Source of the DNA: an uncultured Nitrospiraceae bacterium
GTDB taxonomy: Bacteria > Nitrospirota > Thermodesulfovibrionia > Thermodesulfovibrionales > SM23-35
Assembly (NCBI GenBank): GCA_937138415.1
Contig: CAKZPA010000044.1
Location: forward strand, 1 to 64,000
Direction: 5' to 3'
Length of the DNA stretch: 64,000 nucleotides
Below are positions 1 through 64,000 of the stretch, piece after piece. The notes under the pieces are model-generated. The model had not been told where the DNA came from. It worked only from the letters and a program-made list of their open reading frames with translations, and made no database searches. A program made the translations under genes and the position numbers. Position 1 is the first letter of the stretch. Every line of letters begins with the position of its first letter.

Positions 1-202
1 TCATCCCCCTTATCGTAAGGGGGAAAACTCCGAGAAGAGATTGCCGCGTCCCGCTTTCAGCGGGACTCGCAATGACAAACTTTTCAGGCGGGTGACCGGG
101 TCCCTCCAAAATGACCTGCGGGCAGGCAGGCCGAGGAATGACGGAGAAGAAAAGAGCCGATCCTCGAATTCTCGGCCCTTTGAATACCCGACCCCTGTTC
201 TT
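1..202. repeat. Dispersed intergenic repeat cluster, no gene
   Basis: This spacer downstream of the hydrogenase large subunit holds degenerate palindromic units. One is CCCGCTTTCAGCGGG at about 49-63, followed by CTCGCAATGAC; two more AATGAC units follow near 110 and 136. The stretch at 155-195 (CTCGAATTCTCGG, then CGACCCCTG) resembles the hairpin between hisB and cooC. The short reading frames here translate repeat sequence and look non-coding. Similar elements occur near 4540-4640 and 48480-48515. No promoter or terminator with a clear U-tract was seen. Confidence 0.55.
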
Positions 203-1503
203 CTAATGCGTCGCGCAGCTCAGGCAGGGATTGAAAATCCTCACGCAGCGGCTGATGAGTTTTTCGCCCTCGGGTGAGATGCTGTCACCGTCGGGGTGTT
301 TTTCGGCAAGGTCTCTGAGGAGAAGATTGATGGAGGCGTTATTGAACTGCGTCGCGACCATGAGGCGCATGCGTTCTGTCTTTCCCTGATTGATAAGGTA
401 GCTGTGCATCAGAATTCCCCGCGGTGCCTCGAGCACGCCGATCCCCTGCCCGCTCGCCGTGAGATCGACGTCCGCCCTCATCTGCGAGAGATCGACCTCA
501 TCGAGGAGACGGAGAATCCGCTTCGCCGCCCAGAATATCTCGAGGAGGCGGCACGCGTCATAACTTTCGAGAGTGATGGATTTACGATCACGCAGCATAC
601 CGACGAGGTCGAGTCCCGACACATCCGGATCGTAGAGAAAACCGTTTTCCTGGAAACTCCGCGAGAGAGGACCGACGAGCATGATCCCTGCCGGGAACCC
701 GAACCGCGACAGGTACGGAAACTTCGCGAGCGTCCATTCCGCTCTCAGCTCCGAGACATTGTCCAAGAACTCCGCTCTGCCGAAGCTCACTCCGAGGTTT
801 CCCTCCTGATCGTACACGCAGAAGGTATCTTTGGCGGGTTCTCCGTCGTATGCGACGAAGTTGATCTGCTGCTCCGCGGGGAAGGGGATTTTCTTCGACG
901 GCACGTGAAACGCCTCAGACTGTGCGATGAGCCTGAGGGAACGTTCCTTGACATCGGTCGCGATTGACCTGATCTCCGCGAGAGCCTGCGCGTCGGGTTC
1001 CGCGTGGAAGCGGCCGATACCCGTCGTGACGGGGTGCGACGTGCGCCCGCCGAGGATTCGCACGATGTTCAGTCCCGCGTCGCGAAGGGCGAACGCCTCC
1101 CGGGCGATTTCGGGATGGCTCCGGATGAGATCGAAAATGCCCGACGATGCCCCCACGAAGTCCGGCATCGAGAGAAAGAAATAAGTCAGGGCGTGGCTGT
1201 TGATCCACTCCCCGAGGACCTGAATTTCCCGTAAATGACGCACCGAAGAAGGTGTCTCCACGCCGTGCGCTTCTTCGATCGCCCGAATGGAAGCGACCTG
1301 ATGAGCCGACGAGCAGAGTCCGCAGATTCTCAAACCATGTGCGGCACATATTCGGCGCGAATGCCGCGCATGAACCCCTCGAAGCCCCGGAATTCCTGGA
1401 CTGACAGCCGTGCCGTCTTCACTTCGCCGTCGCCCACCTCGATCTGAATGTTCGCGTTCCCCTCGATACGTGTTGCTTTCTGAAAAATGATCGTGTTGCT
1501 CAC
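203..1503 (-). pseudogene. [NiFe] hydrogenase large subunit, one frameshift
   Basis: Catalytic subunit of a group-3-like [NiFe] hydrogenase. The N-terminal 57 codons (GTG at 1503) read TRIEGNANIQIE and EFRGFEGF, then hit TGA near 1330. The other 376 codons continue in another frame from RICGLCSSAHQVAS. Adding one T to the TTT run near 1332 restores PHMV-LRICGLC and a protein of about 433 residues. Both active-site pairs are present: RICGLC and the terminal NPCLSC. Two oddities: the usual Asp of DPCxxC is Asn, and the protein stops right after the final His (SCATH), so there is no C-terminal peptide for a maturation protease to remove. That resembles regulatory H2-sensing hydrogenases, although the sequence looks group 3. 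The GTG start overlaps the small-subunit stop (GTGA). The frameshift may be decay or a base-calling error. Confidence 0.8.
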
Positions 1504-3380
1504 CGGATTCTCGCTCTGTCGTTCGTGATGTGCCGAATAAACGGCACGGAGTTATTCGCGTGTCTCCGGAACAGCCTCATGACATGCCTGATCTGAGATT
1601 CAAGGTGGCGGTGGCGGCTGACGAAGGCTTCGACCATGGACTCTTCGAAACTATTCCCCTCTTCCATCTTTTTCAAGGCGGTATCCGAAGGCCCGGCAGC
1701 CCCAGCAGGGGAGGCCGCCTCGCGGGCAGACGGCGCCGCACCCGCCTTTCGTCACGAGCCCGAGACAAACCGAACCCATCGAGGTGAAGCAGTGCCGGGT
1801 ATCCCAATCCGCGCGGGGGAACATCCAAAAGTGCTCGACATTCGTTTTGACGTGCTTTCTGCTGCATTCAGCGCACACGATGGATTTCGGTTTTTCGGAC
1901 GGTCCGTCGCCTCTGAGTTCGCCGACGAGCACGTTCAAAAGACCCGCGTTCGGCGGGCAACCGGCAATATAGTAATCGACGCGCACGAACTCGTCTATTT
2001 TACGGGCACGCCGCAGGAGCCGCAATTCGCTCTCCTCTTCCTGATAGGTTGCCCGATCGATACCGCGCCGGCCGGACACGCAGTAGGCGAATGGATCTTT
2101 CGCATGCCCATAGGATTCTTCGAGCAGCTCTTCCAGTTCGTACTGGTTGGCGTAAGCGGGGATGCCCCCGAGCGCCGCGCACGTTCCCCACGCGACGAGG
2201 TATCTGGTTTTTGCCCGCACCTCCCTGATTTTCTCCTCGTCGTCTTTGACCCGCACCACGCCGTCGACGACCGCGATGTCCACTCGCCCGGTGTTTCCTC
2301 GTCGATGAGCATGGGGCAGCAGGAAATGTCTATGCTCGCGAGAAGCTCCGCTAACGTCGTTTGATTTTCGAGGAGTATCGCCGCACAGCCCCCGCAGGTG
2401 GCGAGAGAAACGAGTGCTGTCTTGACGAGTCCTCTTCTCCTGAGAGGCGGAGGTAAAACCCGCGCCGGTACCGACAAGGATTTTGTGGGATCGTTCATGA
2501 CCGACAACAATCCCCTGAGACGGATAATCAGACCGCGCAGGATGTAGAGTGCGAGTTCCGGTCTCGTTTGAATCTGCTCGATGAATTCATGCCGCGATAG
2601 GGGAAACAGGTACGCGTCGCCAACGGCAATGGCGTGAGCGGTGCGAGGCTGATCGACGATCATCGCAGTCTCGCCGAAAAAGTCGCCGGGTCTCAGGACC
2701 GCGAGAATAGTCCTGTCGTCTCTGGGCCCCTGGCTGATCTCGACCGCTCCTTCGACGATGATGTACATCGTGTCGCCCGGATCGCCCTGGTAGGAAACGG
2801 GTTGTTTGTCTTCGAAGTACACGCACTCCGCTCGCGGTAGCGTAATGTCTTCGGTGCGTTCCGGCGGTTCGGGATGTGTTCGAACGTCCGCAGTCGTATG
2901 TGCCGCCGGCCCGGCCGGGCCTTCAGCGGGCGTCTCGCCAGCGACGGCTTCGTCCTCGCCGCGATGGATCCTCCCCGCTTCGGTAACGAAAGAGCGCAGC
3001 GCCTGATCTTTCTGCACCATGGTGCGTAGGCGATGATTTATCTCTGTAATGCGCTGGCAGAGCGTCGAGAGGAGGTGGAGGACGACGCCGGGATCCTGAC
3101 GGATCCGGTCCATAATGGATGCGCGGGTAAATGGGAGCAGCCGGCTTGGGCTGATAGCTGTCGCGGTTGCCGATCGGAGGTGTCCATCAATGAGCGCCAT
3201 CTCTCCGAAGAAGTCGCCTCTTTCGAGGAGAGCGAGGACGGTCTTTTTCCCGTCCTTTTCCTGGCTGATCTCGACGGAGCCCGACTGGTTGATATACTTG
3301 GTATCGCCGACGTCTCCCTGTCTGAAGATGACGTCCCCTTTTCCGACGCCGATGCCAAAGAGATCTTCTTGTGTGCTCAC
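1500..3380 (-). pseudogene. Two cNMP-binding domains fused to [NiFe] hydrogenase small subunit, two frameshifts
   Basis: From GTG 3380 a single frame encodes two cyclic-nucleotide-binding domains (about residues 5-125 and 185-305). Both keep the phosphate-binding cassette and its Arg (FGEMALIDGHLRSATA and FGETAMIVDQPRTAHA). The frame then runs without a stop into a small subunit: LATCGGCAAILL, CCPMLIDEETPGE. The rest lies in a second frame (2283-1651: VDIAVVDG, AWGTCAALGG, YIAGCPPN, CLGLVTKGGCGAVCP) and then a third (ALKKMEEGNSFEESMVEAF to TGA 1500). Joining them needs about one G near 2288 and two G near 1695, giving roughly 628 residues. The Cys pattern suits a group 3 (Mvh/Hyh-like) small subunit with three FeS clusters. 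A TGGTATAGT box at 3396-3388 puts the transcript start almost on the GTG. Fusion of cNMP domains to this subunit is unusual. Confidence 0.75.
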
Positions 3381-3457
3381 GGTAGGAACTATACCATTTG
3401 TCGGGTTACAGATGAGTCACGGATTACAGACCGAGAGAAGTAGCCCACGGACACCTG

Positions 3458-3466
3458 TGGTATAAT
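3458..3466 (+). promoter_or_regulatory. Extended -10 promoter of hisC
   Basis: TGGTATAAT is a TGn-extended -10 hexamer with no good -35. The predicted transcript start (about 3473) lies within 2 bases of the hisC ATG, implying a leaderless mRNA. Confidence 0.55.
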
Positions 3467-3474
3467 TCACGTTC

Positions 3475-4569
3475 ATGAAGATCGACAAACTTGTCCTGCC
3501 GCATGTCAGAACGCTCTCGGCCTATCAGGCGAAAGAAATTCCCTGCAGGGCGAAGCTCGATGCGAACGAGAGTCCCTTCGGGTTCTCGATTCCGAGCGAT
3601 ATCGTCCGCTCTCTGCCGACGAACAGGTATCCGGACCCCGAGGGGCTTGCCCTGAAAGAGGTGATCGCGAGGGAACTGAAGGTAAAGCCTGCGAACATCC
3701 TTCTCGGCAACGGATCGGACGAGATCATCTATTATCTGATTACCACCTTCGGGGGGCCGGTGTTGTTCCCTGTTCCGACGTTTACAATGTTCGGCATCAT
3801 CGCACGCGCGCTCGGCGAGGAGAGGATCGCGGTGCCACTCGACGGCGCGTTCGATCTCGATCTCAAAAAAATGCTCCCTGCGATCCGGAGAGAGAAACCG
3901 AAGCTGATCTTCTTTAGTTCTCCCAATAACCCGACGGGAAATTGCTTCTCGGTCGAACGCATCCTGAAGATCGTCGAGTCGGCCGCCGGAAGAGCGATCG
4001 TCGTCGTGGATGAAGCGTATCAACCGTTTGCGAGCGAACAGGGTTTTTTGCCTTTGCTCGGTGATTACCCGCACCTCGTTATTCTCCGAACGTTGAGCAA
4101 GATAGGCCTCGCGGGGCTGAGGGTCGGGTTCCTCGTTGCGGGCGAGGAGATCGTCCGGGAAGTGAATAAGGTGCGGCTTCCCTTCAACGTGAATGCGTTC
4201 TCTCAGGCGGTCGCGCTGGACGTGCTCCTTAATAGGAAGGCGATACGGAAAAATATCCGGGTCATTGTGACCGAGCGCGATCGCCTTCTCGGGGCGCTCT
4301 CGAAAATAGACGGGGTCGTGCCGTATCCTTCAGAAGCGAATTTCATCCTTTTCAGGGTGACGGATCCGGACAAGACGCACAGGGCGCTCCTCGAGATGGG
4401 CGTCCTCGTGAGGAACATGAAGGGTGTCGTTGACGGGTGCCTGAGGGTCACCGTCGGGACCCCCGGGGAAAACCGGATGTTTGTTGCCGCGTTGAGAAAG
4501 ATCGCGGGAAAAGAGGGATTCTCCGGTCGTCACGGCAAAAGCCGTGATTCCTTGAGAATGACAAAATAA
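3475..4569 (+). CDS. hisC: Histidinol-phosphate aminotransferase
   Basis: PLP-dependent fold-type I aminotransferase converting imidazole-acetol phosphate to histidinol phosphate in histidine synthesis; cytoplasmic. The N-terminus shows KLDANESPFG. The PLP lysine is K209 in RTLSKIGLAGLRVG; SPNNPTG (about 149-155) and VVDEAYQPF (about 177-185) are also present. At 364 residues it is family-typical. The last 18 or so codons (from GKEGFSGRHG) lie inside a dispersed intergenic repeat, so the natural C-terminus was probably replaced or extended when the element inserted. No ribosome-binding site precedes the ATG, which fits the leaderless promoter call. hisB follows after 173 bp with its own promoter. 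Confidence 0.93.
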   Translation: MKIDKLVLPHVRTLSAYQAKEIPCRAKLDANESPFGFSIPSDIVRSLPTNRYPDPEGLALKEVIARELKVKPANILLGNGSDEIIYYLITTFGGPVLFPVPTFTMFGIIARALGEERIAVPLDGAFDLDLKKMLPAIRREKPKLIFFSSPNNPTGNCFSVERILKIVESAAGRAIVVVDEAYQPFASEQGFLPLLGDYPHLVILRTLSKIGLAGLRVGFLVAGEEIVREVNKVRLPFNVNAFSQAVALDVLLNRKAIRKNIRVIVTERDRLLGALSKIDGVVPYPSEANFILFRVTDPDKTHRALLEMGVLVRNMKGVVDGCLRVTVGTPGENRMFVAALRKIAGKEGFSGRHGKSRDSLRMTK

Positions 4570-4650
4570 AAGACGTGCTGTCATTCTGAGCGAAGCGTCC
4601 TCCTCAGAGGATCCGCTGGGGCGGAAAGAATCTCGCGGTTTACAGCGGGA
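4525..4650. repeat. Dispersed repeat overlapping the hisC 3' end
   Basis: Contains CACGGCAAAAGCCGTG with GAATGACAAAATAA, then GTCATTCTGAGCGAAGCG and a second inverted GCGGTTTACAGCGGGATTGCC segment. The style matches the element at 1-202 and the GGATTCCGTG/CACGGAATGAC unit near 48480. It supplies the stop codon and last residues of hisC. Confidence 0.5.
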
Positions 4651-4705
4651 TTGCCAGGGGCAATTTCTTGTTTTTTGGGTAGAATTCCCGACAGACGCAG
4701 ATAAC

Positions 4706-4720
4706 ACAGTATAATACTGT
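4706..4720 (+). promoter_or_regulatory. hisB promoter -10 inside a perfect palindrome
   Basis: ACAGTATAATACTGT is a 7-1-7 perfect inverted repeat that contains the -10 hexamer TATAAT (4710-4715). A CCGACA at 4688-4693 sits 16 bases upstream as a possible -35. A repressor bound to the palindrome would block the polymerase. The regulator is not identifiable here. Confidence 0.5.
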
Positions 4721-4742
4721 ACCGACGCGCGCTGAGGATATT

Positions 4743-5333
4743 ATGAGAAGAGCGAAGATTGACAGGAAAACCAAGGAGACCGATGTCTCAATCTCCATCA
4801 ATCTCGACGGAAACGGAATGCATTCCATACGGACGAGCATACCCTTCATCGACCACATGCTGTCGCTCATGAGCAAGCACGGCCTCATCGACATGAAGAT
4901 CGAAGCGAAAGGAGATATCGAGATCGACTACCACCATACCGTCGAAGACATCGGTATCGTCCTCGGCAAGGCGGTGAAACAGGCGCTCGGAGACATGAAA
5001 GGGATTTCGCGGTACGGGCAGGCGACGGTGCCCATGGACGAGGCGCTCGCGAGCGTGAGCCTTGACATCAGCGGAAGACCGTATCTGGTGTATCAGGTCG
5101 AATTTCCGAAGAAGGGTAAGCTCAGGAACTTCGATCCCGATCTCATCGAGGATTTTCTCCACGCGTTCGTCAGCACTTCCGGGATTACTCTCCATGTGGC
5201 AACGCCCTACGGGAGGAACACGCACCACATCATCGAGGCGATATTCAAAGCACTGGGCAGGGCTCTGCGGCAGGCTGTGGCGATCGACCCGCGAGTGAAG
5301 GGCGTTCCATCGACGAAGAAGATGATCGGGTAA
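4743..5333 (+). CDS. hisB: Imidazoleglycerol-phosphate dehydratase
   Basis: Dehydrates imidazole-glycerol phosphate to imidazole-acetol phosphate, the step before HisC. The 196-residue monofunctional form carries the two duplicated metal-binding motifs, [12 protein letters not shown] (about 61-72) and [19 protein letters not shown] (about 161-179), plus [17 protein letters not shown] near the N-terminus. There is no phosphatase fusion. The start follows CTGAGGATATT. The other his genes are not in the window, so the histidine genes are split in this genome. A large hairpin separates it from cooC. Confidence 0.94.
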
Positions 5334-5343
5334 CCAAAGGGTT

Positions 5344-5408
5344 CAAGGGGTCGGGGATTCGAGAGAAGGACAGAACATCGCTCGAATCCTGGAATCCTCG
5401 ACCCCTTG
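5344..5408. repeat. Large intergenic inverted repeat between hisB and cooC
   Basis: CAAGGGGTCG (5344-5353) pairs with CGACCCCTTG (5399-5408), and inside it GGATTCGAG (5355-5363) pairs with CTCGAATCC (5381-5389). This gives about 19 bp of stem with a 9-nt bulge. There is no strong U-tract, so it is more likely a dispersed repeat or 3'-end stabiliser than a classic terminator. The 155-195 region is related. Confidence 0.6.
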
Positions 5409-5426
5409 CTCCTTTTCTGAGCACGT

Positions 5427-6239
5427 ATGAAACTCGCAATCACTGGAAAAGGCGGAGTCGGCAAAACCACACTTGCGGCGATTCTGACACACCTCTACGC
5501 GGAAGAAGGACGGGACGTCATCGCGGTTGACGCCGATCCCGACGCGAACCTGGCATCCGCCCTCGGGATGACGAAAGAGGAGGCGGAGAGGATCCAGCCG
5601 ATCACCGCGATGACCGATCTCATCGAAGAGCGGACCGGAGCGAGACCCGGCAGTTTCGGCGCCGCGTTCAGTCTGAATCCGAAAGTCGATGACCTGCCGG
5701 AGGGCATCGGCTACCGTTTCGGGCGCATTCTCCTCCTCGCGATGGGGAAAGTAAAAGAAGCCGGCTCGGGCTGCTACTGTCCGGAGAACGTGCTCCTGCG
5801 GAGTCTCCTGCGCCACCTCATCGTGAAACGGAGCGAGGTCGTGATCGTGGACATGGAGGCGGGGATCGAGCATCTGACGAGAGGTACCGCTGAGGCGGTC
5901 GACGCGTTCATCGTTGTGGTCGAGCCGGGCCAGCGGAGCATCCAGACCGCGCAGACGGTCTTCACAATGGCTCGGCAACTTGGCGTGAAGAAGGTATTCG
6001 TCGTCGCCAATAAAGTCAGGGGAGAGCGTGACGAAGTGTTTATCGCCCGCGAGATGAACGGACCGCGCGTCATCGGTTCGATTCGGTATCGCGACGCGAT
6101 CGTGGAAGCCGACATGAAAGGCCTTTCACCGTACGCTGTTTCCCGAGAGACGAACGATCAGGTGAGGGCAATCAAGAAAAAGATAGAGGACGCCATCGGC
6201 CAGACTTCCGTCGAATCGGAGGCGACCCGTGGCTTGTGA
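5427..6239 (+). CDS. cooC: CooC-type nickel-insertion ATPase
   Basis: MinD/ParA-like P-loop ATPase of the CooC/AcsF family, which matures the nickel-iron cluster of CO dehydrogenase/acetyl-CoA synthase; cytoplasmic. The deviant Walker A is GKGGVGKTT (residues 7-15), followed by VDADPDANLASALG. A CxC pair (C116, C118 in GSGCYCPEN) matches the CooC dimer-interface metal site. VDMEAGIEHLTRGT is the switch/Walker B region. The 270-residue length is typical. No cooS or acs gene lies in the window, so its client is elsewhere. It leads a plus-strand set with uspA-like and exchanger genes. A general MinD-like role is less likely given the CxC motif. Confidence 0.85.
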   Translation: MKLAITGKGGVGKTTLAAILTHLYAEEGRDVIAVDADPDANLASALGMTKEEAERIQPITAMTDLIEERTGARPGSFGAAFSLNPKVDDLPEGIGYRFGRILLLAMGKVKEAGSGCYCPENVLLRSLLRHLIVKRSEVVIVDMEAGIEHLTRGTAEAVDAFIVVVEPGQRSIQTAQTVFTMARQLGVKKVFVVANKVRGERDEVFIAREMNGPRVIGSIRYRDAIVEADMKGLSPYAVSRETNDQVRAIKKKIEDAIGQTSVESEATRGL

Positions 6240-6258
6240 GTGACGGCGTCGTCGCACG

Positions 6259-7107
6259 ATGAAGATTCAGCGCATTCTTGCGGCAGTCGATTTCGAAAAA
6301 CAGACGGAGCACGTTCTCGCGTACGCGATGCTCTTCGCCCGGCGTTTCGGCGCCTCGCTCGATCTCCTCCACGTGATCGACTATCTCGTGACACCGCCCG
6401 CGTATCTTGCCCGTTACATCGAGGAAGAACGAAAGGCGGCGGAGGCGAAGTTCGAAACGGTGAGACGGGCAATAGCCATCGAGGGGATGCCGGTGACGAC
6501 ATCGGTGATTGTGGGCAGGCTCCAGGCATCTTTCGAAACGGCGGTGAATAAGAGCGGGGCGGACTTGATCGTCCTCGGTTTCGTGACGCACGCGCTGCGC
6601 AGGAGCAGTTCCGAGAAGCTGGTAAAAAGCCTGCAGATGCCGATGCTCGTCGTGCGGGGCGAGAGGGCTGCAGTCCCGGGTGAAGGAGCGGCGATCAAGA
6701 GGATACTCTGCCCGATCGATTTTTCCGACATTTCGATGCGTGCGCTCGCTGCCGCGCGAGATCTTGCGGACACGTTCGGTGCGGATACGGACGTCGTGCA
6801 CGTGTTGCCCGAATCCCTCGAAAAGAAAATGAGGGGTCGTCCGGAGCGAGAACGCGCGCTCGCGGATATCCTCGCGGAGGAAAAACGGAGCTTCGATGAT
6901 TTTCTCGCGAGGGCCGCTCTCAAGACGGCGGGCTTCATGGAACGGGGAGAACCGCACGAGAGAATCGTCGCTCTCGCGAAAAAGAACGAAGCGGACCTCA
7001 TCGTCATGGGCGCGCGCGGGCTCGGCGCCATCAAAGGGTTGTTGATTGGCAGTGTGACCGACGCGGTTCTGAAATCCGCGCCATGTCCTGTGCTCGTTGT
7101 CCATTGA
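6259..7107 (+). CDS. Tandem-domain universal stress protein
   Basis: Two UspA domains (about residues 1-140 and 148-282). The second ends in GARGLGAIKGLLIGSVTDAVLKSAPCPVLVVH, the G-x2-G-x9-GS nucleotide-binding pattern, so it probably binds ATP. The first has the degenerate VLGFVTHALRRSSSEKLVK, so its site may be lost. Stress-protein folds of this kind modulate survival under energy limitation or act as subunits of transporters. The stop overlaps the start of the next gene (TGATG at 7105-7109), suggesting coupled expression with the exchanger and possibly regulation of it. Confidence 0.88.
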   Translation: MKIQRILAAVDFEKQTEHVLAYAMLFARRFGASLDLLHVIDYLVTPPAYLARYIEEERKAAEAKFETVRRAIAIEGMPVTTSVIVGRLQASFETAVNKSGADLIVLGFVTHALRRSSSEKLVKSLQMPMLVVRGERAAVPGEGAAIKRILCPIDFSDISMRALAAARDLADTFGADTDVVHVLPESLEKKMRGRPERERALADILAEEKRSFDDFLARAALKTAGFMERGEPHERIVALAKKNEADLIVMGARGLGAIKGLLIGSVTDAVLKSAPCPVLVVH

Positions 7108-8129
7108 TGGTCTACGACATCGTCTTCCTCATCTTCGGTCTCCTCCTGATTCTCATCGCAGCGGAAACATTTACCAACGGCATAGAAACGCTCGGACGCC
7201 GGTTCAATCTGTCGCAGGCCGTGGTCGGGAGTCTTCTCGCCGCTGTGGGCACAGCCTTGCCCGAAACGCTGCTCCCTCTGGTGGCGATATTTCTCTACAC
7301 GGGAAAATCGGCTCACGAGATCGGCGTTGGCGTGATCCTCGGTGCCCCGTTCATGCTGTCGACCCTCGCCTTTTTTCTGGTGGGTGTGACGGTCCTGCTC
7401 TCACACGCGCAGAAGCGGCGGAAATTCGAGATCCGCGTGGAGCCGCACACCACGAAGAGGGACATCCTCTTTTTTCTCTCGATGTATTCTCTCGCGGTTC
7501 TTCTCCCGACAATCGGCGGCAGGCACGTCGCTCCGTTCATTGCACTGTTTCTCGTCGCTGGTTACGTCGTGTACGTCTACCGGACCTACAGAGAGGCGAG
7601 CGCGTGTATCGAACACTCCGAAGATATGTACCTCTGGAGGGTCTGCCGCAAGATCGGACTGGGAAGTTCCGGCCATCCGCCGGTTCTGATGATCCTCTTC
7701 CAGGTCCTCGGTGCCCTTGGCGTAATGATAACGGGTGCCCATACGTTCGTCGAAAGCCTCGAGCACGTGTCCGTTCGGTTCGGCATGAATCCGCTCCTCT
7801 TCGCGCTCATCCTCGCGCCGATCGCGACCGAACTGCCGGAAAAATTCAACAGCGTCACCTGGACATGGAAGGGTCGCGATACCCTCGCGATCGGCAACAT
7901 TACGGGCGCGATGGTGTTCCAGTCGACCTTCCCGGTTTCGATCGGCCTGGTCTTCACGGAATGGAGGCTGACGGGCATGGCTTTTTTCTCCGCGGTGATC
8001 GCGCTCTTTTCCGCATGTCTCGTCCTAGGCGAGCTGGTGTGGAGGAAACGTATCTCACCCATTACACTCCTCTGCGGGGGAGGACTGTACCTCGTGTACG
8101 CAATCGTTCTCATCGCGGGAAATACGTGA
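7107..8129 (+). CDS. Sodium/calcium exchanger family membrane protein
   Basis: CaCA-superfamily cation antiporter with about ten hydrophobic segments across 340 residues. The two alpha repeats are AAVGTALPETLLPLVAI (near 45) and APIATELPEKFNSVTW (near 236). Their acidic residues (PET, PEK) line the ion path in known exchangers. A GNITGAMVFQSTFPVSIG segment completes the second repeat. The start ATG at 7107 overlaps the uspA-like stop. Substrate (Ca, Na or K) cannot be decided from sequence. Confidence 0.85.
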   Translation: MVYDIVFLIFGLLLILIAAETFTNGIETLGRRFNLSQAVVGSLLAAVGTALPETLLPLVAIFLYTGKSAHEIGVGVILGAPFMLSTLAFFLVGVTVLLSHAQKRRKFEIRVEPHTTKRDILFFLSMYSLAVLLPTIGGRHVAPFIALFLVAGYVVYVYRTYREASACIEHSEDMYLWRVCRKIGLGSSGHPPVLMILFQVLGALGVMITGAHTFVESLEHVSVRFGMNPLLFALILAPIATELPEKFNSVTWTWKGRDTLAIGNITGAMVFQSTFPVSIGLVFTEWRLTGMAFFSAVIALFSACLVLGELVWRKRISPITLLCGGGLYLVYAIVLIAGNT

Positions 8130-8213
8130 GAGAGTCCCGCGGTTTGTCAGCAGGGAAGATAGTGGCAGTTCCTTCGGGCGGAGATATCCGGCTGATGCGG
8201 GTGGACCACGCTC

Positions 8214-8816
8214 ATGGGTGATCCGAGGCAAGGCATGGGCTCCGTTTTGCGGGAGAGGAAGGAGATTCGGGAGCGCATTCTTGCCGCGCGCGATCGCATG
8301 CCCGCGGACGTAAGACACCGGAAGGACATCGACATTAGAAGGCGGCTGATGAGTCTTCCCGAATTTCTGACGGCACAAGCGATCCTTCTCTACGCGTCGT
8401 TCAGATCCGAAGTCGATACGATGACCCTCATGCCCGAAGTGCTGGCTATGGGGAAACGGGTCTTTCTCCCGAAGGTGGATCAGGACAACGCACGGCTTGT
8501 CCTCTACGAGATTGAGGAGATGGGGGAACTCACCCCGGGCTTCATGGGCATTTACGAACCAGGACCCACACGGTCGCGGCCGGCCGCAATTGGCGATGCG
8601 GATCTCGTCATCGTACCCGGGGCTGTCTTCGACCTGAAGGGGAATCGCCTCGGGTACGGAGTCGGGTACTATGACCGGCTTCTCTCGCAGCGGAGAGGGA
8701 AGGGGGCAGTCGCGGGGCTTGCATACGAAGAGCAGGTCGTCGAATTGGTTCCCGCCGAAGCACACGACGTCAAGATGGATATCATCGTCACGGACGAGAG
8801 GATTATCAGGGTATGA
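8214..8816 (+). CDS. fau: 5-formyltetrahydrofolate cyclo-ligase
   Basis: Converts 5-formyl-THF to 5,10-methenyl-THF with ATP, rescuing folate into the C1 pool. The C-terminal signature PGAVFDLKGNRLGYGVGYYDR (about 145-165) and the N-terminal LRERKEIRERILAAR are clear in 200 residues. The start may instead be ATG 8235 (MGSVLRERKEIR). The gene overlaps the next by 4 bp (ATGA). It stands just before the folE-folD-metVF group, so it belongs to the same folate neighbourhood. Confidence 0.92.
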   Translation: MGDPRQGMGSVLRERKEIRERILAARDRMPADVRHRKDIDIRRRLMSLPEFLTAQAILLYASFRSEVDTMTLMPEVLAMGKRVFLPKVDQDNARLVLYEIEEMGELTPGFMGIYEPGPTRSRPAAIGDADLVIVPGAVFDLKGNRLGYGVGYYDRLLSQRRGKGAVAGLAYEEQVVELVPAEAHDVKMDIIVTDERIIRV

Positions 8817-9625
8817 AGCAGGAAACGCAGCGCTTTCTTTCCGTCGCGGTGAGAGCCGCCGAGGAGGCAGGAAAGCTCATCGCGGAGAATATCGGGAACG
8901 TCGCATGGGGAGACGTCGATCGGAAGCAGCCGGCGGATTTCGTGACGCGTGTCGATCGCGAATCGGAAAAAATGATCATCGAAACGATCCGGGCGAACTT
9001 TCCGGACCACGGATTTCTGACGGAGGAATCGCGACGTGATGAGGCGGCGGAACGTTGTCGCTGGATCGTCGATCCGCTCGACGGGACAACGAACTTCATT
9101 CACGGGTATCCGGTGGTTTCGGTTTCGATCGCTCTCGAGTGCCTCGGGGAGATCGTTCTCGGCGTCATCTTCGACCCGACGCGGAGAGAACTTTTTACCG
9201 CGGTGAAGGGGGAGGGTTCTTTTCTCAATGGAAATCCCATCAGGGTCTCCCGCATCGCTCGGTTGGGAGACGGCCTCGTCGCGACCGGATTTCCGTTCAG
9301 GAGAAAAGAGATCACGGGGCAGTACCTCACGCTTTTCGGGAACGTCTTCCGGCGCGTGAGCGACCTCCGGAGGGCGGGGTCCGCTGCCCTTGATCTCGCG
9401 TACGTGGCGTCCGGAAGGTGCGACGGTTTTTTTGAGATCGGTCTGAGCCCGTGGGATATCGCCGCGGGGGCGCTCATCGTCGAGGAGGCGGGTGGGGTTG
9501 TGAGCGATTTTCAGGGCGGGCGTGATTTTCTCGGGACGGGGGATATCGTTGCCGGAGCGCCGGCTATACACAAGGAATTGGTAGAGGAAGCGCGACGCGT
9601 TTTCGGTGAAATCGTCGATACGTGA
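8813..9625 (+). CDS. Inositol monophosphatase family protein
   Basis: Mg-dependent phosphatase of the SuhB/CysQ superfamily, 270 residues. The metal sites are visible: DFVTRVDRESE (42-52), EES (71-73), WIVDPLDGTTNFIHGYP (84-100) and WDIAAGALIVEEAGG (about 217-231). The substrate could be inositol phosphate, NADP, fructose bisphosphate or PAP and cannot be told apart here. It is translationally coupled to fau and ends 16 bp before the folE promoter. Confidence 0.9.
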   Translation: MKQETQRFLSVAVRAAEEAGKLIAENIGNVAWGDVDRKQPADFVTRVDRESEKMIIETIRANFPDHGFLTEESRRDEAAERCRWIVDPLDGTTNFIHGYPVVSVSIALECLGEIVLGVIFDPTRRELFTAVKGEGSFLNGNPIRVSRIARLGDGLVATGFPFRRKEITGQYLTLFGNVFRRVSDLRRAGSAALDLAYVASGRCDGFFEIGLSPWDIAAGALIVEEAGGVVSDFQGGRDFLGTGDIVAGAPAIHKELVEEARRVFGEIVDT

Positions 9626-9640
9626 GCGCACGCTTGTCTT

Positions 9641-9670
9641 TTGACAGATCGGAAGATGCCGTGATACAAT
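9641..9670 (+). promoter_or_regulatory. Sigma-70 promoter for the folE-folD-metVF group
   Basis: TTGACA at 9641-9646 and TACAAT at 9665-9670 with an 18-bp spacer; the -10 is also TGn-extended (TGATACAAT). This is the best sigma-70 match in the window. Transcription should start near 9677, leaving a 110-nt leader before folE. Confidence 0.75.
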
Positions 9671-9689
9671 GCCGTTAATTCAGGAGATT

Positions 9690-9780
9690 CCCGATCCGAT
9701 ACATCGGGGCTCGACCCCCCGTTATGGTGAAAGAAATGGGGGAGACGTGACGACCTCGCAGCTTTGCTGCGGGGTTATTT
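9690..9780 (+). promoter_or_regulatory. Structured folE leader ending in a terminator-like hairpin
   Basis: Three hairpins follow the promoter: CCCGAT/ATCGGG (9690-9708), CCCCC/GGGGG (9716-9742) and CCTCGCAGC/GCTGCGGGG (9754-9774). The last is followed by TTATTT. The third hairpin also holds the only GGGG that could pair with 16S rRNA ahead of ATG 9787. The arrangement fits an attenuator or riboswitch, but it does not match the THF, ZTP, preQ1 or Moco consensus as I know them. Confidence 0.4.
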
Positions 9781-9786
9781 AATCAG

Positions 9787-10341
9787 ATGGATCTGAAGAA
9801 GATCGAGAAAGGCATTCGACTGATCATCGAGGGGATCGGCGAAGATCCCGAAAGACCCGGGCTCAAGGAGACCCCTGAACGAGTCGCACGAATGTACGAG
9901 GAAATCTTCGCCGGCATTGCGATGCCGACGGAGGAACTCCTCAGGGTGATCGCGGGTGAGAGCCACGATGAAATGGTTCTCCTCAAAGATATCCCGTTTT
10001 ACTCAGTGTGCGAACACCATCTCCTCCCTTTTATCGGAAAAGCGCACGTCGCTTATATCCCGTCAGGTGGCAGGATTGTTGGTCTCGGTGAATTGGTCAA
10101 GGCGGTAGAGGTCCTCGCGAAGAGACCCCAGGTACAGGAGCGACTGACGACGCAACTTGCCGACATGATCATGGAGAAGCTCAAGCCGAAAGGAGCGATG
10201 GTGGTCATCGATGCGGAGCATCTGTGCATCAGCATGCGGGGAACGAAAAAACCGGGAACGAGAACTGTCACGTCCGCTGTGCGCGGGATCTTCCGCTCGA
10301 AGCAGTCGACGAGAGACGAACTCATTCAGCTTATAAAATAA
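9787..10341 (+). CDS. folE: GTP cyclohydrolase I
   Basis: Makes 7,8-dihydroneopterin triphosphate from GTP, the first step of folate synthesis (also feeding queuosine precursors). 184 residues with the Zn and catalytic motif [10 protein letters not shown] (C75, H77, H78) and later [24 protein letters not shown], whose Cys completes the zinc site. FolE works as a decamer in the cytosol. The start ATG follows a terminator-like hairpin with no free Shine-Dalgarno, so expression may depend on leader folding. folD follows after an AT-rich gap. Confidence 0.95.
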
Positions 10342-10356
10342 TTATTTTTAAAGACT

Positions 10357-10362
10357 TATAAT
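10357..10362 (+). promoter_or_regulatory. Possible internal promoter in the AT-rich folE-folD gap
   Basis: TATAAT within CTTATAATATATT, in a markedly AT-rich island (about 10342-10515) that also covers the first 33 codons of folD. No good -35 is seen. GAAGGGAGAGAA just before ATG 10416 is a strong ribosome-binding site. Confidence 0.35.
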
Positions 10363-10415
10363 ATATTATCTAATGCTGTGCATTAAGTTATGAACCGGTT
10401 GAAGAAGGGAGAGAA

Positions 10416-11288
10416 ATGGCGATCATCATAAAGGGCTCTGAAATAGCAAAGAACATTAAACAAGAACTTAAAAATGAGATAGATAACATTTTGTCAAATA
10501 AAAATATTATCCCTGGACTGGCGACGGTTCTCGTCGGTGATGACGAGGCATCGAAGGTCTATGTCGGGGCGAAGGAGAAGATGTGCAGAGAACTCGGCAT
10601 GCGCTCCGAGCGGATAAACCTTCCGGCTGATATACCGGAAAGAGAATTGCTCGTGACGATAGCCCGCCTGAACGAAGACCCGCGCATCCACGGCATCTTG
10701 GTGCAGCTCCCGCTCCCCCCGCATATCGATGAGACGAGAATCCTCAACGCTGTCGTCCCTGTAAAGGATGTCGATGGTTTCCATCCGGCGAACCTCGGAA
10801 AGCTGATGCTCGGTGTTCCTGATTTCCTCCCGTGCACTCCGCAGGGCATTCAAGAGCTGCTGATCAGAGCAGGGATCGAGACGGACGGCGCTGAAGTGGT
10901 CGTTGTGGGCAGGAGCAATATCGTCGGAAAACCGATCGCCAATATGCTTATTCAGCGGCAGAAAAAAGGTGCGAACGCGACCGTCACCGTTTGCCATACC
11001 GGAACGAGAGATTTGACGTTCCACACGAAGCGGGCGGATATCCTCATCGTCGCTGCGGGAAGGCCGAAGTTCATCACTGCCGATATGGTGAAGGATGGCG
11101 TTGTCGTGATCGATGTCGGCGTCAACCGGCTCGAAACGGGGTTAGTCGGTGACGTGGATTTCGACAGTGTCAAAGAGAAAGCGAGGGCGATCACGCCGGT
11201 ACCGGGAGGAGTCGGGCCGATGACGATCGTCATGCTCATGAGGAATACGGTAAGAGCTGCGAAGATGCACGCGGGTCTTCCTCTGTAA
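10416..11288 (+). CDS. folD: Bifunctional methylene-THF dehydrogenase / methenyl-THF cyclohydrolase
   Basis: Interconverts 5,10-methylene-, methenyl- and 10-formyl-THF; in the Wood-Ljungdahl methyl branch it works in the reductive direction. 290 residues. YVGAKEKMC carries the catalytic Lys; VQLPLPPHID, PCTPQGIQELL and VVVVGRSNIVGKPIANML (Rossmann) are diagnostic. The first 100 bases are unusually AT-rich compared with the rest. The next gene starts 3 bp after the stop, so it is very likely co-transcribed with the oxidoreductase fusion and metV. Confidence 0.96.
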   Translation: MAIIIKGSEIAKNIKQELKNEIDNILSNKNIIPGLATVLVGDDEASKVYVGAKEKMCRELGMRSERINLPADIPERELLVTIARLNEDPRIHGILVQLPLPPHIDETRILNAVVPVKDVDGFHPANLGKLMLGVPDFLPCTPQGIQELLIRAGIETDGAEVVVVGRSNIVGKPIANMLIQRQKKGANATVTVCHTGTRDLTFHTKRADILIVAAGRPKFITADMVKDGVVVIDVGVNRLETGLVGDVDFDSVKEKARAITPVPGGVGPMTIVMLMRNTVRAAKMHAGLPL

Positions 11289-11291
11289 GGT

Positions 11292-13313
11292 ATGCGGCCC
11301 ATCATCGTTCCTCCGTGTCAGGCAGCGTGTCCGATCAATACGGATGTGCGGGGGTATGTCTCGGCCATTGCGAGGGGCGATGCGGAAGAGGCCCTGAGAG
11401 TCATACGTCGCGTGAATCCGCTGCCGTCCGTCTGCGGGAGGATCTGTACGAGGCGCTGCGAGACGGCGTGCAGACGCGCGCAGGTCGATGCGCCGGTCGC
11501 GATACGAGCGCTGAAGCGCTATGCCGCGGATCTCGCAATCGGGCAGTCGTTTTTCACACGACCGCTCAGCTCGTATCCGGAAAAGGTTGCGATTGTCGGC
11601 AGCGGTCCATCCGGTCTCGTCGCGGCTCACGACCTTGCGCTCCTCGGTTACTCCGTCACCCTTTTCGAGGCGCGGCCTGTGCTCGGCGGCTTACTGAGCG
11701 AGGGCATACCGAAGTATCGGCTTCCGAAAGAAATTGTTCAGAGAGAAATAGGCGCTATCGTCTCTCTGGGCATCGAGGTGAAGACGGGCGTCCGCTTTGG
11801 GAAAGAGGTGTCGCTCGACGGTCTGCTGTGGGATTTCGATGCCGTTTTTATCGCCGTCGGGAGTGGCAAAGGAATCGTGCCGCAGTGCGACGGTGTCGAT
11901 CTCTCCGGTGTCTTTTCAGGCGTCGATTTTCTGAAAGAGGTGGACAGAGGCGATCGCCAGGCCCCTGGGCGTCGCGTCGTCGTCATCGGGGGCGGGCATA
12001 CCGCGATCGACGCGGCGAGAACATGCATCAGACTCGGCGTAAGCGAGGTAACCGTCGTGTACCGGCGAAGCCTCGAAGAGATGCCGGCGGGCAAAGAAGA
12101 AGTTCTTCGGGCGGAGGAGGAAGGCGTGCGGTTCGTCTACTGCGCGGCACCCATCCGCTTCATTGGAAAGACGCGCGTCGAGCGCGTGCGCTTCGCCAGG
12201 ACGGCTCTCGGCGAGCCTGAAGAATCGGGCCGTCGTCGGCCCGTACCGCTCGAAGGATCGGAATTCGATCTGGAAGCGGATGCGGTCATTCTCGCGATCG
12301 GGTATGCGCCCGATGCAGAGGAAATCAAAGAGGCCGGGCTGAAGGTCGGCGAGAGAGGGACGATCGTGGTGATGGACGAAACAGGCGCGACGGACATAAC
12401 CGGGGTGTTCGCGGCGGGCGATGTCGTCACCGGCCCTATGAGCGTTGTCGATGCGATGGCATCGGGGAGGAAAGCAGCGGGTGCCATACACCGCTATTTT
12501 CGCCGGATACCGGATAACGCGTTCGACCGGCTGGTCTCGCTCCGGCCACTCGAGACTTCAGTGACGGCTGCCATTCAAAAATCGGAACGGCAGGAACCTT
12601 CTCTCCTCCCGCGGGAACAGAGAACGACTTCATTCGATGAAGTTGAATCCGCGCTCGATCACGAGCAAGCACGCAGGGAGGCGCTGAGGTGCCTGAACTG
12701 CGGCGCCGGCGCTACGGTCGACGGAGAGTGTGCCGCGTGTCTGAACTGTGTGAGGGTCTGTCCCTTCGGTATTCCTGCGATGGGCGCACAAACCGTGGAG
12801 ATCGATGTCGCGCAATGCCAGGCGTGCGGTATCTGTGCGGCGGAGTGCCCCGCGTGCGCGATTCACCTGAAGGATGACGCGCGATACCCGATGCGGCCGG
12901 GCGTCGATCGGGTTCTCGAAAAGGCGAGGGAGGAGTCTCCGGATATTGTCGTCACGGGATTTTACTGCTGCTTTCGACACCCCCTCGGTCCGCCGGTGGA
13001 AAGGCACGCGCTCTCGTGGATACCCGTCCTGTGTCTGGGACGACTGAGGGAATCGGATATCCTGTACCCATTCGAGGTCGGCGCGGAGGGTATTCTTCTC
13101 GTCTCGTGCCGCGACGAGGAATGCCGTTTCGGGAGAGGGGTCCGGCTCCTCGCCGAACGCGTGGAACGGGTGAAAACAATACTCGACGATACGGGGATTG
13201 GCGGAAGCCGTCTCTCCGTCGTTGCGGGCGATGACGAGTGCGATCGTTTTATTCGCGGTATCGAACGATTGGGGATCAACCCCGTACGGACGGGAAAGAG
13301 GGTGGCCGCATGA
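11292..13313 (+). CDS. GltD-like NAD(P)H oxidoreductase fused to a ferredoxin and an MvhD-like domain
   Basis: A 673-residue three-part protein. Residues 1-90 hold the Fer4_20 cysteines (CQAACPINTD, CGRICTRRCETAC). About 95-400 is the two-dinucleotide flavoprotein core: FAD site VAIVGSGPSGLVAAHDLAL and NAD(P)H site VVVIGGGHTAIDAARTC, ending at GVFAAGDVVTGP. About 470-535 holds two 4Fe-4S motifs (CAACLNCVRVCPFG, CQACGICAAECPACA). The C-terminal 120 residues resemble MvhD, the hydrogenase delta subunit that passes electrons to Hdr complexes (VLCLGR, VGAEGILLVSCRDEECRFGRG). Placed between folD and metV, with a 4-bp overlap (ATGA) to metV, it is a strong candidate for the electron donor or bifurcating partner of methylene-THF reductase. 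It is not a glutamate synthase subunit, since no gltB is present. Confidence 0.85.
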   Translation: MRPIIVPPCQAACPINTDVRGYVSAIARGDAEEALRVIRRVNPLPSVCGRICTRRCETACRRAQVDAPVAIRALKRYAADLAIGQSFFTRPLSSYPEKVAIVGSGPSGLVAAHDLALLGYSVTLFEARPVLGGLLSEGIPKYRLPKEIVQREIGAIVSLGIEVKTGVRFGKEVSLDGLLWDFDAVFIAVGSGKGIVPQCDGVDLSGVFSGVDFLKEVDRGDRQAPGRRVVVIGGGHTAIDAARTCIRLGVSEVTVVYRRSLEEMPAGKEEVLRAEEEGVRFVYCAAPIRFIGKTRVERVRFARTALGEPEESGRRRPVPLEGSEFDLEADAVILAIGYAPDAEEIKEAGLKVGERGTIVVMDETGATDITGVFAAGDVVTGPMSVVDAMASGRKAAGAIHRYFRRIPDNAFDRLVSLRPLETSVTAAIQKSERQEPSLLPREQRTTSFDEVESALDHEQARREALRCLNCGAGATVDGECAACLNCVRVCPFGIPAMGAQTVEIDVAQCQACGICAAECPACAIHLKDDARYPMRPGVDRVLEKAREESPDIVVTGFYCCFRHPLGPPVERHALSWIPVLCLGRLRESDILYPFEVGAEGILLVSCRDEECRFGRGVRLLAERVERVKTILDDTGIGGSRLSVVAGDDECDRFIRGIERLGINPVRTGKRVAA

Positions 13314-13963
13314 TCGTCGCGGAAGCAAAGCCGTTCGATGAGATAAAGGAAATGGTGAACGGGTACCGGAAGGTGCTCGTGCTCGGGTGCGGCAGTTGCG
13401 TGACGGTCTGCATGAGCGGAGGTCAGAAGGAGGCCGAACTCCTCGCGGCCGCCCTGAGGATTGCGCGGGGAATCGAGCGGCGCGAGGCGACCGTCGACGC
13501 GAAAACGATCCTCCGCCAGTGCGATGAGGAGTTTGTCCGGCAGGTTCGGGATGAACTGTCGAGCTATGACGCGGTTCTGTCCATGGCATGCGGCGCAGGC
13601 GTGCAGGGCATGAACGAGTGGCTCAGGAATGTGCCGGTTCTCCCCGCGATGAATACGCGCTTTATCGGTCTTTGCGAGGGTCAGGGGAAATGGGTCGAGG
13701 TCTGCGCGGCGTGCGGAGACTGCGTGCTGGGAGTGACCGGAGGCATCTGTCCCGTGACGTCATGTCCCAAGGGGATTCTGAACGGTCCGTGCGGAGGCAA
13801 CAAGAAAGGGAGATGCGAGGTGAGCCCGGACGTTCCCTGTGCGTGGGTCTTAATCTACGAACGCATGAAGGAGCGTGGAAAACTGGAAGAGTTCAAGAAG
13901 GAACGAGCGGCAAAGGACTGGTCGAAACGGCAGAGGCCGGGACGGTACACGCATCGCCCGTGA
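13310..13963 (+). CDS. metV: MetV-type methylene-THF reductase partner
   Basis: 217-residue protein of the methylene-tetrahydrofolate reductase C-terminal family. MetV is the iron-sulfur/zinc partner of MetF in acetogens and relays electrons to its flavin. VLGCGSCVTVCMSGGQKEA near the N-terminus and the Cys cluster CPVTSCPKGILNGPCGG, GRCEV, PCAWV near the C-terminus are visible. The chosen ATG 13310 overlaps the stop of the preceding oxidoreductase, and its own stop overlaps the purD GTG (GTGA). MetF itself lies one gene further on, separated by purD. Confidence 0.85.
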   Translation: MIVAEAKPFDEIKEMVNGYRKVLVLGCGSCVTVCMSGGQKEAELLAAALRIARGIERREATVDAKTILRQCDEEFVRQVRDELSSYDAVLSMACGAGVQGMNEWLRNVPVLPAMNTRFIGLCEGQGKWVEVCAACGDCVLGVTGGICPVTSCPKGILNGPCGGNKKGRCEVSPDVPCAWVLIYERMKERGKLEEFKKERAAKDWSKRQRPGRYTHRP

Positions 13964-15261
13964 AAGTCCTCGTCGTCGACAGCGGCGGTCGCGGCCACGC
14001 GATCGCTTGGCAATTCAAGAAGGATCCGAATGTCCGCGAGGTCATTTGCGCACCGGGCAATGCCGGCATCGCGCGGGAGATCCGTTGCGAGAACGCGCGG
14101 ACCAACGGAGAACTCCTCGATCTCGCCGAGCGGGAACGAGTCGATTTAGTTTTCGTGGGTCCGGAAAGTCCGCTGACGAACGGGATTGTCGATCTTTTCT
14201 CCTCTGCCGGCATCCCGATCGTGGGCCCCGTTCAGAAGGCGAGCATCCTCGAAGGGAGCAAGGCGTACACGAAACTCTTGTGCCGGGAGATCGGCGTGCC
14301 GGTCGCGGAATTCGAAGTGTTCGATGATCCCGGAAGGGCAAAGGACTACATCGGGCACGTCGAATACCCCGTCGTCGTGAAGGCGGATGGATTGGCGCAG
14401 GGGAAGGGATCGGTCGTGTGTTCGGATGCGAAGGACGCCTGCGCGGCCGTCGACCAGATCATGGTGGAGAGGATCTTCGGAGAGGCGGGCGACAAAGTTG
14501 TTATCGAGAAGCGGCTGTTCGGGACGGAAATCTCCTTCTTTGTCTTTACCGACGGGGAAACGCTCGTCCCGATGCCGGTTGCGCAGGACTACAAGAGGGC
14601 GTACGACAATGACGAGGGATCGAATACGGGCGGCATGGGCGCATACTCTCCGCACCGGCTCGAAGGTGAAAAGCTCGACCGACTCGTCTGCGACATGGTG
14701 GCGCGTCCTCTGCTGCGGGGGTTCAGGGAGAAGGAGGGCATCCCGTACAAGGGCATACTGTACTGCGGATTGATGCTGGTCGAGGACATCCCGTACCTTC
14801 TCGAGGTGAATGTGCGGCTGGGCGACCCGGAGGCGGAAGTCATTCTTCCGCGTCTCAGGACGCCACTCAGCGAGATCAGTGCGCAGATCATCAACGGCGT
14901 GCTCCACACGCAGAAGGTGGAGTGGAGCGACGAGTACTTCTGCGATGTCGTGGCGGCTGCCGGCAGAACGAGGCAGATGAAACACGGAAAGAGCAAGGGA
15001 TGGTACCCCGGATACCCCGCGCGGTATGGCAAAGGGTACCCGATTACGGGACTCGAGCGCGTCGCGGACCCCGATTGCAAGATCTTCTTTGCAGGGGTGA
15101 GCAGTTCCGAAGCGAAAGGTCTTGTCACGGACGGTGGACGCGTGCTCCACGTGGTCGGCAGGGGCCCGACCCTGCCGGATGCGCGCGCGGTCGCCTACCG
15201 CAATATCGAGAAGATTCATTTCGAAGGCATCAGATATCGAACGGATATCGGCAAGGAATGA
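13960..15261 (+). CDS. purD: Phosphoribosylamine-glycine ligase
   Basis: ATP-grasp enzyme joining glycine to phosphoribosylamine in purine synthesis. 433 residues from GTG 13960 (KVLVVDSGGRGHAIAW; the common form is GGREHA). VVKADGLAQGKGS (ATP-grasp loop), NTGGMGAYSP and LLEVNVRLGDPEAEVILPRL are diagnostic. It is inserted between metV and metF and coupled to metV by a 4-bp overlap. The purine link is reasonable because de novo purine synthesis consumes 10-formyl-THF. An upstream in-frame extension is only the out-of-frame shadow of metV. Confidence 0.94.
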   Translation: MKVLVVDSGGRGHAIAWQFKKDPNVREVICAPGNAGIAREIRCENARTNGELLDLAERERVDLVFVGPESPLTNGIVDLFSSAGIPIVGPVQKASILEGSKAYTKLLCREIGVPVAEFEVFDDPGRAKDYIGHVEYPVVVKADGLAQGKGSVVCSDAKDACAAVDQIMVERIFGEAGDKVVIEKRLFGTEISFFVFTDGETLVPMPVAQDYKRAYDNDEGSNTGGMGAYSPHRLEGEKLDRLVCDMVARPLLRGFREKEGIPYKGILYCGLMLVEDIPYLLEVNVRLGDPEAEVILPRLRTPLSEISAQIINGVLHTQKVEWSDEYFCDVVAAAGRTRQMKHGKSKGWYPGYPARYGKGYPITGLERVADPDCKIFFAGVSSSEAKGLVTDGGRVLHVVGRGPTLPDARAVAYRNIEKIHFEGIRYRTDIGKE

Positions 15262-15274
15262 GGGAGCCGGCTCT

Positions 15275-16156
15275 GTGACGCTCCGGGAAAAATTGAACGC
15301 AGGACGATTTGTGGTGACCGCGGAGATCGGCCCTCCGAAGGGAACGGACGTCGGCCGCCTCATGGAGCATATCGAGTTGCTCAGGGGGAAAGTGGATGCG
15401 GCGAACGTGACGGACAATCAGTCTGCGGTCATGCGCGTCTGTTCGCTCGCGATCAGCGTGCTCGCCCTCCGGAACGGTCTCGAGCCGATCCTCCAGATGA
15501 CGTGCCGCGATCGGAACAGGATCGGTCTCCAATCCGACCTTCTCGGCGCGCATGTCCTCGGCATACGGAACGTCCTCTGCATGACGGGCGACTACGTCTC
15601 TTCCGGGGATCACAAAGACGCGAAGCCGGTTTACGACATCGAATCGGTTCAATTGCTCAGGATTGTCGAGAGGCTCAATAGCGGACGGGACATGGCGGGA
15701 AACGAACTCGCGGGCGGCACGGACTTTTATCAGGGGGCCGTCGTCACGCCGGAGACGGACTACCTCGAGCCCCAGTTGGTGAAGTTCGAAAAGAAGGTCA
15801 ACGCGGGCGCGCGGTTTTTCCAGACGCAGGCGATCTTCGACATCGAAGCCTTTTCCTCGTTCATGTCGTTTGCGCGAACATTTCCGGTGAAGGTACTCGC
15901 GGGGATCGTGGTGCTGAAGTCCGTCGGGATGGCGAATTACATGAATAGAAACGTACCGGGGATCAGGGTGCCGGAGGACCTGATCGAGGAGCTGAGATCC
16001 GCCGGGAGAGAAAACGCGCTCGACCGGGGAATCGATATTGCCGCGCGCCACATACGGCAATTGAAGGAGAAGAACCTCTGCGACGGCGTCCACATCATGG
16101 CGATCGGCATAGAGGAGAAAGTGCCTCTCATCATGGAGAGGGCGGGTCTGCTATAA
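15275..16156 (+). CDS. metF: 5,10-methylenetetrahydrofolate reductase
   Basis: TIM-barrel flavoprotein reducing methylene-THF to methyl-THF, for methionine synthesis or the Wood-Ljungdahl methyl branch. 293 residues from GTG 15275, preceded by GGGAG. FVVTAEIGPPKGTD, NVTDNQSAVMRVCSLA, GIRNVLCMTGDY and ARFFQTQAIFD are visible. It lacks the C-terminal regulatory domain of eukaryotic enzymes. With metV and an MvhD-containing oxidoreductase just upstream, it probably forms a MetVF-type, non-NADPH or bifurcating reductase rather than the E. coli NADH type. Confidence 0.93.
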   Translation: MTLREKLNAGRFVVTAEIGPPKGTDVGRLMEHIELLRGKVDAANVTDNQSAVMRVCSLAISVLALRNGLEPILQMTCRDRNRIGLQSDLLGAHVLGIRNVLCMTGDYVSSGDHKDAKPVYDIESVQLLRIVERLNSGRDMAGNELAGGTDFYQGAVVTPETDYLEPQLVKFEKKVNAGARFFQTQAIFDIEAFSSFMSFARTFPVKVLAGIVVLKSVGMANYMNRNVPGIRVPEDLIEELRSAGRENALDRGIDIAARHIRQLKEKNLCDGVHIMAIGIEEKVPLIMERAGLL

Positions 16157-16183
16157 TCAGAGGAGCCTGAGGGCGGACGCGCT

Positions 16184-16591
16184 ATGAAAGGGAAAAAAGC
16201 GCCACCGCGCGATACGCGCAACTGGAATCGTTACCAGTTTTTCGGGGTTGCAACCGTCATCGACAGAACGGAGAAACGTTCGTTCAGGGCGACGATCGCG
16301 AACATTTCTCTGTCGGGCCTCGGGGCGTACTCTCTGAGGCCGATCGGCAAGGGGAAAAAGGTGCAGATCACTATCTCCTTCGTCGACAAGAACGGGAAGA
16401 TGCGGACCGACGCGACCTCTGGCGTCGTCGACTGGCAGAGGAAATTCGCCGACCTCTACCTCGTTGGCGTTCTCTTTGACGAGGAGCTGAACGTCCTCAA
16501 CCAGCCGAAACTGATCGAGCACCTCTCGTGGCTCATCGACACCTACCACTGGCCCCAGCCTTACAGGGACAAAAGAATCGCGATGCTCTGA
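16184..16591 (+). CDS. PilZ domain protein
   Basis: 135 residues, one PilZ-like beta barrel, a probable c-di-GMP receptor. RNWNRYQFFG replaces the usual RxxxR motif, and ATIANISLSGLGAYS matches the (D/N)xSxxG motif. No output domain is attached, so it probably acts through a protein partner (motility, polysaccharide or transcription). The next gene downstream encodes an EAL enzyme, consistent with a c-di-GMP circuit. A terminator follows. Confidence 0.75.
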   Translation: MKGKKAPPRDTRNWNRYQFFGVATVIDRTEKRSFRATIANISLSGLGAYSLRPIGKGKKVQITISFVDKNGKMRTDATSGVVDWQRKFADLYLVGVLFDEELNVLNQPKLIEHLSWLIDTYHWPQPYRDKRIAML

Positions 16592-16611
16592 CAGTATCCT
16601 GCCGTCAATCG

Positions 16612-16634
16612 GCTGGCGGTTCCCGCCGGCTTTA
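16612..16634 (+). terminator. Rho-independent terminator after the PilZ gene
   Basis: GCTGGCGG/CCGCCGGC, an 8-bp stem (one G-T pair) with a TTC loop, then TTTAT. It closes the folE-to-PilZ transcription unit. Confidence 0.65.
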
Positions 16635-16820
16635 TCCCTCCAGAGTGACAATTTCTGTCAAATGGTCAGGTCAGGGAGTGCCCTAAAAAAGTGCTGGGCT
16701 GAACTTGGCGTAATCGAAAGAAGAATTGCCCCACTCCAGGTACTTCCATTTCCATGAAAGCGTTGGCACCCGTCATTGTATTTTTTTGATCCGCATGTGC
16801 TTCTCTCGGCGGTGGGCGCC

Positions 16821-16851
16821 GATCGAGAAGGGGCATTCCCCCTTCTCGATC
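16821..16851 (+). promoter_or_regulatory. Perfect 13-bp inverted repeat upstream of the EAL gene
   Basis: GATCGAGAAGGGG (16821-16833) and CCCCTTCTCGATC (16839-16851) with a 5-nt spacer, centred about 60 bp before the predicted sigma-54 start. No U-tract follows, so an activator-binding dyad is more likely than a terminator. A shorter dyad TGACA-N5-TGTCA lies at 16646-16660. Confidence 0.5.
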
Positions 16852-16869
16852 GTTGGTTGCTCCGGCAAA

Positions 16870-16885
16870 TGGCATTGTACTTGCA
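16870..16885 (+). promoter_or_regulatory. Sigma-54 (-24/-12) promoter for the PAS-GAF-EAL gene
   Basis: TGGCATTGTACTTGCA: GG at 16871-16872 and GC at 16883-16884 with exactly 10 bases between them, the canonical RpoN geometry. The predicted start is about 16896, 7 nt before ATG 16903. It therefore needs an enhancer-binding activator, perhaps at the upstream dyad. Confidence 0.65.
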
Positions 16886-16902
16886 AATCAAAAAACAATG
16901 AA

Positions 16903-19900
16903 ATGCAAGTAACTGCCCGGAAATTCGATACAAAAATGCATGACCTTGAAAAGGCACGCGAGGCCACGCGCGTAGCTCAGAGCGATTGGGAGAACATTTT
17001 CGAGGCTATCACCCATCCGACGGTGATTCTCGACCCACAGCGTACTATTCTCTCGGCAAACCGCGCGACGGTCAGGGTGATGGGTATGGCGTCAGCGAGC
17101 GAGATCGTCGGGAAGAAATGTTACAAAGTGTTTCATCGGACGACCGAACCACTCGCCGGATGCCCTCTGCAAACGTTGCTCGAATCGGGCACCTTTCGAG
17201 AGAGCAGATCGGAAGTGGAGGCCTGCGGCGGGGTCTTCCTCGTGTCCTGTATGCCCGTGCTCGATGAAAAGGGGAATCTACAAAAAATCATCCATATCGC
17301 GACGGATATCACGGATCGCAAGCGGGCAGAGGAAGAACTGGTGGTCGAAAAAGCGTATTTCGAGAATTTCTTTCATGGCGCGCCGGAGGCGGTGGTTGTC
17401 GGTGACGCAACGGGCAGGATTTCGAAGGTGAATAAAGAGTTTACGCGACTGTTCCACTATACGGAGAGGGAAGCGATCGGTCGCATGGTGGACGATCTGA
17501 TCGTTCCCCAGGCCCTCAAGGATGAAGCGGGGGATATCACGGTACGGGTCGCCGGAGGAGAAAGGGTCGAGGTCGAAACGATCCGCATGAACAAAGAGGG
17601 CGAAGAAATACACGTTTCGCTTTTGTGCCAGCCGGTTGTCATGTCGGGCACGATGGTAGGTGTTTACGGGATTTACAGGGACATCACGGAGCGTAAGAGA
17701 GCCGAGGAAAAGATCAAAGAGAGCGAGGAGACGTATCGCAACCTCTTCCACAACGCTCAGGTCGGTTTGTTCCGCACGCGGATTTCGGATGGGAAGATCC
17801 TCGAGAGCAACGAACAGCTCGCGAAGATGTTCGGATACGATACGCGCGAGGAGTTTATCGCGGAGTGTGTCACGTCCAGGAATTACGTAGACCCGGGGAC
17901 GCGCGAAAAAATGATCGAGGAGATAAAAGCGAAAGGGTACGTCGAGAATTTCATGGCGCGGTTCTCTCGGAGAGACGGCTCAACGTTCTGGGCGCAGTTC
18001 TCCGCGAGAATATATCCGGAAAAGGGATGGATAGAGGGCGTCGCACAAGACATCACGGAGCGGAAGGCGATGGAGGACGCGCTGAGGCGCTCCGAACAGG
18101 AGCTGCATGATGCGTACTTCTCGGAGGCCACCATCAATATGATCCTGCAGGAATCTTTGGGAGACTTGTCGCTGAAAGAGGTTCTCCAGAAGGTGCTCGA
18201 TATGGTGCTTTCGGTTCCGTGGCTTGGGCTCGAATACATGGGGAGCATTTCGCTTGTCGGGGAAGATGCACAATCCCTGGTGATGCAGGCGTGCACGAAT
18301 CTCCCCGACGCGGTGAAAAAGCTCTGTGAGAGGGTTCCTCTCGGAACGTGCTTCTGTGGTAGGGCGGTTGAATCCTCCGCGCTGGTATGCAGCGAGCACA
18401 GTGGAGAAGGCCCTGTTCTGGTCGGTAACAACGTTCCCCCGTACGCGCACTGCATCGTCCCCATAACGTATAAGGGGAAGACATTGGGGGTGCTGAATCT
18501 CTACGTAAAGCACGGGCATGAGGTGAGAGACCGCGAGCGAGATTTCCTGAAAGCGGTTGCCCACACGATCGCAGGCATCATCACGAGAAAGAAGTCGGAA
18601 GAGCAGATGGCGTATCTCGCGTATTACGATGCGTTGACGGGGCTGCCCAACCGCAATCTGTTCGTTGACCGCGTGACGCAAAGTGTGGCCAGGCTTGCGC
18701 ACAGTAAGAAATGTTCTGCAGTCTTGGTGCTCGGTATCGATAAGTTCAAGAATGTCAGTGTGACGTGCGGCTTCGACGTGTGTGACGCCGTTTTGAAGAC
18801 GATAGCACAGAGACTTCTCGCGTGTGTCCGCGCGGGGGACACGGTCGCGCGTCTCGGGGATAGCGATTATGGCGTGCTGCTCGTGGATGTGTCCGAGCCC
18901 GCGGACATCATCGTCGTCCTCGAAAAAATCATGCAGAGCGTATCGCAGCCGTTCTATCATGGTGGGAAGGAGATTATCGTATCGCTCTCGGCAGGCGTTG
19001 CTGTCTATCCGGGCGATGGGATCGACGCGGCTTCCCTCATAAAGAGCGCGAACCTGGCGTTCGAGCGCGCGCGGGAAGAGGGGAGGAAAACGTTCCAGTT
19101 CTACACCGAGGATATGAATAGAAAAGCGACGGAGTTTGTCGAGTTGGAGAAGGCACTGTTCCACGCCCTGAAGAATGAAGAGTTTGTCATGCATTATCAG
19201 CCGTACTGTGATATGCAGACGAGAAAGGTGAGGGGGTTAGAAGCCTTGATCCGCTGGGAACGGCAGGGGTTTGGGTTGGTGCCCCCCGGAATGTTCATCC
19301 CCATCCTCGAGGATACGCGGATGATCATCGACATCGGTCAGTGGATCATCGGGCACGTGGTCGCACAGATCCAGGAATGGCAGCGCAAAGGACGTGCCGT
19401 TGTGCCCGTATCGGTGAATGTGTCTCTTGCTCAATTCATGCAGAAGGATTTTGTCGAATCGGTCTTACGCGTGATTCGTGAAAGGGGGGTCCCGCCACCG
19501 CTTCTCTCCTTGGAGGTCACGGAGAGCATTTTCTTGAAGGATATCTCATTCACCAAGCTGGTGCTCGAGCGCCTGCGAAATGCCGGAGTCGCCGTGTCGA
19601 TTGACGACTTCGGGACGGGTTTTTCATCGCTCTCGTCCCTCAAGAGACTTCCTGTCGACACATTGAAGATAGACATGTCGTTTATTCGAGAAGTCGTGGA
19701 GGACCCGGACAGTGCGAACATCGTGTCGGCGATCTGCGATATGGCACGATCACTCAATTTGCGGACGATCGCGGAGGGCGTGGAAACGGAGGCGCAGTGG
19801 AAGATCCTGCGTCTCCTCAGGTGCGATATGGGCCAAGGCTATTATTTCTGCAGGCCTCTGCCCGCAGACGAGATAGAACGGGTGGTGTTCGTGAACGGTT

Positions 19901-19905
19901 CATAG
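16903..19905 (+). CDS. PAS-PAS-PAS-GAF-(degenerate GGDEF)-EAL c-di-GMP phosphodiesterase
   Basis: About 1000 residues from ATG 16903; no TM segment seen. Three PAS modules (about 25-145, 150-275, 280-400), each ending in a DITxRK-type linker, precede a GAF domain (about 410-560, with CFCGRAV and AHCIVPI), then GGDEF and EAL. The cyclase signature is ARLGDSDYG instead of GGDEF, so cyclase activity is probably lost. The EAL domain looks active: LEALIRW, LEVTESIFL, SIDDFGTGFSSL, LKIDMSFI and AEGVETEAQW. It likely hydrolyses c-di-GMP in response to redox or small-ligand signals. The frame is open up to 16726, but that upstream part lies before the predicted transcript start. ATG 16936 is an alternative start. 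Confidence 0.88.
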   Translation: MQVTARKFDTKMHDLEKAREATRVAQSDWENIFEAITHPTVILDPQRTILSANRATVRVMGMASASEIVGKKCYKVFHRTTEPLAGCPLQTLLESGTFRESRSEVEACGGVFLVSCMPVLDEKGNLQKIIHIATDITDRKRAEEELVVEKAYFENFFHGAPEAVVVGDATGRISKVNKEFTRLFHYTEREAIGRMVDDLIVPQALKDEAGDITVRVAGGERVEVETIRMNKEGEEIHVSLLCQPVVMSGTMVGVYGIYRDITERKRAEEKIKESEETYRNLFHNAQVGLFRTRISDGKILESNEQLAKMFGYDTREEFIAECVTSRNYVDPGTREKMIEEIKAKGYVENFMARFSRRDGSTFWAQFSARIYPEKGWIEGVAQDITERKAMEDALRRSEQELHDAYFSEATINMILQESLGDLSLKEVLQKVLDMVLSVPWLGLEYMGSISLVGEDAQSLVMQACTNLPDAVKKLCERVPLGTCFCGRAVESSALVCSEHSGEGPVLVGNNVPPYAHCIVPITYKGKTLGVLNLYVKHGHEVRDRERDFLKAVAHTIAGIITRKKSEEQMAYLAYYDALTGLPNRNLFVDRVTQSVARLAHSKKCSAVLVLGIDKFKNVSVTCGFDVCDAVLKTIAQRLLACVRAGDTVARLGDSDYGVLLVDVSEPADIIVVLEKIMQSVSQPFYHGGKEIIVSLSAGVAVYPGDGIDAASLIKSANLAFERAREEGRKTFQFYTEDMNRKATEFVELEKALFHALKNEEFVMHYQPYCDMQTRKVRGLEALIRWERQGFGLVPPGMFIPILEDTRMIIDIGQWIIGHVVAQIQEWQRKGRAVVPVSVNVSLAQFMQKDFVESVLRVIRERGVPPPLLSLEVTESIFLKDISFTKLVLERLRNAGVAVSIDDFGTGFSSLSSLKRLPVDTLKIDMSFIREVVEDPDSANIVSAICDMARSLNLRTIAEGVETEAQWKILRLLRCDMGQGYYFCRPLPADEIERVVFVNGS

Positions 19906-19982
19906 ACAATCCGAACTGAGTGAACACTCCTTTTCGGATCGGGGTTCTGGTAGTCGCAGCGTGTCCATCGAGGGGGGCGGGT

Positions 19983-21494
19983 TTATTTCCTTCCGGGTGA
20001 TTTCAGCGGAGCGACGAGCGTGAACCGGGTACCCTGCCCGGGACCCGATTCGAGATGGACGTGCCCTCCGAGATATGTGAGCCGTTCGTAGATGCTGAAG
20101 AGACCGAACATGTCTTTTTGCGTGCTGCTGAACGCCATCTTCGACACGTCGAATCCCACCCCGTCATCACGCACGTCGATGCGGATGTGCCGATAATCCC
20201 GCTCGAATCTGACCGACACGTTCTTCGCCCGTGCGTGTCTCACGGCGTTCATAAAGAGTTCCCGTACCGACTGGTAGAGGAGGATGTTCGTCTCGTCGGA
20301 TAACGGTTTCGGCTTGAGATCGTCTTCGACGCGAAAGACGATTCCGTGCAACTGCTGAAATTGGCTCCCGAGCCACCTCACCGCAGCCTCGAGACCATTC
20401 TCGTAGAGAATCTGCGTGCTGAATTCGTCGGTGAGCGCTTTCGACTGGTGGATGGTCCGTTCGATGATCTGGTTGATTTCCTTGATCGCTGCGCACACGT
20501 CTGGCGAGGAGAGCGATTCGCACAATTCGCCAAGTTTCCTTCTGCAGTACGTGAGCATGTGCCCGAGGGTATCCTGCAGCTCCCTCGCGATGTAGCGGCG
20601 TTCGCGCTCCTCCACCATCGAGATCTCGAGTGCGAGGGATCTGAGCCGCTCCTGATACGACCGGAGTTCCCTCTCGGTATGCTTCATTTTCGTGATGTCC
20701 GTAAAGATGCCGATGCTCCCGTCGAATTCACCATCCTGGTTGTAGACGGGCTGCGGCGAAACGAGGGTCTCGATCTTCGCGAGGTCCTTCCTCGTGAGGG
20801 TGATCTCGTAGGATTCGGCGAAACCTTTTTTCCTCAGGAGCCACTGATTTCGCAAGATGCGCTCGTTGTCCCGGTCGAGAACGATCGAGACGTGTTTGCC
20901 GATGAGTTCCTCTTTCCGGTATCCGGTCATCGAGCAGAAGCGCGAATTGACGAGCACGAGCGTGCCGTTCCTGTCCAGCACGGAGAGCCCTTCGTTCATC
21001 GTCTCGATGATGGTGCGGTATCGCGCCTCGCTCTGCTCCAGTGCCTCCCGTATCCGCAGCTGCTCCGTGACATTCCATGCCATCCCCTGGACAGCGTACG
21101 GTTTCCCATCGTGATGGATGAGCGTGGAGACGACCTCCATCCAGAGGAAGTCCCCGTTCTTTTTCTTCACCTTATAGAGGAATGGTTCCAGCGACGATCC
21201 GGAGGCGATCATCTCTTCGATTCTTTTTCTCGCGGTCGCCACGTAGGCGCTGTCGAGGATCGAAGAGAGCGACAGAGACGGGAGGTCCTTCCTCTGGTAT
21301 CCGAGCGTCGCGAGTGCAGTCTCGTTCGCGTCGATGAAGTTTCCCCGAAGATCATGGATGAAGACGCTGCAGAGAGCGCTCTCGAAGAGCGCCCGGTATC
21401 GCTCTTCGGTCTCCGCCATTGCCCCGGCGCCACGGACTCGTTCCGTCGCGGCCGATTCGGTGCGCTCCGATCTTTGTTTCTTGTTCCGGTCCAT
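19983..21494 (-). CDS. PAS-PAS sensor histidine kinase-like protein, H-box His replaced by Gln
   Basis: 503 residues from ATG 21494 (MDRNKKQRSE), preceded by AAAGG. Two PAS domains (about 25-145, 150-270) are followed by a HisKA_3-type dimerisation helix and a HATPase_c domain (VRELFMNAVRHA, DDGVGFD, GLFSIYERL, GQGTRFTLV). The H-box reads ERRYIARELQDTLGHML; NarL/DegS-family kinases have RELHD, so the phospho-acceptor is missing. ATP binding looks intact. No response regulator is adjacent. It ends the 14-gene minus operon. It may be a signalling scaffold, or may phosphorylate by another route. Confidence 0.8.
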   Translation of the reverse strand: MDRNKKQRSERTESAATERVRGAGAMAETEERYRALFESALCSVFIHDLRGNFIDANETALATLGYQRKDLPSLSLSSILDSAYVATARKRIEEMIASGSSLEPFLYKVKKKNGDFLWMEVVSTLIHHDGKPYAVQGMAWNVTEQLRIREALEQSEARYRTIIETMNEGLSVLDRNGTLVLVNSRFCSMTGYRKEELIGKHVSIVLDRDNERILRNQWLLRKKGFAESYEITLTRKDLAKIETLVSPQPVYNQDGEFDGSIGIFTDITKMKHTERELRSYQERLRSLALEISMVEERERRYIARELQDTLGHMLTYCRRKLGELCESLSSPDVCAAIKEINQIIERTIHQSKALTDEFSTQILYENGLEAAVRWLGSQFQQLHGIVFRVEDDLKPKPLSDETNILLYQSVRELFMNAVRHARAKNVSVRFERDYRHIRIDVRDDGVGFDVSKMAFSSTQKDMFGLFSIYERLTYLGGHVHLESGPGQGTRFTLVAPLKSPGRK

Positions 21495-21505
21495 CAAAAC
21501 GCCTT

Positions 21506-22300
21506 TTACCGAGCCGACTCCGCGGCGCCGATCCTTATCGGGTGGGTATCCCGCAGAATCGTGACTCTGTTCCTGTACTCTCCGATCGCGTGCGCGATCT
21601 CCTTCTTCAGAGTTCCCGCGTATCTCGAGAGCATCTGGTTCCAGTACACGAGGAAAACCCTGAAGAAATAGAACTGGAAGAAGGCGAACCATTTTCTGTA
21701 ATCGTCCGGCGAACGCTCGTAGTCGAAATAGTGTACGTGAAGTCTCTTCTGCGTCCTGTCCATGTGATACTTATGGAGGATGCCGGCGGGATCGGCGTGC
21801 GCGAAGCGGCTGCAGAGGTCGTGCACCTGGAGCAGCCCCGCAGCGTAAGGAAACGCACGCGAGTCATTCCGGAGGGTCAACTTGATGTTCCGGAAAATTC
21901 GCTCCCACCGGGCCGGCGCACTGTCCCTGTTCAGATAGAGTTCGCTCTCCTCGGGGTTCTTCAGGAGATAGTAAGCGGTGAACGTGCTGTCGAGCGCGAC
22001 GCGCAATGAACGGAACGTCTGTGTCTTGTGCAGTCTCAGGAAAGAGGCCATCCCATAGTAGAATTCCTGGTGCGAGATCAGGTAGAGGAAGGCGGGAATC
22101 ATCAGGCTCTCGTCGTCAGGAAGGGTGATGGTGAGACAGGAGGAGAAAATGTTGTCCAGATCGACGATGAGACCATAGTCGTCTCTGAGCATCGCGACGC
22201 TCTGCTCGATATGCACGTGTTCGCTCGAGAGGAAGTGCCCGAATCCTTGTATGACGTTTGGATGCATATCATGTTCTAACGCTTTCTGTTCACTGTCCAT
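21506..22300 (-). CDS. Helical protein of unknown function
   Basis: 264 residues from ATG 22300, which lies inside the end of ybeY (11-bp overlap). I do not recognise a family with confidence. The sequence is alpha-helical and soluble, with aromatic-rich stretches (FFQFYFFRVFLVYW). RSLRVALDSTFTAYYLL followed by LCSRFAHADPAG is faintly like HEPN/DUF5677 proteins, which carry an R...E/D helix and an S-x-H motif. It is sandwiched between ybeY and a PAS kinase-like gene in one operon, so it may be a partner of the kinase. The function is left open. Confidence 0.65.
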   Translation of the reverse strand: MDSEQKALEHDMHPNVIQGFGHFLSSEHVHIEQSVAMLRDDYGLIVDLDNIFSSCLTITLPDDESLMIPAFLYLISHQEFYYGMASFLRLHKTQTFRSLRVALDSTFTAYYLLKNPEESELYLNRDSAPARWERIFRNIKLTLRNDSRAFPYAAGLLQVHDLCSRFAHADPAGILHKYHMDRTQKRLHVHYFDYERSPDDYRKWFAFFQFYFFRVFLVYWNQMLSRYAGTLKKEIAHAIGEYRNRVTILRDTHPIRIGAAESAR

Positions 22301-22781
22301 CGATTTTCTCGTCGAGCATCGCGGAGAGTCTCCACATCTGTTTCGCCGCCGCCCCGCCTTGTTCATGGTCGTGCCCGAGCAGGTGCAGCACCCCGTGGAT
22401 CAATAGTCTCTTGACCTCCTCATCCACCGATAGACCGCGCTCGGCCGCCTGTCGTTCCGCCCGGTGGACATTGATGACGACGTCGCCGAGAACGAGCGCG
22501 CCGGTCGAGGGAGCGGCGCGTCCCTTTCGCACCGCGCGCCGCCTTTTCAGCGCAGCCGCGAGCTCCGCCCTCCGGTACTGCGGAAAAGACAGGACATCCG
22601 TCGCACGATCCACTCCGCGGTAATGGCGATTGAGCAGGCGCATTCTCCGGTCCCCCACGAGGAGGATGCTGATCTCAGCTTCCGGGAACCCGAGCAGAGT
22701 GAGGATGTTCCTGAGTCGCCTTGCTGTTTTCCTGATGCTTACCTTTATGCGCCGTTGTCGGTTCCTTATGGAAATCCGCAT
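22290..22781 (-). CDS. ybeY: Endoribonuclease YbeY
   Basis: Zinc metallo-endoribonuclease for 16S rRNA 3'-end maturation and ribosome quality control. 163 residues with the diagnostic LLIHGVLHLLGHDHE (H3-x-H5-x-H site, about 126-140) and RGVDRATDVLSFP. A lysine/arginine-rich insert (ALKRRRAVRKGRAAPSTG) lies between the core strands. Its first 107 nt overlap the 3' end of the 7TM-HD gene. The phoH/HD/ybeY order is widely conserved. Confidence 0.93.
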   Translation of the reverse strand: MRISIRNRQRRIKVSIRKTARRLRNILTLLGFPEAEISILLVGDRRMRLLNRHYRGVDRATDVLSFPQYRRAELAAALKRRRAVRKGRAAPSTGALVLGDVVINVHRAERQAAERGLSVDEEVKRLLIHGVLHLLGHDHEQGGAAAKQMWRLSAMLDEKIDGQ

Positions 22782-24279
22782 CGCTGAAATCGAACCCGGG
22801 GTAATCGACCCGTCTGTGGAATATTCCCGTGAGGACGTACGTGAAACGTTTTTTGATCGCGTGGATGTCCTTCAGCGTCAGCTCGCACTCGCCCAGCTGC
22901 CCCTCGAGAAATATATGGTTGATGATCCTGTCCACGAGCGACGCTATGCGGGCAGGGGTTGGATCGGAGAGGACGCGGGAAGCGGCTTCGACGCTGTCGG
23001 CCATCATGACGAGAGCGGCCACTCGACTCTGCGGCTTCGGGCCGGGGTACCGATAGTCCTCTTCGACGGGCGCACCGTTGCCGGTCGCCTCCTTGGCCTT
23101 CTGATAGAAATAGCTGATGAGCATCGTGCCGTGGTGCTGCTCGATGATGTCCATGATCGGCTCGGGCAGCTTGAACTGCCTCGCGAGTTCGAGGCCTTCT
23201 TTGACGTGGTTCGTGATGATCATGCTGCTCATGTGGGGCGTCAGCTTCTCGTGCTTGCTCACCGCGCTGCTCTGGTTTTCGATGAAGTATTCCGGCATTT
23301 TTATCTTCCCGATGTCGTGGTAATAGGCGCTCACGCGGGCGAGCAATGGATTCGCGCCGACGATCTCCGCCGCGGATTCCGCGAGGTTGCCGACAATGAC
23401 GCTGTGGTGGTACGTCCCCGGCGCGGCGACCATGAGATTTTTCATGAGGGGCTGGTTGAGGTCGAGCAGCTCCACGAGGCTGATGTCCGTCGTCACCTTG
23501 AACCCATATTCGATGAGCGGCAGAAGCAACGAGACGAGTGCAGCGACGCTCATGCCGCAGAGTGCGCTGAAGAGGATCGACGGCGGCGCCTTGACCGTGA
23601 AGAGTTCCCCGCGGAAGAGGAGGATGATCAGCACGGTCACGACGTTGGCGGCGATCACGAAGCCCCCGCCCTTCAGCAATCCCGACCGCTTCTTGCACCG
23701 TATAACGCTGAATGCCGCGACGATGCTGCCGACGAACGCGTAGAGCGTGAACGATGCGTCCTGAAGCCAGAGACCGGCCAATATGCTGACGGCGAACGAG
23801 AACGTGATCGCGGTGTGGAAGTCGAAGAGGAGGGAAACGAGCATCGCGCCCGCGGGGATGGGGATTCCGTAGAGGGCGCTGTCGAGCGCGCGGTATTCGA
23901 GCCCTTTCGAGAGGTTAATGAGGAGGTAGGCGAACAACCTCCCTGAGAGGAGCGTGCCGATCAGAATGAGGCCGAGGAGAATGAGCATTGTGTGCTTTTT
24001 CGTATACGCGGGCTTGTACCGCATAATATCCCTGTAGAGGAGGAACATGAGGAGACAGGAGAGGAGGAACCCGCCGAGCAGTTGCTCGACGCCGATCGCC
24101 GTCTGGATCGAAAGGGAAGCGACAAAACCGCAGATGAGGATGAAGTAAATCCTCACGAACGTATCCTGCTTGCTCAGGCGTCCCGACGATGCCTCGCCTT
24201 TCAGAGGGGTCCCGTCGACGAATGTCTTGACGAGAGAAGAGAGCCCGCCCGTCTTACTCTTCTGCGTGCCGTTTTTCAT
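22675..24279 (-). CDS. 7TM-HD membrane phosphohydrolase (PgpH-like)
   Basis: 534 residues. The N-terminal half is hydrophobic with roughly seven to eight membrane segments from about residue 30 to 265. A cytoplasmic HD domain follows: PGTYHHSVIVGNLAESAAEI, YYHDIGKIKMPEYF and ITNHVKEGLELARQF give the HD metal ligands. PgpH homologues hydrolyse c-di-AMP. It lacks the large extracellular sensor domain found between TM1 and TM2 in longer members, so its signal input is reduced. The C-terminal tail (about 40 residues after YPGFDF) overlaps ybeY out of frame by 107 nt, longer than usual, and may be a run-on tail. The start overlaps phoH by 26 bp. Confidence 0.85.
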   Translation of the reverse strand: MKNGTQKSKTGGLSSLVKTFVDGTPLKGEASSGRLSKQDTFVRIYFILICGFVASLSIQTAIGVEQLLGGFLLSCLLMFLLYRDIMRYKPAYTKKHTMLILLGLILIGTLLSGRLFAYLLINLSKGLEYRALDSALYGIPIPAGAMLVSLLFDFHTAITFSFAVSILAGLWLQDASFTLYAFVGSIVAAFSVIRCKKRSGLLKGGGFVIAANVVTVLIILLFRGELFTVKAPPSILFSALCGMSVAALVSLLLPLIEYGFKVTTDISLVELLDLNQPLMKNLMVAAPGTYHHSVIVGNLAESAAEIVGANPLLARVSAYYHDIGKIKMPEYFIENQSSAVSKHEKLTPHMSSMIITNHVKEGLELARQFKLPEPIMDIIEQHHGTMLISYFYQKAKEATGNGAPVEEDYRYPGPKPQSRVAALVMMADSVEAASRVLSDPTPARIASLVDRIINHIFLEGQLGECELTLKDIHAIKKRFTYVLTGIFHRRVDYPGFDFSDADFHKEPTTAHKGKHQENSKATQEHPHSARVPGS

Positions 24280-25219
24280 ACTTTTCGTACGCTTTGACGA
24301 TCTCCTGCACGAGCTTGTGCCTGACGACGTCGCGTTCCGAGAAATAGACGAATTTGATTCCCTCGATGTGGGTGAGGATCTTTTCCGCTTCGATGAGGCC
24401 CGACAACCTCCCTTGGGGAAGGTCTATCTGGGTCACGTCGCCGGTAATGACCGTTTTCGAATTGAATCCGAGCCGAGTGAGGTACATCTTCATCTGCTCG
24501 GAGGTCGTATTCTGCGCCTCGTCGAGGATGATAAAAGAATCGTTCAGGGTGCGTCCTCTCATGAACGCGAGCGGCGCGATCTCGATCGTCCCGCGATCGA
24601 TCAGTTTCATGACCTTCTCCGCTTCGATCATGTCGAAGAGGGCGTCGTAGAGGGGGCGCAGGTACGGGTTCACCTTTTCGAACATATCGCCGGGCAGGAA
24701 GCCGAGCTTTTCGCCTGCCTCGACCGCGGGCCGCGCGAGAACGATCCTGCTGATCTGTTTCTTGAAAAAGGCGTTGACCGCCATTGCCATCGCGAGATAC
24801 GTCTTGCCCGTTCCCGCGGGCCCGATACCGATCACGATGTCGTAATTCCGGATCGCTTCGATGTAGAGCCTCTGGGTCTCCGTTTTCGGAATCACGAACC
24901 GCTTCTTCGAAGAGACGGGGATGTTGTTGAGGAAGAGGTCTCTTATGGAGATCTGTTCGTCGGACGCGATGGACTTGAGCGCGTACCGAATATCCTCCGG
25001 CAGGAGGGCGTACCCCTCCGTGCTGATCGACCGTATGTCGTCGATGATGCGTTCGGCTTTTCGGACGTTCGCTTCATCCCCCTGGAGGAAGATCTTGTTG
25101 CCGCGCTGGGCGACCGTAATGCCGAGCGTTTCGCCGATGATCCTCAGAATTTTCTCGAGCCTTCCGTAGAGGAGATCGGGTTCTTTCTCGCTGTCGAATT
25201 CGATTTCTACTGGTACCGT
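24254..25219 (-). CDS. phoH: PhoH family ATPase, apparent ACG start
   Basis: P-loop ATPase often found beside ybeY in RNA metabolism. The core shows GIGPAGTGKTYLAMAMA (Walker A), FIILDEAQNTT (Walker B) and VITGDVTQIDLPQG. The frame stays open and family-like well upstream of the first standard start (GTG 24895): KEPDLLYGRLEKILRIIGE, QRGNKIFLQGDEANVRKAERIID, ISIRDLF. The only place with a good ribosome-binding site (GGAGGGAACGAC) leads to ACG at 25219, giving 321 residues, the normal family length. It overlaps the SPOR gene's stop by 13 bp. Either ACG is used through coupling, or the T of ATG was lost to mutation or error. Confidence 0.88.
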   Translation of the reverse strand, partial: TVPVEIEFDSEKEPDLLYGRLEKILRIIGETLGITVAQRGNKIFLQGDEANVRKAERIIDDIRSISTEGYALLPEDIRYALKSIASDEQISIRDLFLNNIPVSSKKRFVIPKTETQRLYIEAIRNYDIVIGIGPAGTGKTYLAMAMAVNAFFKKQISRIVLARPAVEAGEKLGFLPGDMFEKVNPYLRPLYDALFDMIEAEKVMKLIDRGTIEIAPLAFMRGRTLNDSFIILDEAQNTTSEQMKMYLTRLGFNSKTVITGDVTQIDLPQGRLSGLIEAEKILTHIEGIKFVYFSERDVVRHKLVQEIVKAYEKYEKRHAEE

Positions 25220-25965
25220 GTCGTTCCCTCCTGTGCGACAAACGTCACGAAGCTGGGCAAGCCCTCCGTGCTTCGCAGTTTGACCGATAGAATTTCAGCC
25301 TCTCTCCTCGTCGCATATTCGCCCACGGTGACCTTATAGAGCGTCTCCTGTTTCTTGGTCCTCGACGCGAAGACCGACACCTTGTATCCCTTTTTGCTCA
25401 TGGTGTTCCGGAGCGCCTCGGCCTCCTCCTGTTTTTTAAACGCGCCGATCTGGACGGTATACTTTCCCGCAGGAGCGGTCTTCGACAGCGCCTGCTTCTC
25501 CTGCGCATGCCGGCTCTTCTCCGACCCCGCACTTTCCGCAGGAGGTCGAAAAGCCTGGACTTGCTGCTCCGGATGCGCTACCGCACCTTTCGGCTGCGCG
25601 CGTTCAGCCGGCGGTAACGTCACCCCCGGCGGTTTCGCCACCGCTGGCGGTTTCGGGGAGGGCCGGACCTGTTCCTGATCCGGGGTGTGTCGATCGTCGG
25701 TGCGCTGCGGCGAGTCCTGAAGAGTGGATTGGGGTGTTCCCGACTGTTCCTGCACAACCTCGTGAGAAGGTCCGCGCTGCGCGGTCTGTTGAGCGGCGTC
25801 GAGAGGCTGCGATGCCGATGGCGGTGCGGGTCGGCCGTACATCTGCCGCGCGACGAAGAACCCGAGCAGAAACCCGAGCGAGACCGTCGTAACGACCGAC
25901 GCGATGAGCAACCCCCGGCCGACGTAAAAGACGGAGGAATGTTTTTTAAAATCAACTCGTTTCAT
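25207..25965 (-). CDS. SPOR-domain membrane protein
   Basis: 252 residues: a short basic N-terminus, one membrane helix (about 17-41, LLIASVVTTVSLGFLLGFFV), a long Pro/Gln/Ala-rich linker (about 45-170) and a C-terminal SPOR domain (GKYTVQIGAFKKQEEAEAL to LYKVTVGEYATRREAE). SPOR domains bind denuded peptidoglycan at division sites, so this is probably a septal or cell-wall protein like FtsN or DamX. The start overlaps the queA stop (ATGA). It sits near the SpoIID-like gene, another denuded-glycan-related protein. Confidence 0.85.
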   Translation of the reverse strand: MKRVDFKKHSSVFYVGRGLLIASVVTTVSLGFLLGFFVARQMYGRPAPPSASQPLDAAQQTAQRGPSHEVVQEQSGTPQSTLQDSPQRTDDRHTPDQEQVRPSPKPPAVAKPPGVTLPPAERAQPKGAVAHPEQQVQAFRPPAESAGSEKSRHAQEKQALSKTAPAGKYTVQIGAFKKQEEAEALRNTMSKKGYKVSVFASRTKKQETLYKVTVGEYATRREAEILSVKLRSTEGLPSFVTFVAQEGTTRYQ

Positions 25966-27038
25966 AAAATAAGCATAGCATCACCATATGAGAGAAATCT
26001 ATAGCCGAGGCGGATTGCTTCACGATACGCGGCGAAGATTTTGTCCTTCCCGGCGAGCGCGCAGACGAGCATGAGCGGTGTGGAGCGCGGGAGGTGAAAA
26101 TTGGTGATGAGTGCGTCGATGGCCCGAAATGTATACCCAGGGTAAATGAAGAGATCGGTCGTCCCCCTGACGGTGCTGTCCCGTTCCTGCGTCATTTCGC
26201 CAGTGGACTGCGTGAGCGGAACATGCGGCGAGGCAGAAGAGGTACTCGATGCCGAACCATTGCGGTATCTCCCGCTGAAATACCCTTCGAGCGAACGCGT
26301 CGTCGTTGTCCCTACCGCGACGACGCGCCGTCCCGATGCCTTTGCCGAGCGAATTTCGCGGATCAATGCGTCTGGAATCTCGAAGTACTCCCTTTGCATT
26401 TCGTGCGCTTCGACCGAGTGCGTCCGAATGGGTCTGAACGTCCCGACCCCGACATGGAGCGTCAGCTCCCTCACGCTGACGCCGCGGGCGGATAGGCCCT
26501 CCAGGAGCGCCCGGGTAAAGTGAAGGCCCGCTGTCGGCGCCGCGATCGAGCCCTCTTTCTCGGCGTAAACCGTTTGGTACGTTACCTTGTCCGTCTCGTC
26601 GGCTTCACGCCTGATGTACGGCGGCAGCGGCATGGAGCCGTGCGCCCAAATGAGTTCTCTCAGATCCCCCGAGTGCCTGAATTGGGCGGTCTTCCCCTCG
26701 CGCACCTCAACCTCGAAGTCTTCCGCGATGCGCAAGGTACCGGTGAACGCTCTCCTCGTGATGACATCCCACGTGCCATCGGAGCGCTCCCCGACGAGCA
26801 GGATATCGACGACCCTGCCGTTTTCTGTCCTGCCCACGAGCCGGGCCGGGAATACCCTCGTATTGTTGATGACCAGAATGTCACCCTCGCGCAAATACGA
26901 GACGATATCGGCAAAGCGCCTGTGCTCGACCGAGCCGTCACGGTGAAGGACGAGGAGCCTGGAGTCGGCCCTCTCTCTCAATGGTCGGTAAGCGATGAGG
27001 GATTGAGGGAGGTCATAGTCGAAGTCAGCGCTCTTCAT
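25962..27038 (-). CDS. queA: S-adenosylmethionine:tRNA ribosyltransferase-isomerase
   Basis: Transfers and isomerises the ribosyl of SAM onto preQ1 in tRNA, giving epoxyqueuosine. 358 residues from ATG 27038 (MKSADFDYDLPQSLIAYRPL). NNTRVFPARL, AAPTAGLHFT, LHVGVGTFRPI and NFHLPRSTPLMLVCALAG are diagnostic. The upstream open frame lies inside spoIID and is a shadow. With queH three genes upstream in the same operon, both late steps of queuosine synthesis are encoded together. Confidence 0.95.
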   Translation of the reverse strand: MKSADFDYDLPQSLIAYRPLRERADSRLLVLHRDGSVEHRRFADIVSYLREGDILVINNTRVFPARLVGRTENGRVVDILLVGERSDGTWDVITRRAFTGTLRIAEDFEVEVREGKTAQFRHSGDLRELIWAHGSMPLPPYIRREADETDKVTYQTVYAEKEGSIAAPTAGLHFTRALLEGLSARGVSVRELTLHVGVGTFRPIRTHSVEAHEMQREYFEIPDALIREIRSAKASGRRVVAVGTTTTRSLEGYFSGRYRNGSASSTSSASPHVPLTQSTGEMTQERDSTVRGTTDLFIYPGYTFRAIDALITNFHLPRSTPLMLVCALAGKDKIFAAYREAIRLGYRFLSYGDAMLIL

Positions 27039-28023
27039 ACTGCTGGATCTTGGTGCCGGGATAGAAGTACGAGAGGATTTCGGTGTACTTTTTCCCCTCG
27101 CGCGCCATCCGAAGCATGCACCACTGGCAGAGGCCCACGCCATGGCCATAGCCGCTTCCCTGAAAGACGACCTCGTCGCCGGCGAGGGAGAGCCTGAAGT
27201 TGGTACTCGGGAGGCGGTTCCATCCGAGCGCTTTTCTGAAGTCGGTCGCGTTCACGGTGATCGTACCGGAGCCCGTCCTGAGATCGAGCTGTTTCACGCG
27301 GTTCGTCGACGTATAGGAATTGATCGTGACGTCCCGGAGATCCGTGAAGCCGAGGGCCTGGCCTATTTCTTCGAGCCTGATTCTCCGTTCCCACGCCGAA
27401 TACGGCGAGAGATCGCAGGTCGATTCGACCGAGGTGAGGTAAGGGCACTTCTTGCCGAACACCTCTTCGGGGTATTCGGTCCTGCCGCCGCAGGTGGAAT
27501 GGTAGAAGGCTTCGATGACCTTGCCGTCGAAGGTGAGCACCTCTCCTGTGGTCGCGGACACCGCGTACGCGACTCTCGCGTCCGAATTTTTCCCTTTGTA
27601 CGCCTGATGGAGAACGGATGACGCGAGGTGGAAGAGCGAATCCCCGTTCGCCGTTTTTTTGTGGAGGGCGTACGTGCGCGAGACGACCGCCTGCGCCTTC
27701 AGCGCTTCCATGTCCCATTCGGGGTTGACCTCCGCGGCGACGACGTCCCGAACGTACTCCTCGAGGGGAAGCTCGTTAATGATGTACAATCCGTTTTCCC
27801 CCTTCCACACATCGATGTTCCCTTCGTAACGGGAGCCCATGACGAGGAGTTCGCCCTGCATCGAGCCGAGCTTCTCGACCTTTTCCTGCTTCGAAGGGAG
27901 GTTCGGGTACAGGTCATTCACGATCAGTACCTTGATCGTGTTCGGAGCAGAGGCAGGAGCGGCATGTGGAAAGGAGAGGCAAAGCAGGAAAAGGGACAGG
28001 ATGATGAACGGCCAATACGCCAT
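27025..28023 (-). CDS. SpoIID/LytB-domain secreted protein
   Basis: 332 residues from ATG 28023 with a hydrophobic signal segment (MAYWPFIILSLFLLCLSF) and export site near AAPASA. The SpoIID core is clear: PLEEYVRDVVAAEVNPEWDMEALKAQAVVSRTYAL, STCGGRTE and GSGYGHGVGLCQWCMLRMA. Relatives are peptidoglycan lytic transglycosylases or amidase enhancers; in non-spore-formers they modify glycan strands. ATG 28155 (ATGA overlap with the DUF2905 stop) is an alternative start, but the intervening 44 codons resemble repeat sequence. The end overlaps queA by 14 bp. Confidence 0.88.
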   Translation of the reverse strand: MAYWPFIILSLFLLCLSFPHAAPASAPNTIKVLIVNDLYPNLPSKQEKVEKLGSMQGELLVMGSRYEGNIDVWKGENGLYIINELPLEEYVRDVVAAEVNPEWDMEALKAQAVVSRTYALHKKTANGDSLFHLASSVLHQAYKGKNSDARVAYAVSATTGEVLTFDGKVIEAFYHSTCGGRTEYPEEVFGKKCPYLTSVESTCDLSPYSAWERRIRLEEIGQALGFTDLRDVTINSYTSTNRVKQLDLRTGSGTITVNATDFRKALGWNRLPSTNFRLSLAGDEVVFQGSGYGHGVGLCQWCMLRMAREGKKYTEILSYFYPGTKIQQYEER

Positions 28024-28151
28024 AGAGCGAGGGTATCGCGCGGTATCCGCCCACCTCGAATTCCTCGCGGAGACGGCAGGGATCCACGAGTCGCGGATCG
28101 TGCGTTGCGTCATCGCGCGTGCTTCCTCAGCGTTGGTTCGCCGCGTTGTTC

Positions 28152-28379
28152 TCATCTTCTCCCGAAGAGCCAGAAGAGGATCGTCAGGATCACGCTGATG
28201 AGGATGCTCGTGGCGAGCGGAAAATAGAACGTGAAATTTTTCTTCTGGATCAAAAAGTCGCCCGGCAGGCGGCCGAGCCACGGAATTCTCCCCGAGAGGA
28301 GCGCAAGACCGCCGATCGCGATCACGACGACTCCGACAATAATGAGCAGTTTGCCCAACTGCTGCATCCCGTCAGCCAT
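28152..28379 (-). CDS. DUF2905 small membrane protein
   Basis: 75 residues with two membrane helices (about 10-28 and 51-72) flanking GRIPWLGRLPGDFLIQKKNFTFYFP, the hallmark of DUF2905. Function unknown. Its place between queH and spoIID in a ruvCAB operon is conserved in several phyla. Starts 15 bp after the queH stop. Confidence 0.88.
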   Translation of the reverse strand: MADGMQQLGKLLIIVGVVVIAIGGLALLSGRIPWLGRLPGDFLIQKKNFTFYFPLATSILISVILTILFWLFGRR

Positions 28380-28394
28380 GCCGATCTCCTCGTC

Positions 28395-28985
28395 TCATGC
28401 GCGATGTGTTCCTCTTTTGTCTCCGCTCTGCCGCTGCGCCTCGGCCGACGTCTTTCCCCTGCTCCTGTACCGTTCCATTTCGGAATAGATACAGCCGCAG
28501 TACGCTTGCCGGTACAAACCGAGTTCCCTCGATCTGTTCATGCCTTCCTTCCATCCCGGTCTGAAATCGTCCGCGATGAACGGGATTCCATATTGTTCTC
28601 CGATCTCGGTGCCGATGCGCACGAGTGCGTCGAACTTCTGGTAGGGGCTCACGAGGAGTGTCGTCGTGAATCCGTCGAACCCCATGCGCTTCGCCGTTTC
28701 CGCCGTCGAATCGAGCCGCATCGCATAACAGATTGCGCACCGCTCGTCTTCGCGGTGGACGACGGCTCGCAAGAATTCTTTCAGCCCGTAGTGATCGAGG
28801 TACTCGACGTCGATCGCCCACAGCCTCTGGAGCTGGCGGAGTGCATCGCGGCGCTTCACGTATTCCGTGTAAGGGTGAATATTCGGATTATACCAGAATC
28901 CCACGACATCGATGTTCCTGAAGAAAAAACTCTGCAAAGGGAACAGGCTGCAGTTCGCGCAGCAGATGTGCATGAGGAGTTTCAT
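28395..28985 (-). CDS. queH: Epoxyqueuosine reductase QueH
   Basis: Non-cobalamin FeS enzyme (DUF208) for the last step of queuosine synthesis, functionally replacing QueG. 196 residues. The conserved Cys motifs are HICCANC (7-13), [11 protein letters not shown] (about 110-120) and YCGCIYSE (about 170-177), which bind a 4Fe-4S cluster and an extra metal. Overlaps ruvB by 4 bp. Confidence 0.92.
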
Positions 28986-30043
28986 GGGCGCGTTTCGCGT
29001 TTTCCTTTGCTCGTCCCGAAGAGGCTGAGTTCGTCCCGATACGGTGCGTCGAGGAGGGCGTATGCCTTCTCCGTCGCCTTTCTTCCCTGCGAGGTCCGTA
29101 TGACGAATCCCGATTTCAGGAGGTACGGCTCGATGACGTCGAGGAGGACGTCGGTCTCGATCTGGAGGGTCGACGCGAGCGCCTCTATGCCCACCGGCCC
29201 CCCCTTATAGTGAAAGACGATCGTGCCGAGGAATTTTCTATCCGTGACACCGAGCCCGAATTCGTCGATACCTTCGAGCGACAACGCCTCGCGGGCGACT
29301 CCCTGCGTGATCCGTCCGTCCGCTCTCACCTGCGCGAAATCGCGGACCCTCTTCAGCAGCCTGTTCGCAACGCGCGGCGTGCCGCGTGCCCTCCTCGCGA
29401 TTTCATAGGCCCCTTCGGAATCGATCGGCACGTTCAGGATCTCCGCCGAACGCTTCACGATGAGGAGGAGGTCCTTCTCGTCGTAGAAATCGAGGTCCCT
29501 CGTGATGCCGAAACGCTCGCGCAGCGGAGACGAGAGGAGGCCAGCGCGCGTCGTGGCGCCGATCAACGTAAACGGCTCGAGGCGGTAACGGTGTGTGCGC
29601 GCGTGCACGCCCTTGTCGAAGATGAAATCGACGGCGAAATCCTCCATGGCGGGATAGAGGAATTCCTCGACATTTTTCGGGATCCTGTGGATCTCGTCGA
29701 TGAAAAGGATATCCCCCTTTTCGAGATGGGTCAGGATCCCCATGAGGTCCCCGCCTTTTTCGAGGGCGGGGCCCGATGACGTGATGATCTTCGTTCCCAT
29801 TTCGTTGGCGATGATGTGCGCCAGCGTCGTTTTCCCGAGCCCCGGGGGACCGTTAAAAAGGACGTGGTCGAGGGCTTCTTTTCTCCGGAGCGCCGCCTCG
29901 ATCGCGATCTTCAGCGTCTCGACGACGTTCGGCTGGCCGATGTACTCGGCGAGGCGCAGAGGCCGGAGAGAAAAGATGATTTCTTCTTCCTCTGCGGTCT
30001 TTTCTTTCAGCCGATCGGGTCTGTCGGATTCTTCGTGGATCAT
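28982..30043 (-). CDS. ruvB: Holliday junction helicase RuvB
   Basis: AAA+ motor that drives branch migration with RuvA. 353 residues. [12 protein letters not shown], Walker [12 protein letters not shown], Walker [26 protein letters not shown] (sensor/arginine-finger region) and a C-terminal winged helix ([24 protein letters not shown]) are seen. Coupled by 4-bp overlaps on both sides to ruvA and queH. Confidence 0.97.
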
Positions 30044-30660
30044 GGTTTCTGCCCCCGGTACACTTCTTCGAACAATTGCTCCGAAGAGCTTATCGCCGGG
30101 TTCCTCTTCATGGCGTCATCGATCATCCGTCGCGCCTCCATGTGCTTATGGCCGAGCTGGTTGACGAGGACGTCTTCCACTTCCTTCCGGAAATCTTCGA
30201 CGATCTCCGGAGCGCTCTCCACCTGCGGCATGAGAGCGTATTTCGCGACCTTCCCCTTGAGCGTCGCAATGATCTTTTCCGCTTTCCGTTCGCCGATGCC
30301 TTTGAGCTGCCTGAGCGCCTTCGAATCTTTGTCCTCGATCGAGCGGGCGATTTCCCTGATCGGTTTCGTGAGCGCTTTCACGGCGGCGGTGGGTCCGATA
30401 TCTTCGACCGAGATGAAGAGTTCGAAAAATTCTCTGTCGAGAGGCGACTGGAAACCGACGAGGACGGGCTTCGGTTGGCGTTCCGTCTGGTGATACGATA
30501 CGTAGAGTTCTATCGTGCTCCCGTCCGTGTGTTCGTGCCGGATCCTCTTCATGGCGAACGCGGGGATCAGGACCTCGTACCCGATGCCGTTGACGACGAG
30601 CGTGATCCTGTCGTCGTGTGCGGAGCTTTTCTGGATCGTACCTTTCAGATACGAGATCAA
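30040..30660 (-). CDS. ruvA: Holliday junction DNA helicase RuvA
   Basis: Junction-binding tetramer subunit, 206 residues. N-terminal OB fold ([20 protein letters not shown]), helix-hairpin-helix segments ([31 protein letters not shown]) and a C-terminal domain III. Overlaps ruvC and ruvB by 4 bp each. Confidence 0.96.
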
Positions 30661-31151
30661 CGGGCGCCCCTCCCCGTTTTTCGATTGCTTCGGTAATACG
30701 CTGTCAGCGCGAGCGCGAGCGCGTCTGACGCGTGGGAAGATGCGATTGTGCCCGCGTTGAGGAGGCGCTGCACGGTCGATTTTACCTGATATTTGCCCGC
30801 TCCGCCGTAACCGGCGAGCGCGTTCTTGACTTCTCTTGGCGTCAGCTCGATCATGGGTACGTTATGGTCAAAAACCGACAGATATATAATACCCAAAACG
30901 CTTCCCAGCACGATACCGGCTCTCGGGTACCGCATGAGAGAGAACGCCTTTTCGACGGCGATCAGGTCCGGCCTGGTCGAGCGGATCAGGCTCTGCACAT
31001 CGGTGTATATCTGGTGGAGCCGTCGGGAAATGTGATCGCGCGGGGACGTCCTGATGGATCCGCAGGTCACGAGGGAGAGAGAGGTGCCCCCACACGCTAT
31101 GCCGCCGAACCCGGTTGCCGAGAGTCCCGGATCGATCCCGAGGATGATCAT
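30657..31151 (-). CDS. ruvC: Crossover junction endodeoxyribonuclease RuvC
   Basis: Mg-dependent resolvase that cuts Holliday junctions. 164 residues with acidic catalytic residues in LGIDPGLSATGFG (D7), IAVEKAF (near 66) and the C-terminal ASSHASDALALAL. The yebC gene that often precedes ruvC is replaced here by gmhA. Confidence 0.95.
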   Translation of the reverse strand: MIILGIDPGLSATGFGGIACGGTSLSLVTCGSIRTSPRDHISRRLHQIYTDVQSLIRSTRPDLIAVEKAFSLMRYPRAGIVLGSVLGIIYLSVFDHNVPMIELTPREVKNALAGYGGAGKYQVKSTVQRLLNAGTIASSHASDALALALTAYYRSNRKTGRGAR

Positions 31152-31164
31152 CGAACGTGCGGGA

Positions 31165-31755
31165 TCACGATTTTTTCCTCGGGGCCTCGAAGAGGATTTC
31201 CTCCACCATCTGGCACAGCGCGTGACCGAGGACGATATGGGTCTCCTGGATACGAGGGGTATTGTCGGATGGGACGATAAAAGCGTAGTGCGCTTTCGAG
31301 GCGAATTTTTCGCCCCTCGCGCCCGTGAATGCGACGGTGATCAGCCTCTTCTTTTTCGCCGCGTCCATCGCTTTCAAAACATTGGCTGAGTTCCCGCTCG
31401 TGCTCATTGCAATGACCACGTCGCCTTCGTCGGAGAGGGCTTTCAACTGCTTCGCGAATATCTCCGAAAAGTCGTAGTCGTTCGCGACGGCGGTGATGAC
31501 TGCCATGTCGGTCGTAAGGGCGATCGCAGGGAGTCCCGGACGTTCCTTTTTGAACCGATTGACGAATTCCGCGGCGATGTGCGACGCATCCGCCGCACTC
31601 CCCCCGTTCCCGAAGAGGATGAGCTTTTTCCCGTCGTTGAATGCGGATGCGATGGCTTTCGAAACCTCGTAGATCTTCTCGACCGTCGTATCGTCGAGGA
31701 ATGATTCGGTCACCTTGATGCTCTCTTCGAAGATTTTCCGTATCTTGTCCCTCAT
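31165..31755 (-). CDS. gmhA: Sedoheptulose-7-phosphate isomerase (SIS domain)
   Basis: First enzyme of ADP-heptose synthesis for the lipopolysaccharide core, supporting a Gram-negative envelope. 196 residues from ATG 31755. LFGNGGSAADASHIAAEFVNRF and STSGNSANVLKAM are the SIS/GmhA motifs; ALTTDMAVITAVANDY is the active-site loop. First gene of the long minus operon ending at 19983, 13 bp before ruvC. DiaA-like replication factors are related but lack this full pattern. Confidence 0.9.
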   Translation of the reverse strand: MRDKIRKIFEESIKVTESFLDDTTVEKIYEVSKAIASAFNDGKKLILFGNGGSAADASHIAAEFVNRFKKERPGLPAIALTTDMAVITAVANDYDFSEIFAKQLKALSDEGDVVIAMSTSGNSANVLKAMDAAKKKRLITVAFTGARGEKFASKAHYAFIVPSDNTPRIQETHIVLGHALCQMVEEILFEAPRKKS

Positions 31756-31859
31756 GGCGTGGTGAATATCCCTCTTTCCCCGCGAAACGCTAATCCCGAA
31801 TAGAGTAACGCAATGAGCCCTCCCTGTCAACGCGCCGGACGGGCGTCCCGGCGCACGCG

Positions 31860-32939
31860 TCACACATTGAACCTGAAGTGAACGACGTCGCCGTCCCTCA
31901 TTTCGTACGTCTTGCCCTCGAGGCGCACGAGACCTTTTTTTCGTGCAGCGTGCACGTCGCCTGCGGCGGCGAGATCCTCGAACGCTATCACCTCCGCCCG
32001 GATAAATCCGCGTTCGATATCGGAGTGGATCTTCCCCGCCGCTTTCAGCGCCGGGGTTCCGCTCTTGATCGTCCACGCCCTCACTTCGTCGCCCGCGTAC
32101 GTGAAGAAGGTGACGAGACCGAGCGCACGGTGGCATGCGCGGATGAGTTTGCCCGATGCGGGCTCATCCACGCCCAGATCGGCGAGGAACACTTTCCTGT
32201 CATCCGGTGGCAGTTCGGCGATTTCCATCTCCATCTTCCCGCAGAGAAAGAGGAAGGGGAGACGAGGGTAGCGCGAGGAAAGTTCGCTCACGGCCGTTTT
32301 TTCTCTTTCGCCGCCGATATCCCGTTCTCCGCAATTGAGGACGACAATTTCCGGAATCGCCGTCAAAAATTGGAGCGGCCGCATCGCGAGCAGGTCTCTC
32401 TCATCGAAATGACCTTCTCTGATGGGACGCTCGTTTATCAGAATCTCCCTCAGCTTGAGGAGCAGTTTCCGCTCCGCCTCGTCCGGTTTCTTCCCCCGTT
32501 TGGCCGCTTCTTCTATGCGTGCGAAACGTTTTTCGACCAATTCGAGGTCCGCGAACACGAGTTCGATCTCGACCAATTCTATGTCACGGGACGGATCGAG
32601 AGTGCCGAGTGGGTGGGCGACGGCGGGGTGCTCGAACAGCCGCACAACGTGGACGAGCGCATCCGCGTCCTTGATCGCGTCGCACACGAGTCTGTTCTGC
32701 CCGGCGTCGCCTTTCGAGAGTCCGGCGAGGTCCACGTATTCGATGGTCGCGGGGGTCGTCTTTTTCGGTTTGAAGAGAGCCGAGAGGAAATCGAGCCGCG
32801 TATCGGGAACGGGGACAACCCCTCGGTGTATGTCGCCGGGCGGCGTCGGGAAGGTCGTCGTTTCGATGCGTTGACCGGTCAGGGCATTGAAGATGGTCGT
32901 CTTCCCCGAATTTGCGAGACCTATAACAGCGATGTGCAC
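31860..32939 (-). CDS. ychF: YchF/Obg-family ATPase
   Basis: Translation-associated ATPase, 359 residues from GTG 32939 (VHIAVIGLANSGKTTIFNAL). G3 region YVDLAGLSKGDAGQ, and a C-terminal TGS domain ending YEMRDGDVVHFRFNV. In YchF the NKxD motif is altered and ATP is preferred; here VVLNCGERD stands in that place. Divergent from the htrA genes and separated from gmhA by 104 bp without a clear terminator. Confidence 0.9.
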   Translation of the reverse strand: MHIAVIGLANSGKTTIFNALTGQRIETTTFPTPPGDIHRGVVPVPDTRLDFLSALFKPKKTTPATIEYVDLAGLSKGDAGQNRLVCDAIKDADALVHVVRLFEHPAVAHPLGTLDPSRDIELVEIELVFADLELVEKRFARIEEAAKRGKKPDEAERKLLLKLREILINERPIREGHFDERDLLAMRPLQFLTAIPEIVVLNCGERDIGGEREKTAVSELSSRYPRLPFLFLCGKMEMEIAELPPDDRKVFLADLGVDEPASGKLIRACHRALGLVTFFTYAGDEVRAWTIKSGTPALKAAGKIHSDIERGFIRAEVIAFEDLAAAGDVHAARKKGLVRLEGKTYEMRDGDVVHFRFNV

Positions 32940-33030
32940 GTTCGTGCCCTCCTCGGTTGGACGCTCAGCACGCCCTCTGGCGATGCCGCGGTCGTTCGCC
33001 CGGCTCGATCCGTATTTCTCGGGTGATCCG

Positions 33031-33039
33031 TGGTATAGT
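33031..33039 (+). promoter_or_regulatory. Extended -10 promoter of the first htrA gene
   Basis: TGGTATAGT followed by seven A then GTG 33047. The predicted transcript start is about 33046, so the GTG would be a leaderless start. Confidence 0.5.
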
Positions 33040-33046
33040 AAAAAAA

Positions 33047-34537
33047 GTGAAGAGAAATCTCCATTCGGCAATCGATGTGGTCGCGAAGAAAGGGGGGCGT
33101 CGTTCCCATATGCACAGTATACCCCTTTTTTGCGTGACTATCGTCGCGTATCTGTTTCTCTGCGTCTGGGGCATCCCGGCGCATGGAGCGGGAGGAAAAA
33201 CGGGTCCTGACTCTTCGGATGTTCTCTCCCGGATCGGCGAAGAGACCGCGCACATTGTCGATGCAGTGAGACCCGCGGTAGTCAACATCTCGACGACCCG
33301 TACGGTGAGGGTACAGGGTGGAATCAATCCGTTCTTCAACGATCCGTTCTTCCGCAGGTTCTTCGGTGACCAGTTCGGCGTGCCGCGCGAACGGAAGACA
33401 TCGAGTCTCGGTTCGGGTGTCATCGTCGATCCGAAAGGATACATTCTCACGGCGAACCACGTCATTCAGGGCGCTGACGAAATCAGAGTGACGCTTTCTG
33501 ACAAGCGGGAGTACAAAGGGAAGATTATCGGCACGGATGCACTGACGGACATCGGCGTCATCAAGATCGAAGCCGAAAACCTCCCGACGGTACCGTGGGG
33601 GGATTCCGACCGCCTCCGGGTCGGCGAGACGGTCTTCGCTATCGGCAGCCCGTACGGTTTGAGCCAGACGGTCACCATGGGAATCGTCAGCGCGGTCGGT
33701 CGCGCGAACGTCGGCATAGCTGATTACGAAGATTTTATCCAGACGGATGCGGCGATCAATCCCGGAAATTCGGGAGGGGCGCTCGTGAATGCGCGAGGGG
33801 AACTCGTCGGTATTAATAGCGCGATTTTCAGCACGAGCGGCGGGTATCAGGGCATCGGGTTCGCAATCCCGTCAAACATGGCGAGGCCCGTGATGAACAG
33901 CCTCATCCAGAAAGGGAAGGTCGTCCGCGGGTGGCTGGGTGTTACCGTCCAGGGCCTCACCCCTGACCTCGCGCGGCAATTCGGCATGAAAGAGGAGAGA
34001 GGCGTCCTCGTCGGGGATGTCATCGAGGGGAGCCCTGCGGAAAAAGCCGGTATCCAGCGGGGAGACGTGATTCTCGAATTTGGCGGCAAGAAGATCGAGG
34101 ATCCGAACCAGTTCAGGAATAGCGTCTCCGTGACCGAACCCGGCAAGACGGTCGACGTGAAGATCTTGAGGGAGAGCAGAAAAGAGACGGTAAAGGTGAC
34201 CATCGGGGATCTGCCGTCGGACCGCGAGAAGCTGTCGAAGGGGGAGCAGGATAACCTTCTGAGGGGGGTTACGGTTCAGGAGCTGACGCCTGATCTCTGC
34301 GGCAGGCTCAACATTCCGCGGAAGATCAAGGGCGTCCTCGTGACGGAGGTGGAAGAGGAAAGTTTCGCCGCGATGGTCCTCGTGAGGGGAGACGTCATTC
34401 AAGAGATCAACAAGCGCAAAGTGACGAGCCTCGCCGAGTACGAACAAGCGGTCTCGTCGATTAAGCCGGGTGCGGACGTTTTGCTCCTCGTCTTCAGGGG
34501 TGGGTCGTCCCTCTACGTCACGCTGTCGAACCGGTAA
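33047..34537 (+). CDS. HtrA/DegP-family periplasmic serine protease (copy 1)
   Basis: Envelope quality-control protease with two PDZ domains. From GTG 33047 it has 496 residues; ATG 33110 is the alternative (475). I prefer 33047 because the -10 box sits 7 bp ahead and the basic stretch KKGGRRSH gives the signal peptide a charged n-region. The trypsin-like triad is complete: TANHVIQG (His), TDALTDIGVIKI (Asp), NPGNSGGALV (Ser). PDZ1 begins at WLGVTVQGLTPDLARQFG and PDZ2 near LLRGVTVQELTPDL. FFNDPFFRRFFGD is the DegQ-like LA loop. It is followed by a close paralogue in tandem. Confidence 0.93.
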   Translation: MKRNLHSAIDVVAKKGGRRSHMHSIPLFCVTIVAYLFLCVWGIPAHGAGGKTGPDSSDVLSRIGEETAHIVDAVRPAVVNISTTRTVRVQGGINPFFNDPFFRRFFGDQFGVPRERKTSSLGSGVIVDPKGYILTANHVIQGADEIRVTLSDKREYKGKIIGTDALTDIGVIKIEAENLPTVPWGDSDRLRVGETVFAIGSPYGLSQTVTMGIVSAVGRANVGIADYEDFIQTDAAINPGNSGGALVNARGELVGINSAIFSTSGGYQGIGFAIPSNMARPVMNSLIQKGKVVRGWLGVTVQGLTPDLARQFGMKEERGVLVGDVIEGSPAEKAGIQRGDVILEFGGKKIEDPNQFRNSVSVTEPGKTVDVKILRESRKETVKVTIGDLPSDREKLSKGEQDNLLRGVTVQELTPDLCGRLNIPRKIKGVLVTEVEEESFAAMVLVRGDVIQEINKRKVTSLAEYEQAVSSIKPGADVLLLVFRGGSSLYVTLSNR

Positions 34538-34848
34538 CCGGGTACCCAATCACGCAGGTCACGGGTATGGATGGCGGGAGAAAAACCATTGTTTGGTTCC
34601 CCCGGGTACGCCGGCAAGGTGACCTCACCAATCGTTCTCTGTCGATAACGCTCACCGGCACAGTCGTGATCACTCGTCGGCTCGAACGCCGTTTCGCAGA
34701 ATGTTTTCACCTTTCGAGGCGCGAGCATCCGGCGGACATACCTGCTAAGTGGCCTCCTTTTCATAGCTTTTTCACACTCTCTTCGTAATTTCTTCATAAA
34801 AAAGAGCTACCCTTTTAAGAAAAAAACAAGAGGTCCGGGAAAAAGAAC
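34538..34848. other. Intergenic region between tandem htrA genes
   Basis: 311 bp with no credible gene. It starts with the palindrome GGGTACCC and ends with an AT-rich tract (TTTTTCACACTCTCTTCGTAATTTC) that could hold the promoter of the second htrA. AGAGGTCCGGG ahead of ATG 34849 is its ribosome-binding site. No regulator site could be recognised. Confidence 0.5.
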
Positions 34849-36309
34849 ATGGGTAAGGCAGGAAGGAATCGGACGATTGCCACTCTCTATGCAGTCATCC
34901 TCGTCCCAGCACTTTTCGCGCTGTTCGAAACGACTCCCTTTGTCGATGCAGCGGACGCCCGCGTTTCCAAAGAGACCGTTGAGATCCTCTCAAAGACGAA
35001 TAAGGCAATGGCGGAGGTTGTCGCGGCCGTCACGCCGTCCGTTGTCAATATCTCGTCGGTGAAAACCGTCAAGACCGCCGAACGGACGGTTCCGTTTTTC
35101 CAGGATCCTTTTTTCCGGAGATTCTTCGGCGACGAATTTCGTAATTTCGAGAAGCCAAGGGAGCACAAGAGATCCGGTCTCGGATCCGGCGTCATCGTCG
35201 ACAAGCGCGGGTACATCCTCACCAATAACCACGTCATCCGTGGGGCTGACGAGATTAAGGTAACGCTCGCGGATAAGAGGGAGTTCAAAGGCATCGTCGT
35301 GGGAACCGATCCGAAGACCGATCTCGCGGTCATAAAAATCGACGCGGATAACCTGCCCGTCCTTCCCCTGGGCGATTCGGATTCGCTGAAAGCGGGCGAG
35401 ACCGTTCTCGCCATCGGCAATCCATTCGGTCTCACCCAGACGGTAACCACCGGCATCGTCAGCGCGACGGGGCGGGCAAACGTCGGGGTCGCCGACTACG
35501 AGGATTTCATCCAGACCGATGCAGCGATCAACCCCGGTAACTCGGGAGGCGCCCTCGTGAATGTGAAAGGCGAACTCATCGGGATCAACACGGCCATATT
35601 CAGTACCTCGGGCGGGTACCAGGGAATCGGCTTCGCAATCCCGAGCAATATGGCGAAAGCGGTCATGGAGAGCCTCATCAGGAGCGGCAAGGTCGTGAGG
35701 GGATGGCTCGGCGTCTCGATTCAGCCGCTCACGAGCGATCTCGTAAAGCAGTTTCGTCTGAGCGACAAGGACGGTGTGCTCGTGGGCGACGTGGTGGAGG
35801 ACAGCCCGGCGGAGAAGGCGGGGATCCAGCGAGGCGACGTCATCGTCGAATTCAGGGGCGTTCCGGTGAAGGACGTGCGACACCTCAGAAAGCTTGTCGC
35901 GGATTCGGCGCCCGGCAAAGTGGCGAGCGTGAAACTCATCAGGGACGGCAAGGTGAGAACGGTGGATGTCAAGATCGCGGAGATGCCGTCCGACGTCATC
36001 GCGCAGGCGGAAGGCGTGGACAATCAGTTGAAAGGAGTCGTTGTGCAGAGCGTGACGCCGCAGCTGCGGGAGAGCCTTTCCATCCCGAAGCGCATAAACG
36101 GCGTCATCGTGACGGATGTCGACGAAGAGAGTCCGGCGGTCGGCGCGATCGAGAAGAATGACGTGATCATGGAGATTAACAGGAAGCCGGTCACGAACGT
36201 CAAAGATTACGAGGAGATCGTCTCTCAGATACGCCGAGGCGAGGATGTTCTCCTCCTCATCTATAGGAAAGGGTCGACCCTGTACGTGCCGTTGTCCGGA
36301 AGAGAGTAA
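34849..36309 (+). CDS. HtrA/DegP-family periplasmic serine protease (copy 2)
   Basis: 486 residues with signal peptide (LYAVILVPALFALFE...). Triad: TNNHVIRG (His), TDPKTDLAVIKI (Asp), NPGNSGGALV (Ser). Two PDZ domains (WLGVSIQPLTSDL; LKGVVVQSVTPQL). Very similar to copy 1 along its whole length, so a local duplication. The spacing and its own promoter region suggest separate control, e.g. one basal and one stress-induced protease. Confidence 0.95.
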   Translation: MGKAGRNRTIATLYAVILVPALFALFETTPFVDAADARVSKETVEILSKTNKAMAEVVAAVTPSVVNISSVKTVKTAERTVPFFQDPFFRRFFGDEFRNFEKPREHKRSGLGSGVIVDKRGYILTNNHVIRGADEIKVTLADKREFKGIVVGTDPKTDLAVIKIDADNLPVLPLGDSDSLKAGETVLAIGNPFGLTQTVTTGIVSATGRANVGVADYEDFIQTDAAINPGNSGGALVNVKGELIGINTAIFSTSGGYQGIGFAIPSNMAKAVMESLIRSGKVVRGWLGVSIQPLTSDLVKQFRLSDKDGVLVGDVVEDSPAEKAGIQRGDVIVEFRGVPVKDVRHLRKLVADSAPGKVASVKLIRDGKVRTVDVKIAEMPSDVIAQAEGVDNQLKGVVVQSVTPQLRESLSIPKRINGVIVTDVDEESPAVGAIEKNDVIMEINRKPVTNVKDYEEIVSQIRRGEDVLLLIYRKGSTLYVPLSGRE

Positions 36310-36359
36310 GGGCAGGACGTGGAGAGAAGAGGAATACGATCAGAAGGTGGTGATATTCA

Positions 36360-36518
36360 GTGAAGGCAAAGAAATGCAGCCAGTGCAACAACAATACCTA
36401 TCAGAAGGACGGCATTTGCGTCGCCTGCAGGATAGGGATCGGCAAGATGTACGATGAGCTGAAGGAATTGATGACCGATGCGAAGAAGTGGAATCTGAGC
36501 CTCAAGGCGCATAAGTAG
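36360..36518 (+). CDS. Small zinc-ribbon protein, 52 residues
   Basis: A short gene from GTG 36360: KKCSQCNNNTYQKDGICVAC gives two CxxC knuckles (C6/C9, C20/C23), and a basic amphipathic helix follows (KMYDELKELMTDAKKWNLS). GGTGG lies 9 bases upstream of the start. Such mini zinc ribbons may bind nucleic acid or a protease partner, but no family can be named. It follows the htrA pair and is closed by a terminator. Confidence 0.65.
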   Translation: MKAKKCSQCNNNTYQKDGICVACRIGIGKMYDELKELMTDAKKWNLSLKAHK

Positions 36519-36541
36519 GGGCGCGACGAGCGACTGTGCGG

Positions 36542-36576
36542 GAGTCCGTGGCTCACGATGCGTGGGTCACGGACTC
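36542..36576. terminator. Bidirectional terminator between zinc-ribbon gene and larC
   Basis: GAGTCCGTG (36542-36550) pairs with CACGGACTC (36568-36576). On the plus strand it is followed by TCTGTTTTCTG and then T7. It overlaps the last codons of larC and can serve both converging genes. Confidence 0.7.
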
Positions 36577-37760
36577 TCTGTTTTCTGTATTTTTTTGAGC
36601 AGTTCGATGAGAGGCATGTTCAGTCGTCGGGCGGCCTTCCTGCAGTCTTCGTATTCCGGGGCCCATTTGACGATCTTTTCCCCTAGCTTCGAGACCTTGA
36701 AGCGGATCGCGCCGAACGGGGTATCGACCGAACGAATTTCCCGCTCCATCGTCTTTCGGCGCGCTTCGTAGTACCTGATCCCGATGGAGGTCGTTTCGCG
36801 GAGGATTACCTCCGCGATACGTTCCATCCGCTCTTTCTCGCAGAGGACCGTCATCCTCACGCCCGGCCTCCCTTTTTTCATCATGAGGTACGTGAGGGAT
36901 ACGTCGAGGGCGCCGATCCTGTAAAGCAGGGCGCTCACATGGTCGAAAATCTGCGGATTCATGTCGTCTATGTTCGTCTCGATGACGATGACCGTCTCTC
37001 CATCGCCCGCGCGATCTCCCTTGGGAGAGCGGACCGACGGAGTGCCGATGAAAAGACGGAGGACATTCGGCCATTGCCGATAATTCCTCTCCCCGGCTCC
37101 CGTCCCCATGGTTTCGATGCTCATGGGCGGCATGAATCCGTACTCCGTCACAAGTCCCCTCAAGAGCGCTGCGCCGGTAGGCGTCGTCAGTTCAGACCGG
37201 AGGGGGTGACCGTAGACGGGGACATGTCTGAGTAGTGCGATCGTTGCGGGCGCCGGAACCGGCAGGGTGCCATGGCGCGTTTTCACCAAACCGCTACCGA
37301 GGTTCACGGGCGAAGAGTAGAGCGTCTCCGCCTTGAAAAAATGCAGGCCGATGATGGTCCCGAAGATGTCGATCACCGTGTCGATGGCGCCGATATCGTG
37401 CAGATGGACGGTTCGGAGGGCTTCTCCGTGGACGCGCGCTTCGGCCTCGAAGAGCGCTCTGAAAATGGCGAGGCCCTGCGCTTTTATTGTGTCCGGGAGA
37501 TCCGCGTCTCGAATCACCGTGCTGAGGTCTTTCCATGTCTTCACGCTGCGGGTGAGACCTTTTCCGGTCAGGACGACGTTCACCTTGCACGCGCTCAGGT
37601 GTGCACGTCTCACCCTCTCCGCGCTGAGACGGTATCCGCCGACAGGGATTTTCTTGAGTTCCTTTGCGAGGTACTCGAGGGGAAGACCGGCGTCGACGAG
37701 GGCGCCAAGACACATGTCTCCGCTGATGCCCGAAAAGCAGTCTATATACGCGATCGCCAT
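36567..37760 (-). CDS. larC: Nickel-pincer cofactor synthesis protein LarC
   Basis: CTP-dependent nickel insertase (cyclometallase) that completes the nickel-pincer nucleotide of lactate racemase and related enzymes. 397 residues from ATG 37760: YIDCFSGISGDMCLGALVDAG, HLHDIGAIDTVIDI, TRHGTLPVPAPATIALL, ELTTPTGAALL and IETNIDDMNPQIFDHV. It is one continuous frame, unlike the larC1/larC2 pair of lactobacilli. No larA, larB or larE is nearby. Overlaps a terminator at its 3' end; transcribed 14 bp after pepF. Confidence 0.92.
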   Translation of the reverse strand: MAIAYIDCFSGISGDMCLGALVDAGLPLEYLAKELKKIPVGGYRLSAERVRRAHLSACKVNVVLTGKGLTRSVKTWKDLSTVIRDADLPDTIKAQGLAIFRALFEAEARVHGEALRTVHLHDIGAIDTVIDIFGTIIGLHFFKAETLYSSPVNLGSGLVKTRHGTLPVPAPATIALLRHVPVYGHPLRSELTTPTGAALLRGLVTEYGFMPPMSIETMGTGAGERNYRQWPNVLRLFIGTPSVRSPKGDRAGDGETVIVIETNIDDMNPQIFDHVSALLYRIGALDVSLTYLMMKKGRPGVRMTVLCEKERMERIAEVILRETTSIGIRYYEARRKTMEREIRSVDTPFGAIRFKVSKLGEKIVKWAPEYEDCRKAARRLNMPLIELLKKIQKTESP

Positions 37761-37774
37761 CCGAACCGTATCCG

Positions 37775-39568
37775 CTACATGTGACGGAGTTTCTTCGCGA
37801 GGTTCGCGGTCTCGTTGAGCAGCGCGTCGACTTCTTCGAGTCCCCTCTCCCAGAACTGCTTCCCGGTGATATCGATCCCGAGGTTCCGAAAGATGCGCTT
37901 CGGAGAGTCGGACAGCCCCGCCGAAAGGAATGCCTTCACCTGTTCGATGAAGCCCCGGTCCTCCTTGACCGAACGTTGGAGCGATTTCGAAATGAGGAGG
38001 CCGCTCGCGTACGCGTAAACATAGAAAAAGCTCCTGATGTGGCTCCAATAGACCCACCAGTTTTCCGAGCCGGGCGACTGCTCGACGGATTCCCCCATGT
38101 AGGCGCTCATATGTTTCTGGAAGAGCTTCCCGATTTCTTCTTTCGAGAGGTACCCTTTCCGCCTGAATTCGGCATGCAGCTCCTGTTCGAATCGATAACA
38201 GGCGATCTGCCTGAATATCGTCGAGACTTCATCGTTGAGCCTCATCATCATGATCGAGAGGCGCGCCGCGTCGTCGGTTTCCTTCATGATCTCCCGGAGG
38301 ACGAAATCTTCCATGAACGTGCTCGCCACCTCCGCGGTCGATATCGGCGTGCCGAAGTAAAGGGCATGCTGTTTCTCGCGGACGAGTTCGTTATTGATCC
38401 CGTGGCCGAGTTCGTGGGCGAGCGTGAGCACGTCCTGGATCCGGTCCGTGTGGTTCAGGAGAATGTACGTCGGCTGCGATATGAGGTTGTGCGCGCAGAA
38501 GGCGCCACCGGCTTTGTGTTTGCGCGGATACACGTCGAATTGTCCGTTCTGCACGAAACGATCGAGGATGCGAACGAATGTGTCGTCGAGCGACCTGAAC
38601 ACCTTTCGTACGATGTTGAGCGCGGCGCGGAAAGGGTAGCGCCCACGAATTGTTCCGTATTCGACGTTGCGCTCGTGGTACGCCAGTTTCTTGACCTTCA
38701 GGAGCCGCGCTTTCAGCGCATAGAAGCGCGCGGAGATATCGAACCGTTCGGCAACGGCCTCGACGAGCGTGTCGACGATCTCGGTCTCGATGTCGTCGTT
38801 CAAGTGGCGGGCTTCGTCCGGTCGCGAGAATCCCCGGAGCTCGTCATCGACTTTCTTGCTCCCGAGCACTGCGTTGATTTCCGCTTCGGCGACATCGACG
38901 TTCTTCTCCAGGATGTCATTGAACGCTCGCGCCGCGGTATCGCGCACCCGCTTCAGCTTGCTGTTCATGAGGCTGGCGATTTCAGAGAACGGCTTGAGGG
39001 ATTTCTTGCCGTCCTCCAAAATGACCGTCCGTTCCTCTTTCGCGAGGAATCCCGACGTCATCTTGATCCAGTTCGAGTACGAACTGGGCGCCTTCAGGTT
39101 GAGAATCCTCTCTTCGGGTTCACTCAGCAGGTGGCGCGACTCTGCGAAGAGCCGCTCGAGGAAATGCCGGTACTCCTTGAGATCGGGGTGTCTCAGGAAC
39201 AGCCGCTGGGAGCGTGCGGGGATTTTCGCGAGCCGCAGCGTAAAAAACTGCATATCGTTCTGGACCTTTTTGCCGAATTCTTCGACGAGGTTGAACTGTG
39301 CCTTCAAGAAAGGATCGTTCTGGTTCTGGGACGTTCGCAGCCAGAAGTAGTAACCGCCGTTCCCCTGGCTGCCGTAATGGCGTTTCCACGCTTCGTATTC
39401 ATCGAGAGCTTCCTTCAGGGACGCGGGATTCCTCAGGTAGTCCCGGCGCTCTTTCCATTTGTCGACGAAGGCGCGGCTCCGCTGAGCGACGAGGGCTCGT
39501 TCCTCATCTATCCGCGGATCGCGATCTCCGTCGAAGAGCAGGGAGAGATTCCATACGTAGTGCTTCAT
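37775..39568 (-). CDS. pepF: M3-family oligoendopeptidase
   Basis: Zinc metallopeptidase of the PepF/M3 group that cleaves short peptides in the cytosol. 597 residues from ATG 39568. The zinc site is LTLAHELGHGINNELV, followed by the downstream Glu in STAEVASTFMEDFVL. QSPGSENWWVYWSHIRSFFYVYAY is the conserved C-terminal substrate-binding region. No signal peptide. It is the first gene of a two-gene unit with larC. Confidence 0.92.
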   Translation of the reverse strand: MKHYVWNLSLLFDGDRDPRIDEERALVAQRSRAFVDKWKERRDYLRNPASLKEALDEYEAWKRHYGSQGNGGYYFWLRTSQNQNDPFLKAQFNLVEEFGKKVQNDMQFFTLRLAKIPARSQRLFLRHPDLKEYRHFLERLFAESRHLLSEPEERILNLKAPSSYSNWIKMTSGFLAKEERTVILEDGKKSLKPFSEIASLMNSKLKRVRDTAARAFNDILEKNVDVAEAEINAVLGSKKVDDELRGFSRPDEARHLNDDIETEIVDTLVEAVAERFDISARFYALKARLLKVKKLAYHERNVEYGTIRGRYPFRAALNIVRKVFRSLDDTFVRILDRFVQNGQFDVYPRKHKAGGAFCAHNLISQPTYILLNHTDRIQDVLTLAHELGHGINNELVREKQHALYFGTPISTAEVASTFMEDFVLREIMKETDDAARLSIMMMRLNDEVSTIFRQIACYRFEQELHAEFRRKGYLSKEEIGKLFQKHMSAYMGESVEQSPGSENWWVYWSHIRSFFYVYAYASGLLISKSLQRSVKEDRGFIEQVKAFLSAGLSDSPKRIFRNLGIDITGKQFWERGLEEVDALLNETANLAKKLRHM

Positions 39569-39876
39569 GGTGTCGGTCCTTTCCTCTTTCGTTCGCCCGC
39601 ATCGGCAGGCGGCCACGGGTTTCCTCGACTCGATGGCGACGAGAGACTGAATATATTAGCACCATGATTCGGGTGATTTCACGATTCCGTGCGGGCGGGG
39701 CTTCGGCCGCTTCAGGACGGAACAGTCGAGCGACCGATGTCGGCAGACTCGTGCGATACGCGGGGCGAAAGCGGATGTCTGCCCGTTCCGTCGCTTGAAG
39801 GGGCATGCCGAAACGACTATGATATCAAGAAGGACGGATCCCGCGTGAAAATACGCCGGATGGCTCAGGAGGTCAT
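39569..39876. other. Divergent intergenic region pepF / PPC-domain gene
   Basis: 308 bp without a convincing gene. A possible -10 (TATGATAT, near 39821) precedes the PPC-domain gene, and GGCTCAGGAGG is its ribosome-binding site. No repeat or terminator was recognised. Confidence 0.45.
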
Positions 39877-40311
39877 ATGAAATATCAAGTAGGCAAGGTC
39901 GGACGCGTCGTCGCCGCGCGGTTCGAGGGTGGCGAGGACATTCTCGAGAACATCGAAGAGATAGCGCGAAGGGAACAGATACGCTGCGCCGTCTTCAATG
40001 TGATCGGCGGCGTCAAAAAGGGTCGAATCGTTGTGGGACCCGAAGACGAGACACTTCCGCCGAAGCCGGTCTGGAGGGATATCGGGGAGAGCACCGAAGT
40101 CGTCGGGGTCGGCACGATATTCTGGCACGACGGTGAACCAAAGATTCATCTCCACGGAGCCTTCGGGAAGAGAGATACGGTCAAGGTCGGTTGCCTGAGA
40201 GGCTCCTCCGAAACGTTCCTCGTCCTCGAGGTGATCATCATCGAACTCGACGGGCTGACGGCGGTCCGGGCTCTGGATGAGAAGACGGGCATGGTGCTCT
40301 TGACCTTGTAA
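39877..40311 (+). CDS. PPC/DUF296-domain protein
   Basis: 144-residue single-domain protein of the plant/prokaryote-conserved (PPC, DUF296) family, which forms trimers. IHLHGAFGKRDTVKVGCL contains the His pair that binds metal in solved bacterial members, and IEEIARREQIRCAVFNVIGGVKKG matches the N-terminal core. No AT-hook is present. The function of bacterial members is unsettled. It stands alone between divergent pepF and a convergent GGDEF-EAL gene. Confidence 0.85.
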   Translation: MKYQVGKVGRVVAARFEGGEDILENIEEIARREQIRCAVFNVIGGVKKGRIVVGPEDETLPPKPVWRDIGESTEVVGVGTIFWHDGEPKIHLHGAFGKRDTVKVGCLRGSSETFLVLEVIIIELDGLTAVRALDEKTGMVLLTL

Positions 40312-40323
40312 TGGAAGGGCCGG

Positions 40324-42741
40324 TCAGGGGCCAATCCGCGTCGCCAGGGTTTTTTTTCCTTCTCTAAGGAGTTGGAGAAAAGAGTCCTTGGGTAACGGCG
40401 GGCTGAAGAGATATCCCTGGATACCGTCGATGCCCTGCTCGTCGAGACACGCGAGTTGTTGCATCGTCTCGACTCCTTCGGCGATGACCTTGAGGTTGAG
40501 ACTTCGGGCGAGGGCGATGACCGCACCGATGATCGCTCTGTCGTCGGGGTCGGTCGTTACATCCTGCACGAACGACCGGTCGATTTTTAGGGCGTCGATC
40601 GGGAAACGTTTCAGGTAACTCAGGGATGAGTAGCCCGTGCCGAAATCATCGATCGAGATCCGCACGCCCATCGATTTTAACTCTGCGAACGTCTGGACCG
40701 CTGTCTCCGTTTTCTCCATGAGGACGCTCTCCGTCACCTCGAGCACGAGATTCTCCGGATCGATGCCGCTCTCCTCCACTATTCGCGCGATCGTCTTCGC
40801 GAACGACGGTTGCTTGAACTGGATCCCCGATATGTTGACCGACACGTACATGGGCGGAAACCCTTCGTCCTGCCAGACTTTGTTTTGGCGGCACGCCGTT
40901 TCTAAGACCCATTCCCCGATCGGAACGATGAGGCCTGTCTCCTCCGCAACGGGAATGAACGCGCTCGGCAGAATCACCGTATTGTCCGCGTCGAACCAGC
41001 GGATGAGGGCTTCGACGCCGGCGATCGTTCCCCGGCGGATATCGAGCTGGGGCTGGTAGAAGAGCTGGAATTCTTTGTTGTCCAGCGCCTTGCGAAGTCT
41101 GTTTTCCGTCTGGAATCGCTCGCACGCCGCTCTGTTCATCTGCTCGGTATAGAACTGGAACATGTTCTTTCCGCGCTCCTTCGCGTTGTACATCGCGATG
41201 TCTGCATTCTTGAGGAGGGTTTCGGCATCCGTCCCGTCGTGCGGGTAGATTGCGATGCCGATGCTCGCCGTGATGAAGAGCTCATGCTGTCCAACGGAAA
41301 ACGGCTGGCGGAAGGCCTCGAGGAGACGTCGTGCGACAGCGGCTGCATTCTGGACCGAACGGATCTCGGAGAGGAGAATGGTGAACTCGTCGCCCCCGAA
41401 TCGTGCCACTATCGCAAACGCGTCGTCACGGGCAGGCCGCGAGACGGTATCACTCCGCCGGATAAATTTCAGGATACGCTCGGCAATGTGCCGGATGAGC
41501 TGATCGCCGGTGTCGTGACCGAGCGAGTCGTTGATCCGTTTGAAGTTATCGATGTCCAGAAAGAGGACCGCGAGGTATCGGCTGCGATGACTGTCGAGAC
41601 TGATCGCCTGTTTGAGTCGATCTTTCAGGAGATAGCGGTTCGGAAGACCCGTGAGTTCATCGTGAAACGCCATATGGAGGACTTTTTCCTGGGCGTTTTT
41701 TCGGTCCGTGATGTCGCAGACGGCTCCCTCGACGCGCACGGGAATTCCGGATTCATTGCAGATGTTCTGCACCATTTCATGTACCCAGCGTATCTCTCCG
41801 TTCTTGCGGACGATGCGATACTCGCGCTCTGTGGCGTAATGGGGAATCGTGCGGAGTTCGTCGCGCCCTCGGAGGTTTTGGAAATCCTCGGGATGGATGA
41901 TGCGGTCCCATCGCACGCGTCCTTCCATAAAGTCTTCCACGCGATAGCCCGTGATCTGTTCGACCGAACCGTGCATGAAGATCGGACGGAAATCCAGAGT
42001 CCCCCGGAAAGCGATGCCGGGAAAATTCTTCAGGAAATTCCGGTACCGTTCTTCGCTCCTCCGGAGATCAGCTTCGGTCCGGAGCCGTTCCGCGATCTGA
42101 TGTTCTATCTGCTCGATCATCTGGTTCGTCACCTTCTTGAGCGATTGCGATAACTCGAGGTGAGAGTCTCCGGTCACTCTCGCCCGGAGGTCGCCGCTGG
42201 CAACTTTATGGAGCACGTCGAAGTGCTCGGCAAGATCGATCGCGAACGCGTGGGAGAGATCCACGATCTCGGCGATCTCCTGCGCGGTGGTGTTGACCAG
42301 TGCCTTCAACTTGCGGATCAGTTCGATGTCGGATTCTTCCGAAATGCGGACGTTGGGATCGCCCGAGGCGATTTTTTTCAGGGCGTCGAAGACCTCCGAG
42401 AGGCCGATCGAGAGCTCCATCGATATCTTTTCGGCTTCTCTGTCTCTCAGCTCGATGAGACGTTTGAATTCGTTGAACTGCGTCTGCGTTACCTCGAGCG
42501 TCTCCTTGAGAGCATCGGGATCCATGTTCGCATGGAAAACGCTGCAGTTGAGGCACATCTCCATTTTTTCGAGAAATTTGCCCTGGATCTGTTCGTGGCA
42601 GTGGGTTCCCGCGAAAAGCCAGCACGTAAAGGATGAAGACTGGAAAGCAGGACAGGTGTCGTCTCCGCAGGCGAATACGTCCCAGCACCTGACTTTTTCT
42701 CGTGCACCCCTGCGTCGACGAATCCGTATATCGGTTGCCAT
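40324..42741 (-). CDS. Two-CW / HAMP-like / PAS / GGDEF / EAL protein
   Basis: About 805 residues from ATG 42741 (GTG 42765 is possible). The N-terminus has a Cys cluster (CWDVFACGDDTCPAF, CWLFAGTHCHEQ, CLNC), a two-CW-type motif probably binding metal or FeS. Two HAMP-like segments (SGDPNVRI, SGDLRARV), a PAS fold and complete GGDEF (ARFGGDEFTILL) and EAL modules (VEALIRW, LEVTESVLM, IDDFGTGYSSLSYLKRFPIDALKIDRSFV, AEGVET) follow. Both activities look possible. A 12-residue insert (SRPARDDAFAIV) sits just before GGDEF, where the RxxD inhibitory site normally lies. No membrane segment is seen. Confidence 0.88.
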   Translation of the reverse strand: MATDIRIRRRRGAREKVRCWDVFACGDDTCPAFQSSSFTCWLFAGTHCHEQIQGKFLEKMEMCLNCSVFHANMDPDALKETLEVTQTQFNEFKRLIELRDREAEKISMELSIGLSEVFDALKKIASGDPNVRISEESDIELIRKLKALVNTTAQEIAEIVDLSHAFAIDLAEHFDVLHKVASGDLRARVTGDSHLELSQSLKKVTNQMIEQIEHQIAERLRTEADLRRSEERYRNFLKNFPGIAFRGTLDFRPIFMHGSVEQITGYRVEDFMEGRVRWDRIIHPEDFQNLRGRDELRTIPHYATEREYRIVRKNGEIRWVHEMVQNICNESGIPVRVEGAVCDITDRKNAQEKVLHMAFHDELTGLPNRYLLKDRLKQAISLDSHRSRYLAVLFLDIDNFKRINDSLGHDTGDQLIRHIAERILKFIRRSDTVSRPARDDAFAIVARFGGDEFTILLSEIRSVQNAAAVARRLLEAFRQPFSVGQHELFITASIGIAIYPHDGTDAETLLKNADIAMYNAKERGKNMFQFYTEQMNRAACERFQTENRLRKALDNKEFQLFYQPQLDIRRGTIAGVEALIRWFDADNTVILPSAFIPVAEETGLIVPIGEWVLETACRQNKVWQDEGFPPMYVSVNISGIQFKQPSFAKTIARIVEESGIDPENLVLEVTESVLMEKTETAVQTFAELKSMGVRISIDDFGTGYSSLSYLKRFPIDALKIDRSFVQDVTTDPDDRAIIGAVIALARSLNLKVIAEGVETMQQLACLDEQGIDGIQGYLFSPPLPKDSFLQLLREGKKTLATRIGP

Positions 42742-42788
42742 AGACTCAATATGAATGTTAAGCACGTTTTATGCCACGTCAGCGTTTC

Positions 42789-42820
42789 AAAAAAAGAGGC
42801 GGCGCCGGTAGGTGCCGCCC
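42789..42820 (-). terminator. Terminator of the HU gene
   Basis: Read on the minus strand: GGCGGC, an approximately 10-nt loop, GCCGCC, then TCTTTTTTT. A classic Rho-independent terminator 30-60 bp after the HU stop. Confidence 0.8.
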
Positions 42821-42848
42821 CGCGAAGCAAGGATGATGGGGAGGAAAC

Positions 42849-43121
42849 TTATTTTAACGCGTCCTTGAGTGCCTTTCCTGCTGTGAATTTAGGGACTTTG
42901 CGGGCAGGGATTTTTATCGTTGCCCCGGTCTGAGGGTTCCATCCGGTTCTCGCCTTCCTCTTCCCCACCGAGAACGATCCGAAACCGACGAGGGCGACTT
43001 TGTCGCCTTTCTTCAAGGCTCGCGTCACCGCATCGATCATCGAGTCGAGCGCCTTGGTTGCGACTGCCTTCGAGATGTCTGCGTCCTTTGCCATTTTGTC
43101 GATAAGATCAGCTTTTGTCAT
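42849..43121 (-). CDS. hup: HU-family DNA-binding protein
   Basis: 90-residue nucleoid protein. [73 protein letters not shown] is the full HU signature with the Pro at the tip of the DNA-embracing arm. Strong AAAGGAGG upstream. It has its own extended -10 promoter and terminator, so it is a monocistronic, probably highly expressed gene. Confidence 0.96.
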
Positions 43122-43153
43122 GCACGCCTCCTTTGACGTAAACTTTGGTAGCC

Positions 43154-43162
43154 ATTATACCA
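43154..43162 (-). promoter_or_regulatory. Extended -10 promoter of HU
   Basis: TGGTATAAT on the minus strand with a weak -35 17 bp upstream (TCGCGA). Same TGG-extended form as hisC, the cNMP-hydrogenase gene, htrA copy 1 and fdhA. Confidence 0.65.
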
Positions 43163-43209
43163 GAAAAGAAAATTTGTCGCGATAGTTTTGTGTCCACGGG
43201 TGGCGCCCG

Positions 43210-44106
43210 TCACCGCTGGCGCTCCTCGCCTTTTATCACGAGCCAGTAAACGAGGCCGATCACGAGAATCGCGGCGATGAGGAAGACCATCATGTCCGAC
43301 TGCTCGTGTTTGAGCGTCGCGATCATCGTTTCCCTGATGACGGCGACGAGCGCGACGCTCACGAACACGCTGATGCGGAACTTGCTCCCTTTGAGGTGGG
43401 AGACCTCCGTGTTCATGAGTTCGATCATCACCCAGAGAATGAGGAGCGAGCCGAGCGAGGATATGATGGCGCTCTCCAGGTCCCCGTCGAGCAAGTGCAG
43501 CGCGTCTTTGACGAAGAGGGCGATCGCGCCGACCGTCAGTCCGATCAGCGCGAAAATGAGCACGAGGTTCGTGATCTGGATAAATTTTTCCGAATAGTTC
43601 ACGAGGGTGCTCTTCACGCGATACACCGGCGAGTAGTTCCGTATTTCCTCCTCGATGTAGGATGACGTCATGACGTCGAGATTGATATCGAGAATTTTTT
43701 CGAATGCGAGAATATTCTCGATCGTCTCGTCGGTCGTCTCGCACGAACCCCGGAGGATCCGGATGCCGACGCTCCTGATGATGTTGACCGCTCTATTGAG
43801 GTAGTGCGCATCGACACCGTTCTTGACGTGCACGATCCCGATCCTGATCAGGCGTTCGTAGTATTTCGTGTCGTAGGGCCCTTCGAACATCGCCAGGAAC
43901 CAGCCTTTCTGCGCTTCGAAGAGGTGGATTCGTCGCAGCTCATCGGTCAACGCCTGGGAGCCGATCTTCGTGCTCAGTATCCATGAGCTGAGTTCTGACG
44001 CGACTTTATCGGCATGCTCTTCCATGATCGGCTTGAGATGTTTCAGCCGCAGTATGTCATCGGGACCGAGGTTGTAGTGGTCTTTAATTTCCTTGAACGA
44101 GCGCAC
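43210..44106 (-). CDS. Globin-sensor / PsiE-like membrane fusion protein
   Basis: 298 residues. The N-terminal 160 or so look like a protoglobin/globin-coupled-sensor fold: LKHLKPIMEEHADKVASELSSWIL, QKGWFLAMFEGPYDTKYYERLIRIGIVHVKNGVDAHYL, where the His in IGIVH is the expected haem ligand. Four membrane helices follow (about 172-192, 207-229, 241-258, 268-288) and resemble PsiE (ISVFVSVALVAVIRETMIATLKHE). A haem-linked O2, NO or redox signal could thus reach a small membrane domain. It closes the surE-FAD-pcm operon, 12 bp after pcm. The haem call is inferred from motifs only. Confidence 0.75.
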   Translation of the reverse strand: MRSFKEIKDHYNLGPDDILRLKHLKPIMEEHADKVASELSSWILSTKIGSQALTDELRRIHLFEAQKGWFLAMFEGPYDTKYYERLIRIGIVHVKNGVDAHYLNRAVNIIRSVGIRILRGSCETTDETIENILAFEKILDINLDVMTSSYIEEEIRNYSPVYRVKSTLVNYSEKFIQITNLVLIFALIGLTVGAIALFVKDALHLLDGDLESAIISSLGSLLILWVMIELMNTEVSHLKGSKFRISVFVSVALVAVIRETMIATLKHEQSDMMVFLIAAILVIGLVYWLVIKGEERQR

Positions 44107-44118
44107 CGTCTGTCCTCC

Positions 44119-44772
44119 TTACCATTCTTCGGCGCTCTTCCAGCCGTGCTCCCCGATCAGGGGAACGAAGACGCACAGGGTGTGAAACTCTTCCCGAAAG
44201 GTACCGTCCTTCTTGACGATCCGGAGGAGCTGTTGCGAGAACCTGTCGCCGACCGGCGCCACGAGGATACCGTCCTCAGCGAGCTGCTCTTTCAAAGGAT
44301 CGGGCACCTTCGGGGCGCCCGCCGTCACGATGATTCGATCGAACGGTGCTTCATCGATCCACCCGAGCGTTCCGTCGGAAACCTTGATACGGACGGCATC
44401 GTACCCGAGCGCCCGCAGTCGTTCCTCGGCGCGCGCTGCGAGGGCAGGAATCCGTTCGATCGAGAAGACCTGCTTCGAGAGTTCCGCGAGGATCGCTGCC
44501 TGGTATCCTGACCCCGTTCCTATTTCTAGCACTTTTTCGTCTCCCTTCAGTTCGAGCAGCTCGGTCATCACGGCGACCATGTACGGCTGCGAGATCGTTT
44601 GGCCCTCGCCGATCGACAGGGCCATGTCATCGTACGCCCTGTGGCGGGAGGACTCGCTCACGAAGAGGTGGCGCGGCACCTTCCTCATTGCGGCGAGCAC
44701 CCGCTCGTCTCTGATCCCCCTCGGGATCAATTGCGTGTGGACCATGAATTCGCGTAGTGCGTCGAAATCCAT
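44119..44772 (-). CDS. pcm: Protein-L-isoaspartate O-methyltransferase
   Basis: SAM-dependent repair of isoaspartyl residues in aged proteins. 217 residues. [39 protein letters not shown] (SAM site) and [20 protein letters not shown] are diagnostic. It pairs with surE in the same operon, a common survival-gene link in bacteria. Confidence 0.95.
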
Positions 44773-44774
44773 TG

Positions 44775-46157
44775 CTACGACAATCTCCGGATTATCTCCC
44801 GTGCTGCTATGATACCCGATACCGATGCCTGCATGAGACCCCTGCTGACGCCGGCGCCGTCTCCCACCGCGAAGAGGTTCGGTCTCTCGGTTTCGAGCGA
44901 CGGCGTTAGTTTCGGCGACACCGAGTAAAATTTCACCTCGGCTCCGTAGAGGAGCGTGTCGTCGGAATTCACGCCGGGCGCAATGTTGTCCATGGCTTCG
45001 AGCATCTCGAGGATGTTGGCGAGGTACCGGTAGGGCAGGGCGAAACTGAGATCACCGGGCGTCGCGTCCTTGAGGGATGGCACGACGGCGCCCTGCGCGA
45101 TTCGTTCCGGCGTTGAGCGTCGCCCGCGACGCAGGTCGCCCAGTCGCTGGACGAGCACCCCTTTGCCGAGGAGATTTGCGAGACCGGCGATGTAGGTGCC
45201 GTACCGTATCGGCTGGTCGAAGGGTTCCGTGAAAAAGGTGCTCACGAGGAGCGCGAAGTTTGTATTCGGAGTCCTGCGCTGCGAGAAACTGTGTCCGTTC
45301 ACGGTCCAGATGCCTTTGAGGTACTCTTTTACCACCTCGCCGTACGGATTGACGCAAAAGGTCCGCACCCTGTCGTTGAACGTGCGCGACCGAAAGACGA
45401 GTTTCGGTTCGTAGGCAACGGAGGTGAGCGGTTCCAGCACGTCCGCCTTCACTTCAACCCGGACGCCGATATCGACCGGATTCTTGAGAAGCGTAAGGCG
45501 AAGCCGTTTCGCCTCACGCTCGAGCCACCTGGATCCCTCCCGTCCGGGAGCGAGGATGACGTAATCAGCGGAGAATTTCGTGCCGTCGTCGAGCTGGATG
45601 CCGCTCGCTTTCCTGCGCGATACGAGTACCTTCGACACCTTCGAGCGGAACAGGAGGTCGACCCTGTTTTCCAGTGACCGCTTGATGTTCCCGAGGATGG
45701 TTCTGCACCGGTCGGTTCCTATGTGCCTGATTTTCGAAGGGATGAACGTGAGTTCGTGTTCGGATGCGCGTCTCGACAACGTCGCCACCTCGTCTTCATT
45801 CGTTCCGTAGAGTACGTCGGGCGCGCCGTATGCCAAATATGTGCGGTCGGCGTCACCGATGAGGGACGAGAGAAACTCCACGCCGACATAGTTCGCGAGA
45901 GAACCGCCGATATGCGGCGACAGGGTCAGTTTCCCGTCGCTGTAAGCTCCCGCTCCTCCCCATCCGCTCAGGAGTGCGCATTCCGGACATTCCGAGCACG
46001 AGACGTCCCACTTTCTCATCGGGCACGACCTGTCGTCGATGTCTTTCCCCTTCTCGACAATGAGAATCGTTACCTCACGCGAGTGTCTGAGCAGTTCGAG
46101 AGCGGCGAATATGCCGGCGGGACCGGAGCCGACAATGACGATGTCGTAGTGTCGCAT
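44775..46157 (-). CDS. FAD-dependent oxidoreductase (COG2509-like)
   Basis: 460 residues. FAD-binding [17 protein letters not shown] at the N-terminus and [28 protein letters not shown] at the C-terminus. Between them are [36 protein letters not shown] (a Cys-rich loop) and [15 protein letters not shown]. The family is annotated as uncharacterised FAD-dependent dehydrogenases. The substrate is unknown. It lies between surE and pcm with 12- and 2-bp gaps, so they form one transcript. Confidence 0.85.
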
Positions 46158-46169
46158 GGGGGCAACGAT

Positions 46170-46931
46170 TCAGGGGTCGAAAGAGATTTTCTCCCGCAGG
46201 AAGTTCAGCGCGTCATAGTTGGTCAAGTCGAGATGCAGGGGCGTTATGGAAACGAAACCATCCTGCACCGCCTGAATGTCCGTGTCCTCGCCGTGCTCCC
46301 AGTACGCGTTTCCCCCGCCGATCCAGTAGTGCTTCCGCCCGTGGGGATCGAACGTCTCCTTGATCGCATTGTCGTAAACGCGTTTCCCCTGCCGCGTCAA
46401 CTTTATCCCCCTCAGCTTGTCGGGCGGCGTATCCGGGACGTTGACGTTCAGGAGGGTATCGTAGGGGAGCGAGTGGTCGAGAATATACGATGCTATTTTT
46501 TTCGCGATCGCCGCTGCCGTCTCGAAACCGCCCCGCGAGACCTTCTCATCCTGCACGAGAGAGACCGCGAATGCGGCGATGCCCATAATCGTGCTTTCGA
46601 TTGCGGCGGAGACGGTGCCGGAATAGGTGATGTCGTCGCCGAGGTTCGCGCCTCTGTTGATGCCGGATACCACGAGGGCAGGACGGGAGGGGAGCAGTTT
46701 GTGAATCCCTATCGCAACGCAATCGGTCGGCGTCCCGTTGATGCTATAGATACGGTCCTCGAGTTGCTCGACTCTCAGGGGCCGGTGCATCGTGAGGGCG
46801 TGGCTGACGGCACTGCGTTCTCTGTCAGGAGCGACGACGTACGCGTCGCCGACGGTCTTCATTGCCTGGAAGAGGGACACGAGACCCGGCGAATGGACGC
46901 CGTCGTCATTGGTCACGAGGATGACCGGCAT
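46170..46931 (-). CDS. surE: 5'/3'-nucleotidase SurE
   Basis: Survival-protein phosphatase acting on nucleoside monophosphates. 253 residues: ILVTNDDGVHSPG (metal-binding DD), VVAPDRERSAVSHALT, NGTPTDCVAIG and VSGINRGANLGDDITYSGTVSAAIE. A TGATACAAT box at 46946-46938 puts the transcript start at about the ATG, so it may be leaderless. First gene of the surE-FAD-pcm-globin operon, divergent from purM. Confidence 0.95.
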   Translation of the reverse strand: MPVILVTNDDGVHSPGLVSLFQAMKTVGDAYVVAPDRERSAVSHALTMHRPLRVEQLEDRIYSINGTPTDCVAIGIHKLLPSRPALVVSGINRGANLGDDITYSGTVSAAIESTIMGIAAFAVSLVQDEKVSRGGFETAAAIAKKIASYILDHSLPYDTLLNVNVPDTPPDKLRGIKLTRQGKRVYDNAIKETFDPHGRKHYWIGGGNAYWEHGEDTDIQAVQDGFVSITPLHLDLTNYDALNFLREKISFDP

Positions 46932-47024
46932 ATGCGTATTGTATCAGAATCGCGCCGGCACTTGCTCCGAAGGATGGGTTTGTGCACAATAGAGCATCGT
47001 ATCGCAAAGGTGTCGGTGGAGAGG

Positions 47025-48056
47025 ATGAAGCGGCTCACATACAAGAAAGCAGGGGTCGATATCGAGGAAGGGGAGAAGTTCGTCCGGCGCATCGCGCCAC
47101 TGGCGAGGCGGACGTTCAGGCCCGAAGTGCTCACCGACATCGGTTCGTTCAATGCGCTCTTCAAACTCGACGTGAAGAGGTACAGTGATCCCGTGCTCGT
47201 GAGCGGTACCGACGGTGTGGGCACGAAGGTGAAGATTGCCGTCATGATGGACAAGCACGATACGGTTGGCATCGACCTCGTCGCGATGTGCGTCAACGAT
47301 ATCGTAACGAGCGGCGCCGAGCCTCTGTTCTTTCTCGATTATCTCGCGACCGGCAGACTCGCATCAAAGAAAGCGGCAGAAATCGTGAAGGGCATCGTTC
47401 AGGGGTGCAGGGAAGCCGGGTGTTCCCTGATAGGGGGCGAAACGGCCGAAATGCCCGGATTCTACGCTGCGGATGACTATGACCTTTCGGGGTTCGCTGT
47501 CGGCGTCGTGGAGCGTAAAGAGATCGTCGACGGGTCGTCCGTAAGGGCGGGGGACGCGATCGTGGGGATTGCCTCGAACGGTCTCCACAGCAACGGGTTC
47601 TCTCTCGTCAGAAAGCTTTTTTTCGATATGAAGAAGTTGGATGTAAAGGCGCGTATCCCGGGGATCAAGACAAGCCTCGGTGAAGAGTTGCTGAGGCCGA
47701 CGAGGATTTATGTCAAGGCTTTTTTTGCGCTGAGGGATGTGGTGAAGGTCAAAGCGATGGCTCATGTGACCGGCGGCGGGATACCCGGGAATCTCCCAAG
47801 GGTCTTGCCTGAAGGGATGTCGGCCGTTATTCAGACCGGGGCATGGACGGTTCCTCCCATTTTCGGCATCATCAGGCAAATGGGCAATGTGCCCGAGGAT
47901 GACATGAAGCGGACGTTCAATATGGGGATAGGATACATAGTGGTTGTTCCGCAACGTTCGGCGGAGACCGCCGTCTCGGTTCTCAAGCGTGTGGGATATC
48001 GGGCGTATGTCATCGGGCGCATCGAAAGAGGGCCGCACGGCGTGCGGTACGAGTGA
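47025..48056 (+). CDS. purM: Phosphoribosylformylglycinamidine cyclo-ligase
   Basis: AIR synthetase of purine synthesis, 343 residues from ATG 47025 with GGAGAGG directly upstream. TYKKAGVDIEEGEKFVRRI, SGTDGVGTKVKIA, CVNDIVTSGAEPLFFLDYLATG, GGETAEMPGFY and AHVTGGGIPGNLPRVLP are all present. The long open frame running back to 45723 is a shadow of the divergent genes. No purN follows. Confidence 0.95.
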   Translation: MKRLTYKKAGVDIEEGEKFVRRIAPLARRTFRPEVLTDIGSFNALFKLDVKRYSDPVLVSGTDGVGTKVKIAVMMDKHDTVGIDLVAMCVNDIVTSGAEPLFFLDYLATGRLASKKAAEIVKGIVQGCREAGCSLIGGETAEMPGFYAADDYDLSGFAVGVVERKEIVDGSSVRAGDAIVGIASNGLHSNGFSLVRKLFFDMKKLDVKARIPGIKTSLGEELLRPTRIYVKAFFALRDVVKVKAMAHVTGGGIPGNLPRVLPEGMSAVIQTGAWTVPPIFGIIRQMGNVPEDDMKRTFNMGIGYIVVVPQRSAETAVSVLKRVGYRAYVIGRIERGPHGVRYE

Positions 48057-48693
48057 AGGATACTAGTTGAAGATAACGGTGTGGAGATAGGGGGGGCACA
48101 TCCGTTTCCGGGTCTTCCGCACGCAATGTGCATTCCCAGTCCTTCGAACCCTTCGCGTGTGTCATGAAGTGCCACAGGCGGCGCCATGCTCCCCGGGTTT
48201 CCCTGTCGTTCTCTCAGCGACCCGCCGAGAGGGGAATCCGCCTGAGTGCATCGCCTCCGCCTTAGCCTGGATTATTCATATGCAGTAAGCTCTACGAGAG
48301 GACACTGCATTCTCACTCGTTCCCGGACACGACGTGGATCGGTTCCCCGCGGCGGTGTGTCTGATGAGAACCTCTCTCAACATCACGTCGTACCGGTGAA
48401 AGCCGGTATGCAGCGTCGCACGTGTTGTACATTTGTGATTCGTCATTCTTTGTTGTTATAGAAGCAAACGGCAACGTCACTGGATTCCGTGTCAAGCACG
48501 GAATGACAAAATAGAAAAAGCGATTTTGAGAGAGGTGCTCGTATCGAATACAGAAGGGTTGCCTATCGGCACGATAAATCTGCTCAAACACTATGTCCTG
48601 TCAACATTGCGAAAAATTCATGAATGAACCGGGTGAGCGGATCGGCCGTGGCCGGGAGGCGCGCGGTCCTTTCAAGAGAACCGGCTCACTCTG
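48057..48693. other. Gene-free intergenic region with a dispersed repeat
   Basis: About 640 bp with no supportable gene. It contains one palindromic unit, GGATTCCGTG-TCAAG-CACGGAATGAC (48481-48504), whose translation (VIPCLTRNP) appears in spurious short frames. It also has an AT-richer tract (48515-48620) and a GC-rich stretch with GGCCGTGGCC near 48644. No tRNA or known structured RNA was recognised. It could be a remnant of a deleted gene or insertion. Confidence 0.5.
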
Positions 48694-49065
48694 TCATGAC
48701 CCATCGAATTGACCCGTCTTCAGTAGAACGATGGTGCAGGCCCGCACGACCACCTTGCCGCTTTGCCGAATGCGTTCCTCGATCGTTTCGAACTCTGTCC
48801 CCGGATTGAAGATGACCCGTCGTATATCGGAGCGGACGATCTCTTCGACAAACCGCACCATGTTCTTCGGACTCACGTAGACGGTGAGCGTGTCGATCGG
48901 TCGCGGGATCTCGCTGATGGATGCGTACCCCTTCACCCCGAGGATGGTTCCGCCTCCTACGGAGAGAGGAATAACGTCATATCCCATCTCCATGAGGAGT
49001 TCTTGTGCCATCCGGGAATACCGACCTTTCTTCTCGCTCGCACCGAGTATGGCAACTGTCTTCAT
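48694..49065 (-). CDS. CoA-binding domain protein
   Basis: 123-residue Rossmann protein of the CoA_binding_2 family: VAILGASEKKGRYSRMAQELLMEMGYDVIPLSV near the N-terminus (nucleotide loop), VYVSPKNMVRFVEEIV and VIFNPGTEFETIEERI. Similar small proteins bind CoA or NAD. It follows the formate dehydrogenase operon by 190 bp on the same strand but is separated by a strong hairpin, so it may be an independent unit. Confidence 0.8.
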   Translation of the reverse strand: MKTVAILGASEKKGRYSRMAQELLMEMGYDVIPLSVGGGTILGVKGYASISEIPRPIDTLTVYVSPKNMVRFVEEIVRSDIRRVIFNPGTEFETIEERIRQSGKVVVRACTIVLLKTGQFDGS

Positions 49066-49206
49066 ACGGGTGTATCAGGACGTCCGGCGCATTTCGACGT
49101 ATGGATACGGAGCATCGATGTCGTCCCACCCGCAGGAGGGGATAACCCGCGGCGAATGCGATCTGCGTGCATTGCTGCGCGCCGCATAGGAAGCGGCAAG
49201 GGATAG

Positions 49207-49239
49207 AGCGGCCTGTTCCTAACGACGGAACAGGCCGCT
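49207..49239 (-). terminator. Strong hairpin after fdhB
   Basis: AGCGGCCTGTTCC (49207-49219) pairs perfectly with GGAACAGGCCGCT (49227-49239), a 13-bp stem with a 7-nt loop, 15 bp beyond the fdhB stop. There is no U-tract, so it is either a terminator of weak type or a 3' mRNA stabiliser. Confidence 0.55.
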
Positions 49240-49254
49240 CCCCAGCGATTTAGG

Positions 49255-49962
49255 TCACGACCCGACGAGAACGTTGCTTTCGTGCAGTGCTGCGATGACT
49301 GTCTCGGGCTTTGCAACAGCAAACGTGTGGTACTTCCTCGGTTCGTCCACGACGAGAAAAATGGTCCGCACGTATTCGTGGTTGAGGAGGTCCGCTTTCG
49401 GATGTTTCTCTTTCACCTGTTCGAGGCGTCCCTTTGCCATGGCGAGCATCGCATCTCTGTCGCCAAAGTTCATCGCACCGGTCGGGCAGGTTTTGACGCA
49501 GGCGGGAAGAAGGCCCTCCTTCACTCTGTCGACGCACATCGTGCATTTCGCCATGCCCTGCGTCTTATCATCCCACCGCGGGATATCCCACGGGCAGGCC
49601 TCGCGTATCGCTTTGAAGTCTTTCTCGCCGACTTTCACCTTCGGGTCGTAGAGAACTGCGCCTGTCGTCGCATCCTGACTGATAGCGCTGACACTGTGCA
49701 ATTCGGCGACGATCTTGCACGGCGGGGTGAGGCAGTGCCTGCACTGGTCCGCGAAGAAATACCAGACCGGTTTCCCGTTCTCTTCGAATTCGCTGAACCG
49801 CACTAATTTGTACGTGACAAAAGAGAGATCTTCCGGGTTCTGGTGCGACCCTCGCTGGGTCGTTTTCGTCGCGGGGTTCATATTCCACTGCTTGCACGCG
49901 ATTTGACACCCCCTGCACGCAGTGCACTTCGTCGTATCTATGAAGAATGATTTATCGGCCAT
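49255..49962 (-). CDS. fdhB: Formate dehydrogenase iron-sulfur subunit
   Basis: Electron-transfer subunit of a FdhAB formate dehydrogenase. 235 residues with four ferredoxin-type clusters: CTACRGCQIACKQWN (N-terminal), CRHCLTPPCKIV, CPWDIPRW followed by KCTMCVDRVKEGLLPACVKTCPTGAM. No own Tat signal and no C-terminal membrane anchor, so it is probably carried out with FdhA. It begins 6 bp after fdhA. No cytochrome b (gamma) subunit follows, so electrons may go to a soluble cytochrome c. Confidence 0.92.
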   Translation of the reverse strand: MADKSFFIDTTKCTACRGCQIACKQWNMNPATKTTQRGSHQNPEDLSFVTYKLVRFSEFEENGKPVWYFFADQCRHCLTPPCKIVAELHSVSAISQDATTGAVLYDPKVKVGEKDFKAIREACPWDIPRWDDKTQGMAKCTMCVDRVKEGLLPACVKTCPTGAMNFGDRDAMLAMAKGRLEQVKEKHPKADLLNHEYVRTIFLVVDEPRKYHTFAVAKPETVIAALHESNVLVGS

Positions 49963-49968
49963 CGTCTC

Positions 49969-52900
49969 TCACCTCCTCTGCGCTTTCTCGGCTTTTTTAG
50001 CCGGCTCTTTCGGCGCTTTTGTGACGTTCACCATGAACGCCTTGCTTTCCGGTATCATCGTGTTCGGGTCGCCCACCGTCGGCGTAAGCCGATTGGCATT
50101 GACGCCGGCGTCTTTCGAGTGGAGCCAGCCGAAGTGCCAGGGGATGCCTACCATGTGCACCGTCTGCCCGGCGATCACGAACGGTTTCAGGCGCGGCGTC
50201 ACCATCGCGATGGCCCAGATTTTTCCGCGGGGGGATTCCACGAAGACCTTATCTCCGTTGGCGATACCCCGTAACTTCGCAAGTTCCTGGCTTATTTCGC
50301 AGAACATCTGAGGCTCGGCCTCGAGAAGCCAGGGCAGCCATCTCGTCAGTACCCCCGTCTGCCAGTGTTCCGTGACGCGATAGGTCGTGCAGACGAACGG
50401 ATACCGCGGATCGCACGTCGCAAACGTGTCCGGTCCGCCCTCGAAGATTTTGATGACCGGATTGATCCTCTGACTGGACATGATGTTCTTCTCGATCGGA
50501 CATTCGAGCGGTTCGTAGTGTTCCGGGAATGGGCCGTCTTTCAGTCCCGGTCCGTAGATCGAGGCAACGCCATCCGGTTTCATTATGAAAGGGTAGACCC
50601 CCTCCGTGCCCATCGGCGGCGCCGGACCGTCGGGGACATCCCCGACCCACTTTTTGTTCTCCGCATCCCACTTGAGCAACGCTCTCTTCGGGTTCCGGGG
50701 GTTGCCCTCGAGATCGACTGACGCGCGGTTATAAATGATTCTTCGATTCACCGGCCACGTCCACGACCACTGCGGAAAGAGGCCGAGACCGGTCGGATCG
50801 TCTTTCTTCCGTCTCGCCGCCATGTTGCCCGCCTCGGTATAGCTTGCGCAGTAAATCCAGTTGCCGCTCGATGTTCTCCCGTCGTCGAGGAGGTAAACGA
50901 AGCTCGGAACGAGTGTTCCTTTCTTGTATTCTTTCTTGTCCACGGGGTGCTCCGGAATATCTTCGAGAAAGTACCCGTTGATCTCTTTCGCGACCTTGTG
51001 GACGTCGAATTTCCCGTTCGTTTCGTAGTCCCACTTCAGATTGAGGAGAGGATCGGGGAAGGCTCCTTTTTCCGCTCTGTAGAGGGCCTGTACTTTCCTG
51101 AAAAGCTCGTAGATGATCTCGCCGTCGGGCCGAGCATCTCCGGGCGGATTCGTGCATTTCCACCGCCACTGCATCCACCGCCCGCTGTTGCTGATACTCC
51201 CCTCTTTCTCCAAGAAGGCAGCGCAGGGAAGCTGGAAGACCTCGGTCTTGATCTTCTTTGGGTCGGTGTCAGGCCCCCTCCAGAAGGAGCCGGTCTCGTT
51301 GTCGAATACGTTGACATTGACCATCCAGTCGAGTTTCGCAAGCGCCTGTCGAACCTTGCCCGAGTGAGCACTGGAACAGGCGGGATTCATGCCCCATGCA
51401 AAGAAGCCGGTGAAGTTGCCCTTGTACATTTCGTCGAAGAGGTTCAACCACGATGCATCCTGTGCGGGATCGAGCTTCGGCAACCACGCATACCCGAAAT
51501 CGTTCTCCTTCGTCGCCTTGTCTCCGTAATAGGCTTTCAGGAGACTGGCCACGTACTTTGGACGGTTTTTCCACCAGTTGACGCTCCGGGGATCTTTGGA
51601 CGCCGGAGTCGTTTTATTGTAGTCGGCGAGCGTCGCCCACTGTGCTCGCGGCGCGGGCAGATAGCCAGGGATGATGTGGTAGAGGAGTGCCTGGTCTGTG
51701 GAACCCTGGACGTTCGACTCGCCCCTCAGCGCGTTGATTCCGCCGCCGGCGATGCCCATGTTGCCGAGAAGGCTTTGGATAATCGATATGGCACGGATGT
51801 TCTGCACGCCGACCGTGTGCTGGGTCCATCCCATCGCGTAGAGAACGGTTCCCGCTTTATCGGGGGTGCCGGTCGATCCGAAGGCCGCGTAGACCTTTTC
51901 GAGATCCTCCTGCGGGGTGCCGGTTATTGCGGTCACCTTTTCGAGTGTGTACCGCGCGTAGTGTTTCTTGAGGAGCTGGAAAACGCAGTGTTCATCCTGC
52001 AGGGTCATATCCCGTTTCGGAATTCCATTCTCGTCTTTCTCCAGCGCCCAGAGGGAGGTATCGTAAGCCCTCTTTGTCGGATCGTAGCCTGCGAACAACC
52101 CGTCGTCGAAACCGTACTTCGGGTTTACAATAAACGATGCGTTGGTATAGTGTTTTACGTAGAACTCATCGTACAATGTGTTGTCCAGGATGTACTTGAT
52201 CATGCCGCCCAGAAACGCGATGTCCGTTCCGGGACGGAGGCGGGCAAAAATATCCGCTTTCGTTGAGGTGCGGGTATATCGAGGATCTACGTGAATGAAG
52301 ATCGCGCCCCTGTCCTTCGCTCTTTGAATCCACTTGAATGACACGGGATGGTTTTCCGCGACGTTACTCCCCATGTTCAGGATTACGTCGGCGTTGCGAA
52401 AGTCGATGTAGTGATTCGTCATTGCGCCACGGCCAAACGACTCTGCCAGAGCCGCTACAGTGGCACTGTGTCATATGCGCGCCTGATGTTCGATATAGAC
52501 CAGGCCGAGCGCCCTCAGCATTTTTTGATAGAGCCAGCACTCCTCGTTGTCCATGGCGGCGCTCCCCACGGACGCGATACCGTTCGTGCGGTTGACCACC
52601 TTGCCGTCCGCATTCTTCTCCGTGAAGCTTTTGTCACGGCTCTTCTTGATGTTGCGCGCAATTTTGTCGAGTGCCCAATCCCAGCTCACCTCTTTCCACG
52701 TGTCGCTGTAAGGGGCCCTGTAGCGCACTTTGGTAAGCCGATTTTCGTTCACCGCGATCTGATAGCTCGATGCCCCCTTCGCGCACAACGCTCCTTCACT
52801 GATCGGGTGATCGGGGTCGCCTTCCGCATTGATCACTTTGCCTTTCGCATCGGTTGCGACGAGAATACCGCACCCGACCGAGCAGTAACAGCAGATGGTC

Positions 52901-53055
52901 GGTGTCTCTTTCGCGTCTTTGATGCGGAGATCCCTGCGGAGTTCGGCGGCGTATGCCCGAATGGGCGTCAAGTCGAATCCCAGGTGGCTCAACGTGAAGC
53001 CCGCGGCAGCGACGGCTGACATCTTCAAAAAATCTCTCCGTGTTACACCACTCAT
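49969..53055 (-). CDS. fdhA: Selenocysteine formate dehydrogenase, catalytic subunit (Tat-exported)
   Basis: Molybdopterin enzyme oxidising formate to CO2. The 1028-residue protein spans an in-frame TGA at 52473-52471: [35 protein letters not shown] is the exact place of Sec in known enzymes (FdnG: ARV-U-HGPTVA). The residues after it stay in frame, so this is readthrough and not a broken gene. The N-terminus has a Tat motif (TRRDFLKMS) and CCYCSVGCGILV...CAKG for one 4Fe-4S cluster, followed by bis-MGD domains. A SECIS-like hairpin lies directly after the UGA. Strong GGAGG before ATG 53055. The genome must encode SelA/B/C/D elsewhere. Confidence 0.95.
52424..52473 (-). promoter_or_regulatory. 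UGA-Sec codon and SECIS-like stem-loop
   Basis: After the UGA, GUGCCAC pairs with GUGGCGC (7 bp), and inside it GGCUCU pairs with AGAGUC around a GGC apical loop. The apical G pair is about 23 nt from the UGA, within the range where bacterial SelB recognises its element. The fold is drawn by eye. Confidence 0.75.
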
Positions 53056-53119
53056 ACATATCCTCCTTTCCTGCGTCAGTTATTGTGCAGTCATGACGCT
53101 GCATTTGTCCCTCGCATAC

Positions 53120-53155
53120 ACTATTGATAAGTATACCACTATTGATAAGTATACC
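53120..53155 (-). repeat. Tandem 18-bp repeat carrying two -10 boxes upstream of fdhA
   Basis: The plus-strand unit ACTATTGATAAGTATACC occurs twice without spacer. Read toward fdhA, each copy gives TGGTATACT, the TGG-extended -10 used elsewhere in the window, plus the palindrome GTATAC. The copies lie 65-100 bp before the fdhA start. This may be duplicated promoters or an operator pair. Confidence 0.6.
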
Positions 53156-53318
53156 ACACGCCACGCATTTCGCGCGGTTTCCGGCTCGCGCTTGATGGAT
53201 GCGGGGCGTCCGAACACGTCCACCGGGAAACACGCCCGAGTCCTATGCCCTACCGATATCGGCGGACATCTATGAGTTCTCGCGACGCTCGTGGTAATCT
53301 GTCCGGGACGTTTTGCGG

Positions 53319-54176
53319 TCACCTTCGGAAGGATGGGGAGGAGAGTCGCAGGAAACCCTTTTCTGTCGCGAGGATATCGAGGTGAATGGTCGTGACATCC
53401 TCGAGGATGGGGTCTGGCTCGTAGTCGAGCTTGCGGCAGTCCACCGTCTTTATGTACCGGTTACAGTTATCGCAGACGTCCACCCTGTGCCCCTCATCCT
53501 CTTCGGCACAGAAATAGTGGAGCTTCGTGTGGTCGGTGGTTTCACAATGGGGGCATTTAAGGCGCTCGCCGGGCCATTCCGTGCCGCAAAACGAACAGAT
53601 GAACGAGCGGCGGCCTTCTCCCGAGAGCAGCGCTATGAGCGGAGACGAGCCGCATATCGGGCAATATCCCCTAAGCCATTTCTCGAGGTCCAGATGTTTC
53701 TTAATCGCCTCGGCATGGGAGCGGAGAGACGGAAGAATGCTCGCATGGATGAGGAATCTCAGAACGCCGCTCTCGACATCAAAGTCCCGCGCGATACCGT
53801 CGAGGTATGCGTCATCGGCATGATGCCGGAGGAGCTCTTCTCTTCGGAGCGCGCTGATCGAGAACGCTCCTTCGAGGATCTCGATCGTCGTTTCGATCGT
53901 TTCATTTGCGTGTTTGATCGCTGTGCAGAGCGATTCGAACAGAGCAGACGCTTCGGAGACGTCTAGGGCGAACTCTCCTCTGCTCAGGAGCGGAAACCCT
54001 TCTCTCACGCCGATGTCCCTGAGTTCCTGTTTCGGCAGTTTAATGGAGAGGCGAGGTTCTGCGCGGGACTGGAGTTCGTAAATCTTCTCGTAGAAGGAAA
54101 GCAGTTCGCGATAGTGCGGCATCCTGCCGGCGAGAAGAGCGATCAGTTCCTTCCTGTTCCGGAAAGGGTCTCCCAT
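53319..54176 (-). CDS. fdhE: Formate dehydrogenase accessory protein FdhE
   Basis: Zinc/iron-binding factor needed for maturation of Tat-exported formate dehydrogenases. 285 residues; the four CxxC pairs are all present: CPICGS, CSFCGTEW, CPHCETTDH and CDNCNRY, between about residues 170 and 245. It precedes fdhA by 263 bp on the same strand; the gap holds the tandem repeat, so fdhAB probably has its own promoter. Confidence 0.92.
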   Translation of the reverse strand: MGDPFRNRKELIALLAGRMPHYRELLSFYEKIYELQSRAEPRLSIKLPKQELRDIGVREGFPLLSRGEFALDVSEASALFESLCTAIKHANETIETTIEILEGAFSISALRREELLRHHADDAYLDGIARDFDVESGVLRFLIHASILPSLRSHAEAIKKHLDLEKWLRGYCPICGSSPLIALLSGEGRRSFICSFCGTEWPGERLKCPHCETTDHTKLHYFCAEEDEGHRVDVCDNCNRYIKTVDCRKLDYEPDPILEDVTTIHLDILATEKGFLRLSSPSFRR

Positions 54177-54266
54177 GGCGATTCTCTATGATACCCAATA
54201 CACCGTCGGCGAGTCACCGCTGGCGGTTCGGCGAGGGGGGGGGCGATGCGTCAGAGAAGGGATTCA

Positions 54267-55157
54267 GTGCTATTATACATGTCGACTATGTGGGTCTTTC
54301 TCTCGCTCGTCTCCGCATTCGCCCTTGCGACAAGCGACGCGCTCACCAAGCGGACGCTCGGGAAGCAGAACGAGTATCTCGTCGCGTGGTGCCGGCTCCT
54401 CTTTGCGCTGCCGATCCTCGCACCCTTTGCGCTCTTCATGCCCATTCCTCCCCTCGACGTAGCATTTTACTCCGCCTTTGCGCTCGCCCTGCCGCTCGAG
54501 GTTCTGTCGGTCATTCTGTACGTCAAGGCGTTGAGGCTCTCGCCGCTCAGCCTGACGCTCCCTTTCCTCTCCCTCACCCCTCTTTTCGTCATCGGCGTCT
54601 CGTACGTCGTTTTAGGGGAAGAGGTCTCGTTTCGGGGATTGATCGGCATCCTCTTCCTCGCAGCCGGAAGCTATGTCCTCAACCTGCATGAACTCCGGGG
54701 AGGTCTGTTCGAACCCGTGAAGGCCATTGTCAGGGAGAAAGGGTCTCTCCTCATGATTCTCGTCGCCCTCATTTACAGCGTGACCTCGTCGCTCGGGAAG
54801 AAAGCCATCCTCCACTCGTCCCCTCTTTTTTTCGGCGCGACGTACGTCTTTTCTCTCGCGCTCTTCCTGACACCGATCGCGCTCTGGAACGCTCGGCACC
54901 ACGTGCGGCAGTTCGCGGAGCAGCGGTCTTACCGCGAGCTGATGGCGCCGGGTATTTTCTATGCGATCATGGTGGCTTCCCATATGATCGCGATCAGCGC
55001 CGCGAACGTCGCATATATGATCTCCCTCAAGAGGACGAGCGTCCTGATCGGGGTCGCTTACGGGCACCTCATCTTCAGGGAGAGGCATATCAGGGAACGC
55101 CTCGCAGGGGCTATAATAATGCTCGCGGGCTTTGCGCTCGTCGTGAGCGCACCGTGA
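54267..55157 (+). CDS. EamA-family transporter
   Basis: Drug/metabolite transporter superfamily protein, about 296 residues and ten hydrophobic segments as two five-helix EamA repeats (repeat 1 ends SYVLNLHELRGG; repeat 2 ends IIMLAGFALVVSAP). I took GTG 54267 because GAGAAGGG lies 5 bases upstream; ATG 54279 or 54288 is possible. The substrate is unknown. Starts a plus-strand run with kup. Confidence 0.85.
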   Translation: MLLYMSTMWVFLSLVSAFALATSDALTKRTLGKQNEYLVAWCRLLFALPILAPFALFMPIPPLDVAFYSAFALALPLEVLSVILYVKALRLSPLSLTLPFLSLTPLFVIGVSYVVLGEEVSFRGLIGILFLAAGSYVLNLHELRGGLFEPVKAIVREKGSLLMILVALIYSVTSSLGKKAILHSSPLFFGATYVFSLALFLTPIALWNARHHVRQFAEQRSYRELMAPGIFYAIMVASHMIAISAANVAYMISLKRTSVLIGVAYGHLIFRERHIRERLAGAIIMLAGFALVVSAP

Positions 55158-55173
55158 GGCGCATTCCCATTCT

Positions 55174-56997
55174 ATGCATATAGCGCGCGACAAATCTTCC
55201 TCGGCTCGAGGTATCGTGAAGGCCCTCGGGCTCGTGTTCGGAGACATCGGAACCAGCCCGATTTACACCGTCACCGTCGTCTTCATCCTCCTTCCCTCCA
55301 CGCCCGAGAATGTCATGGGTGTCATTTCCCTTATTGTGTGGACCATGACCGTCCTCGTGACGGTGCAGTTCGGATGGCTCGCGATGAGTCTCAGCATACG
55401 GGGCGAGGGAGGGAAAATCGTCCTCAAGGAGATTCTGCTCCCTCTCCTGACGTCGAAGAGGAGCGCCGCGATCGTCTCGTTCATCGCGATCGTCGGTGTC
55501 TCTCTCTTCATCGGTGACGGGATCATCACCCCGGCGATCAGTATCATGAGCGCCGTCGAGGGTTCGCTCCTGATCCCGGGACTCGAAAACATGTCGGGGA
55601 CGATGATCGTCGTCATATCGATGGTCATTGCGACGCTTCTCTTTCTCGTGCAGAAGCGGGGGACCGAGAAAGTGGCGGGCGCGTTCGGACCGGTGACCGC
55701 GGCGTGGTTCATCTCGCTCGCCGTCTTCGGGATCGTCTCTCTCGCCGATGCACCGGTCATCCTCGGTGCGATCAACCCCTCCTGGGGCATTCGATTCCTC
55801 GTGGAAAACGGGTTTGTCGGGGTGATCGTTCTCGGCGAGGTAATCCTCTGCGCGACCGGCGGTGAAGCACTCTACGCTGATATGGGGCATCTCGGTGCGC
55901 GCCCCATCCGGCAGGCGTGGGGCGGCGTGTTCGTCGCGCTCGCCTTGAACTATTGCGGACAGGGGGCTTTTCTCCTCACGCATCCCGACGCGAAGAATAT
56001 CCTGTTCGAGATGGTTTTCAACTACGGAAGAAGTCTCTACGTCCCCTTCCTCGTCCTCAGCATTGCGGCGACGATCATTGCATCGCAGGCGATGATCAGC
56101 GGGACGTTCTCGATGGTCTACCAGGCGATTACCACGCGAATGATGCCCATGTTCAAGGTTGATTATACATCGGAGGAGCGGAAGTCACAGATCTACATCG
56201 CGTCCGTGAACTGGTTTCTGCTCTTCGCCGTGCTCTTCATCATGATGGAATTCGGGGAGTCGAGCCGTCTCGCCGCTGCCTACGGCCTCGCGGTCACGGG
56301 CACGATGACGCTCACCGGCGTCCTCATGACCTGGATTTTCGCTCTCAGGAAAAAGAGATGCCTTGCGGTGATCGCCTTTTTGGTTACGGTAGCGGATGCG
56401 GTGTACCTTTTTTCCACCCTCCACAAGATTCCCCACGGAGGGTACTGGTCGCTCGTGCTCGCGACGGTACCGTTCTGTCTCATCGTCCTCTACGTGCAGG
56501 GGCAGAAGAGGCTTTACCGAACGATGGATTTTATGTCCCTCGAAGAGTTTCTCCATAAATTCACGAGGGTGTACGAAACCGCCCCGCGCATCAAGGGGAC
56601 AGCGCTCTTTCTCGTGAAAGACGTCAAGGAGATGCCGTTTTACGTGACGCAGACGATGTTTTTCCACGGCGTCATATACGAGACGAACGTGTTCGTATCG
56701 ATCATCAAGAGGGACGATCCGTTCGGCGTGATCGGATTTTTCAGGGAGGATCTCGCCGCGGGCCTCAAGGTATTCGAAATTCAAGCCGGGTACATGGAAG
56801 TGATCGACGTGGAGGACTTGCTGCGCGAAGCGGGAATCGAGGAACGCGCGGTGTTCTACGGCCTCGAGGATATTTCGACACGGAATCTCATCTGGAAGGT
56901 ATTCGCGTTGATCAAGAAGGTAACGCCGACGTTCATACAGTTCTATAAGATTCCGCCGAAGAAACTCCACGGGGTGATGACTAAAGTGCACATGTGA
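55174..56997 (+). CDS. kup: KUP-family potassium uptake protein
   Basis: H+/K+ symporter, 607 residues. GLVFGDIGTSPIYTVTVVF is the hallmark of the first helix; GDGIITPAISIMSAVEG and ILCATGGEALYADMGHLG are conserved core motifs; about 12 TM helices up to residue 440 or so. A cytoplasmic C-terminal domain follows. 16 bp after the EamA gene and overlapped by prmC (GTGA). Confidence 0.95.
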   Translation: MHIARDKSSSARGIVKALGLVFGDIGTSPIYTVTVVFILLPSTPENVMGVISLIVWTMTVLVTVQFGWLAMSLSIRGEGGKIVLKEILLPLLTSKRSAAIVSFIAIVGVSLFIGDGIITPAISIMSAVEGSLLIPGLENMSGTMIVVISMVIATLLFLVQKRGTEKVAGAFGPVTAAWFISLAVFGIVSLADAPVILGAINPSWGIRFLVENGFVGVIVLGEVILCATGGEALYADMGHLGARPIRQAWGGVFVALALNYCGQGAFLLTHPDAKNILFEMVFNYGRSLYVPFLVLSIAATIIASQAMISGTFSMVYQAITTRMMPMFKVDYTSEERKSQIYIASVNWFLLFAVLFIMMEFGESSRLAAAYGLAVTGTMTLTGVLMTWIFALRKKRCLAVIAFLVTVADAVYLFSTLHKIPHGGYWSLVLATVPFCLIVLYVQGQKRLYRTMDFMSLEEFLHKFTRVYETAPRIKGTALFLVKDVKEMPFYVTQTMFFHGVIYETNVFVSIIKRDDPFGVIGFFREDLAAGLKVFEIQAGYMEVIDVEDLLREAGIEERAVFYGLEDISTRNLIWKVFALIKKVTPTFIQFYKIPPKKLHGVMTKVHM

Positions 56998-57875
56998 CCG
57001 GCATGAGGGCGCTCGAAAAAGTACGTCTCGCAGGCGGCGAACTTGGCCGCGCGGGAATTGACAATCCTTTCAAGGAGGCGGAGCATATCGTTGCGGCGTG
57101 CCTCGGCGTGGAGCGCGTCACGATGTACCGTGACGATCCGGAGATCGACGATGCCATCCTGTCCCGGATCGATGGGTTCGTGCGGAGGAGAGCGGCAAGG
57201 GAGCCGATCCAGTACATTCTCGGGTACGCGGAGTTCTGCGGGCTCCGCATAAAGGTTGGGCCGGGGGTCCTCATACCGAGGCCGGAGACGGAGATGCTCG
57301 TCGAGGTGGCACTGTCCGTGCTGGACGAGCGTGGCATGCGGAAGGCCCCGCTCGACATTCTCGACCTCTGCACAGGGAGCGGTTGCATCGCTCTCGCTCT
57401 CGCCCGTGCGTGCCCCGGATCCCGCGTTTACGGTACGGACGTATCGGACGCGGCTCTCCGCTACGCGGAGCACAATGCGCGCGTGAACGGGATTCAGAAC
57501 GTCACATTTCTCGCGGGCTCGCTCTTCGAGCCGTTCGAGCACCGGAGCGCCGAACCGTCGGTGCCGGGCTTTTTTGATATAATTGTCTCGAATCCGCCGT
57601 ACCTCCGAACGAGCGACCTAGAGAAGGCGCAGCCGGAGGTGCGGGCGTGGGAACCTCGCGACGCGCTGGACGGCGGCGCGGACGGACTTGATTGCTTCAG
57701 AACGATCATTCCGGGGGCGAGGAACTACCTCTCGCGAGGAGGGTTCCTCATTCTCGAGGTCGGCGTAAACCAGGCGGAAGCGGTAACTGCGCTCGCGAGA
57801 GGAGCAGGTTTCGGGACGTGCGAAATCCGAAGGGATTACGCGGGCGTCGAGAGGATCGTGACCGTATCTTGGTGA
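56994..57875 (+). CDS. prmC: Peptide chain release factor N5-glutamine methyltransferase
   Basis: Methylates the Gln of the GGQ motif of release factors. 293 residues. REPIQYILGYAEFCGLRIKVGPGVLIPRPETEMLVE, LDLCTGSGCIALALA (SAM site) and the catalytic SNPPY are present. The GTG start overlaps the kup stop. The usual neighbour prfA is absent. Confidence 0.95.
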   Translation: MTGMRALEKVRLAGGELGRAGIDNPFKEAEHIVAACLGVERVTMYRDDPEIDDAILSRIDGFVRRRAAREPIQYILGYAEFCGLRIKVGPGVLIPRPETEMLVEVALSVLDERGMRKAPLDILDLCTGSGCIALALARACPGSRVYGTDVSDAALRYAEHNARVNGIQNVTFLAGSLFEPFEHRSAEPSVPGFFDIIVSNPPYLRTSDLEKAQPEVRAWEPRDALDGGADGLDCFRTIIPGARNYLSRGGFLILEVGVNQAEAVTALARGAGFGTCEIRRDYAGVERIVTVSW

Positions 57876-57893
57876 TGCATTTGGGAAACTGAC

Positions 57894-59312
57894 ATGAGGA
57901 AAGCGGAAGAGAACCGGAGGCTCGAAGAACTCGACAAGCAGTGCATCTGGCATCCCTTCACCCAGATGAAGGAGTGGCAGGAAGAGACGCCGATCGTGAT
58001 CGCCGAGGGACGGGACTGCTTTCTCAAGGATATCTACGGCCGGTGGTACCTCGACGGCGTCTCGTCGCTGTGGGTGAACGTTTTCGGGCATGGGAAGAAG
58101 GAGATCGACGACGCGATCAAATCGCAGATCGATCGGATCTCGCACAGCACGCTCCTCGGCTTGAGTAACGTGCCGGCCATCGAACTCGCGGCACAATTGG
58201 TCCGGTTGGTTCAGCGACACCTTTCCCCGTCTTCTGACGGCGCCGAGGGGGCGACCGAGAAACGTGCGATGCCACTGCTGAGCAAGGTCTTCTACTCCGA
58301 CAACGGATCGACGTCCGTCGAAGTCGCCCTGAAGATGGCCTTTCAGTACTGGAAGCATAAGGGGGCAGCCGGCAGGAATGCGTTCGTCTCCTTCCGGCAC
58401 GGGTACCACGGCGATACGATCGGTGCGGTCAGTGTCGGCGGCATCGACATCTTCCACAAAACATTCGAGCCCCTGCTCTTCAAAACGTACAAGGCTCCTT
58501 CCCCGTATTGCTACCGGTGCGAGCTCGGGGGCACGCATCCCGACTGCATGTTGGGGTGCCTCGGGGAGTTAGAAAATATTCTCCGAGCGCACGGAGGAGA
58601 GATTGCGGCGCTGATCATCGAGCCCCTAATTCAGGCCGCCGGGGGCATGATTACCTCGCCGCGGGGGTTCCTCGCGGGGGTTCGAAAACTGTGCACCGAG
58701 TACGGCATTCTCATGATCGCCGACGAAGTGGCGACGGGCTTCGGCAGAACGGGGACCATGTTCGCGTGCGAGCGCGAAGGGGTCGTACCCGACATCATGT
58801 GCCTGTCGAAGGGGATCACAGGAGGGTATATGCCGCTCGCGGCGACGGTGGCTTCAGAAGAAATCTACCGGGCTTTCCTCGGCGACTTCAGCGAGCTGAA
58901 GACGTTCTTTCACGGCCATTCCTATACCGGCAATCCGCTCGCGTGCGCGGCGGCGCTGGCCTGCCTCGATCTTTTCGAGAAGGAGCGCATCCTCGAGCGG
59001 CTTCAGGGCAAGATACGACTCCTTGAGGAGAATCTCCGCCGGATGGCGGAACTGGAGCACGTTGGCGACGTGCGCAACGCGGGATTCATGGCTGGCGTCG
59101 AACTCGTCCGGGAGAAGGAGACGAAAGAACCCTACGAATGGGCGGAGAAGATGGGGTGGCGCGTGGCGTACCGTGCGCGCGAGCGCGGCGTCTTCATGCG
59201 GCCGCTCGGCAACGTCGTCGTCATCATGCCCCCGCTCGCCATCGGCGAGGAAAATCTCGCCCGCCTGCTGGACATCATTCGGGAAAGCATCCAGGCGGCG
59301 ACAACGTCGTGA
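57894..59312 (+). CDS. bioA: Adenosylmethionine-8-amino-7-oxononanoate aminotransferase
   Basis: PLP enzyme of biotin synthesis, 472 residues. CIWHPFTQMKEW, the substrate motif, distinguishes it from other class III aminotransferases. YSDNGSTSVEVALKMAFQYW, SFRHGYHGDTIGAVS, IADEVATGFGRTG and the PLP lysine in CLSKGITGGYMPLAAT are seen. A 20-residue insert (SPSSDGAEGATEKRAM) occurs near residue 120. No other bio genes are adjacent. Confidence 0.95.
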   Translation: MRKAEENRRLEELDKQCIWHPFTQMKEWQEETPIVIAEGRDCFLKDIYGRWYLDGVSSLWVNVFGHGKKEIDDAIKSQIDRISHSTLLGLSNVPAIELAAQLVRLVQRHLSPSSDGAEGATEKRAMPLLSKVFYSDNGSTSVEVALKMAFQYWKHKGAAGRNAFVSFRHGYHGDTIGAVSVGGIDIFHKTFEPLLFKTYKAPSPYCYRCELGGTHPDCMLGCLGELENILRAHGGEIAALIIEPLIQAAGGMITSPRGFLAGVRKLCTEYGILMIADEVATGFGRTGTMFACEREGVVPDIMCLSKGITGGYMPLAATVASEEIYRAFLGDFSELKTFFHGHSYTGNPLACAAALACLDLFEKERILERLQGKIRLLEENLRRMAELEHVGDVRNAGFMAGVELVREKETKEPYEWAEKMGWRVAYRARERGVFMRPLGNVVVIMPPLAIGEENLARLLDIIRESIQAATTS

Positions 59313-59331
59313 GGCGGAACGGTTTCCGCCG

Positions 59332-59514
59332 TTATTTGAGGCAGTCTTCCCTCCAGAGGCAGTTGAGCTGATCGCAGACTCCCGCGGTCGCGGTCCCGAA
59401 ACAATCAAAGTTTCCCTCTGCGCGCTGTATCGCCCTGATGATCGTCTCTTTCTTCATGTTGCCGACTTTGATGTTCTTCTGCTTCGCGATCTCCTTCACC
59501 TGTTTCAATGTCAT
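59332..59514 (-). CDS. Small SAP/Rho N-terminal-like protein with four Cys
   Basis: 60 residues. MTLKQVKEIAKQKNIKVGNMKKETIIRAIQRAEG is a SAP/Rho-N helix-extended-loop-helix fold that binds nucleic acid. The tail DCFGTATAGVCDQLNCLWREDC has four cysteines that could bind metal. Similar single-domain proteins occur in anaerobes without known function. GGCAAAGGAGTAGCG precedes the start. Confidence 0.75.
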   Translation of the reverse strand: MTLKQVKEIAKQKNIKVGNMKKETIIRAIQRAEGNFDCFGTATAGVCDQLNCLWREDCLK

Positions 59515-59665
59515 ACGCTACTCCTTTGCCGGAACCGTGCAGCTAGTGGTCGCGTCTCGGCGGATCCGCCGAGCGGGCGAGACATCTGCGCGGTTCGAAA
59601 CGCGTTCGAGAGTTCCAAGGTTTCTTCCGCCTACCGGCAGGCGATCCTGTCAGAAATCTATCAGA

Positions 59666-60508
59666 TTACCGGAAGAATTGCAAGCTGATGTCGGCGGCGG
59701 TGGCGGAGTGCGTGAGCGCACCGACCGAGACGATGTGGACGCCGGTCGAGGCGATCTCTCTCACGTTCTCGAGCGTCACACCGCCCGAGGCTTCGAGCAG
59801 CACGTGCTCTCCCGCCATCTCGACGGCCTTTTTCAAGTCGCTCACGGACATATTGTCGAGCATCACGACGTCCGCCCCGGCACGCACGGCCGTCATGAGG
59901 TCATCGAGGGTCCCCACTTCCACTTCGATTTTCATGAGATGGTGAGCTTTCCTGGCCCGGCGGATCGCTTCAGCGAGATCGCCGACCGCCGTCACGTGAT
60001 TCGTCTTGATGAGGATTCCGTCCGACAGGCCGAAGCGGTGGTTATACCCCCCGCCGATCCGCACCGCGTACTTTTCCAGGTAGCGCATGCACGGGACGGT
60101 TTTTCGGGTGTCCGCGATGCGCACCTTCAGCCCCCGCGTTTGTTCGACGAATCTTCGGGTGAACGTGGCGATACCGGACAGTCGTTGGAGGATATTGAGG
60201 CTGACCCTCTCGCCGACGAGGAGGGTTCTCGTGCTGCCATGAATCTCCGCGATTGTCTGACCGCGTTCGATGCGGTCACCGTCGTCGAAAAAGGTCTTCC
60301 AGCCGACGAGGGGATCGAGGATGCGAAAGACCTCTTCGGCAAACGGGAGACCGGCGAGGATAAAGGTGTCCTTCGCGATGAAGCGGGCGTGCGAGATGTC
60401 GTTCTCGGGAATGAGGAGAGAGGTGGTGACGTCGCCGGAGCCGATATCTTCGTCGAGTGCCCTGCGGAGATAGTCGGTCACCGCCGGCGGGATGTCCGAA
60501 CGTCTCAT
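59666..60508 (-). CDS. nadC: Nicotinate-nucleotide pyrophosphorylase (carboxylating)
   Basis: Quinolinate phosphoribosyltransferase of NAD synthesis, 280 residues. EDIGSGDVTTSLLIP, GERVSLNILQRLSGIAT, DTRKTVPCMRYLEKYAVRIGGGYNHRFGLSDGILIK and EASGGVTLENVREIASTGV are diagnostic. Overlaps the upstream unknown gene by 4 bp. nadA and nadB are not in the window. Confidence 0.95.
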   Translation of the reverse strand: MRRSDIPPAVTDYLRRALDEDIGSGDVTTSLLIPENDISHARFIAKDTFILAGLPFAEEVFRILDPLVGWKTFFDDGDRIERGQTIAEIHGSTRTLLVGERVSLNILQRLSGIATFTRRFVEQTRGLKVRIADTRKTVPCMRYLEKYAVRIGGGYNHRFGLSDGILIKTNHVTAVGDLAEAIRRARKAHHLMKIEVEVGTLDDLMTAVRAGADVVMLDNMSVSDLKKAVEMAGEHVLLEASGGVTLENVREIASTGVHIVSVGALTHSATAADISLQFFR

Positions 60509-60990
60509 TTTCGCCGAAAGAGGACGGTGAAGAGACCCCAGAGACCCCCGAAAATTGCACCGAGCGCGAGCGATGAGCGCCAGTCCAGCAGTGTCGTCAC
60601 ATTTCCTTCCACTCTATTCGCAACGACGAGGATTGCCGAGGTATTGTCCGCCCGCACCTTCCGCGCCGCTAAGACGCCGACGGCGGATCTCTCCACAGTC
60701 GCCTCTTCCCGGGAGAGCGTGACGGGGGAGAAAGAGAAGTTGACGGCGGCCGCGTTCGCGGAGGTGATCGCGCTTATGCTCTGGTTCAACCTCACATCAG
60801 TTCCCTTGATAATTCCGGCCGCGCCCTGCGTCACCTCGATTTTCTCTCCGTCGATGCTGAATGCCCCGACCTGCTGGAGTTCGACGTGTCCCCCCTCGGC
60901 AGATCGCACCGTGCTCTGTTTTATCGTGACAAATTCCCCTTCGACAAATTCCACAGCGCCGCTCTCGATGTCCGTTCCCTCCCTGCGCAT
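60505..60990 (-). CDS. Beta-repeat protein with C-terminal membrane anchor, unknown function
   Basis: 161 residues. Residues 10-130 consist of short strand-turn-strand units of about 14-18 residues (FVTIKQSTVRSAEGG / VELQQVGAFSIDGE / IEVTQGAAGIIKGT / VRLNQSISAITSAN / ATVERSAVGVLAAR / VRADNTSAILVVAN), the look of a small beta-solenoid. One helix at about 137-157 (SLALGAIFGGLWGLFTVLF) ends in RRK, a tail anchor. I do not recognise a named family. It is tightly packed between valS (2 bp) and nadC (4-bp overlap). Confidence 0.7.
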   Translation of the reverse strand: MRREGTDIESGAVEFVEGEFVTIKQSTVRSAEGGHVELQQVGAFSIDGEKIEVTQGAAGIIKGTDVRLNQSISAITSANAAAVNFSFSPVTLSREEATVERSAVGVLAARKVRADNTSAILVVANRVEGNVTTLLDWRSSLALGAIFGGLWGLFTVLFRRK

Positions 60991-60992
60991 TC

Positions 60993-63698
60993 CTACACCT
61001 CCGCTTCTTTCAACATGGTGATACTGTCCGCAATCTTGTCCCTCATCCTCATCAACTCCTCGTGTTTTACTTTCTCTTTTTCGATCACGTCCTTCGGCGC
61101 CCTCGCGAGAAAGTCCTCGTTGAAGAGCTTTCTGTTCAACGTGACGAGATCTTTGTCCACCTTCATTTTTTCCTTCTTGAGTCTATCCATTTCGGCAGCA
61201 ATATTCAATATGCCTTTCAGCCCCACGTAGATTTCCATCGCGCTCTTCATCACCGTGGCGGCGCACTCGGGCTTCCTGATGTCAGCACCGATCGCGATGT
61301 CATCCGCTCGCGCGAGCATCTTGATGTACTCGCTATGAGCGGCGAGGATGGCTTCCGCCTCGGGCGAGGAGGTCCGTATCGCCGCGTTCACCCGGCGCGA
61401 GGGCGAGATGTTCAGCTCTCCGCGAATGGTTCTGATGCCGGTGACCGCATCGATGATGAAGGACATCTGCCGCTCCGCCTCAGTGTCACGGGGAAGAGAG
61501 GTCGGGTATGAGGAGACGACGATGCTTTCCGGAATGTCGTCGCTGGGATACATTCCTTCGAGGCCTTCCTCACGGAGCTTTTGCCAGATCTCCTCCGTGA
61601 TGAACGGCATGAACGGGTGGAGGAGCCGGAGCGCTGTTTCCAGCACCGAGAGGAGACACCATCGTGTCCCGTCAGCGAGACTGTCGTCGGAGAGTTCTCT
61701 CTTCGTCATTTCGAGGTACCAGTCGCAGAGCTCGTGCCAGACGAACTGGTAAATGGCGTTCGCTGCGTCGTTGAACCGGTAATCGCAGAGCGCTCTCTCC
61801 ATGGATTCGGCTGTGACTGCAAGTCTGCTCCGTATCCATCTGCCGGGCAGCGAAAGCGGGATCTGTCCGGCGTGCGTCGGCATCCTGTTTCGGTATTCGG
61901 CGGTATTCATCATGATGAACCGTGCCGCGTTCCACAGTTTATTGGCGAAATGGCGGTAGCCTTCCACACGGTCTTCGGAGAATCTGATGTCCCTGCCCTG
62001 CGCGGCGAACGCGGCGAACGTGAACCGAAATGCATCGGTCCCGTACTTGTCCATCATGATGAGCGGATCGACGACATTGCCTTTGGACTTCGACATTTTT
62101 TGGCCCCGTACATCCCGAACGATCGCGTGAATGTACACATCTCTGAACGGGACGTCCCGCATGAAATGAACGCCCATCATGATCATGCGGGCGACCCAGA
62201 AAAAAATTATGTCGAAGGCGGTGACGAGAACGCTCGTCGGGTAGAATGTCCTGAGATCTTCCGTATCATCGGGCCATCCGAGCGTCGAAAAGGGCCACAG
62301 CGCGGAAGAGAACCATGTGTCGAGGACATCTTCCTCCTGCACGAGCGAACGGGAGCCGCAGTGAGGGCAGGCCTGCGGATCGCTCCGCGAGACGATGATC
62401 CCGTCGCGCCGCGCACAGACGTCGTTCCGCTTCTCCCGGCAGTACCAGATGGGCATACGGTGTCCCCACCAAATCTGGCGGGAAACGCACCAGTCCCGGA
62501 TGTCCTCCATCCACGCGAAGTACGTATTTTCCCAACTGCTCGGTATGATCCTGATTTTCCCCTCCCGGACTGCCGTGATCGCGTCTTTCGCCATGGACTG
62601 CACGTTCACGTACCACTGCGGCGTCGAGAGCGGTTCGGTGATCGTTTTGCAACGGTAGCAGTGGCCGATTGCCGCGCGGTGCACCTCTTCTTTTTCGATC
62701 AGGTTCAGCTTTCGGAGATCGTCGACGACGAGCCTCCGGCAGGCGTATCGCTCCATCCCCGCATACCGTTCTCCCGCACGTGCGGTCATTCGGCCATCCT
62801 TGCCGATCACCGAGATCGACGGCAGGGGCGGGGTCCGCCGCTTCGCCATGGCTTCGTCGTTGAAGTCGTGCGCAGGCGTTACTTTGACCGCGCCGGTCCC
62901 GAACGCCGGATCGACTGCAGGGTCCGCGATGATCGGGATGACCCTGTTCGTGAGGGGGAGGAGCACCGTCTTCCCGATGACATTTCTGTATCGCTCATCG
63001 TCCGGGTGTACCGCGACGGCGGTATCGCCGAGCATCGTCTCCGGTCTGGTCGTCGCGACGATGATGTGTCTCGAACTTTCGCCCGCGAGCGGATAGCGGA
63101 TGTAGGTCAGCTTCCCGTCGATTTCTTCGTGTTCCACCTCGAGGTCCGAGAGGGCGGTGTGGCATCGGGGACACCAGTTGATGAGGCGGTTGTCGCGGTA
63201 TACCAGCCCTTCCTCGTACAGGCGCACGAACACTTCTCTCACCGCTCTCGAGAGTCCTTCGTCGAGCGTGAACCGCTCCCGAGACCAGTCGCACGATGCG
63301 CCGAGCCTCTTGAGCTGATGGAGGATTTTCCCGCCAGACTCGGCTTTCCATTTCCAGACCTCTTCGATAAAGGCATCGCGGCCGAGCTGGTGCCTGTCGA
63401 TCCCTTTAGCCGCGAGCTGTTTCTCCACGACATTCTGCGTGGCGATCCCCGCGTGGTCGGTTCCGGGCACCCAGAGGACGACGCATCCGGACATCCGTTT
63501 CCACCGCGTCAGGATGTCCTGCAAGACCGCGTTGAGTGCGTGCCCCATGTGGAGCGAGCCGGTGACGTTGGGCGGGGGAATGACGAGCGAATAGGGAGGG
63601 CCGGGCGCTTTCGGGTCAGGACGGAAATACCCCTTCGAAATCCAGTACGCGTACCATTTCTCCTCGATGCCTTTCGGCTGAAAGCCCTTGTCTAAAAT
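60993..63698 (-). CDS. valS: Valyl-tRNA synthetase, apparent ATT start
   Basis: Class I synthetase, about 901 residues. PPPNVTGSLHMGHALN (HIGH motif), GTDHAGIATQNVVEKQL, KMSKSKGNVVDP (KMSKS), an editing domain (ATTRPETMLGDTAVAVHP) and a C-terminal coiled coil (LKKEKMKVDKDLVTLNRKL). The family-like N-terminus LDKGFQPKGIEEKWYAYWISKGYF has no ATG, GTG or TTG; the first in-frame standard start is ATG 63548, inside the HIGH motif. The best candidate is ATT at 63698, with GAGAGGA 10 bases upstream and overlap with the preceding gene. ATT is a rare start, or a mutated or miscalled ATG. Confidence 0.93.
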   Translation of the reverse strand: MLDKGFQPKGIEEKWYAYWISKGYFRPDPKAPGPPYSLVIPPPNVTGSLHMGHALNAVLQDILTRWKRMSGCVVLWVPGTDHAGIATQNVVEKQLAAKGIDRHQLGRDAFIEEVWKWKAESGGKILHQLKRLGASCDWSRERFTLDEGLSRAVREVFVRLYEEGLVYRDNRLINWCPRCHTALSDLEVEHEEIDGKLTYIRYPLAGESSRHIIVATTRPETMLGDTAVAVHPDDERYRNVIGKTVLLPLTNRVIPIIADPAVDPAFGTGAVKVTPAHDFNDEAMAKRRTPPLPSISVIGKDGRMTARAGERYAGMERYACRRLVVDDLRKLNLIEKEEVHRAAIGHCYRCKTITEPLSTPQWYVNVQSMAKDAITAVREGKIRIIPSSWENTYFAWMEDIRDWCVSRQIWWGHRMPIWYCREKRNDVCARRDGIIVSRSDPQACPHCGSRSLVQEEDVLDTWFSSALWPFSTLGWPDDTEDLRTFYPTSVLVTAFDIIFFWVARMIMMGVHFMRDVPFRDVYIHAIVRDVRGQKMSKSKGNVVDPLIMMDKYGTDAFRFTFAAFAAQGRDIRFSEDRVEGYRHFANKLWNAARFIMMNTAEYRNRMPTHAGQIPLSLPGRWIRSRLAVTAESMERALCDYRFNDAANAIYQFVWHELCDWYLEMTKRELSDDSLADGTRWCLLSVLETALRLLHPFMPFITEEIWQKLREEGLEGMYPSDDIPESIVVSSYPTSLPRDTEAERQMSFIIDAVTGIRTIRGELNISPSRRVNAAIRTSSPEAEAILAAHSEYIKMLARADDIAIGADIRKPECAATVMKSAMEIYVGLKGILNIAAEMDRLKKEKMKVDKDLVTLNRKLFNEDFLARAPKDVIEKEKVKHEELMRMRDKIADSITMLKEAEV

Positions 63699-64000
63699 GC
63701 TGACTTAATCCTCTCTATCTCTTGGGAAATCATGGTCTCAGCAAGTTCGGGAACGGTCTCCCAAATCACTTTCTGGACCTCGCTCGTCAACGACTCGATC
63801 GAGCCTTTGAGAATCTCCTTGAGCATCCGCTCTATCAGCTCGGGAGTGAGATCCCAGAGAATCTTGTCGACTGAGTCCTTGATGAAGGGAGAAATGGAAG
63901 CGATCAAGGTTTCTTTCAACTCGGCAGGCGACAGAAGTGCCGAGACCCTCTCGCGGATAACGTCTTCGAATAGAGCCCGTATCTCTTCTCTCGAGAGAAA
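63692..64000 (-). CDS. C-terminal part of a helical protein upstream of valS
   Basis: 102 codons up to the window edge, open throughout, so the start lies outside. The sequence is amphipathic and helical with repeated pieces: LSPAELKETLIASISPFIKDSVDKILWDLTPELIERML, then ESLTSEVQKVIWETVPELAETMI. Tails with such xPELxExxI repeats follow response-regulator receiver domains in some anaerobes, but no such domain is visible here, so this is a suggestion only. Its stop overlaps the presumed valS start. Confidence 0.7.
   Translation of the reverse strand, partial: FLSREEIRALFEDVIRERVSALLSPAELKETLIASISPFIKDSVDKILWDLTPELIERMLKEILKGSIESLTSEVQKVIWETVPELAETMISQEIERIKSAF

Follow-up and report, generated by a model that had tools for sequence, protein, structure and literature searches.

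The locus at the start of contig C44 raises the question of whether a [NiFe] hydrogenase can carry its own cyclic-nucleotide receptor, and what such a receptor would do. Hydrogenases are usually controlled through expression, redox state, or oxygen. cNMP domains usually act as inputs, and fused cNMP domains gate PKA-like kinases and the mycobacterial acetyltransferase Pat. In the window, the whole 64,000-nucleotide stretch analyzed here, two such domains precede a [NiFe] small subunit. We consider it roughly an even bet (probability ~0.5) that what we see here is a rare module of two genes, present in damaged form and encoding a cAMP-gated, stand-alone, group-3-like [NiFe] hydrogenase, for which we infer the ligand and the direction of control. 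The module displays a distinctive architecture, NiFe and Fe-S ligand motifs, a tail-less large subunit, a 4-nt gene overlap, and a lack of partner genes nearby.

On the minus strand, translation and three-frame reading reveal a single frame from 3380 to ~2283 that encodes two cNMP-binding domains followed by the beginning of the [NiFe] small subunit (Table 1). Pfam cNMP_binding (PF00027) matches two stretches of this frame (E 1.5e-43), PF01058 matches 2283-1651, and PF00374 matches 1333-203. The earlier note placed both cNMP domains and the start of the small subunit in one open frame from 3380 through CCPMLIDEE, and translation and Pfam bear this out; the small subunit as a whole stays in one frame in five relatives but not in the window, where the frame breaks at ~2283 and ~1695. 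The small subunit continues in a second frame from ~2283, returns to the first frame at ~1695, and ends at 1500. The large subunit opens with a GTG at 1503, meets a TGA at 1332-1330, and proceeds in another frame to 203 (three-frame reading). A terminator scan returned no site, and a hairpin located by eye after the stop has a loop too long for the scan.

Table 1. Features of the hydrogenase locus in the window (C44:1-64000).
Feature	Positions	Strand	Basis
cNMP-binding domain 1, motif FGEMAL...RSAT, Glu and Arg kept	3096..3341	-	PF00027, motif alignment
cNMP-binding domain 2, motif FGETAM...PRTA, Glu and Arg kept	2565..2822	-	PF00027, motif alignment
Open frame: GTG start, cNMP1, linker, cNMP2, first part of small subunit (SLATCGGC...CCPMLIDEETPGE)	2283..3380	-	translation, frame map
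Frameshift 1: -1 nt when compared with the relatives	2281..2285	-	three-frame reading, codon-usage frame map, alignment
Small-subunit middle in the second frame (VDIAVVDG...GCGAVCPRGGLPCWGC) with its Fe-S cysteines retained	1696..2283	-	PF01058, alignment
Frameshift 2, directly following CWGC; net -2 nt or +1	1692..1696	-	three-frame reading, frame map, alignment
Small-subunit C-terminal end (GPSDTALKK...NDRARIR stop), first frame again	1500..1694	-	three-frame reading, alignment
GTGA overlap of large-subunit start with small-subunit stop, 4 nt, as in five relatives	1500..1503	-	comparison of relatives
Large-subunit N-terminal part (VSNTIIFQKATRIEGNANI...VPHMV)	1333..1503	-	three-frame reading, frame map, alignment
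Frameshift 3, immediately ahead of L1 motif RICGLC; -1 nt, producing gtt TGA gaa	1331..1332	-	three-frame reading, frame map, alignment
Large-subunit remainder: L1 RICGLCSSAH, PRG motif, L2 NPCLSCATH, stop, no C-terminal tail	203..1330	-	PF00374, alignment
Non-coding end of contig C44	1..202	.	window = C44:1-64000, frame map

Looking for the same architecture elsewhere, as the earlier note proposed, yielded five relatives. A large-subunit scan of one genome per species, covering 84,980 species, returned four loci with 53-57% identity to the window (L042, L043, L044, and L045), and a profile search added a fifth, L070/L104, with a full-length fusion of 637 aa. The relatives include Deltaproteobacteria and Chloroflexi MAGs. 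All five encode cNMP-cNMP-small-subunit in a single unbroken frame followed by the large subunit, the fusions measuring 625 aa in L043, 601 aa in L044, and 646 aa in L045; the L042 locus runs into its contig end, leaving domain 2 alone visible. A 4-nt overlap (ATGA or GTGA) joins the small-subunit stop to the large-subunit start in 6/6 members. The two findings that the earlier note named as refuting, a stop with a separate start between the cNMP and small-subunit parts and a C-terminal extension on the large subunit, were looked for in the relatives, and neither was found. That distantly related taxa share the architecture, although their large subunits have only 53-57% identity to that of the window at four loci, excludes a chance open frame, and mis-joined neighbors are likewise ruled out by a fusion unbroken in five relatives.

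The flanks of L042, L043, L044, and L104 contain no hydrogenase partner gene of the F420, NAD(P), or Hdr type. The proposal that the operon adds only a large subunit to the fusion is therefore supported at these four loci; in the window, a mere 202 nt separate the large-subunit stop from the end of contig C44, so downstream operon content cannot be read there. The large-subunit profile separates members, at 684-805 bits, from the next hydrogenases, at 280 bits or less. Counting in each taxon the genome that seeded the search, members occur in 1/396 genomes of the window's phylum, 1/400 of L044's phylum, and 1/395 of L043's phylum, and in 1/18 genomes of L042's order and 2/219 of L045's order. 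This scattered occurrence suggests horizontal transfer. Plasmid sequences, also searched, matched with no more than 30% identity and included no close relative. Judged from these comparisons, the fusion is a very rare, genuine, and conserved architecture of one clade.

The earlier note missed three frameshifts in the window copy and its location at a contig end, only implying a need for correction. Relative to the relatives, the frameshifts lie within 3.1 kb of the operon, at ~2283 (-1 nt), ~1695 (net -2 nt), and ~1332 (-1 nt), and a homology-free codon-usage Viterbi frame map sets the switches at 2281/2282, 1680/1681, and 1330/1331. The fusion frame is thus genuine, yet the window gene is broken three times. 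Programmed frameshifting was set aside, since the genes of the relatives are read without it and no pattern is common to the three breaks. Private substitutions at conserved columns (0.068 and 0.054, versus 0.03-0.16 and 0.03-0.08 in the others) and branch length are ordinary for the window copy, lending no support to an old pseudogene; any decay would therefore be recent, and the copy is probably a recent pseudogene.

The strongest competing account concerns the window copy only and is compatible with any functional reading: the three frameshifts would be local assembly or sequencing errors, and the gene intact in the organism. Conserved reading resumes across each break, the conserved-column substitutions are not elevated, and the contig end is 0.2-3.4 kb away from the operon. 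We rate this account at somewhat less than even odds. Against it, a sample of ~494 kb of coding sequence gave no more than eight flagged stop-less switches of frame, three of them in the hydrogenase operon and a cyclase gene, although the detector misses many shifts and flagged 1/3 in the window operon. This sample offers no support for poor sequence genome-wide, and the three other large subunits of the host genome are each in one frame. The remaining five switches are single events, at C1:6682 (L073), L084:2134, L114:3304, L125:19717, and L128:13794. Also against the error account, the L2 motif DPCxxC of the large subunit carries Asn for Asp in the window copy alone (NPCLSCATH, window 230-206, minus strand), a substitution that may reflect decay, error, or a tolerated change.

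Damage of the same kind affects the host's sole detected class III cyclase gene (PF00211) on contig C5, among clean genes. This gene, at C5:4707-6753 (L077, L071, and L072), is composed of an N-terminal cNMP domain, membrane helices, a GAF-like part, and a cyclase, and about four shifts break its coding sequence into pieces in different frames. The remaining cNMP proteins of the host genome look intact. One of them, at L099:463-2037 (C2:12904), is a 525-aa protein in which a cNMP domain precedes a eukaryote-like protein kinase domain, much as in PKG. Damage to both receptor and cyclase would fit a decaying cAMP module, though two damaged loci are few. The cAMP-hydrogenase module is probably being lost in the host genome, provided that the breaks do not stem from errors of local assembly.

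The hydrogenase phylogeny that the earlier note suggested, a maximum-likelihood large-subunit tree of 49 rows without an archaeal FrhA reference, places the six members in one clade (support 100/100) on the group 3 side, with a stem of 1.43 changes per site. None of the 3b, 3c, and 3d references falls within the clade, nor do HoxC and HoxG; long-branch attraction may account for the way it joins 3b-like rows, leaving its exact place unsure. Membership in the named groups 3a-3d was rejected, given this separate deep clade, the gap in profile score between members (at least 684 bits) and other hydrogenases (at most 280), and the lack of subgroup partner genes at L042, L043, L044, and L104. A group 2b regulatory hydrogenase was likewise rejected, the clade lying away from HoxC with no histidine kinase adjoining.

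Among solved structures, the large subunit is nearest to the NiFe hydrogenase 7t2r (262 bits) and MvhA-type enzymes (243-250 bits). The small subunit is nearest to MvhG-type chains (PDB 5odc_E and 9sfi_I, 153-159 bits; NCBIfam VhuG). CxGC, GTCAA, GCPP, and eight C-terminal Cys are invariant in the six small subunits and match MvhG, so that a full electron wire is expected. MvhAG (VhuAG), the group 3c F420-non-reducing or methyl-viologen hydrogenase, thus offers the closest small subunit, the same cluster cysteines, and one of the closest large subunits; the fusion differs from it in the N-terminal cNMP tandem, the lack of an MvhD or HdrABC partner gene, the missing C-terminal tail, and its separate deep clade. 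HoxBC, the regulatory hydrogenase of group 2b, shares a tail-less large subunit and the lack of a redox partner gene, whereas the fusion belongs to a different clade and has cNMP domains in place of a histidine kinase. Group-3b-like large subunits from the window's order (L012, L014, L019, and others) also end at the last L2 His, but they form a separate clade with no cNMP fusion and a DPCISCSVH motif.

L1 (RxCGxCxxxH) is present in 6/6 large subunits and L2 (DPCxxCxxH) is complete in 4/6, with the metal-binding Cys kept in 6/6. The L2 endings are DPCLSCATH, DPCLTCATH (L044), DPCLSCATQ (L045), and NPCLSCATH (window); in the L045 subunit (L045:3096-4388), Gln replaces the terminal His. All six stop at L2 with no C-terminal tail, so the lack of a cleavable tail, described earlier for the window, extends to the five relatives. 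HoxC lacks a C-terminal extension (PMC10073562). In our sequence comparison HoxC ends in SFDPCMVCTVH, and HoxH and HoxG carry tails. The earlier note took the absent tail as a mark of H2-sensing hydrogenases. This did not survive comparison: the clade is apart from HoxC, and eleven sampled large subunits of the window's order, all group-3b-like, also end at the L2 His, in DPCISCSVH (L012, L014, L019, L021, L022, L024, L025, L027, L029, L030, and L032). L012, the sole one of the eleven checked, best matches the Thermococcus and Pyrococcus sulfhydrogenase (group 3b). Given its absence in such enzymes too, the missing tail points to the lack of a maturation-protease step and does not prove H2 sensing. 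One in-frame TGA occurs in the same-order large subunits of each of G028, G040, G067, G076, G084, G091, and G098, as expected for selenocysteine [NiFeSe] enzymes.

Turning to the ligand, the phosphate-binding motif of domain 1 has its Glu, Arg, and Ser in 5/5 members in which this domain is visible (window, L043, L044, L045, and L104). Domain 2 keeps Glu and Arg in 4/6, the motif being lost in L045 and L070. An AlphaFold model, poor over the small subunit (mean pLDDT 56), forms both cNMP folds, and only these folds were used; on this low-confidence model, the best Foldseek matches are the tandem cNMP domains of PKA and PKG. No fusion gave an HTH match, which sets the family apart from CRP/FNR transcription factors. 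In PKA, PKG, and mycobacterial Pat, a fused or bound cNMP domain acts allosterically on the catalytic part of the enzyme, with the domains in tandem in PKA and PKG; in the fusion, the catalytic part is a hydrogenase.

A class III adenylate cyclase lies directly downstream in 2/4 informative loci. In L043 the next downstream gene, ~0.5 kb away on the same strand, encodes a response-regulator (REC) class III cyclase; in L104 it encodes a class III cyclase-AAA-TPR protein, ~80 nt away and convergent. Given this orientation and this distance, neither is clearly co-transcribed with the hydrogenase. The downstream place is taken by a PP2C phosphatase in L042 and by a metallo-beta-lactamase-like protein, named by eye, in L044, and L043 also has a divergent GAF-SpoIIE phosphatase. 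Class III cyclases occur in all five other host genomes, with 2-25 matches each. Assuming about one gene per kb, and with the count made post hoc, a cyclase would neighbor two of four loci by chance with a probability of ~1e-5 to 1e-4.

The domain 1 motif and the adjoining cyclases in two loci favor a putative cAMP link, lending support to one half of the earlier suggestion of an H2- or cAMP-linked sensor or gated enzyme; its other half, sensing argued from the tail, has lost that support. Under cAMP gating, class III cyclases would make cAMP, which would bind the cNMP tandem, mainly domain 1, and the bound tandem would switch hydrogen turnover by the heterodimer, much as cNMP domains gate PKA-like kinases or Pat. 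The enzyme would be soluble, the small subunit bearing the N-terminal tandem as its regulatory input, and electrons would exit along clusters of the MvhG type and reach a soluble acceptor, perhaps ferredoxin, whose gene would lie elsewhere. Points against cAMP gating are the two adjoining cyclases, which are not clearly co-transcribed, the neighbors of L042 and L044, which are not cyclases, the precedent of HoxI (below), the loss of the domain 2 motif in L045 and L070, and a family of only six members. Of the possible workings, cAMP gating ranks as the most likely, an H2-to-signal sensor comes second, and a HoxI-like role third. We hold only tentatively, at a little under one chance in two, the fuller proposal of a new deep group 3 clade in which cAMP from a neighboring class III cyclase would directly gate H2 turnover, and in which receptor and cyclase would be decaying together in the window's lineage.

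The H2 sensor, which we consider unlikely, would reverse the flow of information: turnover at the NiFe site would alter the cNMP tandem, and the signal would pass by protein contact, for example to a neighboring cyclase or phosphatase, as from HoxBC to HoxJ. The absence of electron-acceptor genes nearby, a large subunit without a C-terminal tail like that of HoxC (PMC10073562), and the signaling genes that adjoin three loci (L043, with a REC-cyclase as well as a SpoIIE/GAF phosphatase; L042, with a PP2C; and L104, with a cyclase) are consistent with it. The tail argument is weakened by the group-3b-like controls of the same order, and the clade lies within group 3, far from HoxC. A kinase or output domain is also absent, and cNMP domains are usually inputs.

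Less probable still is a tandem that, instead of receiving cAMP, binds NAD(P)H or plays a structural part in the manner of HoxI. HoxI, part of the group 3d soluble hydrogenase of C. necator, is a cNMP-fold subunit described as an NADPH activation site, and it aligns with the window cNMP domains (blastp 1.7e-16, in a tiny database); group 3b clusters similarly tie a cNMP fold, as a separate gene, to a group 3 [NiFe] hydrogenase. As HoxI demonstrates, hydrogenases can carry a cNMP fold that is no cAMP receptor. However, HoxI carries His (PHS) in place of the phosphate-binding Arg of cAMP binders (VGELGFIDQTPHS), unlike domain 1 with its Glu and Arg. HoxI is a separate, small, single-domain protein seated on the diaphorase, whereas the fusion places two domains on the small subunit at loci where diaphorase is absent; identity with HoxI was rejected on these grounds. 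Such a module would also leave the adjacent cyclases unexplained.

The cNMP-cNMP-small-subunit fusion is a new design among [NiFe] hydrogenases. The open-access literature searched, which leaves most subscription journals outside, held no account of a cNMP-fused hydrogenase architecture. If cAMP gating is correct, this would be, to our knowledge, the first second-messenger-gated hydrogenase. With no tail to be cleaved, the large subunit should mature without a protease, and the module, comprising two overlapping genes, is small and would thus be directly expressible and testable. The cNMP tandem has been kept on the hydrogenase across phyla. If the proposal is true, cAMP would let some bacteria switch hydrogen metabolism on and off fast, or hydrogen would feed cAMP signaling.
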